Assembly: GCF_000626675.1 (NCBI RefSeq)
Contig: NZ_CP006842.1
Coordinates: forward strand, 186,001-250,000
DNA length: 64,000 bases
From: Corynebacterium glyciniphilum AJ 3170
Lineage (GTDB): Bacteria; Actinomycetota; Actinomycetes; Mycobacteriales; Mycobacteriaceae
Direction of reading: 5' to 3'
Shown piece by piece: positions 1-64,000 of the stretch. Below the pieces are notes generated by a model. That model ran no database searches, was not told the DNA's origin, and saw nothing but the letters and a program-made list of their open reading frames with translations. Position 1 is the stretch's first letter; every line of letters begins with the position of its first letter. The translations under genes and the position numbers were made by a program.

Positions 1-1236
1 ACCGCGATCGTGGTGGGTATCGTCGGCACCCGGGCGCAGAAGCAGTACGGTGCGCAGTGGGCCGGGACCGGCAAGGTCAACGGCCACGTCGAGGAGTCCT
101 TCACGGGCCATGACCTGGTGGTGGCCTACGGCCGCCAGGACGAGATGTCGGTGACCTACGACGAGCGGAACGACGAGCTCTACGAGGCCAGCGCGAAGGC
201 CCAGTTCCTGTCGGGCATGATGATGCCGCTGATGCAGTTCCTGAACTACCTCAGCTACGTGGTGATCGCCGTGTTCGGTGGTCTGCGGGTCGCGAACGGG
301 CAGATGACCCTGGGCGCGGCGACGGCCTTCATCCAGTACTCCCGTGAGTTCAACCAGCCGCTCGGCGAGCTGGCCGGCATGATGACGATGGTGCAGTCCG
401 GCGTCGCGTCCGCCGAGCGGGTCTTCGAACTCCTGGATGCCGAGGAGCAGGATCCTGATCCGGAGTCGACTGTGGAACCGGCCACCGGCGTGCGTCGCGG
501 CCGGGTCGAGTTCCGTGACGTCGCCTTCAGCTATTCGCCGGAGACCCCGTTGATTGAGAATCTCGATCTCGAGGTCGAGCCGGGTCAGACCATCGCGATC
601 GTGGGGCCCACCGGCGCGGGAAAGACCACGATGGTGAACCTGATCATGCGGTTCTACGAGGTCACCTCGGGCGCGATCCTCGTCGACGGGGTGGACACCC
701 GGACGATGGGCCGGGCCGAGCTGCGGTCGCGCACCGGCATGGTGCTGCAGGACGCCGTCCTGTTCGACGGCACGATCCTGGAGAACATCCGTTACGGGCG
801 TCTCGACGCCACCGATGACGAGGTCAAGGCGGCGGCGAAGGCCGCATACGTCGACCGGTTCGTCCACGCGTTGCCGGAGGGGTACGACACCGTCATCGAC
901 CAGGACGGTGGGTCGGTGTCCGCCGGTGAGCGTCAGCTGATCACGATTGCGCGTGCGTTCCTGGCGGAGCCGGAGATCCTGATCCTGGACGAGGCCACGT
1001 CGTCTGTGGATACCCGCACCGAGGTTCTGGTCCAGAAGGCGATGAATGCGATCCGTGCGCGACGCACCTCGTTCGTGATCGCGCACCGGTTGTCGACGAT
1101 CCGCGACGCCGACCGCATCCTGGTGATGGTCGACGGGTCGATCGTGGAGCAGGGATCGCACGACGAGTTGCTGGAGGCCGACGGTGCCTATGCCGAGCTG
1201 TACCGGAGTCAGTTCGCCGCCGGCGGAGCGGTGTAG
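1..1236 (+). CDS. ABC exporter half, permease-ATPase fusion (5' truncated)
   Basis: This is the C-terminal part of a type IV ABC exporter half-transporter; the reading frame is open from base 1, so the N-terminal membrane helices lie outside the window. The first ~130 residues are the end of the transmembrane domain. The nucleotide-binding domain follows, with Walker A GPTGAGKT near residue 200 of the visible part, Walker B ILILDEATSSVD and the H-loop IAHRLST. The signature is VSAGERQ rather than LSGGQ, a variant often seen in one half of heterodimeric MdlAB/Rv1272c-Rv1273c-type exporters, so a partner gene probably lies just upstream. Substrate cannot be told from sequence. Confidence 0.93.
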   Translation, partial: TAIVVGIVGTRAQKQYGAQWAGTGKVNGHVEESFTGHDLVVAYGRQDEMSVTYDERNDELYEASAKAQFLSGMMMPLMQFLNYLSYVVIAVFGGLRVANGQMTLGAATAFIQYSREFNQPLGELAGMMTMVQSGVASAERVFELLDAEEQDPDPESTVEPATGVRRGRVEFRDVAFSYSPETPLIENLDLEVEPGQTIAIVGPTGAGKTTMVNLIMRFYEVTSGAILVDGVDTRTMGRAELRSRTGMVLQDAVLFDGTILENIRYGRLDATDDEVKAAAKAAYVDRFVHALPEGYDTVIDQDGGSVSAGERQLITIARAFLAEPEILILDEATSSVDTRTEVLVQKAMNAIRARRTSFVIAHRLSTIRDADRILVMVDGSIVEQGSHDELLEADGAYAELYRSQFAAGGAV

Positions 1237-1240
1237 GCGG

Positions 1241-1558
1241 TCACCTGCTCGTGATGCTGGTTTCCCAGTAGTCCAGGTCGACGGTGTCCTCGGGTAAGGC
1301 GGCGACGACCTGCTCGTGCAGGCGTCGCCCCTCCTCCTCGTGGGCGCGGGCCATGTCGCTGGAGGGCCAGCCGGTCTCCCAGCTGAAATGGTCATTGAAC
1401 TGACGTGACCACTGGCGGATCTTCTGCGACAGTTCTTCCGGGAGATAGGGGAGAGGCGGGTCCTCTTCCGCGCAGAGGTAGGGATGTTCGCTTGTCGTGG
1501 CCCAGACGTTCCAGAACGGCCAGTCGACGGTGTATTCGTTCATCATCTTGTAGTGCAT
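1241..1558 (-). CDS. hypothetical protein, 105 aa
   Basis: Small acidic, tryptophan-rich soluble protein with no signal peptide or membrane helix; I do not recognise the family. The start at 1558 (MHYKMMNEY) is chosen because AGGAG lies 10 bases ahead; a longer frame upstream has no such signal and is compositionally odd. An internal ATG-ATG pair five codons in is a second possible start. It converges on the ABC exporter gene with a 4-base gap and diverges from the SRPBCC gene at 1722. Confidence 0.6.
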   Translation of the reverse strand: MHYKMMNEYTVDWPFWNVWATTSEHPYLCAEEDPPLPYLPEELSQKIRQWSRQFNDHFSWETGWPSSDMARAHEEEGRRLHEQVVAALPEDTVDLDYWETSITSR

Positions 1559-1721
1559 CGCGGGTGTTCTCCTGTCATCAGATTCCGTGTAGCTGTGCTT
1601 CAGCCCTACCGTCCTGCAGTGGGTGGCACAACCCGGCATGTTGTGGCACGAAGCCCCGGATTGTGTCACCCACACCAGGACTCTGGTAGCAGGTGTGGGC
1701 GGGAGAGCTACGCTGAGACCC

Positions 1722-2186
1722 ATGGCCTATGAGATCAGCGACTCCGTCACCGTCCACGCCGCCCCGTCGAAGGTCTTCGACCTCGTCAGTGACGTCACGC
1801 GCACAGGGGAGTGGAGCGCCCAGTGCTACCGCGCGGAATGGGACTCGGATGACAGAGGTGAAGGGGCGACGTTCACCGGGCACAACCGCAGAGGGGAGCG
1901 GGAGTGGTCGACGGTTTCCGAGGTTGTCTCCGCCCGTCCGGGGCAGGAGTTCTCCTGGCGGGTCACCTCCAGCGGAACACGGTGGGGCTTCCGGATGGAA
2001 CCGGTGAACCGCCGGGAAGATGCCACGGTGCTCACGGAATTCACTGCTTTCACAGAGGAGGGTGAGGCGTACTTCCAGCAGAAGTTCGGTGATGACGCCC
2101 CTGCCCAGGAAGCGGATCGTCGCGACGCCGCCACTTACGGGATCACCGAGACCCTGCAGAGTATCAAGGAGATCCTCGAGGGGTGA
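1722..2186 (+). CDS. SRPBCC-family (START-like) protein, 154 aa
   Basis: Polyketide cyclase/START-like fold. The N-terminus (AYEISDSVTVHAAPSKVFDLVSD) is the usual first strand and helix of SRPBCC proteins, followed by a conserved GxxFxGxNRRG-type segment (GATFTGHNRRG) and a long C-terminal helix. Members bind hydrophobic ligands in a deep pocket; the ligand here is unknown. The start at 1722 is favoured over an upstream GTG-type extension because TACGCT lies exactly 7 bases before it with no Shine-Dalgarno, the pattern of a leaderless transcript. It stands alone between oppositely oriented genes on the left and the AraC-type regulator gene on the right. Confidence 0.8.
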   Translation: MAYEISDSVTVHAAPSKVFDLVSDVTRTGEWSAQCYRAEWDSDDRGEGATFTGHNRRGEREWSTVSEVVSARPGQEFSWRVTSSGTRWGFRMEPVNRREDATVLTEFTAFTEEGEAYFQQKFGDDAPAQEADRRDAATYGITETLQSIKEILEG

Positions 2187-2275
2187 CCTCGGTCCACATC
2201 TGACCACAACGGTCCGCAGAAGTCGGGCGCCGACTGGTCCCCGAGCGGCAGCATGAGAGTCGAAGGAGGTCAACC

Positions 2276-3157
2276 GTGATCAATGACCTGAACCGGCTCG
2301 TCGACTACGTCGAAGGAAACTTGTGTGGGGATGTCGACATCACCGTCGTCGCCCGTTCGTCCGGTGTCACCGGGTACCACCTGCGGCGCATGTTTTCGTC
2401 GCTGGCCGGGATGCCGTTGTCGGAGTACGTTCGTCGGCGTCGCATGACGGTTGCCGCAGGTGACGTCCTCGGTGGTGATGATCTGCTGTCGATCGCCGTG
2501 CGGTACGGCTACGGTTCGGCGGAAGCATTCGGGAGAGCGTTCCGCGCTGTCCACGGCATCGGCCCTACCGAGGTACGTCGCACGGGAGGCCCCCTTCGCA
2601 CACAACAGCAACTCAGGTTCCGCCTGACCGTCGAAGGGAGCAGTCGTATGGACGCCCGAATAATCAACCGACCCACCATCCGTCTCGTGGGGCATGCCAC
2701 GCGGGTCCCGCTGATCTACGAAGGTGTGAATCCGCACATCGCGGAGTTCACGGAGTCACTGTCGGCAGAGGCGCACAGTCGTCTCCATGCACTCGGTGAC
2801 ACCCATGAAGAGGGGCCCACCGGCCTTCTCGCTGTCAACGACGACGTCGCACCGGATTCGGCCGAAGGAACGGAACTGACGTACATGCATGGCGTGGCCG
2901 TCACCGGAGACGCGGCCCTGCCGGACGATCTGGACGTCATCACGGTGCCTGCGGGGGACTGGGTGGTGTTCCGTTCTTCTGGAGCGTTCCCCGAGTCGCT
3001 GCAGACGATGTGGGCCGCGACCGCAACGGACTGGTTCCCCTCGAACCCGTGGCAACTGCGCCCGGGGCCGTCCCTGGTGTCGACGCTCGAGCACGACGAG
3101 GATTTCACTACCGCAACCTGCGAACTCTGGTTCCCGGTGGAGCCACATAACGTCTGA
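2276..3157 (+). CDS. AraC-family regulator with GyrI-like effector domain
   Basis: 293 aa. Residues ~1-100 form two helix-turn-helix motifs of the AraC/XylS DNA-binding domain, placed at the N-terminus as in Rob/SoxS-type regulators. Residues ~125-293 resemble the GyrI-like small-molecule-binding domain. The GTG start at 2276 is preceded by AAGGAGGT with good spacing. Such proteins commonly sense toxic hydrophobic compounds and activate efflux or resistance genes. The next gene on the same strand is an ABC-F ATPase 165 bases away, so it is a plausible target, although that link is inference. Confidence 0.88.
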   Translation: MINDLNRLVDYVEGNLCGDVDITVVARSSGVTGYHLRRMFSSLAGMPLSEYVRRRRMTVAAGDVLGGDDLLSIAVRYGYGSAEAFGRAFRAVHGIGPTEVRRTGGPLRTQQQLRFRLTVEGSSRMDARIINRPTIRLVGHATRVPLIYEGVNPHIAEFTESLSAEAHSRLHALGDTHEEGPTGLLAVNDDVAPDSAEGTELTYMHGVAVTGDAALPDDLDVITVPAGDWVVFRSSGAFPESLQTMWAATATDWFPSNPWQLRPGPSLVSTLEHDEDFTTATCELWFPVEPHNV

Positions 3158-3220
3158 TCGTCGTGATGAACCGGTGGTCGGGGACGCCCAGTCTCTTGCG
3201 GGTGGTCGTCGCCGCTGCTA

Positions 3221-3322
3221 GGTTCAGGGTCATGCGGAAGTAGAACCCCTGAATCGTCCTGCGCCTGAGGCGTTGCCATCTGCCCGGTGGGACACACCTT
3301 TTCTCCACTCAGGGAGTTCCTC
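3221..3322 (+). promoter_or_regulatory. structured leader with 3-codon ORF before the ABC-F gene
   Basis: A 9-bp stem pairs 3221-3229 (GGTTCAGGG) with 3247-3255 (CCCTGAATC, one G-U). Its 17-base loop contains a complete mini-ORF at 3232-3243 (ATG CGG AAG TAG). Further on, CCTGAG at 3264-3269 is complementary to CTCAGG at 3308-3313, which covers the ribosome binding site of the ABC-F gene; CCCTGA at 3247-3252 can pair with the same site. A small GGTG/CACC hairpin followed by TTTT lies at 3286-3301. Short leader peptides and mutually exclusive stems are known before antibiotic-responsive ABC-F genes; that this one works so is inference. Confidence 0.45.
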
Positions 3323-4972
3323 ATGTTTACGCAGTCCCCCACGCCGTCCGTGTCCCCGCTTCGTGTCGACGGCCTGTCCGTCCAGATCGCCGGAACCCGG
3401 ATCCTCACCGATATCTCATTCACTGTGTCGCCCGGTCAACGCGTCGGCCTGATCGGTGAAAACGGTTCGGGGAAATCCACCGTGCTGCACGCGATTCACG
3501 GCTCCCTGCCACCCGGGGCGACGACTACCGGGACAGTGGATGTCGGGCGCTCCCGTGTCGGACTGCTGCACCAGCAGGCTCCTTTCCAGGATGAGGAAAA
3601 TGTCCACGATGCCCTGGAGACCGCCGTCGCAGCTGAGAGACAGGCCGCGATCGACCTGGAACACGCAGCGGATCCCTATGATGCGGATGCTTACGCGGCT
3701 GCCCTGGATGTCGCTGAACGTCTCGACGTGTGGGAGACAGACGCCCGAATCTCGACGACCCTCGCCGGCCTTGGCCTGGCCGCAGTGCCGCAGGAACGCC
3801 GTACCGGGGAGCTGTCCGGCGGCCAGCGTGCCCGCCTGTCGTTGGCATGGTTGCTGCTGAACCGTCCGGACATCCTGCTGCTCGATGAACCGACGAACCA
3901 CCTTGACGATGCTGCAACACAGTACCTGGCCAGTGTTCTGAACGCCTGGAAAGGTCCAGTGCTGTTCGCTAGCCACGACCGGGCATTTCTCGACCGTGCC
4001 GCGTCCTCGTTGATCGACCTGGACCCGGCACCCTCACAGGTCGGTGTGGACGGCGGCGTCACCCGGTACACAGGTAACTACACCGACTACCTGGCTGCCC
4101 GACAGGATCTCCGGGCGCGGTGGGAACGCCAGTACCGCGATGAACAGGCCGAGCTGAAGCGACTGCGTGCCGGGGTGCGGGACAACCACCAGGTCGGACA
4201 CGTGAACTTCAAACCCCGGACCGAAACGCGCATGGCGCAGAAGTTCTACGGTGACCGGAATGCGAAGGTTGTGTCACGCCGGGTCAACGATTCACGCTCG
4301 AGGCTGGAGAAGCTGGAGGAGTCGCAGGTCCGCAAGCCGCCGGAGGAGCTGACGTTCACCGGGCTCACGGCGGCGGGACGCAAGAACACCGACGGGCAGA
4401 CAGGGCCCGTACTTGTTGCCTCGGAGGTGGCTGTCGCTGGTCGTCTGGCGCAGACCTCCCTCACGGTCAACGGTGATGAGAAGTTACTGGTGACCGGTCC
4501 CAACGGCTCCGGTAAATCGACGTTGCTGGAGGTGCTGGCAGGGGTGCTGACCCCGTCCTCGGGGACGGTGACTGTGGCAGGGGTGAGCGTGGGCCACCTG
4601 ACACAGGAGGTGGAACTGCCTGATCCTGCCGGGCGAGGCCCGGACAGGACGGTGGAGCGCGTCTACCGTGATTTGCTCGGCGACGATCTTGCGGAGACGG
4701 TGCCGTTGTCGACCTTCGGATTGATTCATCCGAGGGACGAATCCCGACCGCTCGGTGAGCTCAGTCTGGGACAGCAGCGCCGCGTCGCGCTGGCGGTGCT
4801 CCTCGCCGCACCGCCGGATGTCCTGCTGTTGGACGAGCCCGACAATCACCTGTCGTTGTCCCTGGTCAACGCCTTGGAGGAAGCGATCCCGGCCTACCCG
4901 GGTGCCGTGGTTGTCGCCTCCCATGACATGTGGCTCCGACAGCGGTGGAGCGGGGAGCGGTTGGAGTTGTAG
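3323..4972 (+). CDS. ABC-F family ATPase (duplicated ATP-binding cassette)
   Basis: Two ATP-binding cassettes with no membrane domain. The first has GENGSGKST, LSGGQRARLSLA and LLLDEPTNHLDD; the second has GPNGSGKST, LSLGQQRRVAL and LLLDEPDNHL. A charged linker of ~100 residues (about residues 250-350) separates them, as in ribosome-acting ABC-F proteins. ABC-F members act on the ribosomal E site as translation factors or antibiotic-protection proteins. The start at 3323 has CAGGGAG ahead; a GTG at 3287 in frame would start inside the leader hairpins. About 549 aa, normal for the family. A role in drug resistance is suggested by the adjacent GyrI-type regulator and structured leader but is not proven. 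Confidence 0.9.
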   Translation: MFTQSPTPSVSPLRVDGLSVQIAGTRILTDISFTVSPGQRVGLIGENGSGKSTVLHAIHGSLPPGATTTGTVDVGRSRVGLLHQQAPFQDEENVHDALETAVAAERQAAIDLEHAADPYDADAYAAALDVAERLDVWETDARISTTLAGLGLAAVPQERRTGELSGGQRARLSLAWLLLNRPDILLLDEPTNHLDDAATQYLASVLNAWKGPVLFASHDRAFLDRAASSLIDLDPAPSQVGVDGGVTRYTGNYTDYLAARQDLRARWERQYRDEQAELKRLRAGVRDNHQVGHVNFKPRTETRMAQKFYGDRNAKVVSRRVNDSRSRLEKLEESQVRKPPEELTFTGLTAAGRKNTDGQTGPVLVASEVAVAGRLAQTSLTVNGDEKLLVTGPNGSGKSTLLEVLAGVLTPSSGTVTVAGVSVGHLTQEVELPDPAGRGPDRTVERVYRDLLGDDLAETVPLSTFGLIHPRDESRPLGELSLGQQRRVALAVLLAAPPDVLLLDEPDNHLSLSLVNALEEAIPAYPGAVVVASHDMWLRQRWSGERLEL

Positions 4973-4973
4973 C

Positions 4974-5594
4974 TCAGCCGATCGGCGGGAAGTTCGGCTC
5001 TGGGACCCAGTCAGGACGGGGTGTCCAGAATCTGGTGACGTGTTGAACTGCAACGAAGAAGTCGCCTCCGGCCTTGCCACCGAAGCCGTACTCATCTTCG
5101 GTTTCTACCGTGGCCCGGTAGCCGCCGACCGTGAGCTCGGACTGTGGGCCCAGAGGTTCAGCGTCAGAATCGGTGAACTTCTTCTGGAGCTGCGGATCCG
5201 CCAGTGCGGCACTCGGAGTGAACATGTTGTCCCGGTACTCGATGCCTGATGTGGGCTCGCCGTCCTCATCTTTCATCGGCTCGTCCAGCGTGAGCAGGCA
5301 GGTGAAGTCAGATCCGACCTCGTCATTGAGCGCACCGTCGATGGAGCAGACCCCACCGTCGGGAAGTGTGAACATGTAGCCGCCGTCGTCGACGGCATAG
5401 TGTTCCGGGTCCTCTGTCGTCGGGGACGCAGGCGGTTGAGACGCGGTGGCGGATTCGGAGGCCGATGCTCCGAGCGCCTCCGGAGCCGCGGACGACTCTT
5501 CGGCCTCGCCATTCCCGCCACATGCGCTCAGAGCGCCGACAGTACCGATCACCATCAGACTGACACCGACTCTTGCGGGGCTCATCAGCTTCAT
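4974..5594 (-). CDS. putative lipoprotein, paralogue A of tandem pair
   Basis: 206 aa with a signal peptide ending in lipobox LSAC (Cys at about residue 25), then a Ser/Ala/Glu/Pro-rich linker and a globular domain. The domain matches the next gene closely: both share GGYxFTLPDGGxCSID, the LNDxVGSDFxCLLxLDEPM block and the C-terminal FWTPRPxWVPEP. Two conserved cysteines suggest a disulfide. Function is not recognised. It begins 6 bases after the stop of its paralogue on the same strand and shares the ribosome site AAGGAGAGTGAAGG, so the two form an operon. It ends 2 bases from the convergent ABC-F gene. Confidence 0.8.
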   Translation of the reverse strand: MKLMSPARVGVSLMVIGTVGALSACGGNGEAEESSAAPEALGASASESATASQPPASPTTEDPEHYAVDDGGYMFTLPDGGVCSIDGALNDEVGSDFTCLLTLDEPMKDEDGEPTSGIEYRDNMFTPSAALADPQLQKKFTDSDAEPLGPQSELTVGGYRATVETEDEYGFGGKAGGDFFVAVQHVTRFWTPRPDWVPEPNFPPIG

Positions 5595-5600
5595 TTTCCT

Positions 5601-6227
5601 TCACTCTCCTTGTGGAAGTTCAGGTTCGGGGACCCAGCTTGGACGGGGCGTCCAGAATGGGCTGACTTTTTGCTCGGCGACGAAGAAGCTCGCGTAACTG
5701 TTGTCCTTCATGATGGCGGTTTCAGCGGTGCCCTCCGCAACAACTTCGAACCCACCGACAGCAATTCGTGATGCAGGTTCCAGACGTTCGGCCTCCGCCC
5801 CTGCATCGGTGAATGCTGACTGGAGGTCCTCGTCGGCGAGCGCCTGGCTCGGTATGAACATGTCGTCCCGAAACTCCAGGCCCTGCGTGGGGTTTCCGTC
5901 CTCGGTTTTCATCGGTTCGTCCAGCCTGAGCAGGCAGGCGAAGTCGGATCCGACCCGGTCGTTGAGTTCACTGTCGATGGAGCAGGTCCCACCGTCGGGA
6001 AGAGTGAATATGTATCCGCCGTTGTCGACAGCGAAAGGCTCGGCTTCAGCGATCCCGCGGCCTGGGTCGTCGTAAAGGTCCGCCGGCTCCGCAGTGTCGG
6101 AGGACACGGACGTGGTCGCGGGATTCGCCGCCGACGGGTCGGCATCCCCCTCACTACCGCATGCGCTCAGCATCAGTGCTGCACCGGTGACCAGCGCCAG
6201 TCCAGTAGATTTTCTTCCGACTTTCAC
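5601..6227 (-). CDS. putative lipoprotein, paralogue B of tandem pair
   Basis: 208 aa, GTG start with GGAGAG ahead. The signal peptide ends in lipobox LSAC, followed by a low-complexity linker and the same domain as the downstream gene (TLPDGGTCSID, LNDRVGSDFACLL, FWTPRPSWVPEP). The matched order of conserved segments and equal length indicate a tandem gene duplication that has since diverged. Role unknown; expected location is the outer face of the cytoplasmic membrane. Transcribed first in the two-gene unit. The 139-base gap to the divergent lipoprotein gene at 6367 should hold both promoters. Confidence 0.8.
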   Translation of the reverse strand: MKVGRKSTGLALVTGAALMLSACGSEGDADPSAANPATTSVSSDTAEPADLYDDPGRGIAEAEPFAVDNGGYIFTLPDGGTCSIDSELNDRVGSDFACLLRLDEPMKTEDGNPTQGLEFRDDMFIPSQALADEDLQSAFTDAGAEAERLEPASRIAVGGFEVVAEGTAETAIMKDNSYASFFVAEQKVSPFWTPRPSWVPEPELPQGE

Positions 6228-6366
6228 AGGGCACTCTCCAGTGTCGTGGAATTACGCAGGGTAAGTTTCCTTAGCAACACTACTCCTGATCGTAGGGCTA
6301 CCCCCACCAACAAAAGACTGTTCCAGTGGATGGAGACTCGTGGTCAGGCACGATGAACTGTGAAGT

Positions 6367-6747
6367 ATGAAGAAAACACTTTGCAAAGCTTTCATTCTCG
6401 TTCCCATGATCGGCACTCTCGCCCTGGTGGGCTGTGGGACGTCCGAACACTCTGAGCAGGAGTCATTCAGTTTCACGGGGTCAGAACTCTGGGTAAGCCA
6501 CGGAAACAAGAACCAGCCCGTCAATGTCGTCGAATCGACGGAGTCGGAAGGTGAAGTCACCGTCGGCGTCAGCAGTCGGACGTTGGGGCAGAAACCGGAG
6601 ACGCCGGCATGGTCACTCTCCGATGATGTGCTGACTCTGGACACTCCCTGCGGCGGGAGTGTCATCGGCTACTGCGAGGCTAACTGGTCGATCACCGTGC
6701 CCGATGGTGTCGAGGTCATGGTCGACGGTCAGCGAACAGCTCCCTGA
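6367..6747 (+). CDS. small lipoprotein, DUF4097-like
   Basis: 126 aa, with a signal peptide ending at the lipobox-like LALVGC (Cys ~23). The mature part is a short beta-rich domain ending in CEANWSITVPDGVEVMVDG, which resembles the repeat of DUF4097 adhesin-like proteins that often accompany two-component systems and transporters in actinobacteria; this is a weak family match. It is much shorter than typical DUF4097 proteins. Its 3' end overlaps the convergent response-regulator gene by 19 bases. Confidence 0.65.
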   Translation: MKKTLCKAFILVPMIGTLALVGCGTSEHSEQESFSFTGSELWVSHGNKNQPVNVVESTESEGEVTVGVSSRTLGQKPETPAWSLSDDVLTLDTPCGGSVIGYCEANWSITVPDGVEVMVDGQRTAP

Positions 6748-7415
6748 AGGTAGGCGAGAACCGCAGCGACGCGGCGGTTCCGACCGTCGTCCGGCGGAAG
6801 ATCCAGTTTCATCAGGATGTTGCCGATATGTTTGACGACAGCGGCGTCCGAAATAAACAGACGCTGCGCGATCGAGGCATTGGAGTGCCCCTCCGCCATC
6901 ACGCTGAGGACCTCGCGTTCCCGGGGGGTCAGCCGTCCCAGTGGGTCCTGTCGGCGATTGATCAACTGGCTGATCACGGCCGGGTCGACGGCCGTGCCTC
7001 CCGCTGCGACACGGCGTACGGTGTCGGCGAACTCGGCGACGTCGCTGACCCGGTCTTTCAGAAGATATCCGATGCCTGCACCGCGGCTGCCACCTGGGCC
7101 GCCGGGGCTGTCCAGAAGCTCGGCGACGTAACTCTGTTCGATGTACTGGCTCAGCACGACGACCGGCAGGCCTGGCTGTTCCTCACGCAGCTGCACTGCC
7201 GCGGTAAGTCCTTCACACCGGAAGTCCGGTGGCATACGGACATCCGTGATGACGACGTCCGGCGAAAGCCGGCGGACTGTGCCAATGAGTTCTTCGGCAT
7301 CGCCCACTACGTCGGCCACCATGAATCCGTTGCGCTCCAGCAGAATCTGGAGTCCCTCCCGCAGCAGGGTGTTATCTTCCGCCACGACGACCCGGCATGA
7401 CGTGTTGTCAGTCAT
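6729..7415 (-). CDS. NarL/LuxR-type response regulator
   Basis: 228 aa. The receiver domain (residues ~8-125) has the phosphorylatable Asp in VVITDVRMPP and an insertion rich in Gly/Pro (SPGGPGGSRGAG) before the conserved Lys in LLKDR. The C-terminal LuxR helix-turn-helix (LTPREREVLSVMAEGHSN onward) binds DNA. The start at 7415 has AAGGAGAAG ahead and overlaps the kinase stop by 8 bases, so the two are translationally coupled. A longer frame to 7658 only shadows the kinase gene. The divergent ABC transporter at 8757-11479 is the natural candidate target. Confidence 0.93.
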   Translation of the reverse strand: MTDNTSCRVVVAEDNTLLREGLQILLERNGFMVADVVGDAEELIGTVRRLSPDVVITDVRMPPDFRCEGLTAAVQLREEQPGLPVVVLSQYIEQSYVAELLDSPGGPGGSRGAGIGYLLKDRVSDVAEFADTVRRVAAGGTAVDPAVISQLINRRQDPLGRLTPREREVLSVMAEGHSNASIAQRLFISDAAVVKHIGNILMKLDLPPDDGRNRRVAAVLAYLQGAVR

Positions 7416-8646
7416 GTTCTTCTCCTTCTGTGGCGACGGTGACGGTGACGAGTGTCGGGCCACCCGGAGGTGAGTCGATGATGACGTCCCCGCCGAATGC
7501 GGCGGCACGGTCGGCGATGCCGTCGAGTCCACTGCCCTCGTGGCGCCGCGCTCCGGCTCCACCCGTTCCGTTGTCGTGAATGCTGACCTGGATGTGGTGT
7601 GCATCCGGACGGCTGAGCCTAATGACCGCTCTCGTGGCACCGCTGTGCTTGGCGACATTGGTCAGGAGTTCTGCGACACAGAAGTACAGGTTCGACTCCA
7701 CATCCGTGGAGGGGCGTGGGCCGAGCTCGTCATCGGTGGCGACGGAGAGAGTGAGAGAGTCCGCGAGCTCTTTGACTGCGGCACCGAGGCCATGGTCGGT
7801 GAGTACCTGGGGATGGATGTTCCTCACGAAGCGCCGCATCGTCTCCAATGTTCTGCCTGCCTGCTCTCGTGCGCGCAGGACGTCCTCGCGTCCTGGCGCG
7901 TCCGGCGGCATCTCATCCAGCGCGAGCCCGAGGGCCATGCTCACGGACATGAGTTGCGGTTGCACCCCGTCGTGAAGGTCTCGCTCGATACGCCGGCGTT
8001 CGACGTCGAAGGCACGTACCAGTCGTGAACGTGACCTGCTGGTGGTGGAGAGGTCGCGGTGTAGGCGTTGTTCGGGCCGGGTCAGGATCTGGACGGCAAA
8101 GGAGGCGTGCATGCGGGCGACCCGGGGAGCGACTATGCCGAGTGCGGCGAACAGTACCAGCGCCAGCCCGGCGGACGTCAGCGATTGGGGGATCGTGGTG
8201 ATCGTGAAGGGGCCGATGACCGCCTGGTCTCCGACACCGACGAGAAGCGGAGTCACCAGAGCCACGCCCGCCCCCACCACGAGTAATGAGACCAGGACGG
8301 CAGCTGCCCCGCCGAGGGTGAGCATCACAGCGGTATAGGCCAATGGTCGGACCAGCGTCCTCGGCTCCGTGACACGGGGTGCAGGGCCATCGTCACCGGG
8401 ACGGTCCAGGAGCGTGTTGGCTCCCGCCCAGTCGGTGCGGGTGAGTACAAGTGCGACGAGGGGTAACCCGCCTCCGAGGAACGCCAGTCCCGCCACGAGA
8501 AGCAGCCCCGTCCCCGCTGCGTTCCACTGTGAATCCGAGAGGCCGAACCCGAGAGGAAGCAGAAGGACGCAGACGACGGTCATCGCGACGAGAGTGCGCA
8601 CGCAGACAGCGGCCATGTAGAAGGAGCCGCGCCATCGTCCGGTCAT
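7408..8646 (-). CDS. sensor histidine kinase (HisKA_3 type)
   Basis: 412 aa. The N-terminal half contains four or more hydrophobic segments, roughly at residues 10-35, 42-65, 100-135 and 150-185, forming a membrane sensor with little extracellular domain. The dimerisation and phosphoacceptor motif is ERDLHDGVQPQL, and the ATPase part has AELLTNVAKHSG (N box) and GSGLDGIADRAAAFGG (G box). The start at 8646 is preceded by TACGAT-N6 and no Shine-Dalgarno, consistent with leaderless translation; an in-frame extension to 8766 runs into the divergent promoter. It pairs with the overlapping response regulator. Intramembrane-sensing kinases next to FtsX-type ABC transporters often respond to envelope stress or peptides. 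Confidence 0.92.
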   Translation of the reverse strand: MTGRWRGSFYMAAVCVRTLVAMTVVCVLLLPLGFGLSDSQWNAAGTGLLLVAGLAFLGGGLPLVALVLTRTDWAGANTLLDRPGDDGPAPRVTEPRTLVRPLAYTAVMLTLGGAAAVLVSLLVVGAGVALVTPLLVGVGDQAVIGPFTITTIPQSLTSAGLALVLFAALGIVAPRVARMHASFAVQILTRPEQRLHRDLSTTSRSRSRLVRAFDVERRRIERDLHDGVQPQLMSVSMALGLALDEMPPDAPGREDVLRAREQAGRTLETMRRFVRNIHPQVLTDHGLGAAVKELADSLTLSVATDDELGPRPSTDVESNLYFCVAELLTNVAKHSGATRAVIRLSRPDAHHIQVSIHDNGTGGAGARRHEGSGLDGIADRAAAFGGDVIIDSPPGGPTLVTVTVATEGEEHD

Positions 8647-8756
8647 TCTCTCATCGTATCGGCGGTGATGACGGCAACGGAGTATGGCCAGCCCTACCAT
8701 TAACCGGCTGTCACACCCCACTGTGCCGACGTCCTCGGACTGGTGGTCTGGAGTAC

Positions 8757-9524
8757 ATGGACGCATACACTCCTCCGGTTTCCACCGACACCATGCTCAA
8801 CATCCGAGGTATCACCCGCACCTACCAGTCTGGAGCGACCACACTCACAGCGCTTGACAGAGTGACGCTCAGTTGCCGGCGCGGCTCGTGGACAGCCGTC
8901 ATGGGGCCGTCTGGATCCGGGAAATCCACCCTTCTGAACTGCGCGGCCGGCCTTGACCGTCCGGATACGGGGCAGGTGTTCCTCGACGGACAGGACATTG
9001 CTTCGTTTGGGGAGGACGCGCTGACCACCATGCGACGCACCGATATCGGCTTCATCTTCCAGAGGTTCAATCTGGTGGCCGCGTTGACGGCAGAGCAGAA
9101 CGTGTCGCTTCCGTTGCGCCTGGCTGGCGGTGCCCGGGCACGCTCCGCAGGGTCTGTCACGGCCGAAACCCTTGACATTCTCGGGCTCGGAGACCACCTG
9201 CACCATAAACCACGTGAGCTCTCCGGCGGGCAGCAGCAGCGGGTGGCGGTCGCCCGCGCGCTCGCGACACGTCCGAGAATCCTCTTCGCTGATGAACCGA
9301 CGGGAGCACTGGACAGCGCTTCGGCGAGAACGGTGCTGCAGCTGCTCAGGCAACTCGTGGACCGACAGGCACAGACGATCATGATGGTCACGCACGACCC
9401 ACAGGCCGCCGCGCAGGCGGACCACGTCACCTTCCTTCGCGACGGCCGAATCATCACCACCTTGAGCGGTGCCGATGCCGGCCAGATCGCTGCAACACTC
9501 GCCGAACTGGAGACGGAACGATGA
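8757..9524 (+). CDS. ABC transporter ATP-binding protein, MacB/LolD type
   Basis: 255 aa single cassette with Walker A GPSGSGKST, Q-loop in FIFQRFNLV, signature [15 protein letters not shown], Walker B ILFADEPTGALDS and H-loop VTHDP. The ADEPTGALDS form is characteristic of the LolD/MacB/BceA group that pairs with FtsX-fold permeases. The start at 8757 has GGAG four bases ahead; a second ATG at 8793 is possible. It overlaps the permease gene by 4 bases (ATGA). Divergent from the kinase gene across a ~110-base shared promoter region. Confidence 0.92.
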   Translation: MDAYTPPVSTDTMLNIRGITRTYQSGATTLTALDRVTLSCRRGSWTAVMGPSGSGKSTLLNCAAGLDRPDTGQVFLDGQDIASFGEDALTTMRRTDIGFIFQRFNLVAALTAEQNVSLPLRLAGGARARSAGSVTAETLDILGLGDHLHHKPRELSGGQQQRVAVARALATRPRILFADEPTGALDSASARTVLQLLRQLVDRQAQTIMMVTHDPQAAAQADHVTFLRDGRIITTLSGADAGQIAATLAELETER

Positions 9525-11479
9525 TCGGGCTCGCGGCACGGACATTCGCCGACCGCTGGCAGTTGTTCATCGGGACGGTGCTGGCGGTGACGATCGGTGT
9601 GGCAATCATCCACGCCGGTATGACCATCATTCTCGGAGTCGAAAGTGCCGCTGCCCCGGGGACCATGCCACCCGAGCAGATGGAGGATTTTCATCAGGCG
9701 GCAGAGGGCGCCAGCACACTGACCGGGATGACTGTGATGCTCGGCGCGTTTCTGACAGTCTTCGTCGTCGGATCAACGGTGACCTTCGCCATTGACCAAC
9801 GTCGGGGGGACCTTGCCCTGCTCAGGCTTGGAGGTGTCACTGGGCGGCAGATACGGCGGCTCCTCCTGGTTGAGGCGCTGCTCACCGCAGTGCCGGGAGC
9901 CGTCCTCGGAGCGGTTGTCGGAATCGGGTTGACCGTGGTGCAGAGCAAGATCCTCGCAGGTCTAGGTGCTTTCCCAGAGGGGCTGGATACCCCGATGCGG
10001 CCTGCTGTGCTGGCGCTCGATATGGCTGCCGCAGTCACGGTGTGTCTGGTGGGAGCGTGGGGTGCTGCGCGCCGGGCAACACGGATCAGTCCACTGGACG
10101 CCCTCCGTCGTAGTCCCGCCGACCAGCGGGTGATGACCGTCAGACGGTGGATGGTTGCGTTGCTCGCCGCTGTGGTGACGGCTGTTCAAGTTGCTTTCTC
10201 CGTGGTAGCTGGTGGGGTCTTGATCCCGCTGCTCCTGGGGCTGGGGATCGTCGTGACCGCGTCTGTCGCGATGAGTCAGCTGGCGCCGTTGCTCGTGCCG
10301 GCGGTGGCACGGATACTTCTCCTGGCACCGGGGTTGAGGCAGTCGGTGATTGCCGGACTCTCTGTCGCGAACCTTCGCGATGCGGTCCGCCGTACAGCGT
10401 CCTGCGCCGCTCCGATGATTGTGCTGGTCAGTCTTGTCATGGGGCTCCAGGGCATCCTGGACACACAGACGGAGGCTGCGGAAACGGAGGCCTCCCGGCT
10501 CCTTGACGCAGATCTCGTGGGGACCGTGACCGGCGGCGACGGTCGTCGAGACGTCGTCGACGAGGTGAGGGACATCGAGGGAGTTTCACTGGCCGCCCCG
10601 GAGACAGTGGTCCCGCTCAACGTCCAGTTGACCAACGGTGGTGTCGCGACGAATGGTCCCGGAACCGTTGTTGCCGTCGATCCGGATGCTTTCCGGGAAA
10701 CCCACCGGCAGAGTCCCGACACCGGCGACGTCGCTGACTTCGGCCCCGACAGTGTGGTGCTCGGACCGGGCCTGGAGGGAATCGCCGTCCGTGGACATCC
10801 GGACCAGATCACCGTCGACATTGCCGGCGAGCCCGTCGTCCTGCGGGAGGCGGCACGTATGGCGGAGACGCTGGCGGGGAAAGATGGTTTCTACATCGAC
10901 CGCACACTGTTGTCGCTCACAGAACCGGCACTCCTGGACAGGGAAACATCCCTGCTCATCCAGGTGGAGTCGGGTGCTGAGCGCGGGGAGGTCACCGCGG
11001 CGCTCGAACGTGCAGGGGTTTCTGATGTTCAGACACCTGCCGATCTGGCCTCTGAGGAGGGAAGCGCGTCAGATAGCGAGAACCGTGCGGTGATGCTCGC
11101 GATCGTGGGGCTCGGCAGCATCTACGCCCTGATCAGCGTTTTGAGCACTCTCGCGATATCGATCAGTCAGCGACGGTCGGAACTGGCGGCATTGAGACTG
11201 TCCGGATTCACCCGAGCGCAGGTCCAGGGTGTGACGGTGGTGGAGGCGTTGGCGGCGACGACGATCGGACTTTTCCTGGGTGCGGTCGCTGCCGTGTTGT
11301 CGTTGGTTGGTTTGTGGGGTGCGACTGCCCGGATATACGGGACGCCGGTGGTCGCGATCCCCTGGACACTGTTGGCAGGAATCACCGCGCTGGCGTTCGC
11401 CCTGACGGCGGTCACCGCGGTGGTGGCGACACGACGAGCTATCAAACCACCTCCGGTACAGGTGATCGGCGGGGACTAA
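9521..11479 (+). CDS. ABC transporter permease with two FtsX domains
   Basis: 652 aa, predicted integral membrane protein. An N-terminal helix (~residues 15-40) is followed by a three-helix FtsX core (~85-225), then further helices around 230-290, an extracytoplasmic region (~315-530) and a second FtsX core (~535-640). The highly similar QRRGDLALLRLGGVTGRQIRRL and QRRSELAALRLSGFTRAQV cytoplasmic elbows mark the two halves. Together with the ATPase it forms a mechanotransmission or antimicrobial-peptide type transporter. Which substrate is moved, if any, cannot be told. Confidence 0.9.
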   Translation: MIGLAARTFADRWQLFIGTVLAVTIGVAIIHAGMTIILGVESAAAPGTMPPEQMEDFHQAAEGASTLTGMTVMLGAFLTVFVVGSTVTFAIDQRRGDLALLRLGGVTGRQIRRLLLVEALLTAVPGAVLGAVVGIGLTVVQSKILAGLGAFPEGLDTPMRPAVLALDMAAAVTVCLVGAWGAARRATRISPLDALRRSPADQRVMTVRRWMVALLAAVVTAVQVAFSVVAGGVLIPLLLGLGIVVTASVAMSQLAPLLVPAVARILLLAPGLRQSVIAGLSVANLRDAVRRTASCAAPMIVLVSLVMGLQGILDTQTEAAETEASRLLDADLVGTVTGGDGRRDVVDEVRDIEGVSLAAPETVVPLNVQLTNGGVATNGPGTVVAVDPDAFRETHRQSPDTGDVADFGPDSVVLGPGLEGIAVRGHPDQITVDIAGEPVVLREAARMAETLAGKDGFYIDRTLLSLTEPALLDRETSLLIQVESGAERGEVTAALERAGVSDVQTPADLASEEGSASDSENRAVMLAIVGLGSIYALISVLSTLAISISQRRSELAALRLSGFTRAQVQGVTVVEALAATTIGLFLGAVAAVLSLVGLWGATARIYGTPVVAIPWTLLAGITALAFALTAVTAVVATRRAIKPPPVQVIGGD

Positions 11480-11488
11480 ACTGTGGAT

Positions 11489-12046
11489 ATGTCTTCATTC
11501 CAGGATCGTCCCAACACTGCGCTGCTGGTCATTGACCTGCAGAACCTTGTCGTCGACGGTGCGTTCCGTCGGGACGAGGTCGTCGGCACCGTAAAAGACC
11601 TGGTCGACCGAGCCCACGAGGAGAATGTCCCGGTGGTCTGGGTTCAGCACGAGGCCGAGCACCTCCTACCGAACACCCACGAGTGGGAATTCGTCCCTGA
11701 ACTGCAGCAGGAAGACGGGGATCGTCTGGTCCCGAAGACCTACGGGGATGCCTTCGAGGGGACGATCCTGAACGAGGTTCTGGAGGATCTCGGCGTCGGG
11801 CATATCGTTGTCACCGGTGCCGAGACCGACGCTTGCATCCGCTCCACCATCCACGGCGGTTTCACCCGCGGCTACGACGTCACGCTCGTCGCCGACGCAC
11901 ACACCGCCGGCGACAAGACGGAGTGGGGGGCACCACCCGTTGAACAGGTGATTGACCACACGAACCTCTACTGGCAGTTTCAGGGTGGTGTCGGAAAGAC
12001 CGCCGCCGTCGAGACTGCAGACCAGGTGTCGTTCGTGACAGGCTGA
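11489..12046 (+). CDS. isochorismatase-family cysteine hydrolase
   Basis: 185 aa with the cysteine-hydrolase triad: Asp in LLVIDLQN, Lys in LVPKTYGDAF and Cys in GAETDACIRST, followed by the family's G(F/Y)xVxLVxDA segment (GYDVTLVADAHT). Members hydrolyse amides, nicotinamide-like compounds or isochorismate; the substrate is not predictable. The ATG at 11489 is favoured over GTG at 11483 because TAAACT lies 6 bases ahead with no Shine-Dalgarno (leaderless). It follows the permease gene by 9 bases but appears to have its own promoter. Confidence 0.88.
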   Translation: MSSFQDRPNTALLVIDLQNLVVDGAFRRDEVVGTVKDLVDRAHEENVPVVWVQHEAEHLLPNTHEWEFVPELQQEDGDRLVPKTYGDAFEGTILNEVLEDLGVGHIVVTGAETDACIRSTIHGGFTRGYDVTLVADAHTAGDKTEWGAPPVEQVIDHTNLYWQFQGGVGKTAAVETADQVSFVTG

Positions 12047-12071
12047 CCGGCCGTGCGCCGGGAAGCTGAAC

Positions 12072-13298
12072 CTAGACCGAGGTCTTTTCCGCCTGGGCGG
12101 GCTGCGTCGCTTCCGCTTCCGGCCTCTCTGACCTGCGGCGCTCCCAGGTCGATGCCACATGCATGGCCTGTTCCAGGGGGCCGCGTCGGAAGAAGCGTTT
12201 CCATATCATGCAGAACGCCAGGGAGATGCCCAGGTAGAAGACCAGTGGCAGAAGTGAGAGTCCCGGTTCGTCGTGGACATCGGGCAGCCAGTGGTTGATC
12301 GCCGCTGACACCAGCGCCTGGCCGACGTACACCGTGAATGCGCACGACCCCAGGGCGGCCAGCGGGAATGTCCACTGCCCGAGGAGATCACCGGCATACA
12401 GGCAGACCGCGACGAGAACCAGGCTGATACCGGTGTTGAGCAGCAGGTCCGGCGTAGATCCCGAATGTGCACCATTGAGCAGGAGTTCGCCGGCCGAGGA
12501 GGTTGTCCCCATCGAGGCGCTGTACATGCGCCATGCTCCGAAGACGCTGGTCTCCGTCGCGTCGGCGAGGTCGCGCAGAGGGAGACCCATGAACTGCATC
12601 ATCATCGGCGTTATATCGAAGCGGGCGACCATGATCCAGCTGAAGATGCTTGAGGCCACGGCTGCGCCGGCACCGACGGACAACCACACGATGCGTTTCA
12701 TGCCGTCGACACCGACGGTCATCACCCCCATGCCGAGCACGATGACCGGCAGCCAGGTCAGTGTCGGGTACATGCCGTCCAACAGCAGCGCACGAAGCGC
12801 CACACCCGCACCTTCCACCGAGGTGAGGTGGTCCAGGCGGGGGACGACGGCGAGTTCATCTCCGGTCATGGGGAAGACGTTCTGCCGCAGCCAGTAGGAC
12901 AGTTGCGGCAGGACGAACATGCCCGCGGTGCCGAGGGCGACCAACGTCGGCCCGCTCAGGGAGACCAGGGTGGTGCAGAGCAGGAAGGATGCGCCGAGCG
13001 TCGCAAGGACGATGATCATGTCCGGCCCAGCGGAGGCGAGCAGTATGCCGATGACCAGGAGGATCAGGCCGCGGATGGCGATGCGCCGACGGATTCGCGA
13101 CATCGGGACGCCGGTCGCGAGTCCACGGCTGGTCATCAGGGCCATGGATATGCCGGAGAGGAAGGCGAAGAGGATCGACGGCCAGCCCATCACCCAGGGT
13201 GCCCAGGACGCGGGGCCGAAGTGGTCGGCGGTCATGCCGATGATGGCGACAGCCCGCGCGACATCCAGTCCGATGATGCGTTTCTTCTGTGTGTTCAT
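12072..13298 (-). CDS. multi-spanning membrane protein, DUF1624/DUF418-like
   Basis: 408 aa with about ten hydrophobic helices. The N-terminus KRIIGLDVARAVAIIGMTADH matches the RxxxLDxxRGxAxxxMxxxH pattern of heparan-alpha-glucosaminide acetyltransferase-like (DUF1624) and DUF418 proteins, related to membrane acyltransferases. The C-terminal tail is Glu/Ala-rich and cytosolic. The start at 13298 places the motif at the N-terminus as usual; a GTG at 13325 is possible and neither has a clear Shine-Dalgarno. It converges on the isochorismatase-like gene. Its acceptor is unknown. Confidence 0.75.
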   Translation of the reverse strand: MNTQKKRIIGLDVARAVAIIGMTADHFGPASWAPWVMGWPSILFAFLSGISMALMTSRGLATGVPMSRIRRRIAIRGLILLVIGILLASAGPDMIIVLATLGASFLLCTTLVSLSGPTLVALGTAGMFVLPQLSYWLRQNVFPMTGDELAVVPRLDHLTSVEGAGVALRALLLDGMYPTLTWLPVIVLGMGVMTVGVDGMKRIVWLSVGAGAAVASSIFSWIMVARFDITPMMMQFMGLPLRDLADATETSVFGAWRMYSASMGTTSSAGELLLNGAHSGSTPDLLLNTGISLVLVAVCLYAGDLLGQWTFPLAALGSCAFTVYVGQALVSAAINHWLPDVHDEPGLSLLPLVFYLGISLAFCMIWKRFFRRGPLEQAMHVASTWERRRSERPEAEATQPAQAEKTSV

Positions 13299-13410
13299 GG
13301 TGGTCACGGATTCCGAGAATGCCACCTGAGGATGCGGTGGTCGTCAGCCCCGGGTATGACTCCGGGACGATGACGGTATGATCCCGTGAGGTCCCGGTAC
13401 CCTGAACCAC

Positions 13411-14172
13411 ATGAATGACAAGCGGGAGGCCCCGAGCAGCAACTGGTTCACCGGCGGTGCGGAGTATGCGACGTTCCGCCCGTCCTACCCCACGCAGGTG
13501 TCCGGGTTCCTCGCGGAGCACACGTCGGCGACTGGTGTGGCTGTAGACGTCGGTTGTGGAACGGGGCAACTCTCAACGCAGTTGGCCGACTACTTCGACC
13601 GTGTGCTGGCTTTCGATCCAAGTGAGTCACAGATCGCGTCGGCGACGGAGCATCCGAATGTCGCCTACGAGGTGGCCTCAGCGGAGGCGCTTCCGGTGCT
13701 GGACGCGGCCGCCGACCTGGTCACCGCCGCGCAGGCTGCGCACTGGTTCACACTGCCGGACTTCTACGCTGAGGCCCGCCGTATCGGGCGTCCAGGCGCG
13801 CTCATCGCCCTGGTGAGTTACGGGATCCTCCGGATCTCCGACCAGGACGTCCAGGAGCGTTTTGGACGGTTCTACTACGACGAGATCGGCCCGTACTGGG
13901 ATCCGGAGCGTCGGTATGTCGATGAGGGGTACCGGACGATGCCGTTTCCGTTTGAGGAGCTGGACGCGCCGGAGCTCAGCATCGACGCTGACCTGGATCG
14001 TGAGGCGTTCCTGGGGTACATCGGGACGTGGTCGGCGGTGCGGAAGGCAGAACAGCAGGGCAGGTCGGACCTGTTTCAGAATTTCACGTCGGACATCGTG
14101 GACATCTGGGGCGACAATGGTCGTCCGCGCCAGGTGTCCTGGCCGGTGGCGGTGCGCGTCGGGCGGCTCTGA
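13411..14172 (+). CDS. class I SAM-dependent methyltransferase
   Basis: 253 aa. SAM-binding motif I is VAVDVGCGTGQLS, with the acidic residue of motif II in VLAFDPSESQI; the ASAEALPVLDAAADLVTAAQAAHWF block is motif III-IV of Methyltransf_11 proteins. Substrate unknown. Start: TACCCT lies 7 bases before ATG at 13411, again a leaderless arrangement. It is divergent from the membrane protein gene and followed by the doxX promoter. Confidence 0.88.
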   Translation: MNDKREAPSSNWFTGGAEYATFRPSYPTQVSGFLAEHTSATGVAVDVGCGTGQLSTQLADYFDRVLAFDPSESQIASATEHPNVAYEVASAEALPVLDAAADLVTAAQAAHWFTLPDFYAEARRIGRPGALIALVSYGILRISDQDVQERFGRFYYDEIGPYWDPERRYVDEGYRTMPFPFEELDAPELSIDADLDREAFLGYIGTWSAVRKAEQQGRSDLFQNFTSDIVDIWGDNGRPRQVSWPVAVRVGRL

Positions 14173-14201
14173 CGTATGGTGAGCGCTGCGTCACACAGAG
14201 G

Positions 14202-14243
14202 TTGACACGTCAACTATCGCCTATATGGTGGACACGTCAACTA
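14202..14243 (+). promoter_or_regulatory. doxX promoter with duplicated TTGAC/GTCAA operator
   Basis: TTGACACGTCAA at 14202-14213 is an inverted repeat (TTGAC-AC-GTCAA) that also supplies a consensus -35 box (TTGACA). A -10 box TATGGT lies 16 bases further at 14224-14229. A second copy of the core GACACGTCAACTA (14204-14216) occurs at 14231-14243, 27 bases downstream, near the expected transcription start. Two operator copies flanking the promoter core suggest repression, possibly by a MarR or TetR-type protein encoded elsewhere; the regulator is unknown. Confidence 0.55.
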
Positions 14244-14275
14244 CTCTCCTCAAGAAAGACCGCGAGGTTCTCTCT

Positions 14276-14701
14276 ATGTCCACGACCGTCAGTAACGTCG
14301 TCATTCTCCTTGCCCGGATCGCTCTCGGTGTCACGCTCTTCGCCCACGGATGGCAGAAGTTCTTCACCGACGGTATCGATGCCACTGCCCAGGGATTCGA
14401 CTCCATGGGCATTCCTGCGGCCACTGCGTCGGCGATCTTCGCCGCCGCTGTCGAGCTGGTCGGTGGTGTCCTGTTGATTATCGGTCTGTTGACCCCGTTG
14501 GTCGCGGTACTGGTTGTCGTCGACATGGCAGGGGCTTTCTGGTTCGCGCACCGTACCGCCGGGACGATCTTCGTCGGTGACGGTGGCTACGAGCTGGTCC
14601 TGGTCCTGGCTGCCGGGGCGGCGCTCGTTGGCGCCGTCGCTGGAGGACGGTACGGCGTGGATGGGGTGCTGCGTCGACGTCGTGGTGCCGCCGCCCGCTG
14701 A
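14276..14701 (+). CDS. DoxX-family membrane protein
   Basis: 141 aa with four hydrophobic helices. The N-terminal LLARIALGVTLFAHGWQKF and the GIPAATASAIFAAAVELVGGVLLIIGLLTPL segment are typical of DoxX/DoxD-like proteins. Start at 14276 is chosen because GCGAGG precedes it; an in-frame ATG at 14225 would lie over the promoter. DoxX proteins are linked in mycobacteria to thiol-oxidative stress resistance (MRC complex with SodA and SseA), but no partners are encoded nearby. The C-terminus is Arg-rich and cytosolic. Confidence 0.85.
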   Translation: MSTTVSNVVILLARIALGVTLFAHGWQKFFTDGIDATAQGFDSMGIPAATASAIFAAAVELVGGVLLIIGLLTPLVAVLVVVDMAGAFWFAHRTAGTIFVGDGGYELVLVLAAGAALVGAVAGGRYGVDGVLRRRRGAAAR

Positions 14702-14737
14702 GTATTGTGATCGGTACAACACTATGAATAAATAGTG
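14702..14737. promoter_or_regulatory. adjacent palindromes ahead of the aldehyde dehydrogenase gene
   Basis: GTATTGT at 14702-14708 and ACAACAC at 14716-14722 form an inverted repeat with one mismatch and a 7-base spacer. Next to it, CACTAT (14720-14725) and ATAGTG (14732-14737) form a perfect 6-bp inverted repeat around GAATAA. The stretch is much richer in A/T than its surroundings and lies 80-115 bases before the aldehyde dehydrogenase start, so it probably contains its promoter and an operator. The binding protein is not identified. Confidence 0.35.
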
Positions 14738-14818
14738 GTCGTTATCACGGTGAAAAAGGGTTACGTTGGTCGGTGGCACGACAAGCACCGACGAACCCTG
14801 CACGGGAGGCACCACGCC

Positions 14819-16360
14819 ATGACCACCACAGCAACCGCTAGTAACGCCTACGCCGCCCCGGGAACCGAAGGTTCCCTCGTATCCTTCAAACCCCGTTACG
14901 AGAACTTCATCGGCGGACAGTGGGTGCCCCCGGTCGACGGGCAGTACATCGAGAACATCAGCCCGGTCGACGGCAAGGTCTTCACCGAGGTCGCCCGCTC
15001 ACAGGCCGCGGACATCGACAAGGCGGTCGACGCTGCCCATGCCGCCGCACCCGCCTGGGGTAAGACCAGTGTTCAGGAACGCTCGCGGGTGCTGCTGAAG
15101 ATCGCCGACGTGCTCGAGGAGAACCTCGAGATGCTGGCTGTCGCCGAGACCTGGGACAACGGCAAGTCCGTGCGCGAGACCCTCGCCGCGGACATGCCGT
15201 TGGCCGTCGACCACTTCCGCTACTATGCCGGAGCACTGCGCGCTCAGGAGGGCACGCTGTCGCAGATCGACGAGAACACTGTCGCCTACCACTTCCATGA
15301 GCCCCTCGGTGTGGTCGGTCAGATCATCCCGTGGAACTTCCCGATCCTCATGGCCGCGTGGAAGATCTGCCCGGCGCTCGCCGCCGGCAACGCCATCGTG
15401 CTCAAACCCGCCGAGCAGACCCCCGCATCGATCCTGCTGGTCGCCGAACTCATCGCCGATCTGCTGCCCGACGGGGTGCTCAACATCGTCAACGGGCTCG
15501 GTGAGGAAGCCGGTGCGGCACTGACCGCCAATGACCGGATCGCCAAGATCGCTTTCACCGGTTCCACCGAGGTCGGCAAGATCATCAACAAGTCGGTGGC
15601 CGACAAGCTCATCCCGGTCACCCTGGAGCTCGGCGGGAAGTCGCCTAATGTCTTCTTCGGCGACATCATGGACGCTGACGACTCTTTCCGGGAGAAGACC
15701 CTGGAGGGGTTGGCGATGTTCGCCCTGAACCAGGGGGAGGTGTGCACCTGCCCGTCGCGTGCGTTGATCCAAGAGGACATTGCCGACGAGTTCCTTGAGC
15801 TGGCTGTTGAGCGGGTCCGCTCGATCACGGCCGGCAATCCGTTGGATCCGGCGACGATGATCGGTGCGCAGGCGTCGCTGGAGCAGATGGACAAGATCAC
15901 CGGTTACCTCAAGTCCGGTCCTGAGGAGGGCGCCGAGGTGCTCATCGGTGGTGGGGTGCGCACCGTTGAGGGTCTGGAGAACGGGCTGTACGTCGAGCCG
16001 ACGATTCTCAAGGGTAACAATGCGATGCGGTGTTTCCAGGAGGAGATCTTCGGTCCGGTGCTGGCTGTGACCACGTTCAAGGACTTCGATGAGGCCATCG
16101 AGATCGCCAATGACACAGACTATGGTCTTGGTGCCGGTGTCTGGGCCCGCGACGGCCGCACCGCCTATCGGGCAGGTCGTGCTATCGAGTCGGGTCGGGT
16201 GTGGGTGAACAACTACCACTCCTACCCGGCGCATGCGGCGTTCGGTGGGTACAAGAAGTCCGGTATCGGCCGGGAGACTCACCTGATGATGTTGGACCAC
16301 TACCAGCAGACGAAGAACCTGCTGTGGTCTTACGACGAGAACCCGAACGGCTTGTTCTGA
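14819..16360 (+). CDS. NAD-dependent aldehyde dehydrogenase (acetaldehyde type)
   Basis: 513 aa, full-length ALDH superfamily protein. Visible motifs: cofactor site [15 protein letters not shown], the catalytic Glu in [12 protein letters not shown], the catalytic Cys in [13 protein letters not shown] and the C-terminal [10 protein letters not shown]. The GEVCTCPSR context is typical of AldB/ExaC-type acetaldehyde dehydrogenases, close to corynebacterial Ald which oxidises acetaldehyde to acetate during ethanol use. The ATG at 14819 has GGGAGG ahead; an upstream in-frame start overlaps the operator region. Monocistronic or co-transcribed with the DJ-1-like gene 67 bases downstream. Confidence 0.9.
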
Positions 16361-16427
16361 TCCGGTCCGGTCAGGGCGCGTACCCTTGTGGGCGGACGAG
16401 TAATCGACCCCACAGGAGGTATCACCC

Positions 16428-16982
16428 ATGTCTGACCAGAAGAAGCTCACGGGACGCACCGTCGTCGTCCTGGCGACGGACGGCTTTGAAGACTCCGAAC
16501 TGACCTCCCCGCGCGACGCGGTCTCCGACGCGGGAGCCACCGTCGTCATCGCCACGCCCGGTGGTGACACGATCACCGGAAAGAACGGCACCGACGTCCC
16601 CGCCGACGCCAGGACGGCCGATATCGAGGCCGCGACCGTCGACGCCATCCTGTTGCCGGGTGGCACGTCCAATGCGGACGCACTGCGCCTCGACGCGGAC
16701 GCGGTATCCCTGGTGCGCAAGGTCGTCACCGCGGGCAAGCCGGTCGGCGTGATCTGTCACGGTGGCTGGATCCTCACGGACGCTGACGTGCTGAAGGGCA
16801 GGACGTTGACCTCCTTCCCGAGCCTGAAGACCGACCTGATCAATGCCGGTGCCACCTGGGTCGACGAAGAGGCGCACACTTGTGAGGGAACCGGGGGCGC
16901 CGGCACTATCGTCTCGTCCCGCACCCCGGATGACCTGCCGGCGTTCAACGACGCCGTGGTCGCAGCCTTCGCCAGCGCCTGA
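16428..16982 (+). CDS. DJ-1/PfpI family protein (type 1 glutamine amidotransferase-like)
   Basis: 184 aa. The nucleophile elbow GVICHGGWIL carries the conserved Cys followed by His, and the acidic residue that polarises it is the Glu in GFEDSEL. Members include PfpI-type peptidases, the general stress protein YraA and deglycase/glyoxalase III candidates. An AGGAGG ribosome site is present. Location after an aldehyde dehydrogenase fits carbonyl-stress defence but that is inference. Confidence 0.88.
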   Translation: MSDQKKLTGRTVVVLATDGFEDSELTSPRDAVSDAGATVVIATPGGDTITGKNGTDVPADARTADIEAATVDAILLPGGTSNADALRLDADAVSLVRKVVTAGKPVGVICHGGWILTDADVLKGRTLTSFPSLKTDLINAGATWVDEEAHTCEGTGGAGTIVSSRTPDDLPAFNDAVVAAFASA

Positions 16983-17075
16983 CGCCAGCGCCCGGGGTCG
17001 TCTGTCTGTCGGTCCTTTCCGGATTCTCCTTTTCCGGGGCTACACACCCGCGGCCCGCGTGGCTAGGATCGGGGA

Positions 17076-19196
17076 ATGAGTGGAATGCGACGCAGCAGAC
17101 GCAGTACGTGGAAGCCTGTCCTCGCCCTCGGTGCCTCGGCAGCACTTCTCCTGGCAGGATGTCAGATGCCGGAGGATGACTCGGGTGGGGACGGAGACTC
17201 CACCACCGGCACAGCAGGAGCAGCCCATTCCAGCAACGCTGCCGAGCCCTCACCCACATCCGCTGCGCCAGCGACTCCGGACACCTGCGAAGAAGCGGAG
17301 CCGGCGTCCGGAGACGCCGGTGGCGAGGCGACAGCAGAACCATCTGCGACGATGTCAGAGTCTGCCTCAGCGTCTGCCTCAGCGGAGGCGGAACGCGACA
17401 TCTCCACCAACCCGGAGATCGCCACGGGATTCCGCGAGGGGATGGCGCCGGTCCAGACCGACAACTTCTCTGTCGCCACCGCGAACCCCCTCGCCACAGA
17501 GGCGGCGTGTGAGGTGCTCCGTGACGGCGGTGATGCTGCGGATGCACTGGTCACCGCCCAGTTCGTCCTTGGTCTCGTAGAGCCCCAGGCTTCCGGAGTC
17601 GGCGGTGGCGGCTACATCCTCTACAACGACGCCGAGTCAGGGAACTTGACCGCCATCGACGGCCGCGAAACCGCACCCATCGCCGCCACCGGCACTTACC
17701 TCAGCCAGGTGTCCCGGGAGGACACCAGTGCCCCGACCCCCGATGCGCGACGCTCCGGACGCTCCATCGGAGTGCCCGGTGTTGTCGCCGCCCTCGGCGA
17801 CCTGCATGAGCAACACGGCTCGACCGACTGGGCCGACCTGCTGGCACCGGCGGAAAGCATGGCGACCGACGGTTTCCGGATCAGTGAGAGGCTCTCGGCG
17901 TCCATCGACGACTCCGCTGAGGATCTCGCCCGCGACCAGGATGCCAGCACCTATTTCCTGGACAACGGTGGGAACGCCAAGAAGGCAGGGGACCTGCTGA
18001 AGAACCCGGAGTACGCCGCCACCCTCTCAACCCTCGCGGACGGTGGCGCCGACGCTCTCTACACCGGCGATCTTGCACGCCGCATCGTCGAACGCGTCAA
18101 CAGTCGTGACGGCGGCACCACTCCCGGAAAGATGAGTACCGCCGACCTCGCCGCCTACTCGCCGGAGACCCACGACGCCGTGTGCGGCCCCTACCGTGAC
18201 ACGGTGGTCTGCGGGATGCCACCGTCGAGCTCGGGAGGGATCACCGTCCTCAGCGCCCTGGGCATCCTGGAGAACGCCGACCTGGAGCAGTACACCCCGT
18301 CGGTCGTGACCGCCGACGGCGCGGTCCCTGACGCTGACGCCGTCCACCTCATCAGCGAAGCGGAGCGGTTGGCTTACGCCGACCGCGACACCTATGTCGC
18401 AGACACCGCGTTCACTCCGTTGCCGGGTGATTCGCCGGACGCCTTGCTGGACAAGGACTACCTGCGCAGCAGATTCGACAGCATCGACCCGGAGACGTCG
18501 GTGGGGGAGGCCGATCCGGGTGAACTCGAGATGGCGATGGCCCGGGGTGCGGACCAGCCGGAAAACGGCACCAGTCACATCAGCGTCATCGACGGTGACG
18601 GCAACGCCGCATCAATGACCACCAGCGTGGAAGCCGCTTTCGGCTCATTTCACATGGTCGGCGGCTTCATGCTGAACAATCAGCTCACCGATTTCTCCGA
18701 GGACGCTGTCGATGAGGACGGCAACCCGGTGGCCAACCGGGTGGAGGGGGCGAAACGGCCCCGGTCCTCGATGGCGCCGATGATCATCTTCGACCGTCAA
18801 GACGGCCGTGACGCCAATGGCGGCAGCGCTGCCGCCGACGAGGCCCGCGGTGACGTTCGGATGGTGCTCGGTTCCCCCGGAGGAGCCGTGATTCCCCAGT
18901 TCGTCGTGAAGACGATCGTCGGTCTCGTCGACTGGGGTATGGACCCTCAGCAGGCCGTGAGCGCACCCAACTTCGGCGCACGGAACACCGAGGAGACGGG
19001 TATCGGAGGCGAGAATCCGCTGATCGGTGACGGTGGAGAGGCCGTGGACCGACTCATCACCGGTCTCGAGGACCGTGGCCACGACGTCAGTACCGAGGAT
19101 CAGTCCAGCGGACTGTCGGCCATCGTCCGTCAGGAGGACGGCACGCTTATCGGCGGTGCAGACCCCCGCCGGGAGGGCATCGTCCTGGGCGGCTGA
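17076..19196 (+). CDS. ggt: gamma-glutamyltransferase, lipoprotein form
   Basis: 706 aa. The signal peptide ends in lipobox LLAGC (Cys ~29), followed by ~85 residues of Ser/Ala/Glu/Thr-rich linker and then the GGT catalytic domain. The nucleophile that becomes the N-terminus of the small subunit is the Thr in ENGTSHISVID; substrate-binding motifs NNQLTDF, RPRSSMAP and GSPGGAVIPQ are present. The enzyme cleaves or transfers the gamma-glutamyl group of glutathione-like or mycothiol-pathway peptides outside the membrane. TAGGAT lies 6 bases before ATG 17076, suggesting leaderless translation; ATG at 17085 is an alternative. Convergent with the aldo/keto reductase gene. Confidence 0.93.
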   Translation: MSGMRRSRRSTWKPVLALGASAALLLAGCQMPEDDSGGDGDSTTGTAGAAHSSNAAEPSPTSAAPATPDTCEEAEPASGDAGGEATAEPSATMSESASASASAEAERDISTNPEIATGFREGMAPVQTDNFSVATANPLATEAACEVLRDGGDAADALVTAQFVLGLVEPQASGVGGGGYILYNDAESGNLTAIDGRETAPIAATGTYLSQVSREDTSAPTPDARRSGRSIGVPGVVAALGDLHEQHGSTDWADLLAPAESMATDGFRISERLSASIDDSAEDLARDQDASTYFLDNGGNAKKAGDLLKNPEYAATLSTLADGGADALYTGDLARRIVERVNSRDGGTTPGKMSTADLAAYSPETHDAVCGPYRDTVVCGMPPSSSGGITVLSALGILENADLEQYTPSVVTADGAVPDADAVHLISEAERLAYADRDTYVADTAFTPLPGDSPDALLDKDYLRSRFDSIDPETSVGEADPGELEMAMARGADQPENGTSHISVIDGDGNAASMTTSVEAAFGSFHMVGGFMLNNQLTDFSEDAVDEDGNPVANRVEGAKRPRSSMAPMIIFDRQDGRDANGGSAAADEARGDVRMVLGSPGGAVIPQFVVKTIVGLVDWGMDPQQAVSAPNFGARNTEETGIGGENPLIGDGGEAVDRLITGLEDRGHDVSTEDQSSGLSAIVRQEDGTLIGGADPRREGIVLGG

Positions 19197-19216
19197 GCGG
19201 GACGGCGAGACCGGTA

Positions 19217-20263
19217 CTACGTCGTCGACTCCGTGGCTCCTGCCCACTGGTTGATGCCCCGGTCCACCGCCCACCGGTCGATCTCGGTGAGCTCCTCGTC
19301 CGTGAAGTCCAGGTTCTCCAGGGCATCGAGGGAATCATCCAGCTGGTTCACCGAGGACGCTCCGATCAGGGCACTGGTGACCTCCGGACGCCGCAGTACC
19401 CAGGCGATTGCCATCTGCGCCAGCGACTGCCCGCGTCGCGCGGCGATGGCGTTCAGCGCGCGGATCGCCTCAAGCGTCTCGTCGGTGAGGAAGGACTCCG
19501 ACATCTTGTGGTCGCCCAGGCGCGACCCTGCCGGTACGCCGTCGAGGTACTTCCCGGTCAGCAGTCCCTGCGCCAGAGCGGAGAAGGCGATGACGCCAAG
19601 CCCGGAGTCGGCACAGGTGGACAACAACTCGTCCTCGACCCATCTGTTGAACATGGAATAGGACGGTTGGTGGATGGTCAGAGGGGTTCCCAGGTCGCGG
19701 GCCACCTCCGCTGCCTGCCGGGTGAGGGCGGGGGAGTAGGAGCTGATGCCCACGTACAGCGCCCGGCCTGAGCGCACGAGGTGGTCCAGGGCGCTGACAG
19801 TCTCCTCGACGGGTGTCTCGGGGTCCGGGCGATGGTGGTAGAAGATGTCGACGTAGTCTAGGCCCATCCGCGCCAGGGAGGCGTCGCAGCTGGCCACCAG
19901 GTACTTCCGCGAGCCACCGAAGCCGTAGGGGCCGTCCTGCATGTACCACCCGGCCTTGGAACTGATGACCAGCTCATCCCGGTAGGGGCGGAAATCGGAC
20001 GCGAGGATCCGTCCGAAGTTCTCCTCGGCCGATCCGGCCGGCGGCCCGTAGTTGTTCGCCAGATCAAAATGCGTCACACCCCGGTCGAAGGCATGTCGGA
20101 GGATGGCACGCTGGGTGTCGAGTGGGCGGTCAGCACCGAAGTTGTGCCACAGACCGAGGGTGATCGCCGGGAGTTTCAGCCCGGAACTCCCACTGCGGTT
20201 GTAGGGCATACTGCCGTAGCGGTCATCGGCGGCGCGGTAGATATCAGGGAAGATGTCACTCAT
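19217..20263 (-). CDS. aldo/keto reductase, YghZ/MgrA-like
   Basis: 348 aa (beta/alpha)8 NADPH-dependent reductase. The catalytic Asp and Tyr are in HFDLANNYGPPAGSAEENFG, and the NADPH site includes SALIGASSVNQLDD. The GPPAGSAEENFGRIL segment and length match the Kv-beta-like YghZ group, which reduces L-glyceraldehyde 3-phosphate and methylglyoxal. A TACCCT element lies 8 bases before the start, so translation may be leaderless. It faces ggt with a 20-base gap and diverges from the CNNM operon. Confidence 0.92.
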   Translation of the reverse strand: MSDIFPDIYRAADDRYGSMPYNRSGSSGLKLPAITLGLWHNFGADRPLDTQRAILRHAFDRGVTHFDLANNYGPPAGSAEENFGRILASDFRPYRDELVISSKAGWYMQDGPYGFGGSRKYLVASCDASLARMGLDYVDIFYHHRPDPETPVEETVSALDHLVRSGRALYVGISSYSPALTRQAAEVARDLGTPLTIHQPSYSMFNRWVEDELLSTCADSGLGVIAFSALAQGLLTGKYLDGVPAGSRLGDHKMSESFLTDETLEAIRALNAIAARRGQSLAQMAIAWVLRRPEVTSALIGASSVNQLDDSLDALENLDFTDEELTEIDRWAVDRGINQWAGATESTT

Positions 20264-20425
20264 GGACGCCGAGGGTACGCGTCATCGTGTATCCTGCGTA
20301 TCACTTACATTCACTACCTGAAGGAGTTGAGCGTCCACCATGGACGATGGCCCTTGTCCGAGTATGAAGGGCGGCCACAGCCGCCCGCCCCGTGCAACGT
20401 CTGCACCGGCCTCAGGGGGTGACCG
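20264..20425 (+). promoter_or_regulatory. leader of the CNNM operon with short ORF and strong hairpin
   Basis: After a likely promoter near 20288-20312, AAGGAG precedes an ATG at 20340 that opens a 29-codon frame ending at 20429, overlapping the GTG start of the first CNNM gene (20426) within GTGA. Inside it, GGGCGGC (20369-20375) and GCCGCCC (20380-20386) make a perfect 7-bp hairpin with loop CACA and no U-tract. The ORF may be a coupled leader peptide, or the region a metal-responsive leader; both are inference. The spacing from AAGGAG to the ATG is rather long (13 bases). Confidence 0.35.
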
Positions 20426-21805
20426 GTGAGCCCGTTGCTGATGCTGTTGCTCGGCATCGTCCTCATCCTGGCCCTCATCGTCGCCAACGGTTACTTCGTC
20501 GCCCAGGAATTCGCCTACATGTCGGTCGACCGGGCGCGGCTGCGTGCCCTGTCCGCGGACGGTGACGCTTCCGCCGGGCGTGCTCTCGCCGTGACCAGAC
20601 GGACGAGCTTCATGCTCTCCGGTGCCCAGCTGGGTATCACCGTCACCGGCCTGCTCGTCGGTGAGCTTGCCGAGCCACTGATCGGCGGCTCGGTGGGGGA
20701 GATAATCGGTGGCGCGGGGACTGCCGCGGTCGCCGCGACCGTCACGCTGCTTGTCGCCACTGTGGTCCAGATGATCTTCGCCGAGCTGTACCCGAAGAAC
20801 CTCGCCATCGCGGCACCGGAACCGTTGGCCCGCGCGCTCGCCCGGTCGACACAGGTCTACCTGTTCCTCTTCGGCTGGCTCATCGCCTTCTTCGACTGGT
20901 CGAGCAACGCTCTGCTGCGGCTGGTGGGTGTCACCCCGGTGGAAGACGTGGACTCCACCGCAGACCGGAAGGACCTGGGGCGCATCGTCGCCGATTCCCG
21001 GGCCTCCGGTGACCTGCCCCGGGACCTGTCGATGCTCATCGACCGTATCCTGGACTTTCCGGAACGCACCGTCGAACATGCGATGGTCCCGCGCGCACGG
21101 CTGGGTGAGATGGATCCCGGCACCACCGTGGCCGAGGCCCGTACCCGGATGTCCGGTGGGCACACCCGCTACCCCGTGCTGGGATCGGTGGAGGACGAGG
21201 AGACACACGAGGAAGAGGAGAAGCTCTACGGTGTCCTGCACCTGGAGGACGTCCTCGACCCGGATCTCGACCCGGAGACCACGGTCGGAACCCTCGTACG
21301 TGAATCTGTGGTGGTGCCCGAGGTGATGGCACTTCCGGACGCCCTGATTGCCCTGGAGGAGTCTGACAACCGACTGGCCTGCGTCGTCGACGAGTACGGC
21401 GGTGTGTCCGGCGTGCTCACCGCCGAGGATCTGGCGGAGGAGCTCGTCGGTGAGCTCACCGACGAACACGATGCCCCGGAACACCACATCAGTCGCGAAG
21501 ACGGTGTCCCCGGTGACGTCGAAACATGGCGGATCGCCGGGGACGAGCACCTCGACGAGGTATCGCGTGTCCTTGATGTGCGATTGCCCGACGGCGAATT
21601 CGAGACGCTCGCGGGCCTGGTCATCGAGGAACTCGGCTCACTGCCGGAGGTCGGCGACATCATTCCGGTGCCGTTGCCGAGGGATCCACGGGAGGTCGTC
21701 GACGACCGGCCGCAGAACCGGGTCCTCATCGCCGAGGTGACCGAGATCGGTAACCACGTGCCCACTGAACTCCTCGTCCACCTGGAGGTGACCGAATATG
21801 AATGA
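20426..21805 (+). CDS. CNNM/CorC-family transporter (hemolysin-like), first of pair
   Basis: 459 aa. An N-terminal CNNM (DUF21) membrane domain with about four helices (residues ~1-180, starting LLMLLLGIVLILALIVANGYFVAQEF), two CBS domains (~215-345; VPRARLGEMDPGTTV and CVVDEYGGVSGVLTAEDL) and a C-terminal CorC_HlyC domain (~365-455). These proteins are implicated in Mg2+ or other divalent metal export or homeostasis. GTG start with GGGGGTG ahead. Overlaps the next gene by 8 bases, so the two are one operon and may form a heteromer. Confidence 0.92.
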   Translation: MSPLLMLLLGIVLILALIVANGYFVAQEFAYMSVDRARLRALSADGDASAGRALAVTRRTSFMLSGAQLGITVTGLLVGELAEPLIGGSVGEIIGGAGTAAVAATVTLLVATVVQMIFAELYPKNLAIAAPEPLARALARSTQVYLFLFGWLIAFFDWSSNALLRLVGVTPVEDVDSTADRKDLGRIVADSRASGDLPRDLSMLIDRILDFPERTVEHAMVPRARLGEMDPGTTVAEARTRMSGGHTRYPVLGSVEDEETHEEEEKLYGVLHLEDVLDPDLDPETTVGTLVRESVVVPEVMALPDALIALEESDNRLACVVDEYGGVSGVLTAEDLAEELVGELTDEHDAPEHHISREDGVPGDVETWRIAGDEHLDEVSRVLDVRLPDGEFETLAGLVIEELGSLPEVGDIIPVPLPRDPREVVDDRPQNRVLIAEVTEIGNHVPTELLVHLEVTEYE

Positions 21806-22865
21806 TCTGACCGTGATCCTGGTGACGCTGTTGCTTCTGGTGGCGAGCGCGTTCTTCGTGATGGTCGAGTTCGCGCTGCTCGGCGCACGACGTCACCGTC
21901 TCGAGGAGATCGCCGACACAAGTGTGGCAGCCAGAGCCGCGCTCCGTGGTGTCAACGAACTGACCGTGATGCTCGCGGTCGCCCAGTTGGGTATCACCGC
22001 CTGTACGTTCGCCCTCGGTGCAGTGACCAAACCGGCCGTGTCGGGCTGGCTGAACCCGCTGTTCACCGCCTGGGGTATCCCGGACGGGGCTGCGTACACC
22101 GTGTCGTTCCTGGTTGCCTTGCTCATCGTCACCTTCCTGCACCTGGTGATCGGGGAGATGGCGCCGAAGTCGTGGGCGATCGCGTTCCCGGAGCGTGCTG
22201 CACGCCTGGTGTCGCTGCCGGCACGCGGTCTTGCCTGGATCCTGCGACCTCTGCTGCTGTGGATGAACCGGGTGGCGAACCGCCTGGTGAAGCTCTCCGG
22301 GGTGGAGCCCGTCGACCGTGCCGCGGCCGCGGGCCATGACGCTGCCACACTGCGTCACCTGGTTGCCCACTCCGCGGAGGAAGGTGCTCTGGAGGCAGAG
22401 TTCCAGTCGCAGATCGCCGGTGCCCTGGATCTGCAGCAACGGACCCTCGGCGAGCTCCCGGGGACGAGGGTTCCCCACCTGCCGTCATCGGCGACGGTGG
22501 CAGAGGTACAGGACGCCGCCCGCGACACCGCGCAGATGCGTGTCCTGCTGGAGGCGTCGCAGGACGGGGCCCAGATGCGCGTACTGCATGTGCGCGACAC
22601 CCTGCCGGAGGCCAGGACCTCTCCAGTCGCCCCGTTGGCCCGCGAGTTGCTGGTGCTGCCGGCATCGATGCCGGTCTACGAGGCGTTTCACCGGATGAGG
22701 GAGGAGAGCGAGCAGCTCGTCGGCGTCCGTAATGACGTCGACAGTGGACAGGCGGCGGATGACGCACTGCTGCCCAGGGTGGTCACCCTGCCCGAGATCC
22801 TTGCCTTCGTCCTGCCCCGGGAACCGGGTGCCGGCCGGGGACGTACTGCACAGTCGGCATCCTGA
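21798..22865 (+). CDS. CNNM/CorC-family transporter, second of pair
   Basis: 355 aa with the same DUF21 membrane domain (residues ~1-185; DLTVILVTLLLLVASAFFV start, FFVMVEFALLGARRHR) followed by a shorter CBS region (~205-330). It lacks the C-terminal CorC_HlyC domain that its partner has. Paired, overlapping CNNM genes of unequal length are common in actinobacteria. A bidirectional terminator-like structure follows at 22917-22970. Confidence 0.88.
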   Translation: MNDLTVILVTLLLLVASAFFVMVEFALLGARRHRLEEIADTSVAARAALRGVNELTVMLAVAQLGITACTFALGAVTKPAVSGWLNPLFTAWGIPDGAAYTVSFLVALLIVTFLHLVIGEMAPKSWAIAFPERAARLVSLPARGLAWILRPLLLWMNRVANRLVKLSGVEPVDRAAAAGHDAATLRHLVAHSAEEGALEAEFQSQIAGALDLQQRTLGELPGTRVPHLPSSATVAEVQDAARDTAQMRVLLEASQDGAQMRVLHVRDTLPEARTSPVAPLARELLVLPASMPVYEAFHRMREESEQLVGVRNDVDSGQAADDALLPRVVTLPEILAFVLPREPGAGRGRTAQSAS

Positions 22866-22916
22866 TCGCCGCCAGCAGCACCCCCGGACAGGTGGTGTCT
22901 CTGGCCCTGGGGAAAT

Positions 22917-22970
22917 AGGCACCATGTGGTGCACAGGTATCGGCCTGATTCCATGCACAGGATGGTGCCT
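22917..22970. terminator. bidirectional terminator between convergent genes
   Basis: AGGCACCAT (22917-22925) pairs with ATGGTGCCT (22962-22970), followed by TTT on the plus strand and preceded by AAAT, which reads as a U-run on the minus strand. Inner arms GTGCA/TGCAC and CAGG/CCTG extend the fold. It lies between the ends of the CNNM operon and the minus-strand hotdog-protein genes. Confidence 0.65.
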
Positions 22971-23018
22971 TTTCAGAGCACCTCCAGAGTCTTGCCGGGG
23001 ACATACCGGGGCGTACAC

Positions 23019-23879
23019 CTACGCCTCGGGAACCAGGCGCTCCGGGATCCGCATGCCGATGATCTCGTCACGGGTCAGCGCCCCGTCCGCCAGGACCTCC
23101 GCGCACACATACCGGGCGCGGTCCTCCGGAAGGGGGATCCTGCGGACGTGGCTGAGGACGGAGTTCAGGCGTCCGTCGGAGGCAGTGACATTGTCGGGGC
23201 CGCCCCAGGCCCGCCACGCCACCGCGGTGGTCAGAGAGACCAGGGTGATTCCGGCGGGTTCGTACGGCGGGGCCGCCTCGGACTCTGACCGGGGCGTCGT
23301 TGAACCGTCGACGGAGAACGCACGGCTCGCCTCGCGTCCCTTCCGGGGGCGCACATGCAGGTCCTGCTGCCCGATCCCCACAACGGTGCCGTCAGGGTTG
23401 CTGATCACCGAGGTGTAACTGACGTTGTCGTACCCGTCCGCGGCGACACGTTGGCGGATGCGGGCGACCATCTCGTCGTCCACATCGACCATGAGGGCGG
23501 CACCGTCCTGGCCCGGGTTGAGGAACTGGAAGGTACCCGTCCGGGTCCATGCCTCATAGTCAGAGCCCAGGCGCCGCATCACCAGGGTTCCGAACAGGAT
23601 ATCGGTCATGGCGAACAACGTGCCGCCGAACGCGGCGTTGTTCGGGGTGCGGTTCATCGGGCTGAGGCGGAGTACGACCTCCCCGTGGGACCAGTCCTCG
23701 GCGATGTTGCGGAACTTCACCCCGGACCCCGCGAGGGGTGGCCAGAACCGGGTGACCTGCTGCAGTCCACGAGGCGTCGAGAAGACGTAGCGGGTGATGT
23801 AGCTTTCCACCGACCGGTAGATCCGCACCGGCAGCGGCCGACGGCGTCCCTGGCCAGGGCGGGTGCGCTGCATGGTCAC
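23019..23879 (-). CDS. hotdog-fold DUF4442-like protein, second of tandem pair
   Basis: 286 aa. The first ~155 residues resemble the DUF4442/PaaI thioesterase-like hotdog fold, with the conserved block AAFGGTLFAMTDILFGTLVMRRLG. A C-terminal extension (~160-286) contains GQQDLHVRPRKGREASRAF and is shared with the upstream paralogue. Its GTG start overlaps the upstream stop by 4 bases (GTGA); an ATG at 23873 is also in frame. Likely acts on acyl-CoA or an acyl carrier, but the substrate is unknown. Confidence 0.75.
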   Translation of the reverse strand: MTMQRTRPGQGRRRPLPVRIYRSVESYITRYVFSTPRGLQQVTRFWPPLAGSGVKFRNIAEDWSHGEVVLRLSPMNRTPNNAAFGGTLFAMTDILFGTLVMRRLGSDYEAWTRTGTFQFLNPGQDGAALMVDVDDEMVARIRQRVAADGYDNVSYTSVISNPDGTVVGIGQQDLHVRPRKGREASRAFSVDGSTTPRSESEAAPPYEPAGITLVSLTTAVAWRAWGGPDNVTASDGRLNSVLSHVRRIPLPEDRARYVCAEVLADGALTRDEIIGMRIPERLVPEA

Positions 23880-24745
23880 GACCCACCGTCCCGGGTGTCT
23901 CCCGGAGCTGTCTCCGGCAGGAGCCGTTCGGGGATGTGCAGTTCCAGGATCTGCTCCCGGGTCAGCGCCCCGGTGTCGAGAGCCTCGGCGGCGACGTACC
24001 GGGCCTGGTCTTCGGGCTGCGGGATGCGTCGCGCATGGCTGAGCACGGAGTTGAGCTGGCCACCACGGTCCGAGGCATCGTCAGCGCTGCCCCAGGCGCG
24101 CCAGGCGACGGCGGTGACCAGTGACGCCAGGGTGATGCCACGCGGTTCCAGCGGCGGTGCGGACTCCCCGATGCCACGGGCGGTGGTGGAGCCGTCCTTG
24201 GAGGTCGGACGGCTGGCCTCGCGTCCCTTGCGGGGACGGACGTGCAGGTCCTGTTGCCCGATGCCCACGACCGTGCCGTCGGGGTTGCGGATCACCGAGG
24301 TGAAGGCGACGTTGTAGTAGCCGTGGTCCGACACCTTGTCGACGATGTCCGCGATCAGTGCATCGTCAACGTCCACGACAAGTTTCGCGCCGTTGCGGCC
24401 CGGGTTCAGATACTGGAAGCTTCCCGTCCTGGTCCACGCCTCGTAGTCCTTACCGAGGCGTTTCATCACCAGCGTGCCGAACAGGATGTCGGTCATGGCG
24501 AACAAGGTGCCTCCGAAGGCGGCACCGTGCATGTTGCGGTTCAACGGGCCCAGACGCAGGATCACGTCACCCCGGGACCAGTCATCGGCGATGTTGCGGA
24601 TCTTTACCCCGGCACCGGCCAAGGGTGGCCAGACGTCGAGGGAACGCTCGAAGGCCTGGGGGCCCGAGAACACACGCTTCATGACCTGCCCCTGGGCCTT
24701 ACGGACCAACTGACGGGCTCGGGAGGGGTTTGTTCGCGAAGTCAT
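23876..24745 (-). CDS. hotdog-fold DUF4442-like protein, first of tandem pair
   Basis: 289 aa, same architecture as its neighbour: GAAFGGTLFAMTDILFGTLVMKRLGKDYEAWTR in the hotdog domain and the QQDLHVRPRKGREASR block in the C-terminal extension. Highly Arg/Lys-rich N-terminus but no signal peptide. The pair arose by tandem duplication and is translationally coupled. Divergent from dps, sharing a ~110-base promoter region. Function is not known beyond probable thioesterase or acyl-binding activity. Confidence 0.75.
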   Translation of the reverse strand: MTSRTNPSRARQLVRKAQGQVMKRVFSGPQAFERSLDVWPPLAGAGVKIRNIADDWSRGDVILRLGPLNRNMHGAAFGGTLFAMTDILFGTLVMKRLGKDYEAWTRTGSFQYLNPGRNGAKLVVDVDDALIADIVDKVSDHGYYNVAFTSVIRNPDGTVVGIGQQDLHVRPRKGREASRPTSKDGSTTARGIGESAPPLEPRGITLASLVTAVAWRAWGSADDASDRGGQLNSVLSHARRIPQPEDQARYVAAEALDTGALTREQILELHIPERLLPETAPGDTRDGGS

Positions 24746-24855
24746 AATATCCGTAACACTACATTCTGCCTCTGGCCCGCGAGAACATTTATGTGAACAT
24801 GGCGAGCTTCGCGAGGGCAGCGTACTCTGAGACAGTGAAAGGAGCGATTCACACC

Positions 24856-25359
24856 ATGAGTAACTTCACTGTCCCGGGCCTGTCCGAAGGCGACGCCAAG
24901 CAGGTCATCGACATTCTGCAGGAGAGGCTCACCGCCTACAACGACCTGCACCTGATCCTCAAGCACGCACACTGGAACGTTGTCGGACCGACGTTCATCG
25001 GTGTCCATGAGATGCTCGACCCGGAGGTTGAGCGCGTCCGTGGCGACGCTGACGATGTCGCCGAGCGCATCGCTGCCCTCGGTGGCGAGCCCGTCGGCAC
25101 CCCGGACTCCCACGCCCCGGGCCGCGACCCGCTGCAGTACCCGATCAACAAGGGCACCGTCCAGCAGCATCTCTCTGCGCTGAACGAGGTTTACGACAAG
25201 GTCATCGTCGACACCCGCGAGGCGGATTCCGCCGTGGACCAGCTTGACCCGGTCACCGAGGATCTCATCGTGGGCCAGGTCCGCGAAATGGAGAAGTTCC
25301 AGTGGTTTATCCGTGCCCACCTCGAGGACGGTAACGGCAACATCTCCGGTGGCGCATAG
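24856..25359 (+). CDS. dps: Dps-family DNA-binding ferritin-like protein
   Basis: 167 aa. The ferroxidase-site pattern HAHWNVVGPTFIGVHEMLDPE (His, Asp/Glu across the dimer interface) is diagnostic of Dps. These dodecamers oxidise and store iron using H2O2 and can protect DNA. AAAGGAG lies 11-12 bases ahead of ATG 24856, and a -10-like TACTCT is at 24823-24828. Two hairpins follow the stop (25374-25439). Confidence 0.93.
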   Translation: MSNFTVPGLSEGDAKQVIDILQERLTAYNDLHLILKHAHWNVVGPTFIGVHEMLDPEVERVRGDADDVAERIAALGGEPVGTPDSHAPGRDPLQYPINKGTVQQHLSALNEVYDKVIVDTREADSAVDQLDPVTEDLIVGQVREMEKFQWFIRAHLEDGNGNISGGA

Positions 25360-25373
25360 TCGCACCGTCCGTT

Positions 25374-25439
25374 CCCCGGTTAGCCTCCGGGGTTAGCTAC
25401 CAGTGAGCCGCTGTCAGCCCTGTAGGGTTGTCAGCGGCT
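25374..25439 (+). terminator. double hairpin downstream of dps
   Basis: First hairpin CCCCGG (25374-25379) / CCGGGG (25387-25392); second AGCCGCTG (25406-25413) / CAGCGGCT (25432-25439) with an inner AGCCCT/AGGGTT stem. There is no long U-run, only TT after the second. The remaining ~125 bases to the next gene hold nothing recognisable apart from a presumed promoter. Confidence 0.6.
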
Positions 25440-25565
25440 TCCCGGTATCTCGGGGAGGTCCGCTCAGCGGGCGACCCTACGCTTGCCCCCGTTTCTTGCC
25501 CTGACCCCTGCGCCATTCACTGCGCCAACCTCTGGCCCGGCACCTTACGGAGTTGATTCCACCCC

Positions 25566-26816
25566 ATGACCATTGCCGCATCGTCGCGTCCCGACGCCTC
25601 CCGAGGTTCTGCGGATCTGCCACGGCGTGTGCCGCGGACCCGGAGGGGACAGATCATCGCCGGTGCCGTCGCGCTGCTGGGGATGGTGTTGCTGGTCTGG
25701 CAGGTGGTGGGGGTGGTCGGGCACTTCCGGGAGAATTTCCTCCTGGACGTCGGTGTCTTCCGTGATGCAGGGCGGGCCATCGTCGAGGGGGGCGGACTCT
25801 ACGGGGACGATTTTGACTCACGCAGCGGTTTCGCCTTCATCTACCCGCCGTTGGCGGCCGCGCTGTTCGTGCCGCTGACCTGGTTCGACGAAGGCCTGAT
25901 GGAGACCCTCTGGACGATGGCCTCCCTGGTGGCGGCCTGGGGCGTGCTGGCGATGGTCGCCGATCGGCTACGACTGCGGTGGGCGCCACTGGTGGCGGTG
26001 CCCATGCTGGGTTTCGCCCTGTGCCTGGAGCCGCTGCAGACCCACCTGATGTACGGCCAGATCAACGTCTTTCTCGTGGCGATGGTCACGGCTGACCTGT
26101 TGGGGTACACGCCCCGGTGGTTGCGAGGAGCCGGTGTGGGTCTGGCGGCGGGCATCAAGATCACCCCGGCGGCTTATGCGCTGGTGTTCCTGGTCTCGCG
26201 ACGATGGGGTGACCTGGCACGGTCGGCGGGGACGTTCCTGCTCACCGTGGTTCTCGGTTGGGTGATGCGACCAACGGAATCCCTGTTCTACTGGACCGAG
26301 GAATTCTTCAACGGCGACCGTGGCGGCCCGCCGGAGTTCAACGCCAACCAGGCGATCACCGGATTGCTGGCCAAGGCGGGCATGGACGGCGAACTGGCGC
26401 AGACCGTGATGATCCCGGGACTGCTGGTCATCGCCGTGGTGTCCGGGTGGGCAGCATGGCGGTTGGTTCGGGCCGGGCGTCCGGTCACCACGCTGTTGCT
26501 GCTCATTCTGGCGGTCAGCATCTCCGCTCCGGTGGCGGTGACGCACCACTGGACTGGCATTATCGTTGCCGTCGGTCTGCTGGTGTCGCTGGTGCTGGGG
26601 GTCGAGGGACAGCCGAGGGACCGGCTGACACTGGTGGCCGTGTCGGTCCTGCTGATGGCGAACCTGCTGCTCGACAACAGCGTGGGTACGCGTGAACCGC
26701 TCTACCGCATGTTCGAGGGCACCTGGTTGCTGGAGAATGTGCAGGGGATCGCCGGTATCGTGTGCTTCGTCCTGCTGCTCGTAGTCGCACGGCGGGCCAC
26801 TCCGGTGGCCGAATAA
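25566..26816 (+). CDS. GT87-family membrane glycosyltransferase (mannosyltransferase-like)
   Basis: 416 aa with ~10 hydrophobic helices. The first extracellular loop has the GT-C pattern of actinobacterial polyprenol-phosphate-mannose-dependent transferases: DVGVFRDAGRAIVEGGGLY followed by FAFIYPPLAA. GQINVFLV and GIKITPA are further family landmarks. Such enzymes add mannose or arabinose to lipoglycans of the cell envelope. CGGAG sits rather far (about 14 bases) upstream of ATG 25566. Monocistronic, flanked by dps and a secreted nuclease. Confidence 0.88.
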   Translation: MTIAASSRPDASRGSADLPRRVPRTRRGQIIAGAVALLGMVLLVWQVVGVVGHFRENFLLDVGVFRDAGRAIVEGGGLYGDDFDSRSGFAFIYPPLAAALFVPLTWFDEGLMETLWTMASLVAAWGVLAMVADRLRLRWAPLVAVPMLGFALCLEPLQTHLMYGQINVFLVAMVTADLLGYTPRWLRGAGVGLAAGIKITPAAYALVFLVSRRWGDLARSAGTFLLTVVLGWVMRPTESLFYWTEEFFNGDRGGPPEFNANQAITGLLAKAGMDGELAQTVMIPGLLVIAVVSGWAAWRLVRAGRPVTTLLLLILAVSISAPVAVTHHWTGIIVAVGLLVSLVLGVEGQPRDRLTLVAVSVLLMANLLLDNSVGTREPLYRMFEGTWLLENVQGIAGIVCFVLLLVVARRATPVAE

Positions 26817-26879
26817 CACCGCTGTCGTTCTGCCCCTTAGTATGTGACCCGTAACTATCACACCAGACTCAGGGGTCAC

Positions 26880-27875
26880 ATGAGGTTCTTCGGGCGGCCG
26901 GTCGCCGTCGTACTCGCCACCACGGCTGCGCTTGCCCTGTCGTCCTGCGACGACACCGGGGACAGTGCTGCCGGGGCAGCCGGTGTCACCACGGAGGCGC
27001 CGCAGCTGACGGGGTCCGGCACCACAGAGGCCGGCGAGACGGGTGAGCGCGGGGGCCCCGGTGATGACCGGGATTCTGATGTCGCGGCCGGTCACGCAGA
27101 CCCCGCGGTGCAGGACGCCGTCACGACCCTGGCGACCCTGGAGGTCAAGGGGCGGGCGCCGAAGACCGGCTACAGCCGGGATGAATTCGGCCAGCGGTGG
27201 AAAGACACCGACCGCAACGGCTGCGACCAACGTAACGACGTCCTGGCCAGGGATATGTCCGATGTGCACCGGGAGGGGCCGTGCAAGGTCCTCACGGGGA
27301 CCCTCGAGGACCCCTACACCGCCACAACGATCAACTTCGTGCGGGGTCAGGACACCAGTACAGACGTGCACATCGACCATGTCGTCGCAATGTCTGACGC
27401 CTGGCAGAAGGGTGCCCAGCAGCTCAGCGCCGAGCGACGCGAAGAGTTCGCCAATGACCATCTCAACCTCCTCGCCGTCGACGGTCCGGCGAACATGCAG
27501 AAGGGTGACGGGGACGCCGCCACCTGGCTACCGGCGAACCGGGCGTTCCGGTGCAGCTACGTGTCCACACAGGTGCAGGTCAAGGCGAAGTACGGTCTCT
27601 GGGTGACCGCTGCTGAACGGGATGCCATCAGCCGTGAGCTGGAGAAATGCGGGGCGGACACCGTCGCGCCGGTCGATGAGGTTCCGGCACCGGCGGTTGA
27701 GCCTGAGCCAGCTCCTGAACCGGAGCCCGCCGTCCCCGCGGCGGAACCGGGTGGGGATGTCTACTACGAGAACTGCACCGCGGCCCGCGCCGCTGGTGCG
27801 GCACCGCTCCTGCGAGGCGAACCCGGGTACCGGCCGCAGATGGACGGCGACAACGACGGTGTCGCCTGCGAGTGA
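26880..27875 (+). CDS. secreted lipoprotein HNH nuclease with excalibur domain
   Basis: 331 aa. Signal peptide with lipobox LSSC (Cys ~22), a Gly/Thr/Glu-rich linker, then a DUF1524-type HNH nuclease domain (~90-235; HIDHVVAMSDAW, with NDHLNLLAVDGPANMQKGD giving the Asn and His). A Pro/Glu/Ala linker (EPEPAPEPEPA) leads to a C-terminal excalibur calcium-binding motif (YYENCTAARAAG ... GDNDGVACE). This architecture is known in extracellular actinobacterial nucleases. Start at 26880 is the one that gives a proper signal peptide; the GTG at 26844 adds 12 residues. Role: nucleotide scavenging or defence. Confidence 0.9.
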   Translation: MRFFGRPVAVVLATTAALALSSCDDTGDSAAGAAGVTTEAPQLTGSGTTEAGETGERGGPGDDRDSDVAAGHADPAVQDAVTTLATLEVKGRAPKTGYSRDEFGQRWKDTDRNGCDQRNDVLARDMSDVHREGPCKVLTGTLEDPYTATTINFVRGQDTSTDVHIDHVVAMSDAWQKGAQQLSAERREEFANDHLNLLAVDGPANMQKGDGDAATWLPANRAFRCSYVSTQVQVKAKYGLWVTAAERDAISRELEKCGADTVAPVDEVPAPAVEPEPAPEPEPAVPAAEPGGDVYYENCTAARAAGAAPLLRGEPGYRPQMDGDNDGVACE

Positions 27876-27878
27876 GTG

Positions 27879-27918
27879 CTCCGACTCTCGTCAGGGGGCG
27901 AGAGCAGGAGAGTCGGAG
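27879..27918. terminator. bidirectional hairpin between convergent genes
   Basis: CTCCGACTCTC (27879-27889) and GAGAGTCGGAG (27908-27918) are perfect 11-bp arms with an 18-base loop that can refold as CTCTCG/CGAGAG. Followed by GGTTTAC, a weak U-run. It separates the ends of the nuclease gene and the CPBP protease gene. Confidence 0.65.
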
Positions 27919-27922
27919 AGGT

Positions 27923-28717
27923 TTACAGCAGCTGCCAGGCTGCCGCTGCGGCAAGTGCACCGACGGCATTGAGCGCCCAGTGCAGCCCGATCGGGGCGAT
28001 CACACTGCCAGTGTGGTGGCGTAGCCAGGTCAATCCGGCGCCCGCGGCGGCGGTGGCGACCACAGCGGCGCCTACGCCCGTCCACTGGGCCGCAGTTCCC
28101 GACCCCAGGAAGGCGGTGAGCCCGGCGTTGCTCGCCGTCAGATTCAGCGAGCTGGCGATATGCCACAGACCGAAGAGCAGGGAACTGCCGATGAACACCA
28201 GCTTCGTCCCACCCATGCGTGCCAGCGTGCCGTGCAGTACCCCGCGGAACGCCAGCTCCTCCGGCAGGACGGTCTGCAGGGGGATGATGACCAGGGCGGC
28301 GATGAGAGCTGTGCGCAGGCTCGCGTACGATTCGTTGAAGAAGAACTCCCTGGTGAACGGCAGTGCGACGGCGATGCCCACACCCACGACGACCAGGGCG
28401 GCCGCGCCCAGGCCGTAGAGCAGCCCACGACCGTGCGTGTGACGCCCCAGGCCGAGGTCGCGCCAGGTCATGCCGTTGGCACGGGCGATGACCAGGAGAA
28501 TCGCGACACCGACGGGGACGGTCGTGGCAACGGCGGCCAGCTGTGAGAAGTGCGCGGTGATGTTGATCACCGCCAGGGCGGTGATGACCGCGATGACATT
28601 GAGGATGTCGCGCGTGCGGATGCGCCGCGGGGAGATCACGGCGGTGGCGGCAGCGGCGGTGGTGCGGCGCCGACGCAGAAAGGAAGACGGGGTGAAACGT
28701 GTGGTGGTCAGGCTCAT
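27923..28717 (-). CDS. CPBP-family intramembrane metalloprotease
   Basis: 264 aa, about eight hydrophobic helices. The CPBP (CAAX/Abi) motifs are visible: EELAFRGVLHGTLAR (motif 1, EExxxR), FGLWHI (motif 2, FxxxH) and the late HWALNAVGAL (HxxxN). Family members are Rce1-like glutamate proteases; in bacteria some give bacteriocin immunity. A GGGAGAG ribosome site precedes ATG 28717. Convergent with the nuclease gene; a functional link is not evident. Confidence 0.88.
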   Translation of the reverse strand: MSLTTTRFTPSSFLRRRRTTAAAATAVISPRRIRTRDILNVIAVITALAVINITAHFSQLAAVATTVPVGVAILLVIARANGMTWRDLGLGRHTHGRGLLYGLGAAALVVVGVGIAVALPFTREFFFNESYASLRTALIAALVIIPLQTVLPEELAFRGVLHGTLARMGGTKLVFIGSSLLFGLWHIASSLNLTASNAGLTAFLGSGTAAQWTGVGAAVVATAAAGAGLTWLRHHTGSVIAPIGLHWALNAVGALAAAAAWQLL

Positions 28718-28900
28718 TGCTCTCCCACGTTATACCTGTGGCGACCCCGGTCGCGAGCCCGCGGACGCTGTCGGGGCGGATCGACATGGACTCCAGACGC
28801 GCCTGCCAGCAAACCCCCAGGAACATGGTGATCTGTTCAACGTGACGGGGCGGGAATGGATATCGGGACCCGTGGCGTTAAAGTATGGACACAACAGATA

Positions 28901-28916
28901 GACAGATAAGTCTGTC
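28901..28916. promoter_or_regulatory. operator-like palindrome upstream of symporter
   Basis: GACAGA-TAAG-TCTGTC is a perfect inverted repeat about 80 bases before the symporter start, just downstream of TTAAAGTAT, which could be a -10 region. Its size suits a dimeric regulator. The rest of the 277-base interval between 28718 and 28994 shows no gene. Confidence 0.35.
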
Positions 28917-28994
28917 CGGCTCCGTGCATCGACGGGGACCGGGACAGAGTCAGGGTGCTCGCCACGCAGGGCCCAGAGAGTCAGGTAAACGCGT

Positions 28995-30431
28995 ATGTCG
29001 ACAACACAGGAACACCGGACCGGCCGTATACCCGGCTGGCTCACCGGGTTCGGAGCGCAGGTCATCGCCGGCCTCGTCATCGGGCTGATCCTCGGGTTCA
29101 TTGCCCGCGCCCAGGGAGCAGACCTCCCGGAGGACGACCAGAGCTGGCTCGGTACTCTTCTCGACGAGGTCGGGTCCACCTACGTCACACTGCTGAAGTT
29201 GATGATCCCGCCGTTGATCATCGCTGCGGTGATCACCTCGGTGGCGAACCTGCGCAAGGTCGCCAATGCCGCACGGCTGGCCATCAGCACATTGATCTGG
29301 TTCGCGATCACCGCCTTCTTCTCCGTGCTCGTCGGCATCGGGGTCGGACTCGTGATGAAGCCGGGTGAGGGGACCTCGGTGGACGCCTCCAGCGCTGCCG
29401 AGCCGTCCAGCTCCGGCTCCTGGCTCGGTTTCCTCGAGTCCATCGTCCCGGACAACATCCTGGGACTCGCCGCCTCCGCCAACTCGGACGGGGACATCGG
29501 ACTGAGCTTCAACGTGCTGCAGCTGCTGGTCATCTCCATCGTGCTCGGTGTGGCCGCGGTGAAGGCCGGCAAGTCCGCTGAACCGTTCCTGGCCGTCACG
29601 GAGTCGCTGCTCACCGTGGTGCAGAAGGTGCTGTGGTGGATCATCCGCCTCGCCCCGATCGGCACGGGCGCGTTGATCGGTCACGCCGTCTCCGACTACG
29701 GGTGGGACGCCCTGGGGTCGCTCGGTAAGTTCGTGCTTGCCATCTACATCGGCCTGGCGATCGTCATGCTCGTCATCTACCCGGCCGTGCTCGCGTTCAA
29801 CGGTCTGCCTGTGATCGGCTTCTTCCGTCGTGTGTGGCCGGTGACGTCCCTGGGATTCATCACCCGCTCCTCGATGGGCGTGATGCCGGTGACCCAGCGT
29901 GTCACGGAGCGTTCCATGGGTGTTCCCACCGAGTACGCGTCCTTCGCCGTGCCCCTGGGTGCGACCACGAAGATGGACGGTTGCGCCGCGGTCTACCCGG
30001 CGATCGCCGCCCTGTTCGTCGCCCAGTTCTACGGCATCGACCTCGGCTTTACCGACTACCTGCTGATCATCTTCGTGTCTGTGATCGGATCGGCCGCCAC
30101 TGCCGGTACCACCGGGGCTACCGTGATGCTCACGCTGACGCTGTCGACGCTGGGCCTGCCGCTCGCTGGTGTCGGCCTGTTGCTCGCCATCGAGCCGATC
30201 ATCGACATGGGGCGCACGGCCGTGAATGTCACCGGCCAGTCGTTGGCGGCGACCGTGGTCGCGAAGCGGGCCGGGATCTGGGACCGGGAGATCTGGGACG
30301 CCGCGCAGGAAGGCGGATTCGAAAGTGCCGCCGGGGAGGACAGCCACCGGGCGCATATCGACCAGGAGCCAGTAGGGGCTTCAGAGGAGAACGCGGTCAC
30401 CGACAGGGCCGATTCTTCCGTGCGGAGCTGA
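28995..30431 (+). CDS. dicarboxylate/amino acid:cation symporter (DAACS), 478 aa
   Basis: Eight hydrophobic helices plus re-entrant loops in the GltP/DctA fold. Characteristic segments: VPLGATTKMDGCAAVYPA (the NMDG-like region, here TKMDGC) and the helix 8 motif RTAVNVTGQSLAATVVAKR. It imports C4-dicarboxylates or acidic amino acids with Na+ or H+. The C-terminal ~40 residues are acidic and soluble. A paralogue, only distantly similar, lies at 40021-41253. Start ATG 28995 has a weak Shine-Dalgarno (CAGGTAAA). Confidence 0.9.
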   Translation: MSTTQEHRTGRIPGWLTGFGAQVIAGLVIGLILGFIARAQGADLPEDDQSWLGTLLDEVGSTYVTLLKLMIPPLIIAAVITSVANLRKVANAARLAISTLIWFAITAFFSVLVGIGVGLVMKPGEGTSVDASSAAEPSSSGSWLGFLESIVPDNILGLAASANSDGDIGLSFNVLQLLVISIVLGVAAVKAGKSAEPFLAVTESLLTVVQKVLWWIIRLAPIGTGALIGHAVSDYGWDALGSLGKFVLAIYIGLAIVMLVIYPAVLAFNGLPVIGFFRRVWPVTSLGFITRSSMGVMPVTQRVTERSMGVPTEYASFAVPLGATTKMDGCAAVYPAIAALFVAQFYGIDLGFTDYLLIIFVSVIGSAATAGTTGATVMLTLTLSTLGLPLAGVGLLLAIEPIIDMGRTAVNVTGQSLAATVVAKRAGIWDREIWDAAQEGGFESAAGEDSHRAHIDQEPVGASEENAVTDRADSSVRS

Positions 30432-30455
30432 TATCGCGGGTGCCTGCCGCTGCCG

Positions 30456-30479
30456 AGCCCTCCACGTGGAGGACGGGCT
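30456..30479. terminator. palindrome between convergent symporter and esterase genes
   Basis: CCTCCACGTGGAGG (30459-30472) is a perfect palindrome, flanked by AGCCC/GGGCT (30456-30460, 30475-30479) as alternative arms. There is no U-tract; a GC-only terminator is the simplest reading. Confidence 0.45.
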
Positions 30480-30492
30480 GAACGGGAAGTAG

Positions 30493-32019
30493 CTAACCGG
30501 TCAGCCGTACCTGCGACCAGGCTTCACGGAGTTCCGGGACAGGGTCGGCGACCGTCTGCTCCCCGGCGTCGAAGATCTGGGTGGCGAAGCCGTCCCGGTA
30601 GGGTGTCCAGCCCGGATCACCACGGTGAATGAATCGGCGCCACCGCTGCTGCATCACCGTGGTCGTCGCCGCCATCCGGTCCCGCCCGCCCAGGGCCAGC
30701 GCGCCGGGACCGCGTCCCGAGTCGTAGCGTCCGAAGAGGATCGGCAGGTCCAGGGCGTGGGTTGCTCCGATACCCGAGACATTCAGGGACGGGGTGGACA
30801 GGTCCAACCGGTACATCCAGGCGCGGCCCGAGGGGTGCTGGTCGGCAAGTCGCATCGACGGGGCCGTGAACAGGGCATCTCCGATGAAACGTCCGGCGTC
30901 CCCGCGGCGTCGACCGTCGGAGTAGAACCTCGACAGGATATCCGGGGCACGGTCGCCGTCGATGAGTGACGCGAACCCCTGGGTCTGCCCCTGCAGGGCG
31001 CGCCGGGACACGCGGTTCCAGCGCATCAGAACATACTCATCGAGGTTGGTGCCGATGAGCAGTGGCACGTCCAGCTGTGCTGCCGGTTCAAGGGGGTGCT
31101 GTGGTAGCAGGTCATCGATCACCGGTGCGAAGGCGCCGGCAATTCCTGCAGTACCCCAGGAGGCGGCGTTGAGCTTCTCGGTCAGCCACGCAAGATCCTG
31201 GTGCGGGGCGCTCAGCGGATTCGCATCGGGGCGTTCGCTGAAGATGTCCAGCGCGGTGTTGCCGAGATGCCGGGCCTGGTCGGGGGAGTGGACCATGGCC
31301 CCGGCGGGGGACTGGGCGATGAATCCGGCGATCAGGCCGTCCATGCGCGGTGATGCACTCAGCGCGGTCACCATGGCGCCTCCGCTGGACTCACCCATGA
31401 CGGTGATGCGGGAGGGATCACCGCCGAAGCAGCGGGCGTTGGCGTGCACCCATTCGATGGCGGTGATGATGTCGGAGAGCCCCGCATTGGTCTCGTACCG
31501 GTCGGTGTCGAGGGAGTCTGCGTGCCCCAGGGCGAGCTGGCCGAGAACGCCGACCCGGTAGTTCACGGCGACGTAGACGGCGTCGGTGGCGGCGGCGAAG
31601 TACTCGCCGGAGAGCAGGGGCTCGCGGGCGGAGCCGTGAATGTTGGAGCCGCCGTGCAGGTACACGACGACGGGACGGTTCGCTTCCTCGTCGATGACGC
31701 CACCGGTGCCTGGTGTGGTGCCGCTGCGGGGGACAACCACGTTGAGCCAGAGGCAGTCCTCGGAGCCGATCCACCCGTGACGGGCGTCGCGCCATTGACT
31801 GCAGTAGTCGCCGGGACGGTCGGCGAGGAGGGTACCCTCCCAGGGCGTCTTCGGGACGGCCCGCCGGAAGCGGCGGGCACCGAGGGGCGGTTCAGCGTAG
31901 GGGACACCCCGAAAGGCCACGCCGTGGTTGACGGCGTGGCCTCGGAGGTCACCGGTGGTCGTGGTCACGGTCCACCGGTCGGCGACGGTCGTGCGGAGCG
32001 TGTGTGGTCCCTGATGCAT
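30493..32019 (-). CDS. type-B carboxylesterase
   Basis: 508 aa alpha/beta hydrolase of the cholinesterase/carboxylesterase family. The nucleophile elbow is GESSGGAM; FRGVPYAEPPLG near the N-terminus, EDCLWLNVV and the oxyanion-hole YLHGGSNIHG are family hallmarks. The gene begins 17 bases after the rubredoxin-reductase stop, so it can be read through from the alk operon. It also has its own TAGGCT element 7 bases before the ATG, indicating a private leaderless promoter. It may hydrolyse esters formed from alkanols or unrelated esters. Confidence 0.9.
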   Translation of the reverse strand: MHQGPHTLRTTVADRWTVTTTTGDLRGHAVNHGVAFRGVPYAEPPLGARRFRRAVPKTPWEGTLLADRPGDYCSQWRDARHGWIGSEDCLWLNVVVPRSGTTPGTGGVIDEEANRPVVVYLHGGSNIHGSAREPLLSGEYFAAATDAVYVAVNYRVGVLGQLALGHADSLDTDRYETNAGLSDIITAIEWVHANARCFGGDPSRITVMGESSGGAMVTALSASPRMDGLIAGFIAQSPAGAMVHSPDQARHLGNTALDIFSERPDANPLSAPHQDLAWLTEKLNAASWGTAGIAGAFAPVIDDLLPQHPLEPAAQLDVPLLIGTNLDEYVLMRWNRVSRRALQGQTQGFASLIDGDRAPDILSRFYSDGRRRGDAGRFIGDALFTAPSMRLADQHPSGRAWMYRLDLSTPSLNVSGIGATHALDLPILFGRYDSGRGPGALALGGRDRMAATTTVMQQRWRRFIHRGDPGWTPYRDGFATQIFDAGEQTVADPVPELREAWSQVRLTG

Positions 32020-32036
32020 GGGGACCAGCCTATCCC

Positions 32037-33314
32037 TCAGGTGGAGGAGGGGATGAGTGTTTCATCGGTGAAGAACTCCGATTCGACCTCGTTCAGGGTC
32101 ATGCCCAGAGCATTCTTCGCCTTGCGGACGATCGGGCTGCGTCCCACGGTGGTGATACCGGAAACGACGGACTCGCCGCCGGACCGGGATTCCAGGCTGA
32201 AGACCACAAGCTCATCCTCGTCGCTGGTCAGGACTAATTCGTGGTCGGACGGGTGGCTGGAGGGGCCGGGCTGGCCGCTCTGCACCGGGCGGCCGGTGGC
32301 ACCCAGGAGGTTCAGCATGAGCCCGTACTGACGGGACCAGCCCTTCGGTGGGCTGAGGAGGAAGCGGTCGGTCTCCTGTCCGGCCATCGTCAGCCCGACG
32401 ATGCCGCCGAGCAGACGCGCGGAGCCTTCGTCCTCGGGGAGGGTGACGGTTCCGTCTTCGGCGTGGATCTCGACGCAGTCGCCTGCGGCCCAGACGCCGG
32501 GGACGGAGGTGCGGCCGTACTCGTCGATGACGATTCCGCGTCCGACGTCCAGACCGGCGGAGCGGGCCAGGGAAATGTCACGGTCAAGCCCGACGGAGAC
32601 GACCACGACCGCCGGATCCAGTTCGGCGACGGTCGCGCTGAGCTCGTCGTCGGACAGCCCGCACCGGATGTCGATGCTGTGAGCGGTGTGCTTGTCGCGC
32701 AACCATCCGGCCGCGGCGGCGGGCAGAATGCGGCGGCAGATGTCGTCCTGCGCTTCCAGCACGGTGACGGTGGCCTCGGTGAGCGATGCCGCGGCTGCCG
32801 CGGCCTCAAGCCCCAGGATTCCTGCGCCGACGATGACGACGTTGTCGCCGGACGTCAGGGCGGTGAGAGATTCCCGCAGGGAGGTCGAGTGCTCCGGAGT
32901 GCGGATGTAGTGGACGTTGCGTCCGTCGAGCCACGGGGTGTCGAGGTGCCGTGGCGAGGCTCCGGTGGCGAAGATCAGCTGATCCCAGGAGTACTGCTCG
33001 CCGTTGACGGTGAGGGTGCGGTCAGTGGTGTCCACGGCGGTGACATCGCTGGACAGGTGCAGTGAAACGTCGATGTTGTCGGAGCCGTCGAAGACTGCAC
33101 CGGGCAGGGCGACGTCTTCGGCACCTTTGCCGTCGATGAGGATGTCCTTGTTCACGGACGGACGACGGTACGGCCGGTGGGCCTCGCGGGTGAAGATGTC
33201 CACAGTGGTGGAGCCGACGGTGTCCCCGGCCGCAGCGAGGAAGGCCTTGAGCGCCGAGTGGGCGGCCACGCCGCCGCCAATGACGGCGATGCGCTGGTGG
33301 TCGGGTTGAGTCAT
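32037..33314 (-). CDS. rubB: rubredoxin reductase, FAD/NAD(P)H-dependent
   Basis: 425 aa two-dinucleotide-binding flavoprotein. FAD site VIGGGVAAHSALKAF at the N-terminus, NADH site VIVGAGILGLEAAAAA (~residue 150), ATGASPRHL and the second FAD contact GVWAAGDCVEI. It passes electrons from NAD(P)H to the rubredoxins encoded immediately upstream. The start at 33314 has AGGA ahead; a 15-residue extension to 33359 would almost touch the rubredoxin stop. Assigned from family plus context. Confidence 0.88.
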   Translation of the reverse strand: MTQPDHQRIAVIGGGVAAHSALKAFLAAAGDTVGSTTVDIFTREAHRPYRRPSVNKDILIDGKGAEDVALPGAVFDGSDNIDVSLHLSSDVTAVDTTDRTLTVNGEQYSWDQLIFATGASPRHLDTPWLDGRNVHYIRTPEHSTSLRESLTALTSGDNVVIVGAGILGLEAAAAAASLTEATVTVLEAQDDICRRILPAAAAGWLRDKHTAHSIDIRCGLSDDELSATVAELDPAVVVVSVGLDRDISLARSAGLDVGRGIVIDEYGRTSVPGVWAAGDCVEIHAEDGTVTLPEDEGSARLLGGIVGLTMAGQETDRFLLSPPKGWSRQYGLMLNLLGATGRPVQSGQPGPSSHPSDHELVLTSDEDELVVFSLESRSGGESVVSGITTVGRSPIVRKAKNALGMTLNEVESEFFTDETLIPSST

Positions 33315-33359
33315 GTGCTGATCCTGTCTGTGTCTGTCTGCGGAGTCGGGGAGCGCCAT

Positions 33360-33542
33360 CTACTTGCGGCTGATCTGGACCATCTCGAAGTCGGCCTTCG
33401 CCGCTCCGCAGTCCGGGCACTCCCAGTCATCGGGGATATCGGCCCACAGGGTGCCCGGGGGGAAGCCCTCCGCCGGGTCGCCTTCTGCCTCGTCGTAGAT
33501 GTACCCGCACTGCAGGCATTCGTAGACTTTGTAGTCGTCCAT
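33360..33542 (-). CDS. rubA2: rubredoxin, AlkG2/RubA2 type
   Basis: 60 aa. Two CxxC knuckles, [14 protein letters not shown] and [13 protein letters not shown], ligate one iron. The CxxCG form in both knuckles and the C-terminal DFEMV match the electron-transfer type that supports AlkB. A strong AAAGGAG precedes ATG 33542; a longer in-frame ORF to 33593 is not needed. Confidence 0.93.
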
Positions 33543-33593
33543 GGTGAGCTCCTTTCCTGAGCTGGTCGTCGGTGATGCTGTTGCTGTAGTCAT

Positions 33594-33770
33594 CTAGCTG
33601 ACCTTGTCGAAATCGACCTTGTCGCGGACGCCGCAGTCCGGGCAGAACCAGTCTTCGGGGACTTCGGCGTCCCAGTCGAATCCAGGGGAGAATCCTTCGG
33701 CCTGGTCGCCTGCTTCGGTGTCGACTCGGTAATCACACAGGGGGCACTGGTACACAGCCACAGTGGTCAC
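33594..33770 (-). CDS. rubA1: rubredoxin, RubA1 type
   Basis: 58 aa, GTG start with AAAGGACAG ahead. Knuckles CPLCDYR and CPDCGVRDKVDF mark the RubA1 subtype that usually precedes RubA2 in actinobacterial alkB operons. Such RubA1 proteins are often less able to reduce AlkB than RubA2. It was missed by simple ORF calling because of its size. Stop codon lies 51 bases before the rubA2 start. Confidence 0.9.
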   Translation of the reverse strand: MTTVAVYQCPLCDYRVDTEAGDQAEGFSPGFDWDAEVPEDWFCPDCGVRDKVDFDKVS

Positions 33771-33813
33771 CTGTCCTTTCTCTTCTCAGGATGCAGTTGG
33801 TGGGGTTGGCTGG

Positions 33814-34200
33814 TCAGGCCGTGGGGGCGGGGCCGGCGGCTCCGCCAGCTCCGGCAGCGTAGTCAATCGGCTTGCGGTTCTTCGGACGTGGGATCACGTG
33901 GGTTGAGGGGACTCCGGGGCCGCGGTAGATGCCGACGACACCGGGAAGGAGGAAGAACAGGGAGATCAGGATCAGCCAGGGGGCAACTGCCTCGGCATAG
34001 GGCGTACCGAAAGCGCCGAAGATGCCCAGTGCGAGTGCGGCGGCGCCGACCAGGCCTGACGCGACGCAGAGCAGGTAGTGCTTCTTCGGGTTGGTCATTT
34101 TCTGCGGTGGCGCCTGGTTCTCAGGGATGTCGGCGCCGCCGGTGGAACGCAACGACTCGAGATCGGGCGACTGCTGGTTCGGGTCAGCTGTGGCGGTCAT
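33814..34200 (-). CDS. two-helix membrane protein in the alk operon, unknown function
   Basis: 128 aa with two hydrophobic segments (~residues 42-65 and 72-93), a polar N-terminus and a Gly/Ala/Pro-rich C-terminal tail. Family not recognised. Lying 3 bases after the alkB stop and 43 bases before rubA1, it occupies the place between monooxygenase and rubredoxin and could help assemble or anchor the complex. It resembles no known rubredoxin or regulator. Confidence 0.8.
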   Translation of the reverse strand: MTATADPNQQSPDLESLRSTGGADIPENQAPPQKMTNPKKHYLLCVASGLVGAAALALGIFGAFGTPYAEAVAPWLILISLFFLLPGVVGIYRGPGVPSTHVIPRPKNRKPIDYAAGAGGAAGPAPTA

Positions 34201-34203
34201 GTC

Positions 34204-35466
34204 TCAGGACTCCTTTGTCGCAGTGCCGACGGGTGCCTTCTTGGCCCACTTGGCACGCAGCTTGGCGGCCTTGCGGGGGTAGAGGTTCGCACGCTCGGTG
34301 TCGTAGTTGTAGTACTGCATCAGACGCTTGTCCATGATCGCGAACCACAGGGGCGGGAACGAAGCGACGGCGATCATCGTTGCGTAACCCTGCGGCAGCT
34401 CCGGAGCAAAGACGTCCGAGCGCAGGGACTGGTAACGCCGGGTCGGGTTGGCGTGGTGGTCCGAGTGGCGCTGCAGCTGGTACAGGAAGATGTTGGTGGT
34501 CAGGTTGTCGGAGTTCCAGGAGTGCTCCGGGGAGCAGCGCTCGTAGCGGCCGTCCTCGAGCTTCTGTCGCAGCAGGCCGTAGTGCTCCAGGTAGTTGACG
34601 AACTCCAGCAGAGCGATGCCGATGACTGCCTGGATCAGCAGGTAGGGCAGGATGCCGATGCCGAAGCCGATCAGCAGGCCGCCCCAGATCAGGATGGTGA
34701 TCAACCAGGCGTTGAGGACATCATTGTCAAGGTTGAACTGGCTCTTGCCACCGCGGGCGAGACGCTTCTTCTCGATGTCCCAGGCACGGGGGATCTGACG
34801 GGGGATGGAGCGGATCAGGTAGGCGTAGACGTTCTCGCCCATACGGGAGCTGACCGGATCCTCCGGGGTGGCGACCTTCACATGGTGGCCCTTGTTGTGC
34901 TCGACGTAGAAGTGACCGTAGGCGGGAACCGCCAGGACGATCTTGCCGAGCCAGCGCTCGAAGCTGCCCTTCTTGTGGCCGAGTTCGTGGGCGGCGACGA
35001 TGCCGATGCCCGAGGTCATGCCCATGGTCCAGGCCAGGCCGACCTTCTCGTACCACTCGAGACCGCCGTAGGTCCACTGCCAGCAGCACAGCACCAGGCT
35101 GGCCAGCATAAGTGGGAAGTAGAGGTAGGAGATGATCCGGTAGTACTTGGTCTCCTCCAACCAGGGGACGAACTCCTCCGGCGCGTTTTCGCCGTCGCGT
35201 CCGAGGACCCAGTCCCCGATCGGCACGATGATGAACACGGCGATGGGACCCAGGAACCAGGAGGCCGAGATGAGGGCCTCGGGGGCGTTGATCGCCTTCA
35301 TCCACTCGACGATGCCCCAGATGATCAGGGGAATGGACGCGGGGACCATGCTGAGGATCCAGGCGTACTTTTTCTTGTCCACCCACTGTTGCTCTTCAGT
35401 GGTGAACCCGTTGTCTGCGGCGACACCACCCTTGGTAGGTGACGTCTTCTTATCTGTTGTCGTCAT
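34204..35466 (-). CDS. alkB: alkane 1-monooxygenase
   Basis: 420 aa integral membrane di-iron enzyme with about six helices. The histidine boxes are HELGHKKG, EHNKGHH and LQRHSDHHANPTRRYQ; the fourth AlkB signature NYLEHYGL also is present. It hydroxylates the terminal carbon of n-alkanes using electrons from rubredoxin. The start at 35466 has GGAGG at suitable spacing; an upstream extension to 35517 would lie over the operator. First gene of the operon that continues with a small membrane protein, rubA1, rubA2 and rubB. Confidence 0.96.
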   Translation of the reverse strand: MTTTDKKTSPTKGGVAADNGFTTEEQQWVDKKKYAWILSMVPASIPLIIWGIVEWMKAINAPEALISASWFLGPIAVFIIVPIGDWVLGRDGENAPEEFVPWLEETKYYRIISYLYFPLMLASLVLCCWQWTYGGLEWYEKVGLAWTMGMTSGIGIVAAHELGHKKGSFERWLGKIVLAVPAYGHFYVEHNKGHHVKVATPEDPVSSRMGENVYAYLIRSIPRQIPRAWDIEKKRLARGGKSQFNLDNDVLNAWLITILIWGGLLIGFGIGILPYLLIQAVIGIALLEFVNYLEHYGLLRQKLEDGRYERCSPEHSWNSDNLTTNIFLYQLQRHSDHHANPTRRYQSLRSDVFAPELPQGYATMIAVASFPPLWFAIMDKRLMQYYNYDTERANLYPRKAAKLRAKWAKKAPVGTATKES

Positions 35467-35497
35467 GGCTAGGCGACCTCCATCTGACTGGCGCGAA

Positions 35498-35515
35498 GTG
35501 TGTTGTGGAACACAC
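35498..35515. promoter_or_regulatory. alkB operator, 18-bp perfect inverted repeat
   Basis: GTGTGTT-GTGG-AACACAC, perfect 7-bp arms, centred ~40 bases before the alkB start and next to its probable -10. TetR-family regulators (AlkX/AlkU/AlkR) are known to repress actinobacterial alkB genes through palindromes of similar length. The protein is not encoded in this window. Confidence 0.6.
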
Positions 35516-35546
35516 ACTATGTAAAGTGTGGTTCACAGTACAATAT

Positions 35547-35561
35547 GTATTCCTGGAACAC
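35547..35561. promoter_or_regulatory. second palindrome upstream of alkB
   Basis: GTATTCC-T-GGAACAC, 7-bp arms with one mismatch, at the distance expected of an activator site or second operator (~85 bases before the start). A shorter TGTG/CACA motif lies between the two elements. Confidence 0.35.
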
Positions 35562-35803
35562 AATGTTTATCGGGAAAAATCTGGATTGGTCGCTACGGAA
35601 CGCCATGACCAGCGGGTATCGAACCATAAAGGGGTAGGTGCAGAAGGTCCGGCGCTTAGCAGGGCGACCCGAAAGTTATGCACACGGGGGCGTTTTAGCG
35701 CGCGTCTGCTCCGGGCGCAGTGCCTAGGTCCAGGGCCGGGGGAGGGGGCAAGATACGTTCCCTCGAGAATCCACGTGGACGAAGACACTGTAACGTGATC
35801 GCC

Positions 35804-37861
35804 ATGCCGACATGGTCTGAACTGCGCGATCTCATCGAGCACGGCAATGGTCTGGACGGGCCGCCTGTCCGCGCTACTCTCCGACTGCACAGTGATCCCG
35901 GCAGCCTGGATCTGACCGTGCAGGCCGAGGAACCGACGGAGATCCTCCGGCTCCCCGCCGGTGACTACCGGTTTCTCTGGGCGGACGGTCGATGGTCACT
36001 CACCAGGCTCGACGGCACTCCGCTGCTGCTCCAGGACGGTCAGCGGACCCTCGTCCTCGCAGAGGACGGCGCAGTTGTCGATGCGACGGACGGGCAGGTC
36101 CACGTCCACTGCGTGGAATCCGCGCTCATCACGCGACACCAGTACGTTCCGGATCGCAGGGGAGACGTCTGTCCCGTACAACGTGACGGCCGGGACGCAT
36201 GGTCGATCACCGGCAAGCGCTCCGAGTGCATCGTCGATGCGGAGACCGGTGTGCTTGTGTCTCTCTCATCGATGTGGCGGGATGGCGGCGAGTGCGCAGA
36301 ATTCATCGACGTGGATTTCCCCGACCGTATCGGTGACGAGGAGTTCCGGTGGGCCGGTGAACCGGCCGACAGTATCCTCGTCGACCGTCTGGCGCGTCCC
36401 ATTGACGAGACCCGGGCACGTGCGATCGTCGCCGGGGAACTCGACCGGATCGCCGTACCCGACCCACCTGCCGCGCCCGCGGACCACCGGATCCTGCCGG
36501 TCACCGTTGCATGGTGGGTCTACATGGACCTGAATCGTCCGGCGTATGACGTGGGGAGCACAGTCGACATGTTCCTTTGGTTCGAGGAAATCGATGCGGG
36601 CGACACAGACGGCACGGTGGTGACGGTCGACGCCTACGCCGAGGAAACGACGGTGGAGCGCCCCGTGGGCCTGACCAACGGGCGGTGGTCAATGATCCTG
36701 CGTGGCGACGGGTGGTCGGCATTGTGGGAGGCGCCGCGGCCCGTTCTGGGGCAGGTGCGGTTGACCGGCCGCTTCCACCAGAGCTCTGACAGGGCGGCGG
36801 AGACACCACTCACCCCGACCCGTGGGCGTGTGACCAGACTGCGGTACCGGTCCGGGTATACGACGGTCGACGTCCCTGCCGTCCGACGGTCCGTCCCGAA
36901 GGTATGGATCCAGGGTGGAGGCCAGTTCGGCGTCGATCCCATCCTCGTCACCCTGGACCTGGACACGGCCTCTCCGCCGGAGCCGGCGCAGCTGGAGCGT
37001 CCGACAGCACTGCAGGGGTTCGCCGTCACCGGTGGCGTCGAGGCTCCCGTCCTGTGGCGCGGTGACCTCCGTCTGCCGATCGTCTGGCGGACCGACGTGA
37101 CCTCGGGCGAATCGACGGCGGTCGCGCTACCGGTACGGATCAACGCCGCCCCCATGTACATCGCACGGGTCCGTGGCAAGGCCGGGGACGGCTGCCGGGT
37201 AGACGCGGCGGGACATACGTTCCTGGTGGGGGACGACGGCAGCGTTGTCGAGGAAGAACGTCCTGCAGTGCTGGAAGACTTCCCCGGCGCCGTCCGGCAT
37301 CCGCACAGCGGATGGGTGGTGAGCAGGTACGACATCGAGGAATCCTGGACGCACATGGTGAAAGGCGGAATGTACGGTTTCCCTGTGGACCGGGGTGTCC
37401 AACGACTCGGCCGCCTCGCCGACGACGGCACCGTGGACTGGAAACGGGAACTGCCCGTTGGTCCGTTCGAATCCCCGGCGGCGCTGCTCGTTGCTCGCGA
37501 CATGCTGATGATCTGGCAGGGAACGACAGTGAGCTATCTCGACGAGGAGCTGCAGGAGATCCGCACCGCGAAGATCGAGAGCGCCGACGGCTACCGCATC
37601 CACCATGTGACCGCGTCCGACGGCTGCCTCCTGGTGAACAGTGAGACCTACGACGGGCAGAGTGAACTCCGGCGTCTCGACCCCGAGACACTGGAGGTGC
37701 TGCTCCTGGTGGACGGCCCCGGGTCGCGCCGTCACCTGCAGGTCGACGACGCCACGACAGCCTGGTTCGCCGATCGCTCGTCGTTACGCCTCTACACCCG
37801 CGGTGCGGACGGCGAATGGACGTCGAGGGAGATTGAGTGGCAGCACTCCGGTGGGGAGTAG
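35804..37861 (+). CDS. large soluble protein of unknown function, 685 aa
   Basis: No signal peptide or membrane helix. The N-terminal ~200 residues form a beta-rich segment of alternating short strands (LRLPAGDYRFLWADGRW, VDAETGVLVSLSSMWR) with a faint likeness to lipid-carrier or LolA-like folds. The C-terminal ~250 residues contain repeated WxxG/ArgDxxxIW units resembling a propeller (LLVARDMLMIWQGTTVSYLD). I cannot name a family. Translation is probably leaderless: TAACGT lies 7 bases before ATG 35804. It reads into the lone ABC ATPase gene 11 bases later. Confidence 0.75.
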   Translation: MPTWSELRDLIEHGNGLDGPPVRATLRLHSDPGSLDLTVQAEEPTEILRLPAGDYRFLWADGRWSLTRLDGTPLLLQDGQRTLVLAEDGAVVDATDGQVHVHCVESALITRHQYVPDRRGDVCPVQRDGRDAWSITGKRSECIVDAETGVLVSLSSMWRDGGECAEFIDVDFPDRIGDEEFRWAGEPADSILVDRLARPIDETRARAIVAGELDRIAVPDPPAAPADHRILPVTVAWWVYMDLNRPAYDVGSTVDMFLWFEEIDAGDTDGTVVTVDAYAEETTVERPVGLTNGRWSMILRGDGWSALWEAPRPVLGQVRLTGRFHQSSDRAAETPLTPTRGRVTRLRYRSGYTTVDVPAVRRSVPKVWIQGGGQFGVDPILVTLDLDTASPPEPAQLERPTALQGFAVTGGVEAPVLWRGDLRLPIVWRTDVTSGESTAVALPVRINAAPMYIARVRGKAGDGCRVDAAGHTFLVGDDGSVVEEERPAVLEDFPGAVRHPHSGWVVSRYDIEESWTHMVKGGMYGFPVDRGVQRLGRLADDGTVDWKRELPVGPFESPAALLVARDMLMIWQGTTVSYLDEELQEIRTAKIESADGYRIHHVTASDGCLLVNSETYDGQSELRRLDPETLEVLLLVDGPGSRRHLQVDDATTAWFADRSSLRLYTRGADGEWTSREIEWQHSGGE

Positions 37862-37872
37862 CCTCACCCCGT

Positions 37873-38652
37873 ATGAACGAGCGCAACGCACTGCAGATCA
37901 CCGACGTCACCGTCCGCCGTGGGGAGAACCACCTTGTCGAGGATGTCAGCCTCACGATTCCGGCCGGGAGTCACTGGGCGGTCCTGGGGCCGAATGGGGC
38001 AGGCAAGTCCACGATCCTCAAACTCGCCGGAGGACGGTTGTACCCCACGACCGGCAGCGTGCAGATCCTCGGCGAACAGATCGGACGCACCGATGTTCGT
38101 GAATTGCAGAAACGCATCGGCTATGTCGACCCGAAACAACGCCTCGACGACATCTCAGCCTACGAGGCCGTGCTCTCCGGGGTGTCGGCATCCAACGGCT
38201 ACATCCAACGCTTCGACTACGCCCCGCACCAGGCGCACGCTACTGGGATGCTGGAGCTGGTGGGAATGGACGACAAGTCCGACCGGCTGTGGAGCCAGAT
38301 GAGTCAGGGTGAGAAAGCCCGGACGCTCATTGCCCGTGCCCTGGTCACGGATCCGCAGATGCTGCTGCTCGACGAGCCGTCCACCGGACTGGACCTGCCG
38401 GGACGCGAGACGTTGCTGCGGGTCGTCGACGACTTGCGGGCGTCCCACCCGACGCTGACGACGGTGCTGATCACCCACCACGTGGAGGAGGTCGCAGCCT
38501 CTACCACCGACGTGCTGATGGTCCGGGACGGCGGCATCCAGGCGTCCGGGCCGGTCGACGAGGTGATGACCGCGGCGAACCTCGGGGTTCTCTACGACAT
38601 GGACGTGCAGCTCCAGCGGGTCGAGGGGCGGTGGTTCGCCTTCAGCGGATAG
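37873..38652 (+). CDS. orphan ABC ATPase, ModF/YlmA-like
   Basis: 259 aa single cassette: Walker A GPNGAGKST, Q-loop region YVDPKQRLDD, signature MSQGEKARTLIARAL, Walker B LLLDEPSTGLDL and H-loop ITHHVEEV. The MSQGEKAR signature is typical of orphan cassette ATPases of the YlmA/ModF type, which lack their own permease. No permease is nearby. TAGCCT lies 8 bases before ATG 37873, so it may have its own leaderless message besides read-through from upstream. Confidence 0.88.
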   Translation: MNERNALQITDVTVRRGENHLVEDVSLTIPAGSHWAVLGPNGAGKSTILKLAGGRLYPTTGSVQILGEQIGRTDVRELQKRIGYVDPKQRLDDISAYEAVLSGVSASNGYIQRFDYAPHQAHATGMLELVGMDDKSDRLWSQMSQGEKARTLIARALVTDPQMLLLDEPSTGLDLPGRETLLRVVDDLRASHPTLTTVLITHHVEEVAASTTDVLMVRDGGIQASGPVDEVMTAANLGVLYDMDVQLQRVEGRWFAFSG

Positions 38653-38662
38653 GCTCTCAAGG

Positions 38663-39382
38663 GTGACTGACTCCAGTGAACCCGTGACAGAGAAGAAGAA
38701 GCGCCCGGCATGGGTGGAGTATCTGGTCACCTTCGTGGTGGCGATACTGCTGCTCGGCCTGTTCAACACCTTCATCGGTCGGCTGTACCAGATCCCGTCG
38801 GAGTCGATGGAGCCCACGCTCGTCGGGTGTGAAGGCTGCACCGACGACCGCATCTTCGTGGACAAGGTGTCCTACCGCTTCGGTGACGTGGACCCCGGCG
38901 ACGTCGTCGTCTTCACCGGCACGGGTGCATGGTCGGAAGACTATGTGTCGACCAGATCGTCCCAGCCGCTGGTCAAGGGGATCCAGACCGGCCTGGAGAA
39001 GATCGGCATTCTCGCACCGGACGAGTTCACACTGGTCAAACGCGTCATCGCCACCGGTGGGCAGACGGTGCAGTGCCAGGACGGGGACCCGGGCATCATG
39101 GTCGACGGAGAGAAGGTCGACGACTCGTTCACGCTGGATCCGAAGGCCTACCCGGTTGACCCGACCACGGGGTCTGACGCCTGTCAGGGCGAGTACTTCG
39201 GCCCCGTGACCGTGCCGGACGACAAAGTGTGGCTGATGGGCGACAACCGGACCAACTCGAAGGACTCCCGGTACTACAACCTCGCCGGAGACCCGGAGCA
39301 GGGGATGATTCCGCTGGACGACATCGTGGGCAAGGTGCAGTTCAAGGTCTGGCCGCTGAGCCGGATCGGTGGCGTCGACTAG
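38663..39382 (+). CDS. lepB: signal peptidase I
   Basis: 239 aa, one N-terminal helix (~residues 18-38). The catalytic Ser is in YQIPSESMEPTL and the Lys in LVKRVIATGGQ; box E GDNRTNSKDSRYY is intact. It cleaves signal peptides of exported proteins on the outer face of the membrane. GTG start preceded by TAGGCT-N7 and no ribosome site. In corynebacteria the usual lepB lies near rplS/rnhB, so this gene may be an additional signal peptidase; that cannot be settled here. Confidence 0.92.
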   Translation: MTDSSEPVTEKKKRPAWVEYLVTFVVAILLLGLFNTFIGRLYQIPSESMEPTLVGCEGCTDDRIFVDKVSYRFGDVDPGDVVVFTGTGAWSEDYVSTRSSQPLVKGIQTGLEKIGILAPDEFTLVKRVIATGGQTVQCQDGDPGIMVDGEKVDDSFTLDPKAYPVDPTTGSDACQGEYFGPVTVPDDKVWLMGDNRTNSKDSRYYNLAGDPEQGMIPLDDIVGKVQFKVWPLSRIGGVD

Positions 39383-39397
39383 CCACGCCTAACCGGT

Positions 39398-40021
39398 TCA
39401 GTCGGCCAGGTGCCTGGTCTCGTTCATGCTGACCAGCGTCCGGTTGTGGAAGTAGTCATCCTCCTGCAGCACGCTGATGCTGCCCGGCGTCACGCGGAAG
39501 CGCGCGTATTCCAGCGCGTCGATGGGCAGGCGCAGCCAATGTGCAACGACCATCGTCGCCGTCCCACCGTGGGTGACCACTACGGTGTCGGGCTGTCGTG
39601 CCGCGAGGACTTCGCCCATACAGGTGTAGACGCGCCGGGCGAAGTTCTCCATCGTCTCTGCCCCCATCCCCTCGTCGTGCCCCAGGCGCTCACCGACGGC
39701 GGGCGGCGGGGTGAACCGTTCGCGGAACCACGCATCCGGGCGTCCCTCCCCCTCGCCGTAGGACTTCTCCCGCAACGCAGGTAGGAACCTGGCCTTCACG
39801 CCCAGGCCCGCGGCGACGGGGGCGGCGGTCTCGCGGCAGCGCGTTAGGTCGGACGCGACGAGCACCGCACCGTCTGCACAGCCGTAGGACTTCACGGCGT
39901 CGGCGATGCGCGCGGCGTCCTGCCGTCCGCGGGTGGTGAGTGCAGAGTCGAACCAACCGCCGACCAGGCCATCGACATGGTGTGTGGCTTCAGGGTGAGT
40001 GACGACGTACAGCTGACGCAT
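39398..40021 (-). CDS. histidine phosphatase superfamily protein
   Basis: 207 aa. The catalytic loop is VTHPEATHHV instead of RHGxT, with the phosphohistidine expected in the first His; ASDLTRCRETA, VVTHGGTATMVVAH and an Arg/Glu pair complete the phosphoglycerate-mutase-like site. Substrate unknown. The start overlaps the symporter stop by one base (TGATG), so it is coupled to it. Confidence 0.87.
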   Translation of the reverse strand: MRQLYVVTHPEATHHVDGLVGGWFDSALTTRGRQDAARIADAVKSYGCADGAVLVASDLTRCRETAAPVAAGLGVKARFLPALREKSYGEGEGRPDAWFRERFTPPPAVGERLGHDEGMGAETMENFARRVYTCMGEVLAARQPDTVVVTHGGTATMVVAHWLRLPIDALEYARFRVTPGSISVLQEDDYFHNRTLVSMNETRHLAD

Positions 40022-41253
40022 CAGGCTTCGCTGGTGTTCAGCACGCCTTCGGTGTCGATCTTGTCCTCGTCGGCGGTGGCGCTGATGCGGCCTTTGGAGA
40101 GCTTGTTGATCAGCATGGAGATCGCGCCGTCACCGGTGACGTTCGCCGCGGTGCCGAAGGAGTCGATGGCGATGTAGGCGGCGATCATCAGGGCGATCTG
40201 ATCGGCGTCGAAACCGAGGTTGGTCTGCAGGACGCCGACGGCAGCCATGATCGCGCCACCGGGCACGCCGGGGGCGGCAACCATCATGATGCCGAGCAAC
40301 AGCAGGAAGCCGATGATCTGGCCGGTACTCACGTCCATGTCGAACATGTGGATCACCGCGAGGGCGAACAGCGTGATCTTCATCATCGACCCGGCGAGGT
40401 GGATCGTCGCACACAGGGGGATGACGAAGCCTGCGACGTTGTCGGGCACACCGTTCTTCTTCGCGCATTCCAAGGTCACGGGAATCGTCGCTGCTGAGGA
40501 GGAGGTACCCAGCGCTGTGGCGTAGGCGGGCATCATCGTGGCCAGCGCCTTGAGCGGGTTGCGCCTGGCGATGACCCCGACGAAGAGGAACTGGGCGAGG
40601 AGCAGCAGAATCGTCATGATCACAGCGAGGACGAGAACCTTGGCGAAGGACGAGATCACGTCCATGAGGTTGCCGTTCATGCCCATCGACAGGAAGACAC
40701 CGAACACGAAGACCGGCAGCAGGGGGATCACGAACGTCTTGATGACCTTCATGACCACGCTCTCGAGCTCCCGGGCGGCGGTATGGAGGGTGTCCGACTT
40801 CACTGCAGTCATGGCCAGGCCGACACAGAAGGCGAGGATCAGTGCCGTCATCACCTCGAAGGGCGCAGGCATCTCGATGTCGAAGTAGGGGCTCAGGGCA
40901 CCCTCGTCGATGTCGACGAGGGTGTTGATCTTCTCGTCGCCGAGCAGCCAGCTGTAACTTGCCGCGGCGACGCCGAAGGCGATGAGGCCGGAGATGATGG
41001 TGGAGGCGTAGGCGATGCCTGCGGTGAGGCCGAGCCACTTTCCGGCTCCGCGTCCGATGCCCGCGATCGCCGGGGTGATCAGTGCAAAGATCAGGACCGG
41101 GATGAACAGGTCCAGGAAGTTGCTGAACAGGCCGTTGAATGTCACGAACACCCTGGCCAGCCACTCAGGGAAGAAGAGACTGAAGACGATACCGAGGATG
41201 ATCGCGACGACGATCCGGAACAGCAGAGAGCCCGCCAGCTTCTTGAAAGTCAT
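40021..41253 (-). CDS. dicarboxylate/amino acid:cation symporter, 410 aa
   Basis: GltP/DctA fold with eight helices. Re-entrant loop LGTSSSAATIPVTLECAK and helix 8 motif IDSFGTAANVTGDGAI correspond to the serine-rich and NVTGD substrate and cation sites. It is likely a Na+-coupled importer of glutamate, serine/threonine or C4-dicarboxylates. The ATG at 41253 gives a proper N-terminus; an extension to 41289 overlaps the phoA terminator hairpin. Co-transcribed with the histidine phosphatase gene. Confidence 0.9.
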   Translation of the reverse strand: MTFKKLAGSLLFRIVVAIILGIVFSLFFPEWLARVFVTFNGLFSNFLDLFIPVLIFALITPAIAGIGRGAGKWLGLTAGIAYASTIISGLIAFGVAAASYSWLLGDEKINTLVDIDEGALSPYFDIEMPAPFEVMTALILAFCVGLAMTAVKSDTLHTAARELESVVMKVIKTFVIPLLPVFVFGVFLSMGMNGNLMDVISSFAKVLVLAVIMTILLLLAQFLFVGVIARRNPLKALATMMPAYATALGTSSSAATIPVTLECAKKNGVPDNVAGFVIPLCATIHLAGSMMKITLFALAVIHMFDMDVSTGQIIGFLLLLGIMMVAAPGVPGGAIMAAVGVLQTNLGFDADQIALMIAAYIAIDSFGTAANVTGDGAISMLINKLSKGRISATADEDKIDTEGVLNTSEA

Positions 41254-41278
41254 GGTGGTGACGATATGCCACCAGACG

Positions 41279-41297
41279 CCCCCGGGCATAGCGGGGG
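41279..41297 (-). terminator. hairpin after phoA
   Basis: CCCCCG (41279-41284) and CGGGGG (41292-41297) with a 7-base loop, ~40 bases after the phoA stop on the minus strand. No U-run follows on that strand. It lies between phoA and the symporter start. Confidence 0.5.
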
Positions 41298-41337
41298 TAG
41301 TACTTTTGGCTCCCGTAGTGCTCTGTCGGGTCGGTCG

Positions 41338-42882
41338 TTACCCGTTGTCGAGTCCGAGTGCGTCGGCGATGGTGAAGTGCAGGTCGGTCTGGTCGGTGAG
41401 CCCGGAGACGTTCGCAGCGGACGGACCGTAGGCGGCGATGCGCAGCTGGGTTCCGGTGTGCCCCTGGTCCTGGGTGTCGACGTTGTCGGAGGTCGCGTAG
41501 GCGATGGTCATCTCGGAGCCGTCGCGGGTGATCAGGTTGCGGGACAGCCCCGGGTACACCGTGGCACGGGCCTCCTCGATGCTGATGCCCTTGTCCCCCG
41601 CAATGTCCTTGATGTCGTCCTCACTGACGCCGCCGACGATCTGGCTGGTGTGGGCGTGGTCGGCGGTGACGAGGACGAGCGTCTCGCCGTCCTCCTCGGC
41701 GAACTTCACGGCCTCTTGGACGGCTTCGTCCAGGTCGACGGTCTCGCCGATCTGTCCGCAGGGGTTGGCGGCGTGGTCCTCCTTGTCGATGGACGCGCCC
41801 TCGACCTGGAGGAAGAAGCCGTTCTCCTTGCCGTCGTCGTTGTTGCTGAGCAGGTCGATCGCCTTGCTGGTCATCGATGCAAGCTTCGGGATGTCGTCGG
41901 TGCGCTCAGGGTTGTCGGTGCATTCCTGCGCGGGCTTGAGGTACCCCTCTTTCTCCGCGGTGTCGCCTTCCCAGCGCACGGGCATGTTGCCGTCCGAGAA
42001 CAGGCCCAGGACGGGGGAGTCCTGGTTGGCTTCGGTGAGTGCATCGAGTTCCGAGGCGGTGGTGGGGAGCTGGTAACCGCGCTCCTCGGCCTGCTCGAGT
42101 AGCGTCTTGTCCTTCCACTCACCGGTCTTCGCCGTCTGGGCGAAGCTTTCGGCACCGCCCCCGAGGGTGACATCCGCGCGTGATTCGAGGTACTGCTCGG
42201 AGATCGAGCCCTTGCCGCCCTTGTCGAGCAGGTCGTCACCGCATTTCTCCCCGTCCTCGGGGCCGTAGCACTTACGCTGTGCGACGTGGGCAGCCTGGAC
42301 GGCCGGGGTGGCGTCCTGGATCTCGGCCGTGGAGACGTTGCCGGTGGCCAGGCCGGCGGCCTTCGCCTTCTCGATCAGGTTCTGCTGCGCTTCGCCGTGG
42401 ATGTCGACGCCGATGGCGCCGTTGTAGGACTTCGTCCCGGTTGCCCATGCGGTGCCGGACGCGGCGCTGTCGGTCACGTAGTTCGGTGTGCCGTCCTCGT
42501 TCAGGGAGTAGTGGGTGTACTGACCGGTGACAGGCAGAGCGTCGATTCCTTTGAAGCTGCCGGCGGCACCTTCGGCGTAGTTGCGGGCGGCGGTGATCTC
42601 GGAGTCACCCATGCCGTCTCCGATGAGCAGGATGACGTTCTTGGCGCCGGTGGCCGCGACGGCGTCGCGGACGTAGTCACCCTGATCGCCGTCGAGGCGT
42701 CGTGCGCCACCGTTGGTGGACAGGTCACCGTCGGCCTCGCGGTGCTGGAGCGTGGGGTTGCCGGATGCCGAGTTGTCGCTGGGGTTGCTGGCGTTGCTGT
42801 CGCTGCAGGCAGTGGCGGTGGCGAGCAAGGACACGGTACCGACTAGTCCGAGGACGGCGGCGGCGGTGCGGTTGTGATTCAC
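41338..42882 (-). CDS. phoA: alkaline phosphatase
   Basis: 514 aa, exported. A signal peptide ends near LLATATAC with a possible lipobox Cys at ~26 (weak). The catalytic Ser is in [15 protein letters not shown]; metal ligands are visible in [28 protein letters not shown] and [13 protein letters not shown], ordering as in PhoA. It releases phosphate from organic esters outside the membrane. The GTG at 42882 has GAGAG at good spacing; a TTG two codons earlier is the alternative. A five-unit PHO box lies 53-107 bases upstream. Confidence 0.94.
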
Positions 42883-42934
42883 GGTCAACTCTCTGTAAAG
42901 AAAACGTCAGGAACGGATTGTGACGCTACGGAGT

Positions 42935-42989
42935 CGACGTGAACCGGCGGTGAGATCGAAGGACCCCTGAGATGAACAACCTGTGAACC
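42935..42989 (-). promoter_or_regulatory. PHO box, five 11-bp direct repeats
   Basis: Reading the minus strand from 42989: GGTTCACAGGT, TGTTCATCTCA, GGGGTCCTTCG, ATCTCACCGCC, GGTTCACGTCG. Four units keep the (G/T)TTCAY or TCTCAC core in the same phase; the middle one is degenerate. The TTCACAGG core is the reverse of the CCTGTGAA repeat reported for corynebacterial PhoR and similar to the streptomycete PHO box. It lies at the right place and strand to activate phoA under phosphate limitation. Confidence 0.7.
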
Positions 42990-43070
42990 GTGCGGAGCGG
43001 GGGACCTGATGACGATCATCGCGATGCACCAGCCCGGTGTCGGCGGGCAGAGCGCCCGTTTGTGAGAGGT

Positions 43071-43132
43071 GCGGTTTCCGAGCATGGATGCGCCGAGTTC
43101 GGCAACTCAGCGCATCCATGCTCGGAAACCGC
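43071..43132. repeat. 62-bp perfect-armed inverted repeat
   Basis: Arms of 23 bp (43071-43093 and 43110-43132) are perfectly complementary; the 16-base centre contains a further GAGTT/AACTC stem. A mismatch followed by GG/CC extends it outward. It lies ~45 bases after the stop of the secreted-protein gene and 80 bases before the PHO box. There is no U-run on either strand. It may be an unusually long terminator or a remnant mobile hairpin element. The rest of the 42990-43176 interval shows nothing else. Confidence 0.9.
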
Positions 43133-43176
43133 CCCTTGTGTCGTCCATGGTCGACGGATGGCAAAGCTTATTGAGC

Positions 43177-45069
43177 TTACGGGGTGGGCACGGCTTCCTC
43201 GCTGCCGCTGCTTCCTTCCCCGCCGCCGACGAGCTCGCTGAGCCAGATGATGTCATCGACCAGGGTGACGCTGTCGAGCCAGTTGGCGAAGATGACGTCC
43301 GATCGAGAGAGGTCGTCCAGGGTGATGGTGCCGAGACCGAAGGCATTGTCCCAGGTGACCAGGCTGACCTTGGGGAGCAGGCCCGCATCGGCGTCGGCGG
43401 CGGCGGACTCGATCTCCGGCAGCTTGAGGTAGTTGGGGCGCTCATCGCCGTTGACCTCGGCCGCGGGGAAGAAGACCACGCGCTGTCCCAGCCACTCGAC
43501 GGTGATGGGATCGCGGAAGCCGTAATCGCTGGTCAGCAGGGCGGCGGTAGTGGTGCGGGTGGTTGTCTCCATCACCGGGTCGCCGTTCTCGTCGAGAACC
43601 GGGTTACCGTCATCGTCGAGCTGAGGAGTTTCGACCTCATCGGTGTAGGTGTCGGAGGTGAGGCGCACGAAGTCCTTGGCGAACTTCAGGCGGTCATCCT
43701 CGGAGGTGACGTTGTGCATCAGGTCGTCGAGGAACGGGGTGCTCTCGGCGTCCCCGGTGAACTGCTTGAGCAGTGCATCGTTACCGAGGACGAGGGACGT
43801 GACGTCGGTGATGCCGACCTGGTTCTGGCGGTGCTCACCGGGCTCCGGGTCGCGCAGGTCCTGGTAGGTGTCGATGGTGCCGAGGATGTTGGAGCACTTG
43901 CCGAGGCCTTCGGCGGTGGCGTACGAGTTCAGGCCGAAGCAGCTGACTTCCTTGAGCGCGGGAACGTCGAGGTCGTCGACGGTGTTGATCATGTCCTCCA
44001 CCTCCTCGCCGGCGAAGCCCACGATGCCGTCCGCACGGAGACGGTCGAAGTCGAGTGCTCCGCCGAACCAGGTCAGGCCGATCTCGTTGGTATCCATGTT
44101 CATCGCAGAGGCGAAGCCGAGACGGGTGTAGGAGATGGAGCTACGGTCTTCGTCGGCGGCGGCCAGGGCGATGCCGGGCAAGCCGAAGAGTTCGTGGGCC
44201 TCGGCGGTGGCGTCACCGCCGCGCATCGAGGCGGCGACCTGAGTACCGTCACCGATGATGGTGGACGTGCCGCGAGGTGCAGGGCGTTCCGGAAGTTCGG
44301 TGGGCTTGGCGTAGTCGTACTTCTGGCCGGTGAGGTATTCGGCGATCTTCAGGGCCTCGGTGCGTTTGGTGAGGTTGGCGTCATATTCGACCTGGATCTT
44401 CTCGTATTCGATGCAGACGCCGAGGAACTTCCTGAGGCATTTGCCGTTTTCGGTACGGTACGCGGCCTTGTAAGGCAGCGCAGCATCCTGCTGAACTTGC
44501 GCGTACGTACTGTAGGCGCCCAGACGCCGGGGCTCGATGCTGGGGTAGCCGAGGGCCTTGGCTGCTGCTCGCACGGCAGGGCTCAGGCTGTCCTTGTCCA
44601 GGACGACGGCGCTGAGAATTTCGATGAGATTGCGCTCCCCGAGGCGGAACGTGCCGATCAGGGGGATGGTGATGTCGTCGCCGAGATCGATGGTCATGTC
44701 TTCGGCCGCGGCCCCGACCTCGATGTTCTCGGGAAGAACCACGGCGATGCCGTCGCCGGTGGACTGGCTGCAGTCTGCGACGGCGGTGACCTCCGGTGCG
44801 GCTTCTGCGTCGTCGGTGTCAGCGACGTTCAGGGGAAGATTGCTGAGGTCGCCGGACTGGCAGAGCTCGACGTAGTCGAGAATCATCTCATTCTCGAGGA
44901 GGTCACCGATCTGACCGAGGTCGATGTCGGCGGGGTTGGATGCGGGGCGTTCCTCCGGCCCGGCCAGTGGCTCCTCCTGTGCAGTGGCGGTGGGGAGCAT
45001 GGTCACGCTGAGGGCGACGGCGGTGGCGGCAGCGGCGATGCTGCGGCAGGTGCGGCGGAAGATAGTCAC
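43177..45069 (-). CDS. large secreted protein of unknown function, 630 aa
   Basis: A cleavable signal peptide is clear: RRTCRS followed by a hydrophobic Ala/Val stretch and TATAQEE as the likely cleavage site. The mature protein is acidic, with several paired Cys (CQSGD/DCSQS; CLRKFLGVC; SCFGLNSY/KCSN). No catalytic motif is evident and I do not recognise the family. The C-terminus ends in a Gly/Ser/Glu tail (GGGEGSSGSEEAVPTP) without a sorting or anchor signal. GTG start, weak ribosome site. Preceded by an array of six 9-bp GTnAC-like units. Confidence 0.8.
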   Translation of the reverse strand: MTIFRRTCRSIAAAATAVALSVTMLPTATAQEEPLAGPEERPASNPADIDLGQIGDLLENEMILDYVELCQSGDLSNLPLNVADTDDAEAAPEVTAVADCSQSTGDGIAVVLPENIEVGAAAEDMTIDLGDDITIPLIGTFRLGERNLIEILSAVVLDKDSLSPAVRAAAKALGYPSIEPRRLGAYSTYAQVQQDAALPYKAAYRTENGKCLRKFLGVCIEYEKIQVEYDANLTKRTEALKIAEYLTGQKYDYAKPTELPERPAPRGTSTIIGDGTQVAASMRGGDATAEAHELFGLPGIALAAADEDRSSISYTRLGFASAMNMDTNEIGLTWFGGALDFDRLRADGIVGFAGEEVEDMINTVDDLDVPALKEVSCFGLNSYATAEGLGKCSNILGTIDTYQDLRDPEPGEHRQNQVGITDVTSLVLGNDALLKQFTGDAESTPFLDDLMHNVTSEDDRLKFAKDFVRLTSDTYTDEVETPQLDDDGNPVLDENGDPVMETTTRTTTAALLTSDYGFRDPITVEWLGQRVVFFPAAEVNGDERPNYLKLPEIESAAADADAGLLPKVSLVTWDNAFGLGTITLDDLSRSDVIFANWLDSVTLVDDIIWLSELVGGGEGSSGSEEAVPTP

Positions 45070-45124
45070 GGGTTGAGGCTTTCGGTGCTACGGCAAACGG
45101 GACGAATGTGACAGGAGAGGAAGT

Positions 45125-45178
45125 TTCACATAAGTAACATACGCCACTTCAGTCACATTAGTAACACCCGTAACATTC
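45125..45178. promoter_or_regulatory. tandem 9-bp GTnAC array upstream of secreted protein
   Basis: Six adjacent 9-bp units in one phase: TTCACATAA (45125), GTAACATAC (45134), GCCACTTCA (45143), GTCACATTA (45152), GTAACACCC (45161), GTAACATTC (45170). The consensus GTmACAnnn with a 9-bp period resembles the direct repeats bound by OmpR-type regulators such as MtrA (GTCACA-type core). It lies 55-110 bases ahead of the gene ending at 43177. The A/T-rich sequence suggests that the promoter overlaps it. Confidence 0.6.
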
Positions 45179-45221
45179 TTACCCCCGCGGGTACCCCGGA
45201 CCCACGACGTTCAGGCCGCTC

Positions 45222-45830
45222 TCAGAGCTCCCGCACGACCCGTGCCGGTGTTCCCACAGTCAGGACATTCGACGGCAGGTCCCGGGTCACCACTGACCCG
45301 GCTCCGACCACTACGTTGTCTCCGATAGTGACCCCGGCGCACACGGTGACCCCGCCTCCGAACCACACGTTGCGGCCCAGGGTGATTGGCGCACCGTATT
45401 CCCAGCCGCTGGCCCGCAGCTCGTGGTCTTCCAGAGGGTGTAACGGGGTGAGGAACTTCGCGCCTGGTCCGATCTGGCAGCGGTCACCCAGGGTGACGGG
45501 GCAGACGTCGAGGATCGTCGCATTGACGTTGATGAACACGTCGTTGCCCAGGTGGATGTTGGTCCCGTAGTCGACACGGAGCCCCTGCCAGACCTCTGTT
45601 CCCGCGCCGACGCTACCCAGCAGCTCTCGTATCTGCTCGTCCCACGAGTGCTCGTCGGCAGGGTCTGTCTGGGACAGACGGAAGCAGGCAGACCGGGCTG
45701 CGAGCGATGCTGCGGAAACTGTGGGATCGGAGGCGAGGTAGTACTCGCCGGTGACCATGCGCTCCCACATGGTGCGGGCGTCGGTGCTAGCTGCGGCGCG
45801 GAGATCATCTGCGGTGCGGGTGTCAGTCAT
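45222..45830 (-). CDS. sugar O-acetyltransferase, Maa/LacA/NodL type
   Basis: 202 aa left-handed beta-helix protein. N-terminal Mac domain (MWERMVTGEYYLASDP) followed by hexapeptide repeats (ITLGRNVWFGGGVTVCAGVTIGDN onward) and the catalytic His in FLTPLHPLEDHELR. It transfers acetyl from acetyl-CoA to the 6-hydroxyl of maltose, glucose or galactosides. No clear ribosome site; the upstream hexamer CAGGCT 7 bases before is a weak leaderless match. Divergent from metB. Confidence 0.93.
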   Translation of the reverse strand: MTDTRTADDLRAAASTDARTMWERMVTGEYYLASDPTVSAASLAARSACFRLSQTDPADEHSWDEQIRELLGSVGAGTEVWQGLRVDYGTNIHLGNDVFINVNATILDVCPVTLGDRCQIGPGAKFLTPLHPLEDHELRASGWEYGAPITLGRNVWFGGGVTVCAGVTIGDNVVVGAGSVVTRDLPSNVLTVGTPARVVREL

Positions 45831-45963
45831 GTCGTCCAGCCTGCCAGAGTGCTGGTTCAGGGGAGGGGCGCGTCCCGGTGTAGACCGCTTGGTTCGGTAG
45901 GATGGCCCCGATTAGCCCTGACCAGCCCACCGACCCGCCCCCGATCAGCCCAGGAGAGCAGAC

Positions 45964-47229
45964 ATGAGCAGCGACGATCAGTCCGGCCAGCCCAATGAGC
46001 ACGAAACGCGCGCTGACGCCGGTACCGCCGCCCGCCGTGCCGCAGCACTGCAGGCACGTCAGCGACTGACTGACGCCGCGGGTCGTCCGTTCGGATTCGA
46101 TACGAACGCCATCCATTCTGGTTATGAACCCGACGGACAGACCGGTGCCATCAACACCCCGATCTACGCGTCCACCACCTATGCACAGGACGGTGTCGCC
46201 CAGCTCCGCGGTGGGTTCGAGTACTCGCGGTGCGGCAATCCCACGGTCACCGCGCTGGAGGAGACCGTCGCGGCGCTGGAGGGGGCGAAGTTCGGGCGCG
46301 CATTCGCCTCCGGGATGGCGGCCACAGACACTGTCCTGCGTGCGCTGCTGCACCCGGGCGCTCACGTCATCCTCGGTAACGACGCCTACGGCGGGACGTT
46401 CCGACTGCTCGACACCACCTACCGTGACTGGGGCGTGGAGGTATCGGTCGTCGACACCGCCGACACCAGGCAGGTCGCCGATGCGTTGCGTCCTGACACG
46501 AAACTGGTGTGGCTCGAGACGCCCACCAACCCGCTGCTCGGCATCACCGACATTGCCGCCACCGCCGACGCCCTGAAGGACCACCCGGCCAAGCTCATCG
46601 TGGATAACACGTTCGCCAGTCCGTATCTGCAGCGCCCGTTGGCGCTCGGGGCGGACGTCGTGATGCACTCCACCACGAAGTACCTCGGCGGGCACTCGGA
46701 CGTGGTGGGCGGTGTCATCGTCACCGACGATGAGGATCTGGACGGTGAGCTCCTCTTCCTTCAGGGTGGTGTCGGTGCGGTGCCCAGTCCTTTCGACGCC
46801 TACCTGACCTACCGCGGTATCAAGACCCTCGGACTGCGTATGGACCGTCACTGCGCCAACGCGCAGGCCGTCGCCGAGTTCCTGGACGGGCGCCCTGAGA
46901 TCGCTCAGGTGCTGTACCCGGGGCTCCCCGGCCACACCGGGCACGATATCGCCGCCCGGCAGATGGACGGCTTCGGGGCCATGGTCTCCGTCCGGTTCGC
47001 CGGTGGTGAGGTACCTGCCCTGCAGTTCTGTGAGAATACCCGCCTGATCTGCCTGGCAGAGTCCCTCGGCGGTGTGGAGTCATTGCTGGAACACCCGGCG
47101 AAGATGACCCACCAGTCTGCCGCGGGGTCCGCTCTGGAAGTGCCGGACGACCTTGTGCGTATCTCCATCGGCATCGAGAACGTCGATGATCTTCTCGCCG
47201 ATCTCGCGCAGGCGCTGGACGCGCTGTGA
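45964..47229 (+). CDS. metB: cystathionine gamma-synthase
   Basis: 421 aa PLP-dependent Cys/Met metabolism enzyme. The Schiff-base Lys is in HSTTKYLGGHSDVVGG; YSRCGNPT and ASGMAATDTV bind PLP phosphate, and ETPTNPLL is conserved. The N-terminal ~35 residues are a polar extension. Condenses O-acyl-homoserine with cysteine to cystathionine; cystathionine gamma-lyase activity cannot be excluded by sequence. AGGAGAG before ATG 45964 and a TAGGAT -10 at about 45897 support the start. Overlaps the next gene by 4 bases. Confidence 0.88.
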   Translation: MSSDDQSGQPNEHETRADAGTAARRAAALQARQRLTDAAGRPFGFDTNAIHSGYEPDGQTGAINTPIYASTTYAQDGVAQLRGGFEYSRCGNPTVTALEETVAALEGAKFGRAFASGMAATDTVLRALLHPGAHVILGNDAYGGTFRLLDTTYRDWGVEVSVVDTADTRQVADALRPDTKLVWLETPTNPLLGITDIAATADALKDHPAKLIVDNTFASPYLQRPLALGADVVMHSTTKYLGGHSDVVGGVIVTDDEDLDGELLFLQGGVGAVPSPFDAYLTYRGIKTLGLRMDRHCANAQAVAEFLDGRPEIAQVLYPGLPGHTGHDIAARQMDGFGAMVSVRFAGGEVPALQFCENTRLICLAESLGGVESLLEHPAKMTHQSAAGSALEVPDDLVRISIGIENVDDLLADLAQALDAL

Positions 47230-47975
47230 TTCCTGACGCCGCTGCATGCCGTATCGGGATTACCGCCGGTCACACCGTAGTGAACCTGGAGGTGTGGCAC
47301 CCGGACTGGGGTTCGGCGGCGACGGAGGCACTGCGCCGCAGCCTGTTCGGTGCGCAGGGACCGTCCGGCGACAGTGCGCCCGACGAGCAGGCGGCCATCG
47401 CCATGCTCGACGCCGCGCTCGGTGCGGAGCGGTCGGACGCCTGGCTGGGCGAGGTGACCGTCACCGACCGCAGTCCCGGTAACGCTGTGAGCATGGCCGA
47501 GTTGCAGGACCGGGTGGACCGCATGGCCAGCGAGGCAGTTGACCCGGACGGCCGTCCGGCACGCACGGACCTGCACGTTGATCACGACGGGATCCCCGCC
47601 ACCGCGCAGGTGATCCTGCCGTTGTCCCCGACGGTGGCCCCGGGCTGTGACCTGCATGTCTCGGTCACGTTGGAGACTGATGCGGTGGCGTCCTCGGATC
47701 TGACGATGGCGCAGATCGAGGACCGCTCCGGTGTTGTCCGGGAGGCACTCGCCGACACTGTCGATGAGAACAACGCGGGGATCCTCGCCGTCACCGAGTT
47801 CCGGCCAGGGGCGGACACGCTGCACTTCTACCTGGATTCGACATCCCCGGCCGTCGTCGACAGGTCGGTGCTGAATACGCTGCGCACCGTCGCTTCGGCC
47901 TGGCAGTACGGGGACACGGTGGTCGACGAGGAGAAAGACCCCAGGTGGGACGCTGTTCGCACCTATCGGGTGTGA
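47226..47975 (+). CDS. hypothetical protein, DUF695-like C-terminus
   Basis: 249 aa, GTG start overlapping the metB stop (GTGA), so translationally coupled. The N-terminal half resembles no family I know. The C-terminal ~100 residues (GADTLHFYLDSTSP ... DPRWDAVRTYRV) resemble DUF695-type domains by the closing W-x-Y pattern. It is soluble and acidic. Coupling to metB suggests an accessory role or simple co-regulation. Confidence 0.7.
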   Translation: MIPDAAACRIGITAGHTVVNLEVWHPDWGSAATEALRRSLFGAQGPSGDSAPDEQAAIAMLDAALGAERSDAWLGEVTVTDRSPGNAVSMAELQDRVDRMASEAVDPDGRPARTDLHVDHDGIPATAQVILPLSPTVAPGCDLHVSVTLETDAVASSDLTMAQIEDRSGVVREALADTVDENNAGILAVTEFRPGADTLHFYLDSTSPAVVDRSVLNTLRTVASAWQYGDTVVDEEKDPRWDAVRTYRV

Positions 47976-48000
47976 ATCATTCAATCCTGGGGAACCGCCG

Positions 48001-48051
48001 TGCGCGAATGTGTGAATCGGTGTGAATGTTTGCGAATGCGGTGTGAATGAG
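48001..48051. repeat. tandem TGTGAAT repeats
   Basis: Five imperfect units at 48001, 48011, 48021, 48031 and 48042 (TGCGCGAATG, TGTGAATCGG, TGTGAATGTT, TGCGAATGCG, TGTGAATGAG), spaced 10-11 bases; a further TGTGAAT overlaps the stop at 47971. Located between the DUF695-like gene and the YdeI-like gene, ~65 bases before the latter. The TGTGAA core recalls the PhoR-type core, but the period is 10 rather than 11. Confidence 0.6.
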
Positions 48052-48116
48052 AGGCTCGGCATCGGTACGTCCGGGGTCTCTGGTGGCGCCGGAATCTACG
48101 GTGTAGTTTCAGAACC

Positions 48117-48437
48117 ATGACCACACCAACATCTTCAGGTGCTTCTTCCGCTACTGCTGCGGTGCCGGGCGGTGTCGTCCACGAACTGCCCGACGACCTG
48201 CGTGCCGCAGTGCTCGGCGGCCCGCGTGGAGACGGTGATGACGGCAGTCCGTCGGTGAGCAGAAGCGTCCTGGAGCTGTGGGAGGACATCACCCCCCTGG
48301 CTCGCAATGAATTCATTTGCTGGGTGGAGGACGCCAAACAGTCCGCGACACGCGCTCGCCGCGTGCGACGCACCTGCGAGGAGCTCGAGGAAGGCAAGCG
48401 CCGCCCCTGCTGCTGGCCCGGATGTAAACACCGCTGA
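48117..48437 (+). CDS. YdeI/OmpD-associated-family protein, 106 aa
   Basis: The C-terminal half holds the family block ITPLARNEFICWVEDAK and TRARRVRRTCEEL, then KRRPCCWPGCKHR. The Cys-rich end is common in short actinobacterial members; the His/Cys cluster could bind metal but this is unproven. TAGTTT lies 7 bases before ATG 48117 with no Shine-Dalgarno. Monocistronic. Confidence 0.85.
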   Translation: MTTPTSSGASSATAAVPGGVVHELPDDLRAAVLGGPRGDGDDGSPSVSRSVLELWEDITPLARNEFICWVEDAKQSATRARRVRRTCEELEEGKRRPCCWPGCKHR

Positions 48438-48463
48438 ATGTGGGGCGGTGGGGGCCGCCGGAT

Positions 48464-48877
48464 TCAGCCGAGCACGATCAGCGTCGCGGTAGCGTCTTCC
48501 TCTGCGCGCACGCTGTGGACACGCCCTGCGTCGATGTGCACCGCCGAGCCGGGGGACAGTGCCACCAGATCCGTGCCGCCGTCGCTGTCGCGGTGGATGG
48601 ACACTTCAATGGTGCCGACCTGACCGAGAATCAGGATCGGAGCTGCGGCACTGTGGTCCGCCATCATGTCGCCATCGCGAAACGCCAGCCGGGTCACGAT
48701 GGTTCCGTCGACCCGAGTGAGCCGTTCGACGGCGGGTTTTGCCTGCGCATAGTCGGTGCGGGGGATGTCGTAGTCGTCTTTCACGGTCCCGGGGTGGGCG
48801 TCGGCGAGGCCGTCGATGTAGGTCCAGCCGTCGCGGGACTCTGTGTTGGCGGATGCGGAGTGCGGTGTAGGTGTCAT
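48464..48877 (-). CDS. cupin-domain protein, 137 aa
   Basis: A short beta-barrel protein: RLAFRDGDMMADHSAAAPILIL is cupin motif 1 with only one His visible, and PGSAVHIDAGRVHSVRAEED is motif 2 (G-x5-H-x2-H-like). Metal-binding residues are therefore partly missing. Function unknown. Start ATG 48877; TAGGCT lies 10 bases ahead, and no ribosome site is seen. Downstream of an 18-bp inverted repeat. Confidence 0.8.
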   Translation of the reverse strand: MTPTPHSASANTESRDGWTYIDGLADAHPGTVKDDYDIPRTDYAQAKPAVERLTRVDGTIVTRLAFRDGDMMADHSAAAPILILGQVGTIEVSIHRDSDGGTDLVALSPGSAVHIDAGRVHSVRAEEDATATLIVLG

Positions 48878-48965
48878 GGTGCGATCCAGCCTACGTGCGG
48901 AACTCCGGCAGGACGTCGGCGAAGTCGGCATCCCAGACGGTCCTTGCTCGGTGCGTGGCCTTCAG

Positions 48966-49032
48966 GTCGAATGATCACCCTTCCAGGCAGGGATTCGGGC
49001 CCAGATGATGCACAGAAGGGTGATCATTCGAC
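48966..49032. repeat. 67-bp inverted repeat with 18-bp perfect arms
   Basis: GTCGAATGATCACCCTTC at 48966-48983 and its exact complement at 49015-49032, separated by 31 bases. It lies 78 bases after the 3-methyladenine glycosylase stop and 89 bases before the cupin start, on the same strand. No U-tract on either side. Each arm contains the palindrome TGATCA. Could be a long terminator or a small element with terminal repeats; nothing else is seen between 48878 and 49109. Confidence 0.9.
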
Positions 49033-49109
49033 AAGAGCGGAACTGCGGTGCTGACAGCGACCTCAGATCGTGGAGCGAGGAGCGGAGATAGGGAGGTGCG
49101 TGTCCGCCG

Positions 49110-49733
49110 TTACACCCGTGGACGACCCCGCGGCGTGGTGACCGTCCGGTCGCCGGAGATCCAGAACCGCAGCGGCGCTTCCTTGTTCTTCGAGATGCCG
49201 ATCCTGGGGCCCGCCACCCAGTCGACGGGCGTGCTGGCGGCGCTCAGATGAAAACCCGTGGTACCCGTGGCGTCTGCAGCCTCGGCAGTTCCGTCCTGCG
49301 TGATCGCCGATCCGTTGAGATCCAGGTCGAGCCCCAGTGTCGCGCCGAGGTTGCCCGGTCCCCGTGCCAGCCCGTCATCCGTCGGTTTCGGGCCGCGGCG
49401 CTGCCGTACCAGGTCTATGCCTTCGATCACGCGCCCGGCACGCATCAGCACCCCGGCACCTGCGCCCTCGGCCTTGCAGACCAGATTTCCGGCACGGTGG
49501 ATGCCGTAGCTGGCGTAGACGTAGAGACGGCCGGGAGGCCCGAACATCGTGAGACACCGTGGTGTGGGGCCGTTGTAGGTGTGCGAGGCGGGGTCACCCT
49601 CGCCTGGATAAGCCTCGACCTCGGTCAACATCACGGTGACCACGCCTTCGGGTGTGTGCCGCCGCAGGGTGGCGCCGAGGAGTTGCGGGGCTACGGTCTC
49701 GGGGGACGCGGTGAAGTCGATCATCCGTTCCAT
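49110..49733 (-). CDS. 3-methyladenine DNA glycosylase (AAG/MPG family)
   Basis: 207 aa. Motifs TEVEAYPGEGDPASHTYNGPTPR (catalytic Glu and base-pocket residues), GPPGRLYVYASYGIHR and ARGPGNLGATLG match the AAG fold. It removes alkylated purines from DNA by base excision. No ribosome site is obvious; it starts 26 bases after the FAD-protein stop, and the two could share a transcript. Confidence 0.92.
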   Translation of the reverse strand: MERMIDFTASPETVAPQLLGATLRRHTPEGVVTVMLTEVEAYPGEGDPASHTYNGPTPRCLTMFGPPGRLYVYASYGIHRAGNLVCKAEGAGAGVLMRAGRVIEGIDLVRQRRGPKPTDDGLARGPGNLGATLGLDLDLNGSAITQDGTAEAADATGTTGFHLSAASTPVDWVAGPRIGISKNKEAPLRFWISGDRTVTTPRGRPRV

Positions 49734-49759
49734 GGTGCCATGGACACGGATTACACGGA

Positions 49760-51805
49760 CTACACCGAGGACACCGACGACACCGAGGACAGTGCTGATA
49801 CCGCTGCGGCATCTGTCTCCTGCAGCATGAGCGGATCAGTGCGCGGCATCGGGGAAATTGTCATGTCGGCGCGGACCTCCTGCAGCGGGATGCCCAGCAT
49901 GTGGACCCGCGGGTCCACGCTCCCGTCGACATGCACCAACCGTGAGGTGGTGAGGTCCACCTCCGGGGCTTTCGAGGTGATCTCGGAGGAGGTTTCCGCG
50001 CTGGAGAAGACGAACGGGCGCAGTCGTGCGTCACGCACCAGCGCAGCGGTGACGGGATCGGCGCTGTCGCGTGCGGACGGCTTGTGTAGCCAGGCGTCTA
50101 CCAGGGCAGTCGCCGCGACAGCGTCGTCGCCCGTGGATTCCGAGGACATGAGGAATGCCGGCGCCTCCGGGTCGACGACCACCGTGGGGTGACCGCCGAG
50201 GAAGCGGACGTAACCGGCGTCGACGAGACAGAGCAGCTCGGCGGTGCGGAACGCGGGTGGGCCGGAGCCGACCATCTGGCCGACACGTCGCAGTTCAGCG
50301 TAAGCGCCGCGCCGGGATTCCAGGGTGAAGCGTCCGGGCTGGTCGGCGACCTGGGCAGGTTTGCGGGCGGAACCGATGACCTGCAGCCCCGCCTTGACGG
50401 CAGAGTCGGTGCCGAGTGAGGCCTCGTGCAGGTCACGGGCGAGCCGGTCGCCGATGTGTGTGGTCAGCTCGTCGATGGTGGGCGTGGCGTCACCCTCCGT
50501 CGTCCGACGGTGGAGGTAGGCGGCGACCGGGTCCGCGAAACCGGGGATGTCGAAGCGCTCTGCGGCATGGGGCACCAGAGCGATCAGCGCGGGGTCGTTG
50601 TGCAGCATCCAGGGATCGTCGGAGGCATCGATCACAGCAGTGACATCGGCGATATCGGCGGCGTCTGCGAGTGCGGTGTCGCCAGCCGCATCACGCAGGA
50701 GGACGCGGTAATACGCCTCGTGGGCGTCGCGTAGCAGCGCGGGCCACAACCGTTCACCGAAGTCGATGGATCCTGCCGGGGCGTCGGTCGGTAGCGCGGC
50801 GAGTTCGGCTCGGAACCGGGGCATCCGTGCCGCGGGCGGCAGTGAATTGTAGACGGGTTTTGGCTGGTAGGGGTAGCCGTGGTGGGAGGAGACGACGAGG
50901 CGGGGTTCGCGTCCCGACGGTTCGTAGCGCAGGCCGGAGCGTGCGGACCCATCGGGCAGGAACCGTCCTCCGCGGTCGATGGTTACCATCGCCATAAGGT
51001 CGAACAATCCCATGCCGAGGCCGCGGACCACCACGTCCTCGCCGGCGGGAAGAGCATCGGCGTCCTGGTCGGCGGGGTTGCCCGGACGCACCCACACCAG
51101 GGCGGGGTAGTGCTCGACGGACTGGGCGGTGAACGTTTCCAGGGCGTCGGGTTCAGTGTCGGTCCATCCCAGCGCCAGGACGGTGGCGTCGGCGTCGATC
51201 ACGGTACCGTCCTGCAGTGTGATGCGGTCCCGGCCGGACGCATCGAGCGCCGTGATGTCGGTGGCGCGGGTGGTGTGGGTTTCCAGGACCATGCCTTCGG
51301 GGAGACGGGCGACGACCGTGTCGAAGACCCACTGCAGGTAGTGGCCGTAAAGGGCGCGCGACGGGTGCGATTCGGGACGTGATTCGGCAATCTCGGCGGC
51401 GAAGCCGTCCGGGACGGTGGCGGGGTGGGCGGAGAACAGCGTGGTTTTCGCCCCGGTCGGGTCGGCCCCTTCCGGTTCCTTCTCCAAGGCCTCGCCGCGC
51501 AGCAGGCGGATCCACTCGTACATGGTCGGTCCCTCGAACACCGGTGCGGTCACCGAGGAACCGGGTTCCGTGAACAGGGTGACGGCGTCGGCGAGGGTGT
51601 TCATGTACAGGGTGCGGGTCTGGTCGGTGCGCCAGATTCGGCCGGTACCGACGGAGACGTCGTCGATGATGTGCACGGTGACGGGGGTGGCGTGACTGCG
51701 GTCGCGCACCAGGGCGCTGAGTCGTTCGAGGACGGAGATGCCGCGTGGTCCGCCGCCGATGACGACGATGGTGGGGCCGGTGTTCCTGGTGTCGCTGGCG
51801 GTCAT
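49760..51805 (-). CDS. FAD/NAD(P)-binding protein (NAD_binding_9 type)
   Basis: 681 aa flavoprotein. The N-terminal Rossmann motif VIGGGPRGISVLERL is followed by WRTDQTRTLYMNTLAD, the usual signature of large PF13454-type proteins. A second dinucleotide-like region lies near ATVLALGWTD (~residue 215) and VVRGLGMGLFDL (~275). The C-terminus ends in SSVSSVSSV repeats. Enzymatic role unknown; related proteins are called lysine/ornithine-N-monooxygenase-like. The ATG at 51805 is preferred because TACCAT lies 7 bases before it. Divergent from the ABC importer operon, which hints at a shared role. Confidence 0.85.
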   Translation of the reverse strand: MTASDTRNTGPTIVVIGGGPRGISVLERLSALVRDRSHATPVTVHIIDDVSVGTGRIWRTDQTRTLYMNTLADAVTLFTEPGSSVTAPVFEGPTMYEWIRLLRGEALEKEPEGADPTGAKTTLFSAHPATVPDGFAAEIAESRPESHPSRALYGHYLQWVFDTVVARLPEGMVLETHTTRATDITALDASGRDRITLQDGTVIDADATVLALGWTDTEPDALETFTAQSVEHYPALVWVRPGNPADQDADALPAGEDVVVRGLGMGLFDLMAMVTIDRGGRFLPDGSARSGLRYEPSGREPRLVVSSHHGYPYQPKPVYNSLPPAARMPRFRAELAALPTDAPAGSIDFGERLWPALLRDAHEAYYRVLLRDAAGDTALADAADIADVTAVIDASDDPWMLHNDPALIALVPHAAERFDIPGFADPVAAYLHRRTTEGDATPTIDELTTHIGDRLARDLHEASLGTDSAVKAGLQVIGSARKPAQVADQPGRFTLESRRGAYAELRRVGQMVGSGPPAFRTAELLCLVDAGYVRFLGGHPTVVVDPEAPAFLMSSESTGDDAVAATALVDAWLHKPSARDSADPVTAALVRDARLRPFVFSSAETSSEITSKAPEVDLTTSRLVHVDGSVDPRVHMLGIPLQEVRADMTISPMPRTDPLMLQETDAAAVSALSSVSSVSSV

Positions 51806-51859
51806 GGGCACCATGGTATCGCCCGGTCCGGGCTGTGTTACTGTGGGCGCACCCTAGAA

Positions 51860-51877
51860 GAACAGACAGATCTGTTC
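51860..51877. promoter_or_regulatory. operator-like inverted repeat between FAD gene and ABC operon
   Basis: GAACAG-ACAGAT-CTGTTC: perfect 6-bp arms with a 6-base spacer. An extra TTCTGTTG half-site follows at about 51880. It lies 55 bases ahead of the first importer gene start and 28-45 bases into the divergent promoter region, and could control both. Regulator unknown. Confidence 0.45.
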
Positions 51878-51904
51878 AGTTCTGTTGAAAGCACTTTTTT
51901 GCTG

Positions 51905-53599
51905 ATGACGTTTCCTCTCTCCCCCGCGGCCCGCCCGCCACGGCGATCACTACGGCACGTAGTCGTCGCTGTCCTTGCCGCGGTGACCTCCGTCGCCGTG
52001 GCCGTAGGCATCACCGCCTGCGCTTCCTCCGACGGTGGACACCGGGACGCCGGTGCCCGTGAACTGGTCTACCTCGAGTCGCTCCCGTACAACTCGTTGT
52101 ACCCGCCGGCTGCCGGTTTCTATCCCAACGGTGGCATCCTCAACAACATCACCGACCGGTTGTTGTGGCAGGACCCGGACACTCTGGAACTGCACCCGTG
52201 GATCGCCACGGACCTGCCGCAGATCAACGACGACGCCACCGAGTTCACCTTCACGCTCCGCGACGACGTCACCTATTCCGACGGCACGCCGCTGACCGCG
52301 GAGAACGTGGTGCGCAACTTCGACCTCTACGCCCTCGGCGACCCGGACCGTGGGTTGAGCTCCTCGGAACAGATCAGCACCTATGAACGCGGTGAGGTGA
52401 TCGACGAGCACACCGTCCGTTTCCACTTCTCCGATCCCGAGCCCGGTTTCCCGCAGGCGACCAGCTCCTTCAACGCCGGCCTGCTTGCCGACGCCAGCCT
52501 GGAGCAGTCCGATGAGGGCTTCGCCCCGGGCAGTGCCACGGAGGTCATCGGTTCAGGCCCGTTCGTCGTCTCCGCCGAGCAACTCAACACCGAGGTCACT
52601 CTGGACGCCCGGGAGGACTACGACTGGGCGCCACAGGGGGTCGACCAGCAGGGAGCACCGCAGATCGACCGGGTCAGCGTGGTCATCACGCAGGAGGACA
52701 GTGTCCGTGTCGGAGGGCTGAAGTCGGCGCAGGGTGATGTTGCCCGGCAGATCGAGGCACCGGAGGAACAGCACCTCATCGACGACGGCATCGGTGTCCT
52801 CTCCGCCCCGACGAACGGGGTCAACAACCAGCTCGCCTTCCGGTTCCGGCATCCGCTGCTGTCGGATATCCGGGTACGCCAGGCGATCATCGCCGGAGTC
52901 AACCGGGACCGGGTTCTGAACTCGCTGTTCAGCGACTCCTACACCAAGGCCACGTCGGCCCTGGCCAGTACGGCCGCCGGCTACCGCGAGCAGAAGGACG
53001 CCTATGTCTTCGACCCTGACCGCGCCCGTGAGCTGCTTGACGAGGCCGGTTGGGTGCCGGGGCCGGACGGCATCCGGGTCAAGGACGGCGAGCGACTCAG
53101 CCTGACCGCCAATGACTCGGAGCAGCAGCCCCGCACCCGCGAGGTCATCACCATGGTTCAGGAGCAGTTGCGGGACATCGGGGTGGAGGTCTCCCTCTAC
53201 CCCGGCGACGTCGCCGCCCAGAAAGCGGCGCAGGTCAACCAGGACCTTATCCAGCTCAATGTGACGATGGTGGGCCGGGCCGATTACGACGTGATCAAGA
53301 GCCAGTACTACTCGCAGAACCGGAACCAACTGCTCAACTACGACACGGAGGACGAGTCGGTCGGAGACCCTGAACTCGAGGAACTCCTGCTCAAGGTGTC
53401 CGGCTCGGCGGATGAGGATGCCCGCGCCGCGGCCAGTGGCGACGTGCAGGACTACCTCACAGAGCAGGCCTACGTCCTGCCGTTCTTCGAGGAGCCGCAG
53501 GTCTACGGAGTGCAGGACTACGTGCACGGTTTCGCCACCGATCCGATCGGCCGACCCTGGTTCTATCCGGTGACGCTCGACCAGAACGAAGAGGGGTGA
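51905..53599 (+). CDS. family-5 ABC transporter substrate-binding lipoprotein
   Basis: 564 aa. Signal peptide with GITACASS as the lipobox region (Cys ~38). SBP_bac_5 landmarks: YPNGGILNNITDRLLWQDP, LRDDVTYSDGTPLTAENVVRNFD and VRQAIIAGVNRDRVL. Family members bind oligopeptides, opines or nickel chelates. It leads a five-gene operon. The set of neighbours matches the KPN_01854-type importers that travel with CMD/alkylhydroperoxidase proteins; this rests on memory of those families, not a search. Confidence 0.9.
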   Translation: MTFPLSPAARPPRRSLRHVVVAVLAAVTSVAVAVGITACASSDGGHRDAGARELVYLESLPYNSLYPPAAGFYPNGGILNNITDRLLWQDPDTLELHPWIATDLPQINDDATEFTFTLRDDVTYSDGTPLTAENVVRNFDLYALGDPDRGLSSSEQISTYERGEVIDEHTVRFHFSDPEPGFPQATSSFNAGLLADASLEQSDEGFAPGSATEVIGSGPFVVSAEQLNTEVTLDAREDYDWAPQGVDQQGAPQIDRVSVVITQEDSVRVGGLKSAQGDVARQIEAPEEQHLIDDGIGVLSAPTNGVNNQLAFRFRHPLLSDIRVRQAIIAGVNRDRVLNSLFSDSYTKATSALASTAAGYREQKDAYVFDPDRARELLDEAGWVPGPDGIRVKDGERLSLTANDSEQQPRTREVITMVQEQLRDIGVEVSLYPGDVAAQKAAQVNQDLIQLNVTMVGRADYDVIKSQYYSQNRNQLLNYDTEDESVGDPELEELLLKVSGSADEDARAAASGDVQDYLTEQAYVLPFFEEPQVYGVQDYVHGFATDPIGRPWFYPVTLDQNEEG

Positions 53600-53606
53600 C
53601 AGTCAC

Positions 53607-54557
53607 ATGGATTCGCTGACCCCCGGCGCCGTCCTGCGGCGCATCGGACAATCCCTGGTGGTGCTGTGGGCGACCTTCACACTCGCCTTCATCCTGCTCA
53701 CCGCATTGCCCGGGGACGCCGTGCAGACCCGCTACGCCAACCCGGAACTGGGTCTGTCCCAGCAGGAGATCGCGCAGATGCGCGAAGCCTACGGTGCGGA
53801 CGAGCCGGTGCTGACCCGCTACTGGAACTCATTGACCGGCATGCTGCGCGGGGATTTCGGGTTCTCGCTGGAGAACGGTACCCCGGTGTCCACCACCCTG
53901 GCCGAGGCGCTACCGAGCACGCTGACCCTGGCGCTCACCGGCTTCGTGCTCGCCGTGGTCGTCGCGGTGCTCATCGCCGTCCTGGCCACCTCCGGCCCCT
54001 TCGGCTGGATCCGGAGCGCGCTGCGCGCCCTGCCGCCGCTGTTCATCTCACTGCCGGCGTTCTGGCTGGGCATCATGCTCATCCAGACCTTCAGCTTCCA
54101 GCTGACCTGGGTCCCGGTGATCCACGCCAGCCCTGTCCAGGAGCTGATCCTGCCGTCGATCGCGCTGGCGCTACCCCTCTCAGCGCCGATCGCCCAGGTC
54201 CTGATCCGGGGGATCGACGATGCGACGCGACAGCCCTACGTCACCGTGGTGCGGGCCCGTGGCGCCGGGGAACAGTGGATCCTGTGGCGCAATGTGATGC
54301 GCAATGCCCTGCTCCCGGCTCTCACCATCGCCGGGGTCACGTTCGGCGAACTTATTGGCGGCGCGGTGATCACTGAAGCCGTGTTCGACCGCTCCGGTCT
54401 CGGCGCGGCCACGGTGGACGCGGTGTCCTACCGGGACACACCGGTCCTCATGGCCGTTGTTGTGCTCGCTGCCGCGGCGTTCATCCTCGTCAACCTCATC
54501 GTGGACCTGCTGTACCCGGTCCTCGACGCCCGACTGCGTAGGACGGTGACGGCATGA
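53607..54557 (+). CDS. ABC transporter permease, DppB type
   Basis: 316 aa with six helices: N-terminal helix (RRIGQSLVVLWATFTLAFILLTALPGD), an external loop with YGADEPVLTRYWNSL, and the EAA-like cytoplasmic loop (VTVVRARGAGEQWILWRNVMRNALLP). The start is 8 bases after the SBP stop and the end overlaps the next gene by 4 bases. Confidence 0.94.
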   Translation: MDSLTPGAVLRRIGQSLVVLWATFTLAFILLTALPGDAVQTRYANPELGLSQQEIAQMREAYGADEPVLTRYWNSLTGMLRGDFGFSLENGTPVSTTLAEALPSTLTLALTGFVLAVVVAVLIAVLATSGPFGWIRSALRALPPLFISLPAFWLGIMLIQTFSFQLTWVPVIHASPVQELILPSIALALPLSAPIAQVLIRGIDDATRQPYVTVVRARGAGEQWILWRNVMRNALLPALTIAGVTFGELIGGAVITEAVFDRSGLGAATVDAVSYRDTPVLMAVVVLAAAAFILVNLIVDLLYPVLDARLRRTVTA

Positions 54558-55363
54558 TGACTGCGACCTTACGATCTCTGCGTCCTGGCGTGTGGCTCTC
54601 CGGTGCCGTCGTGCTCATCGCCGTCGCCTGGGCACTGGTGCCCGGTCTGTTCGCGTCCGGCGACCCGCTCTCGTCCGGGGAGACCGCGCCGCTGCTTGCC
54701 CCCTCCGCCGAGCACTGGTTCGGCACGGACGCTGTGGGCCGTGACCTCTACACCCGCGTGGTGTGGGGTGCACGTCAGTCGCTGGCCGGTGCGCTGCTGG
54801 CCGTCCTCGTGGGCATGGTCGCGGGGTCGTTGTTGGGACTGCTCGCGGGTGCGCGCCGCGGCTGGCTCGACGCACTGGTCATGCGCATCGTGGACGTCCT
54901 GCTGTCCATCCCGTCGCTGCTGCTCAGCCTCTCCGTGATCATCCTGCTCGGCTACGGTACCTTCAACGCCGCCATCGCCGTGGGCGTCACCAACGTCGCC
55001 GTGTTCGCGCGGTTGGCCCGCTCACAGGTGCTCAGCGTCGCCGGCAGTGACTTCGTCGAGGCAGCCTACGGGTCGGGCGGCACCGGTATGCAGGTCCTGT
55101 GGCGGCACATTCTGCCGAACTCGCTGACCCCGGTGATCGCGCTGGCGGCCCTGCAGTTCGGCAGCGCGATCCTCCAACTGTCCACCCTCGGCTTCCTGGG
55201 TTACGGGGCGCCGCCACCGACACCGGAGTGGGGGCTGATCATTTCCGAAGGACGTGACTTCATCGCCACGTCCTGGTGGCTGACGGTCCTGCCCGGCCTG
55301 GCGATCGTCCTGGTCGTCCTGGCCACCAACCATCTCAGCCAGGCGCTGCGGAAGGAGTCCTGA
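54554..55363 (+). CDS. ABC transporter permease, DppC type
   Basis: 269 aa, starting by ATGA overlap with the partner permease. HWFGTDAVGRDLYTRVVWGARQSL and the EAA loop (FVEAAYGSGGTGMQVLWRHILPNSLTPV) are those of DppC/OppC. The N-terminal helix precedes the conserved region, and it forms the pore with the preceding permease. Confidence 0.94.
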   Translation: MMTATLRSLRPGVWLSGAVVLIAVAWALVPGLFASGDPLSSGETAPLLAPSAEHWFGTDAVGRDLYTRVVWGARQSLAGALLAVLVGMVAGSLLGLLAGARRGWLDALVMRIVDVLLSIPSLLLSLSVIILLGYGTFNAAIAVGVTNVAVFARLARSQVLSVAGSDFVEAAYGSGGTGMQVLWRHILPNSLTPVIALAALQFGSAILQLSTLGFLGYGAPPPTPEWGLIISEGRDFIATSWWLTVLPGLAIVLVVLATNHLSQALRKES

Positions 55364-55364
55364 C

Positions 55365-57086
55365 ATGAGCGAGCAGAAAGACAGGCAGGACAGGATGGAC
55401 TGGGACGACGGGTCGTGGCACCCCGACTCCGCCCCCGAATCCGGCTCCGGTGGACGCCGGGACGATTCCGAGGCCCCGTTGCTGGAGATCCGGGATCTGG
55501 CCGTGTCCTACCGCACGCGCCGTGGCGATGTCCACGCCGTGAAGGACGTCAACCTCACCGTCCGCCGCGGTCGGGTGACCGCCATCGTCGGCGAATCCGG
55601 TTCCGGCAAGTCGACTTCGGCGATGGCAACACTCGGCCTTCTGCCCGCCACCGCCACCGTCAGCGGCGAGATCCTGCTGGAGGGACGCAGTCTGCGCGAC
55701 CTCGGTCGGCGGGAGTGGCGCATGATCCGCGGCCGTCGCATCGGGCTGATCCCGCAGGACCCCAACAACTCGCTCAACCCGGTGAAGACGATCGGGGAGT
55801 CCGTGGGCGAGGGGCTGCGCATCCACCGGCGCGGCAACCGTACCGCGCGCCGGGCGAAGGTCGTGGAGCTGCTCGAGACGGTCGGCATCGACAATCCGGA
55901 GCTGCGCTACACCCAGTACCCGCATGAGCTTTCCGGCGGGATGAAACAGCGGGCGTTGATCGCCGCCGCTCTCGCCCTGGAGCCGGACCTGATCATCGCC
56001 GATGAGCCGACCAGTGCCCTGGACGTCACGGTGCAGCGCACGATCCTGGACCTGCTGGACCGCATGCGGGCCGACCTCGGCATCGGCGTCCTGTTCATCA
56101 CCCATGACCTGGCGGTGGCCGGCGACCGGGCCGATGAACTGGTCGTGATGCGTTCCGGCGAGGTCCGGGAGGATGGTCCGACCGACCGCGTTCTCACCGA
56201 GCCACGGGACGATTACACACGTCGTCTCCTGGCGGACGCTCCGTCTCTGGTCAGTGCTGTGGAGGCCGCGAGCTACCGCGATGGCGTCCCCGCGGAGAGC
56301 AGGAGCCCGCTGCTGCAGGTCACCGGGCTGCGTCAGGAGTTCGGCTCCACGCTGGCCGTGGACGACGTGTCCTTCTCTGTCTTGCCGGGTACCACGCACG
56401 CCATTGTCGGGGAGTCGGGGTCAGGGAAGTCCACGGTCGGTCGCGCGGTGACTGCCTTCCGCCGTCCGACCTCCGGTGAGATCCTGCTCGGCGACACCCG
56501 GGTGGACGAGCTGGATGTGAGGGGACGCCGTGAACTGCGGCGGCGTGTGCAGATGGTCTACCAGAACCCCTACAGTTCGCTGGATCCCCGACAGAGTATC
56601 GGCAGTATCGTCGGCGAGCCGCTGCGGAACCTCTCCGACCTGTCGCGGACAGAGATCCGTAGCAGGGTCGACGAGATTCTCGACCGGGTTGCGCTGGGTT
56701 CCGACATGACCGACCGGCGCCCGGCGGAGCTTTCCGGTGGGCAACGCCAGCGCGTCGCCGTGGCCCGCGCGCTGATCCTCGACCCGGATCTCGTGGTCCT
56801 CGACGAGGCGGTGTCCGCCCTGGATGTCACGGTGCAGGCGCAGATTCTGCACCTGCTTGATGAACTGCAACGGGATCTCGGGTTGACCTATGTCTTCATT
56901 TCCCACGACCTGGCCGTGGTCCGCGAGATCTCCGACACCCTGTCGGTGATGTCCGGGGGACGCCAGGTGGAAACTGGTCGTACCGAGGACATCTTCGAGC
57001 ATCCGACCAGTGAGTTCACCACCCGACTCCTCGACGCGATCCCGGGGCGGCGCTACCGCTCCGGAGGGCTTAACCTGGGACTATGA
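55365..57086 (+). CDS. fused double ATP-binding protein of the importer
   Basis: 573 aa, two DppD/DppF-type cassettes in one chain. First: [36 protein letters not shown]. Second: [36 protein letters not shown], in which the second Walker B has DEAVSALD. The N-terminal ~40 residues are acidic and disordered. The start lies one base after the permease stop; the end overlaps the next gene by four bases (ATGA). Confidence 0.95.
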
Positions 57087-58408
57087 GCGACAGCAGCGGA
57101 ACAGACAGCACAGACATCATCGATTTCCTCGCCGGGATTCACGCCGGCGAGCACGTTGCCGACCTGCGGCGGAACCGCACGCAGGCGCAGACCAATGCAC
57201 AGCACAGCTTCCGGGTACTGCTGGAAGCGGGGGACGCCGACGGGGACAGTGATGGTGGCTTCACCGACACGGAGCGCTACGTTGTCGCCGCTTTCGTCGC
57301 CGGGCTGCACCAAGGGCGCGGTGTGGCCTTCTACACCGACCTGCTCGGTGACGTCGCCGACACTGCGGTCGTCGACGCGGTGACGGAGTCCGTCGACGCC
57401 GGACTGACCGTCGGACCGTACGGCACCTACCGCGAACCTGACCTGGTGGGCGAGTCTGTCGGTGGGCCGGAGTTCACAGTGGACCCTCGCGTGCGGGGCG
57501 TGCTCGGTGAGAAGCTTGCCGCAGCCCTGGAATTCGCCCACCTGCTGGTCTTTCACCCGCGGGACAGCCGTCCGGAACGGCTGGCACCACTGGCCTGGTG
57601 TTGGTGGACGCCGCGGCAGGTCGTGAGCCTGGCGCAGCTGATCTCCTTCCTGTGTTTCCAGCTGCGGGCGGCGGAGGGGCTCGCCGCGGTGAAGGCAGCG
57701 GACTCGACGCATGCACCTTTAGGCGACAGCAGCGTTGTCCGCCGCCCTGGCACCGCACAGGAGCCCGGAGGGTTCCCGCCACTCACCGGCGGTGCGTTCG
57801 ATGTCCTGAGCTACCCGGACCTGCACCGTCCTACCCGGTTCGTCAGCCACAGCCTGGGCTGGCAGCCGTGGGTGCCGCCGGTGGAGGAGAAAGAACTCAC
57901 CGACCGGCAGCGCACCGCCCTGGTCGACCCTATGCGTGCGAAGTCCGCCTACTTCCGCTTGCTCGCCCACGATCCTGATGCGCTCGAAGCCAGGACGCTG
58001 ACGGACAAGGACATCTTCTACAACGTCACCGACGGCGCCGGACGCGCCGAGCGTGAGATCTCCGCGGCGGTGACCAGCCGCTACAACGGCTGCGTCTACT
58101 GTGCGTCGGTGCACACCGGACGCGCGCTGCAGGAATCCACCGGCCGCGAAGAGGACGTCCAACGGCTCTGTGACGAGGGCGCCGGCGCCGACCTAGGCTC
58201 TGAGATGTGGAACGCCATCGCCGAGGCGTCCGTGGCGCTGACCTCGACTCCCGTCAGTTTCGGCGTCGACCATGTCCGTCGTCTCCGCGCCGCTGGGCTG
58301 GACGATGGCTCGGTCATCGACGTGATCAACGGGGCCGCCTTCTTCAACTGGGCGAACCGGCTGATGCTGTCCCTCGGGGAACCGGAGCTTCCGGCACGCT
58401 TCCGGTAG
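57083..58408 (+). CDS. fusion of CMD-like and alkylhydroperoxidase-like domains
   Basis: 441 aa. Residues ~1-215 form a carboxymuconolactone-decarboxylase-like domain without the CxxC pair. Residues ~245-441 are a second AhpD-like domain with the redox pair in YNGCVYCASVHTGRALQ, preceded by a conserved SYPDLHRPTRFVSHSLGWQPWVPP segment. In other bacteria two separate genes (CMD, Avi_7170-like; peroxidase, Avi_7169-like) appear beside this importer type; here they are one chain. Translationally coupled to the ATPase gene. Catalytic role is unproven. Confidence 0.85.
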   Translation: MSDSSGTDSTDIIDFLAGIHAGEHVADLRRNRTQAQTNAQHSFRVLLEAGDADGDSDGGFTDTERYVVAAFVAGLHQGRGVAFYTDLLGDVADTAVVDAVTESVDAGLTVGPYGTYREPDLVGESVGGPEFTVDPRVRGVLGEKLAAALEFAHLLVFHPRDSRPERLAPLAWCWWTPRQVVSLAQLISFLCFQLRAAEGLAAVKAADSTHAPLGDSSVVRRPGTAQEPGGFPPLTGGAFDVLSYPDLHRPTRFVSHSLGWQPWVPPVEEKELTDRQRTALVDPMRAKSAYFRLLAHDPDALEARTLTDKDIFYNVTDGAGRAEREISAAVTSRYNGCVYCASVHTGRALQESTGREEDVQRLCDEGAGADLGSEMWNAIAEASVALTSTPVSFGVDHVRRLRAAGLDDGSVIDVINGAAFFNWANRLMLSLGEPELPARFR

Positions 58409-58425
58409 GGCGTACCGTGGTCGCC

Positions 58426-59409
58426 ATGACAGAATTTCCCACGACTTCCCGCATCGCCATTCCCGGCACCGATCTGGAGATCACCCCGCTGAACCTCGGC
58501 GGGAACACCTTCGGCTGGACATCGGACGTCCAGGAGTCCTTCGACGTGCTGGATGCGTTCCTCGCCGCGGGCGGAAACTTCATCGACACCGCCGACATGT
58601 ACTCCCAGTGGGGCGAGGGGCACTCCGGCGGCGAGTCCGAGACCGTACTCGGCCAGTGGTTCGCCGACCGTGGTAACCGCGACCAGGTGGTGCTGGCGAC
58701 GAAGGTTGGTGCCATCCAGAGTGCGGCCGGGCTGGCCCATGACACCGTGGTCGCCAACCTCGACAGGTCACTGGAACGGCTGCAGACCGACCGGGTCGAC
58801 CTTTACTACTACCACTACGATGACGAGTCCGTGGATATCGCCGATCAGGTCCGTACTGCCGCTGAACTGGTCGATTCCGGCAAGGTACGCTATATCGGCC
58901 TGTCGAACTACTCCACCGACCGCATGCGTGAGTTCTTCGAGACGGCACGTGAACTGGAGCTCGACCACGCCATCCCGTTGGCCATCCAGCCGCAGTACAG
59001 CCTGCTCGCCCGGTCGGACTACGAGGACGGCTACATGCAGGTCGCCGAGGAATACGGCGTCGGCGTGTTCAGCTACTTCTCCCTGGCGTCGGGCCTGCTG
59101 ACCGGTAAGTACCGGAGCCGTGAGGATCTGGAGGGCGTTGCCCGCGAGGGGCAGACCGGCGGCTACTTCGAGAAGGACGGTAACGATAGGGACCCCTTCA
59201 CCGTGGTCGATGCCGTGGTGACGGTCGCCGAAGCCCATGACACGGAACCGGCGTCGGTGGCCTTGGCCTGGCTGCTGGCCAAGGGGGTGACCGCCCCGAT
59301 CGCCTCAGCCCGCACCCCGGAGCAGGTCGCACCGCTGATCGCCGCGACGACACTGCAGCTCAGTGACGAGGAGATCGCCGATCTCGACGCCGCGTCCGAC
59401 GGTTTCTGA
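58426..59409 (+). CDS. aldo/keto reductase, 327 aa
   Basis: NADPH-dependent AKR: NFIDTADMYSQWGEGHSGGESE has the catalytic Asp/Tyr, LATKVG the Lys and YYYHYDD the region that normally carries the His (here Y-H-Y). The C-terminal ASARTPEQVAPLIAAT binds the cofactor. TACCGT lies 7 bases before ATG 58426, which suggests that it is transcribed independently of the importer operon. An in-frame extension upstream lies inside the preceding gene and is unlikely. Confidence 0.92.
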   Translation: MTEFPTTSRIAIPGTDLEITPLNLGGNTFGWTSDVQESFDVLDAFLAAGGNFIDTADMYSQWGEGHSGGESETVLGQWFADRGNRDQVVLATKVGAIQSAAGLAHDTVVANLDRSLERLQTDRVDLYYYHYDDESVDIADQVRTAAELVDSGKVRYIGLSNYSTDRMREFFETARELELDHAIPLAIQPQYSLLARSDYEDGYMQVAEEYGVGVFSYFSLASGLLTGKYRSREDLEGVAREGQTGGYFEKDGNDRDPFTVVDAVVTVAEAHDTEPASVALAWLLAKGVTAPIASARTPEQVAPLIAATTLQLSDEEIADLDAASDGF

Positions 59410-59423
59410 GTAGAATCCGGGGC

Positions 59424-60002
59424 ATGAACACGCATGCTCCGGACAAGAACGCAGGTGGTCCTCAGGGTCTGCCGGTGATCCGCCCTGAGGCCGCCGACGG
59501 AGGGGACGCCGGAGAGATCCGGTCGCTCACCGCCGCCGCATTCGATGGCATCGAACAATCTGACGGGCATGAGCCTGCGATCATCGACGCACTCCGTGAG
59601 GCGGACGCGCTGACCCTGTCACTGGTCGCGGTGCGTTCGGGGTGGGTGATCGGGCACATTGCCGCGTCGCCGGTGACCCTGACCCGTGCCGACGGCGAGG
59701 TTCCCGGCCAGTGGTTCGGGCTTGGTCCGTTGTCCGTGTCTCCCGCCCACCAGGGGGAAGGAATCGGCGCAGCTCTGATGCGGTCAGCGCTTGAGCTCCT
59801 CGACACGGAGGAGGGGGCCACCGGGGCTGTCCTCCTCGGCGATCCGACCTACTACGACCGTTTTGGATTCGAGGCGCGTGAGGGGCTCGTCATGGACGGG
59901 CTGCCGGAGGAGAGCTCCGCCTACTTCCAGGCATTACGGTTGGACGGGGACCCGTCCTATCCACAGGCGGTGGTGAGCTACCACCCCGCGTTCGGGGCCT
60001 AG
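59424..60002 (+). CDS. GNAT-family N-acetyltransferase
   Basis: 192 aa. Acetyl-CoA site LSVSPAHQGEGIGAALMRSALELL (motif A) and the YYDRFGFEAREGL motif B are clear. The position of the motifs and length match YhbS-like acetyltransferases. TAGAAT lies 7 bases ahead of ATG 59424 and 1 base after the stop of the reductase, giving a leaderless start. Substrate unknown. Confidence 0.9.
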   Translation: MNTHAPDKNAGGPQGLPVIRPEAADGGDAGEIRSLTAAAFDGIEQSDGHEPAIIDALREADALTLSLVAVRSGWVIGHIAASPVTLTRADGEVPGQWFGLGPLSVSPAHQGEGIGAALMRSALELLDTEEGATGAVLLGDPTYYDRFGFEAREGLVMDGLPEESSAYFQALRLDGDPSYPQAVVSYHPAFGA

Positions 60003-60048
60003 GTGTGGTGACGCTCGACTGTTTCTCAGGTCTGGTCACCCATTCGTA

Positions 60049-60060
60049 CCCCTTAAGGGG
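60049..60060. promoter_or_regulatory. 12-bp perfect palindrome before acyltransferase gene
   Basis: CCCCTTAAGGGG lies in the 212-base interval between the acetyltransferase gene and the first OatA-type gene, followed by ATTAAC. It could be an operator or a terminator core. A GATAAT hexamer at 60197-60202 is a plausible -10 for the next gene. Nothing else is recognisable here. Confidence 0.35.
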
Positions 60061-60214
60061 ATTAACTGATGAAAGTCCCAGGTCAGTTTCTCTGACGTCG
60101 ATGATGGGGTGCGATATCCGGTAACACGGCGGACCACCCTGCCATTTGCCTGGATACCGTAGCGGCGGGGCTTCCCCGGTGTGAGCGGCCCGTGACGATA
60201 ATATGTGGACCGCT

Positions 60215-62467
60215 ATGGATTCGACACAGACGCAACGCCGAAGTCAGTACCGAGGCCACCGCAGGGACATTGATGGCCTGCGTGGTCTGGCGATTGCGTT
60301 GGTGGTGGTGTTCCATGTGTTCGTCGGCCGGGTGTCGGCGGGTGTGGACGTGTTCCTGTTGCTGGGTGGGATCTTCTTTTTCAGCCCGCAGATCCGTAAT
60401 GCGTTGAATCCTGCGGGGTTGACGGTGGTGCAGTCGTTCCTGCGCATCTTCCGCCGCCTGTACCCGGCACTGATCACCGTCGTTACCGTCGCCGTCGTCA
60501 GCGCGCTGCTGATCTTCAACAGGGTGCGATGGCCCGAGGTCGGCGAAGACGCCGCCTCATCGCTGCTGTACGTGCAGAACCTCCACCTGGCGAACCTCGG
60601 CCAGGAGTACTCCGCGGTCAACCGTGAGGTCAGCGTCTTCCAGCACATCTGGTCGATGTCGGTGCAGATGCAGATCTACCTGGGCTCACTGCTGGTCATT
60701 GCGCTGGTGGCGGCGATGTTCCAACGCCATGTCCGCTCTAGTTCACAGGTGTTGCACTGGTTACTGGTGATCGCCACGCTGGCGAGCTTCGGATACGCCA
60801 CCTGGCTGGGCGGCCATGACCAGGGGGCGAACTACTATTCCCCGTTCTCCCGGTTCTGGGAGATCGGCCTGGGCGGGTTGTTCGGAATCTGGTTGCTGGG
60901 ACGGGTTCTACCGGCGGCATGGGCACAGCTCCGCCTGGTGGCCGGCGTCGCTGGCCTGGTCCTGATCATCGGGACCGGACTGTTCCTGGATGGCGCAGCC
61001 CAGTTCCCCGGGCCCTGGACGTTGGTGCCGCTGGCCGGCGCGATGCTGGTGGTGCTGGCGGGCAATCCCGTGGAAGGGGACGATGCAGAGTCGTCCACGT
61101 CGTCCTGGGTGACGGCGTTGTTGTGCGCTGCGCCGTTCCAGTTCCTCGGCCGCATCGCCTACAGCCTGTACCTCTGGCACTGGCCGGCGCTTGTCCTGGT
61201 GACGTACCTGATGTCCGACGGCGCCGATGTCGTCGAACCCGGCGGGGGAGCGGGCAGCTTCTTCAACGGCATCACCGCCACTCTCGGAAACGGAGAGGGA
61301 ATCCTGGTCGGCACCGTGGTGGTCGTGACCTCTGTCCTGCTGGCCTGGGCGACGTACCGCCTCATCGAGACCCCGTTGCGCCAGCGCGCCAAGCCGGCGC
61401 GCTCCATGGCGCTGAGCCCGGCCTATGTGCGACAGTCGGTCCGCGGGCGGCGCGGTGTCGTCGGTGGCGTGTCCGCACTGGTCATGGTCATCGCGACGGT
61501 CGGCGTCGTCTCTTTCGGGCCCGTCATCGAACACCGCAACGAGCAGGCGGCCGCCACTGAAGCCGATGACGTCGATCCTGCCGACTACCCTGGCCCCGCC
61601 GCTTTCCTCGAGGACGTGCCGGTTCCTGATGACATGCCTGTGCAACCTGACCCCGCCGTCGGCGAGGAGGAAATGCTCCCTGACACACAGCCCGACGGCT
61701 GCTTCTCCGGGTTCGCCGAATCCAATGTGATCCTCACCCAGCAGTTCAACTCCACCGACACCCCGTGCGCGTACGGCGACGTGGACTCCGACCGCACCAT
61801 GTACCTCGCCGGCGGATCCCATTCCGAGCACTACCTCAACGCTCTCGAGACGATCGGCGAGGAGCAGGGGATCAAGATCGTCCCCATCCTCAAGATGGGG
61901 TGCGTGCTGGGGATGAACCTGCCTCATCTCAGCGGGGACCCGTACCCTGAGTGCGCGGAATGGAACGATAAGGCCCAGCAGTACATTTTCGACAACCCGC
62001 CGACGGACGGGGTCTTCATGCCGGTGACACGCCCCACCATGATCGAAGGTGATGGACCGGACATGGTTCCCTTCGAGTACATCGACATGGTTCAGCGGCT
62101 CACCGACGCGGGTATCCACACCTGGGGCGTCCGTGACACGCCGTGGCACATGGCCGGGCCCGGTGTCCAGGGCAATGCCCGGCTCTGCGTCGCTGAAGGC
62201 GTTGACGGTGACTGCGGTATCGCGGAAGAGGCCAGCATGGCCCCGGTGAACCCGGCCCTGGAGGCATACCAGGGGCTGGACATGACCCCTCTCGACCTCA
62301 CTCCGGCACTGTGCCGCGACGGCCGCTGCCCCGCGGTCGTGGGCAACGTCCTGGTGTACCGGGACGGGCAGCACTTCACCTCGTTGTTCTCTTCTCTGCT
62401 GGCCCCGGAGATCAGTCGGCAGATGTACGACGCGTCCCCGGCACTGCCGGAAACGCCGCTGCCGTAG
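60215..62467 (+). CDS. OatA-type acyltransferase with SGNH domain, copy 1
   Basis: 750 aa. The N-terminal acyltransferase_3 domain (~residues 20-400, ten helices) begins with IDGLRGLAIALVVVFHV (catalytic His) and AGVDVFLLLGGIFFF; FFRRIYR-like loops appear as LRIFRRLYPAL. A transmembrane helix near residue 410 leads to an extracytoplasmic SGNH-like part (~470-750) with YLAGGSHSEHYLNAL holding the Ser-His environment. Such enzymes O-acetylate or acylate cell-wall polysaccharides. ATG 60215 is chosen; a GTG-free extension to 60203 is possible. A nearly identical N-terminal DNA block is shared with the next gene. Confidence 0.88.
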   Translation: MDSTQTQRRSQYRGHRRDIDGLRGLAIALVVVFHVFVGRVSAGVDVFLLLGGIFFFSPQIRNALNPAGLTVVQSFLRIFRRLYPALITVVTVAVVSALLIFNRVRWPEVGEDAASSLLYVQNLHLANLGQEYSAVNREVSVFQHIWSMSVQMQIYLGSLLVIALVAAMFQRHVRSSSQVLHWLLVIATLASFGYATWLGGHDQGANYYSPFSRFWEIGLGGLFGIWLLGRVLPAAWAQLRLVAGVAGLVLIIGTGLFLDGAAQFPGPWTLVPLAGAMLVVLAGNPVEGDDAESSTSSWVTALLCAAPFQFLGRIAYSLYLWHWPALVLVTYLMSDGADVVEPGGGAGSFFNGITATLGNGEGILVGTVVVVTSVLLAWATYRLIETPLRQRAKPARSMALSPAYVRQSVRGRRGVVGGVSALVMVIATVGVVSFGPVIEHRNEQAAATEADDVDPADYPGPAAFLEDVPVPDDMPVQPDPAVGEEEMLPDTQPDGCFSGFAESNVILTQQFNSTDTPCAYGDVDSDRTMYLAGGSHSEHYLNALETIGEEQGIKIVPILKMGCVLGMNLPHLSGDPYPECAEWNDKAQQYIFDNPPTDGVFMPVTRPTMIEGDGPDMVPFEYIDMVQRLTDAGIHTWGVRDTPWHMAGPGVQGNARLCVAEGVDGDCGIAEEASMAPVNPALEAYQGLDMTPLDLTPALCRDGRCPAVVGNVLVYRDGQHFTSLFSSLLAPEISRQMYDASPALPETPLP
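60266..60468 (+). repeat. 203-bp homology block, copy 1 (acyltransferase genes)
   Basis: Aligns without gaps to 62577-62779 with 7 mismatches in 203 bases, all synonymous in the two genes. Flanking sequence is far more divergent, so the similarity has sharp edges. Codon choice (GTG, GCG, TTG) differs from the rest of both genes. Confidence 0.9.
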
Positions 62468-62507
62468 TTTTCGCACTGCCCGTCGCGGGTGGCATGCTGT
62501 ACCGGTT

Positions 62508-64000
62508 ATGAACGGCAGAGAACCATTTGTCCAGGAACGGACTGCCCCGGCACCCCGTTCCGCACTCCGACGCACCGACATTGATGGCCTGCGTGGTCTG
62601 GCGATTGCGTTGGTGGTGGTGTTCCATGTGTTCGTCGGTCGGGTATCGGCGGGTGTGGACGTGTTCCTGTTGCTGGGTGGGATCTTCTTCTTCAGTCCAC
62701 AGATCCGTAATGCGCTGAATCCTGCGGGGTTGACGGTGGTGCAGTCGTTCCTGCGCATCTTCCGCCGTCTGTACCCGGCGTTGGTCACGGTGGTGGGGGT
62801 GTCCCTCATTGCGGCACTGGTGGTCTACGCGCCGGTGCGCTGGTCAGACGCCGGAATGGATGCTGCGGCATCCCTGCTGTACCTGCAGAACCTGAACCTC
62901 AGCGCCCAGGGCAACGACTACGCGTCCATCAGTACCGAGGTCAGCGTCTTTCAGCACATCTGGTCGATGTCGGTGCAGATGCAGATCTACCTGGGGTCGC
63001 TCATCGTGATCGCGCTGGTGGCCGTGGTGTTCCGCCGGCGTTCACGACGTGACGACCGGGGGACGTCCCGCGCGGCGACTGGTATGTTCGCCCTCCTGCT
63101 GGGTGCAGCCACGCTGGCCAGTTTCATCTACGCCACCTGGTTGAGCGGTCATGACCAGGGAGCGAACTACTATTCGCCGTTGTCCCGGTTCTGGGAGATC
63201 GGCCTGGGCGGGCTCTTCGGCATGGTGGTGCTGGGACGCGTCCTCCCGGCGGTGTCGCGGCGACTGCGCCTGATCGCCGGTGTGGTCGGTGTGGCGTTGA
63301 TCATCTGCACCGGGCTGTTCCTCGACGGTGCGGCGCAGTTCCCCGGGCCCTGGACGCTGGTGCCTCTGGTGGGTGCGATGCTCGTCATCCTCTCCGGTAA
63401 CCAGGTGGCGGGGGAGCGGGACCCGCGTCCGACCGGTGTGACCGCGCTGTTGTCCACCGCGCCGTTCCAGTTCCTGGGGCGCACCGCCTACAGCCTGTAC
63501 CTGTGGCACTGGCCGATCCTGACCCTGGCCACCTTCCTCGTCGCCGGTGGCTCAGGCGCCGAGTCATCCACTGAAGCCTCAGGGGGCTCGCCGGCATCCT
63601 CGGCGTCCGGTGCGGACGGCCTGCAGGGCGTGACCGCCACTCTGGGCGGAGGAACGGGTGCAGCGGTCGGCGCCGGTGTCATCGGCGTATCGCTGCTGCT
63701 TGCCTGGTTGACGCTGCGGCTCATCGAGCTGCCGTTGCAGCAGACCCGCCGTCCCCGACGCTCGTGGGTCGTGGGCGACCGCGCTTACCTGCGCGCCGCA
63801 ACGCAGAGCAGAGGAAAGGCCTCCGTCGCTGCCGTCATGGTCGTCACCAGTGCCGCCGTGATGGTTTTCGGGCCGACAGTGTCGACCTACAACGAGACCC
63901 GCGCCGCCACGCTGGCGACCGAACCTCTCGACGTCGACGATTATCCCGGCCCCGCCGCATTCCTCGCAGACGCCGAGGTTCCGGACGGTGTCGATGTCGT
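62508..64000 (+). CDS. OatA-type acyltransferase, copy 2 (3' end outside window)
   Basis: About 497 residues visible; the frame runs off the end of the window. Same plan as copy 1: IDGLRGLAIALVVVFHV, SVFQHIWSMSVQMQIYLGSL and RTAYSLYLWHWPIL in the acyltransferase_3 domain, then a helix near residue 450 and the start of the extracytoplasmic part (DVDDYPGPAAFLAD, similar to copy 1). Forty bases separate the two genes, so they may be co-transcribed. A Ser/Ala/Gly-rich loop is inserted at ~345-370. Confidence 0.88.
   Translation, partial: MNGREPFVQERTAPAPRSALRRTDIDGLRGLAIALVVVFHVFVGRVSAGVDVFLLLGGIFFFSPQIRNALNPAGLTVVQSFLRIFRRLYPALVTVVGVSLIAALVVYAPVRWSDAGMDAAASLLYLQNLNLSAQGNDYASISTEVSVFQHIWSMSVQMQIYLGSLIVIALVAVVFRRRSRRDDRGTSRAATGMFALLLGAATLASFIYATWLSGHDQGANYYSPLSRFWEIGLGGLFGMVVLGRVLPAVSRRLRLIAGVVGVALIICTGLFLDGAAQFPGPWTLVPLVGAMLVILSGNQVAGERDPRPTGVTALLSTAPFQFLGRTAYSLYLWHWPILTLATFLVAGGSGAESSTEASGGSPASSASGADGLQGVTATLGGGTGAAVGAGVIGVSLLLAWLTLRLIELPLQQTRRPRRSWVVGDRAYLRAATQSRGKASVAAVMVVTSAAVMVFGPTVSTYNETRAATLATEPLDVDDYPGPAAFLADAEVPDGVDV
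62577..62779 (+). repeat. 203-bp homology block, copy 2
   Basis: Partner of the block at 60266-60468. Starts at GACATTGATGG (the DIDG codons) and ends in TACCCGGC. Further downstream only short stretches stay identical, for example around the SVFQHIWSMSVQMQIYLG codons. Confidence 0.9.

Follow-up and report, generated by a model that had tools for sequence, protein, structure and literature searches.

The locus at positions 49760–58408 of the 64,000-nucleotide stretch of Corynebacterium glyciniphilum AJ 3170 analysed here (the window) carries an ABC importer operon of a known type that ends in an ordinary fusion of a CMD and an AhpD-like domain. A divergently transcribed flavoprotein gene is genuinely linked to it, and a role of the locus in sulphur supply is likely. 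The boxes found in relatives, the regulon data from C. glutamicum and the nearby metB gene point in this direction. With a probability of about 0.5, importer, FAD-dependent oxygenase and AhpD-like domain together form a sulphur-scavenging unit under McbR-type control.

Gene order and linkage of the flavoprotein

The genes and the candidate operator considered here are the following:

45964..47229, + strand: metB, cystathionine gamma-synthase (PRK07811, 647.5 bits, cut-off 513); possible co-regulated neighbour
49760..51814, − strand: FAD/NADPH flavin monooxygenase gene; product homologous to L-aspartate N-hydroxylase (8cp2) and probably the oxygenase of the unit
51863..51878, no strand: candidate McbR-operator-like box CAGACAGATCTGTTCA, 7/10 to TAGAC-N6-GTCTA, between the FAD and SBP genes
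51905..53599, + strand: substrate-binding protein (SBP), lipoprotein-like (TIGR04028, 807 bits, cut-off 468.5)
53607..54557, + strand: ABC permease 1 (PF00528/PF19300)
54554..55363, + strand: ABC permease 2 (PF00528)
55365..57086, + strand: double ABC ATPase with two PF00005 (ABC_tran) stretches
57083..58408, + strand: fused CMD (TIGR04029)–AhpD-like (TIGR04030) protein, both domains over cut-off
58420..59409: AKR gene, 11 bases after the fused gene
59424..60002: GNAT gene, 14 bases after the AKR gene

Every gene lies where the preliminary description had placed it. Coordinates and strands bear out the divergence of the FAD gene from the importer operon, as well as the tight coupling within the operon, where SBP, permeases, ATPase and fused gene follow one another at 7, −4, 1 and −4 bases. 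Profile matches likewise confirm the families claimed for the double ATPase and the two-domain CMD–AhpD protein. The palindrome noted in the shared promoter (GAACAGA-N4-TCTGTTC, 51860–51877) is present and overlaps both the CAGACAGATCTGTTCA box and the spot where relatives have TAGAC-N6-GTCTA, but it means little by itself because the listing for 221 bases contains eight such short inverted pairs.

The genus sample comprised 151 Corynebacterium genomes, including that of the window; TIGR04028 exceeds its cut-off in 68 of them and TIGR04030 in 63. Linkage was counted in 68 other loci, namely those of the 67 other genomes with TIGR04028 and that of G063, which has a broken SBP gene, each with an SBP match above 300 bits. 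The FAD gene is divergent and less than 800 bases from the SBP gene in 66 of these 68 loci, although the counts are not independent because many loci come from close relatives. It is thus not the case that the FAD gene seldom adjoins the operon in relatives, and its proposed role as a partner of the importer stands. Of the two exceptions, G023 has no FAD match and G150 has the SBP gene at a contig start. The fused gene lies downstream of the importer in 59 of the 68 loci; three of the nine misses are contig ends, and in another (G008) the gene is found elsewhere in the genome.

The association is regular, not obligate. The fused gene was not found in four related genomes (L110, L112, L115, L120). 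Three of them have a second FAD paralogue (48–49% identical) beyond the ATPase (L110 2966–4927, L115 13681–15627, L120 7143–9119), in the place occupied by the fused gene in other genomes. In L089, the importer is missing, and the FAD gene and a fused-type gene are directly divergent. No fused-gene match was found near 16 of the 18 importer-less FAD loci fetched, which represent part of the FAD-bearing genomes without the importer. The AKR gene is near the locus in only a handful of close relatives. In L085, L087 and L088, it directly adjoins the FAD gene, and the importer and fused gene that lie between the two in the window are absent, as if lost or gained in one step.

In the profile search, the FAD protein matched only PF13454. 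Its nearest solved homologue is the aspartate N-hydroxylase 8cp2, and it probably serves as the oxygenase of the unit. This homology, and the standing of the protein in the place of a luciferase-like monooxygenase, had been missed in the preliminary description. Like the FzmM-type L-aspartate N-hydroxylase of Streptomyces sp. V2 (8cp2/8cp5), it possesses the whole fold of two dinucleotide-binding domains and a helical domain and keeps R13, the catalytic N62 and R412. Unlike that enzyme, it is encoded with an importer and does not keep R276, R409, N413, R416 and R577. The aspartate-holding R276, N413, R416 and R577 correspond to A329, K485, Q488 and M656 in a phmmer alignment that is uncertain in its C-terminal part. 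Further down in the fold comparison come additional N-hydroxylases, interspersed with flavin-containing monooxygenases and disulphide reductases. The FAD protein P0194 of C. glutamicum is 95% identical to that of G089, in which the FAD gene adjoins the SBP gene. Among the matches listed in the literature searched, mostly non-subscription, no description of the FAD partner was found.

The fused CMD–AhpD-like protein

TIGR04029 covers residues 11–202 of the fused protein (177 bits, cut-off 100.75) and TIGR04030 residues 249–434 (274 bits, cut-off 233). E325, C337-x-x-C340 and H344, all in the C-terminal domain, are invariant in 60 of 60 aligned sequences; a glutamate is also counted in the AhpD catalytic motif. 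According to the available part of PMC3141380, this motif is Cys-X-X-Cys with a nearby histidine, an arrangement that the C-terminal domain of the fused protein contains. The N-terminal domain has no conserved cysteine, those at positions 173 and 191 being present in one and 12 of the 60 sequences, respectively. A structure model was obtained with a pLDDT of 92.6. Foldseek returned no match at E ≤ 0.001, the best matches being single AhpD-like domains (E 0.0023).

The domain fusion had been regarded as a new feature, a view that is not tenable. Full-length fused proteins occur in Corynebacterium, Brevibacterium, Leucobacter, Kineococcus, Rothia and others, where they are named "alkylhydroperoxidase domain protein" or "CMD domain protein/alkylhydroperoxidase domain protein" (best 120 of 633 matches). 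The closest named relative in the genome collection is from C. glyciniphilum (91%). Both domain matches are present in 58 of 88 Corynebacterium loci, and 54 of these 58 have them in one open frame. Outside the genus, four of 76 named loci are fused and 72 split, and among eight same-class loci six are split; of the other two, which yielded no score, one (G384) is fused by family scan.

Other proteins with two AhpD-like domains are known. The available part of a review (PMC11429811) describes one from C. ureicelerivorans whose cysteines are confined to the C-terminal domain, like the conserved cysteines of the fused protein, to whose family it may belong. E. coli YciW differs in its cysteine spacing and was rejected as close kin, its matches being weak and sub-cut-off only. 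The bacterial Sestrin-like alkylhydroperoxidases share the two-domain layout, and Foldseek matched Sestrin2 weakly (E 0.032).

Candidate McbR operators and the sulphur regulon

The McbR consensus is TAGAC-N6-GTCTA in the portions available of PMC2723105 and PMC9210681. Among 67 FAD–SBP intervals, that of the window included, the best box agrees with this consensus at 10 of 10 positions in 32, at nine in 19, at eight in 10 and at seven in six. A best box of 9 or 10 is thus present in 51 of 67 intervals versus 0.4% of shuffled ones; scores of at least 8 and at least 7 are reached in about 7.6% and about 47% of shuffles, respectively. In the window and its two nearest relatives, the best box is just CAGACAGATCTGTTCA, at 7/10, a non-significant level attained by about 47% of the shuffles. 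When a PWM was trained on 61 other sites, leaving out those of the window and these two relatives, it ranked CAGACAGATCTGTTCA as the second-best position in the 64 kb window. Rank 1 is the McbR-like box TAGACAGATAAGTCTG at 28899–28914, which precedes by 96 bases a dicarboxylate/amino-acid symporter gene (28995–30431), the same kind of gene as the C. glutamicum McbR/CysR target cg2810. Rank 4 is a box at 45881–45896, 83 bases upstream of metB. A metB box of at least 8 was counted in 34 of 36 loci tested (raw count with no separate shuffle control), and metB lies within 5 kb of the FAD gene in 29 of 68 loci.

Across the genome of the window, YAGAC-N6-GTCTR with at most one mismatch is not enriched (237 places versus 384 for the reversed control). 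Of the 17 places listed with zero mismatches, about ten are, by inspection, near sulphur-type genes, such as taurine-like ABC genes, a symporter, two SBPs, a CysW-like permease and a TauD-like dioxygenase. NtaA-type and other luciferase-like oxygenases are also among these genes; the rest of the places are near nothing evident, some boxes lie inside crude ORF calls, and several of the family matches are below curated cut-offs. MetQ and MetX genes are near hand-picked one-mismatch places. A box of at least 9 is present in only three of the 18 importer-less FAD loci; therefore, the FAD protein must also function by itself or be controlled differently.

The same genome has a second cluster (G000:C1:3132867–3141982; L045 10868–19983) with paralogous SBP, permeases and ATPase, an FAD paralogue and two luciferase-family proteins, an NtaA/DmoA-type monooxygenase and a short one. 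An McbR-like box is found upstream of its SBP gene (L046 124), with a zero-mismatch YAGAC-N6-GTCTR place at 3142123. Two of seven such second clusters have a box of at least 9 in the 450 bases examined, the L045 box being outside the fetched stretch.

In C. glutamicum, cg2678-74 is listed among McbR regulon genes in the available text of PMC2580772, and the section of PMC2807442 at hand marks cg2674, cg2675, cg2677, cg2678 and metB as McbR targets in a table; the symporter gene cg2810 is also listed under McbR. By product names, cg2678–cg2674 resembles the window operon in its periplasmic subunit, permease, duplicated ATPase and CMD protein, and the C. glutamicum control genome, like the window, matches TIGR04030. 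The accounts of cg2678–cg2674, as far as available, make no mention of an FAD partner, and the comparison is one of product names. The induction of cg2678 in the part available of PMC6892785 is not sulphur-specific, because it occurred under total starvation and was nearly absent in a (p)ppGpp-free strain. From the available passages of PMC11266056, a strain lacking cg2674–cg2686 besides cg2663–cg2673 grows better in orange-peel medium. An excerpt of PMC7194016 reports that Klebsiella KPN_01858 changes under iron limitation.

On the Allorhizobium ampelinum S4 plasmid (L247 868–16583), the genes flanking the TIGR04028 operon encode a taurine importer and SsuD-like and SfnB-like proteins. The idea that such a sulphur island regularly adjoins the module was rejected, since relatives of SfnB-like or TauA proteins are near only three of 76 named loci.

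Mutually exclusive oxygenases in the sampled loci and the proposed function of the module

The window operon has the same arrangement of SBP, two permeases, ATPase, CMD and AhpD-like parts as the KPN_01854/KPN_01858/Avi_7169/Avi_7170-type operon (TIGR04027–TIGR04030). In the latter, the importer genes are followed by a gene for a luciferase-like monooxygenase (LLM) and separate CMD and AhpD genes, whereas the window has no LLM, a CMD–AhpD fusion and a divergent FAD monooxygenase. The order in A. ampelinum S4 is SBP, permeases, ATPase, FMN-dependent LLM, CMD and AhpD. Its plasmid pAtS4e presumably carries the locus behind the Avi names.

In the samples searched, the LLM and FAD oxygenases are mutually exclusive. 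By tblastn with a TIGR04027 protein (552 bits, cut-off 412.9; LLM counted above 150 bits, FAD above 80 bits), the LLM is present in 73 and the FAD protein in none of 76 named loci outside Corynebacterium, which were taken as the top 80 of 402 ranked by similarity to the window fused protein, less four from Corynebacterium. The LLM was found in none of 88 Corynebacterium loci, and genome-wide TIGR04027 exceeds its cut-off in none of the 151 Corynebacterium genomes, the best match in the window genome reaching 82.6 against 412.9 bits. Nine of 296 genomes in the class sample match TIGR04030 at 1e-20, the window genome included, and six of the other eight have the LLM in the cluster. Besides the window genome, five same-class genomes from one family and two genera are over the TIGR04030 cut-off; all have a clustered LLM, and none has an FAD match genome-wide (FAD was sought in seven of the eight). 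The number of independent events is small, as the named loci are dominated by Bradyrhizobium and Rhizobium and these five genomes represent one family.

Two genomes count against strict exclusion. G028, a Corynebacterium, encodes a TIGR04027-like protein close to an SBP paralogue (180 bits, below cut-off), the one match below 1e-40 among the 151 genomes, and in G187 a clustered LLM is accompanied by a distant FAD homologue (34%) at another site in the genome. G384 speaks for exclusion: no LLM match was found in its stretch of 19.9 kb, of which about 7 kb hold genes for an FMN reductase, an FAD homologue (34%), an importer of the FecCD type and a fused CMD–AhpD protein that falls just short of both cut-offs. 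Together with a gene for a LysR-type substrate-binding domain protein, they make up one cluster (L244 8113–16387).

If the locus scavenges sulphur, shortage of sulphur amino acids would cause an McbR-type repressor to leave the shared candidate operator. An organosulphur compound would then enter through the importer; given that the SBP is of the dipeptide/nickel type, it probably resembles an amino acid or a peptide. In the cytosol, the FAD/NADPH monooxygenase would oxygenate this compound. The CxxC motif of the AhpD-like domain may reduce peroxide leaked by the flavin, or an oxidised thiol or sulphur product, and the released sulphur would feed cysteine and methionine synthesis. The importer with redox handling proposed in the preliminary description is supported; the peroxidised or thiol-bearing small molecule suggested there as the substrate would be one candidate. 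The N-hydroxylase homologue would take the oxygenase position in Corynebacterium that the FMN-dependent TIGR04027 LLM has elsewhere. An AhpD-like protein may accompany two unrelated flavin oxygenases because it copes with peroxide or the oxidised sulphur product. A further, quite tentative idea is that a fixed import/AhpD module has an interchangeable oxygenase slot, that an FzmM-type flavin N-hydroxylase was drawn into sulphur scavenging by Corynebacterium as a substitute for the LLM, and that the two enzymes, though unrelated, act alike on one and the same imported sulphur compound. No description of such a swap was found among the matches listed in the literature searched, mostly non-subscription.

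The locus might instead serve peroxide or thiol stress, with the CMD–AhpD protein as the main actor (an AhpD-type reductant), the importer supporting redox buffering with cyst(e)ine-like thiols or peptides, McbR control reflecting thiol demand and the FAD protein acting as an auxiliary NADPH oxidoreductase. The invariance of E325, C337, C340 and H344 in all 60 sequences agrees with this, as do reports available in part: cg2674 is upregulated with sod, tpx and cys genes in a rel mutant (PMC1578569), the deletion is said to raise NADH/NAD+ (PMC11266056), and a title and citing sentence in PMC11266056 tie C. glutamicum ahpD to the H2O2 response, a phenotype that fits stress defence too. Such a function would leave unexplained why a flavin oxygenase, of two unrelated kinds, stands beside the importer and CMD/AhpD genes in most loci, and we consider it unlikely. 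Amine or nitrogen catabolism or detoxification, with N-hydroxylation of an imported amino acid, peptide or phosphonate and an indirect sulphur link, would suit the homology to aspartate N-hydroxylase, the retention of R13, N62 and R412 and the N-hydroxylases in the lower fold-comparison rows, mixed though these are with flavin-containing monooxygenases and disulphide reductases. The loss of the aspartate-holding R276, N413, R416 and R577 and the sulphur signal of the operator boxes and the C. glutamicum regulon make it an improbable account. That the operon encodes an ordinary importer of dipeptides, nickel or metallophores whose neighbours are unrelated is far less probable still. The double ATPase exceeds the NikD, NikE, CntD and CntF cut-offs, and SBP and permeases resemble Nik/Dpp/Cnt members below cut-offs; against this, the SBP passes the TIGR04028 cut-off and no Nik/Dpp/Cnt one, and the linkage is conserved in 66 of 68 loci.

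TIGR04027–TIGR04030 are families named only by locus tags. For them, the oxygenase exclusion, combined with the boxes and the regulon data from C. glutamicum, narrows "function unknown" down to a few possibilities that growth and enzyme tests can address in an organism with easy genetics. Sulphur scavenging by the unit would also point to a catabolic role of a flavoenzyme family so far associated with the biosynthesis of nitro compounds and the making of natural products.
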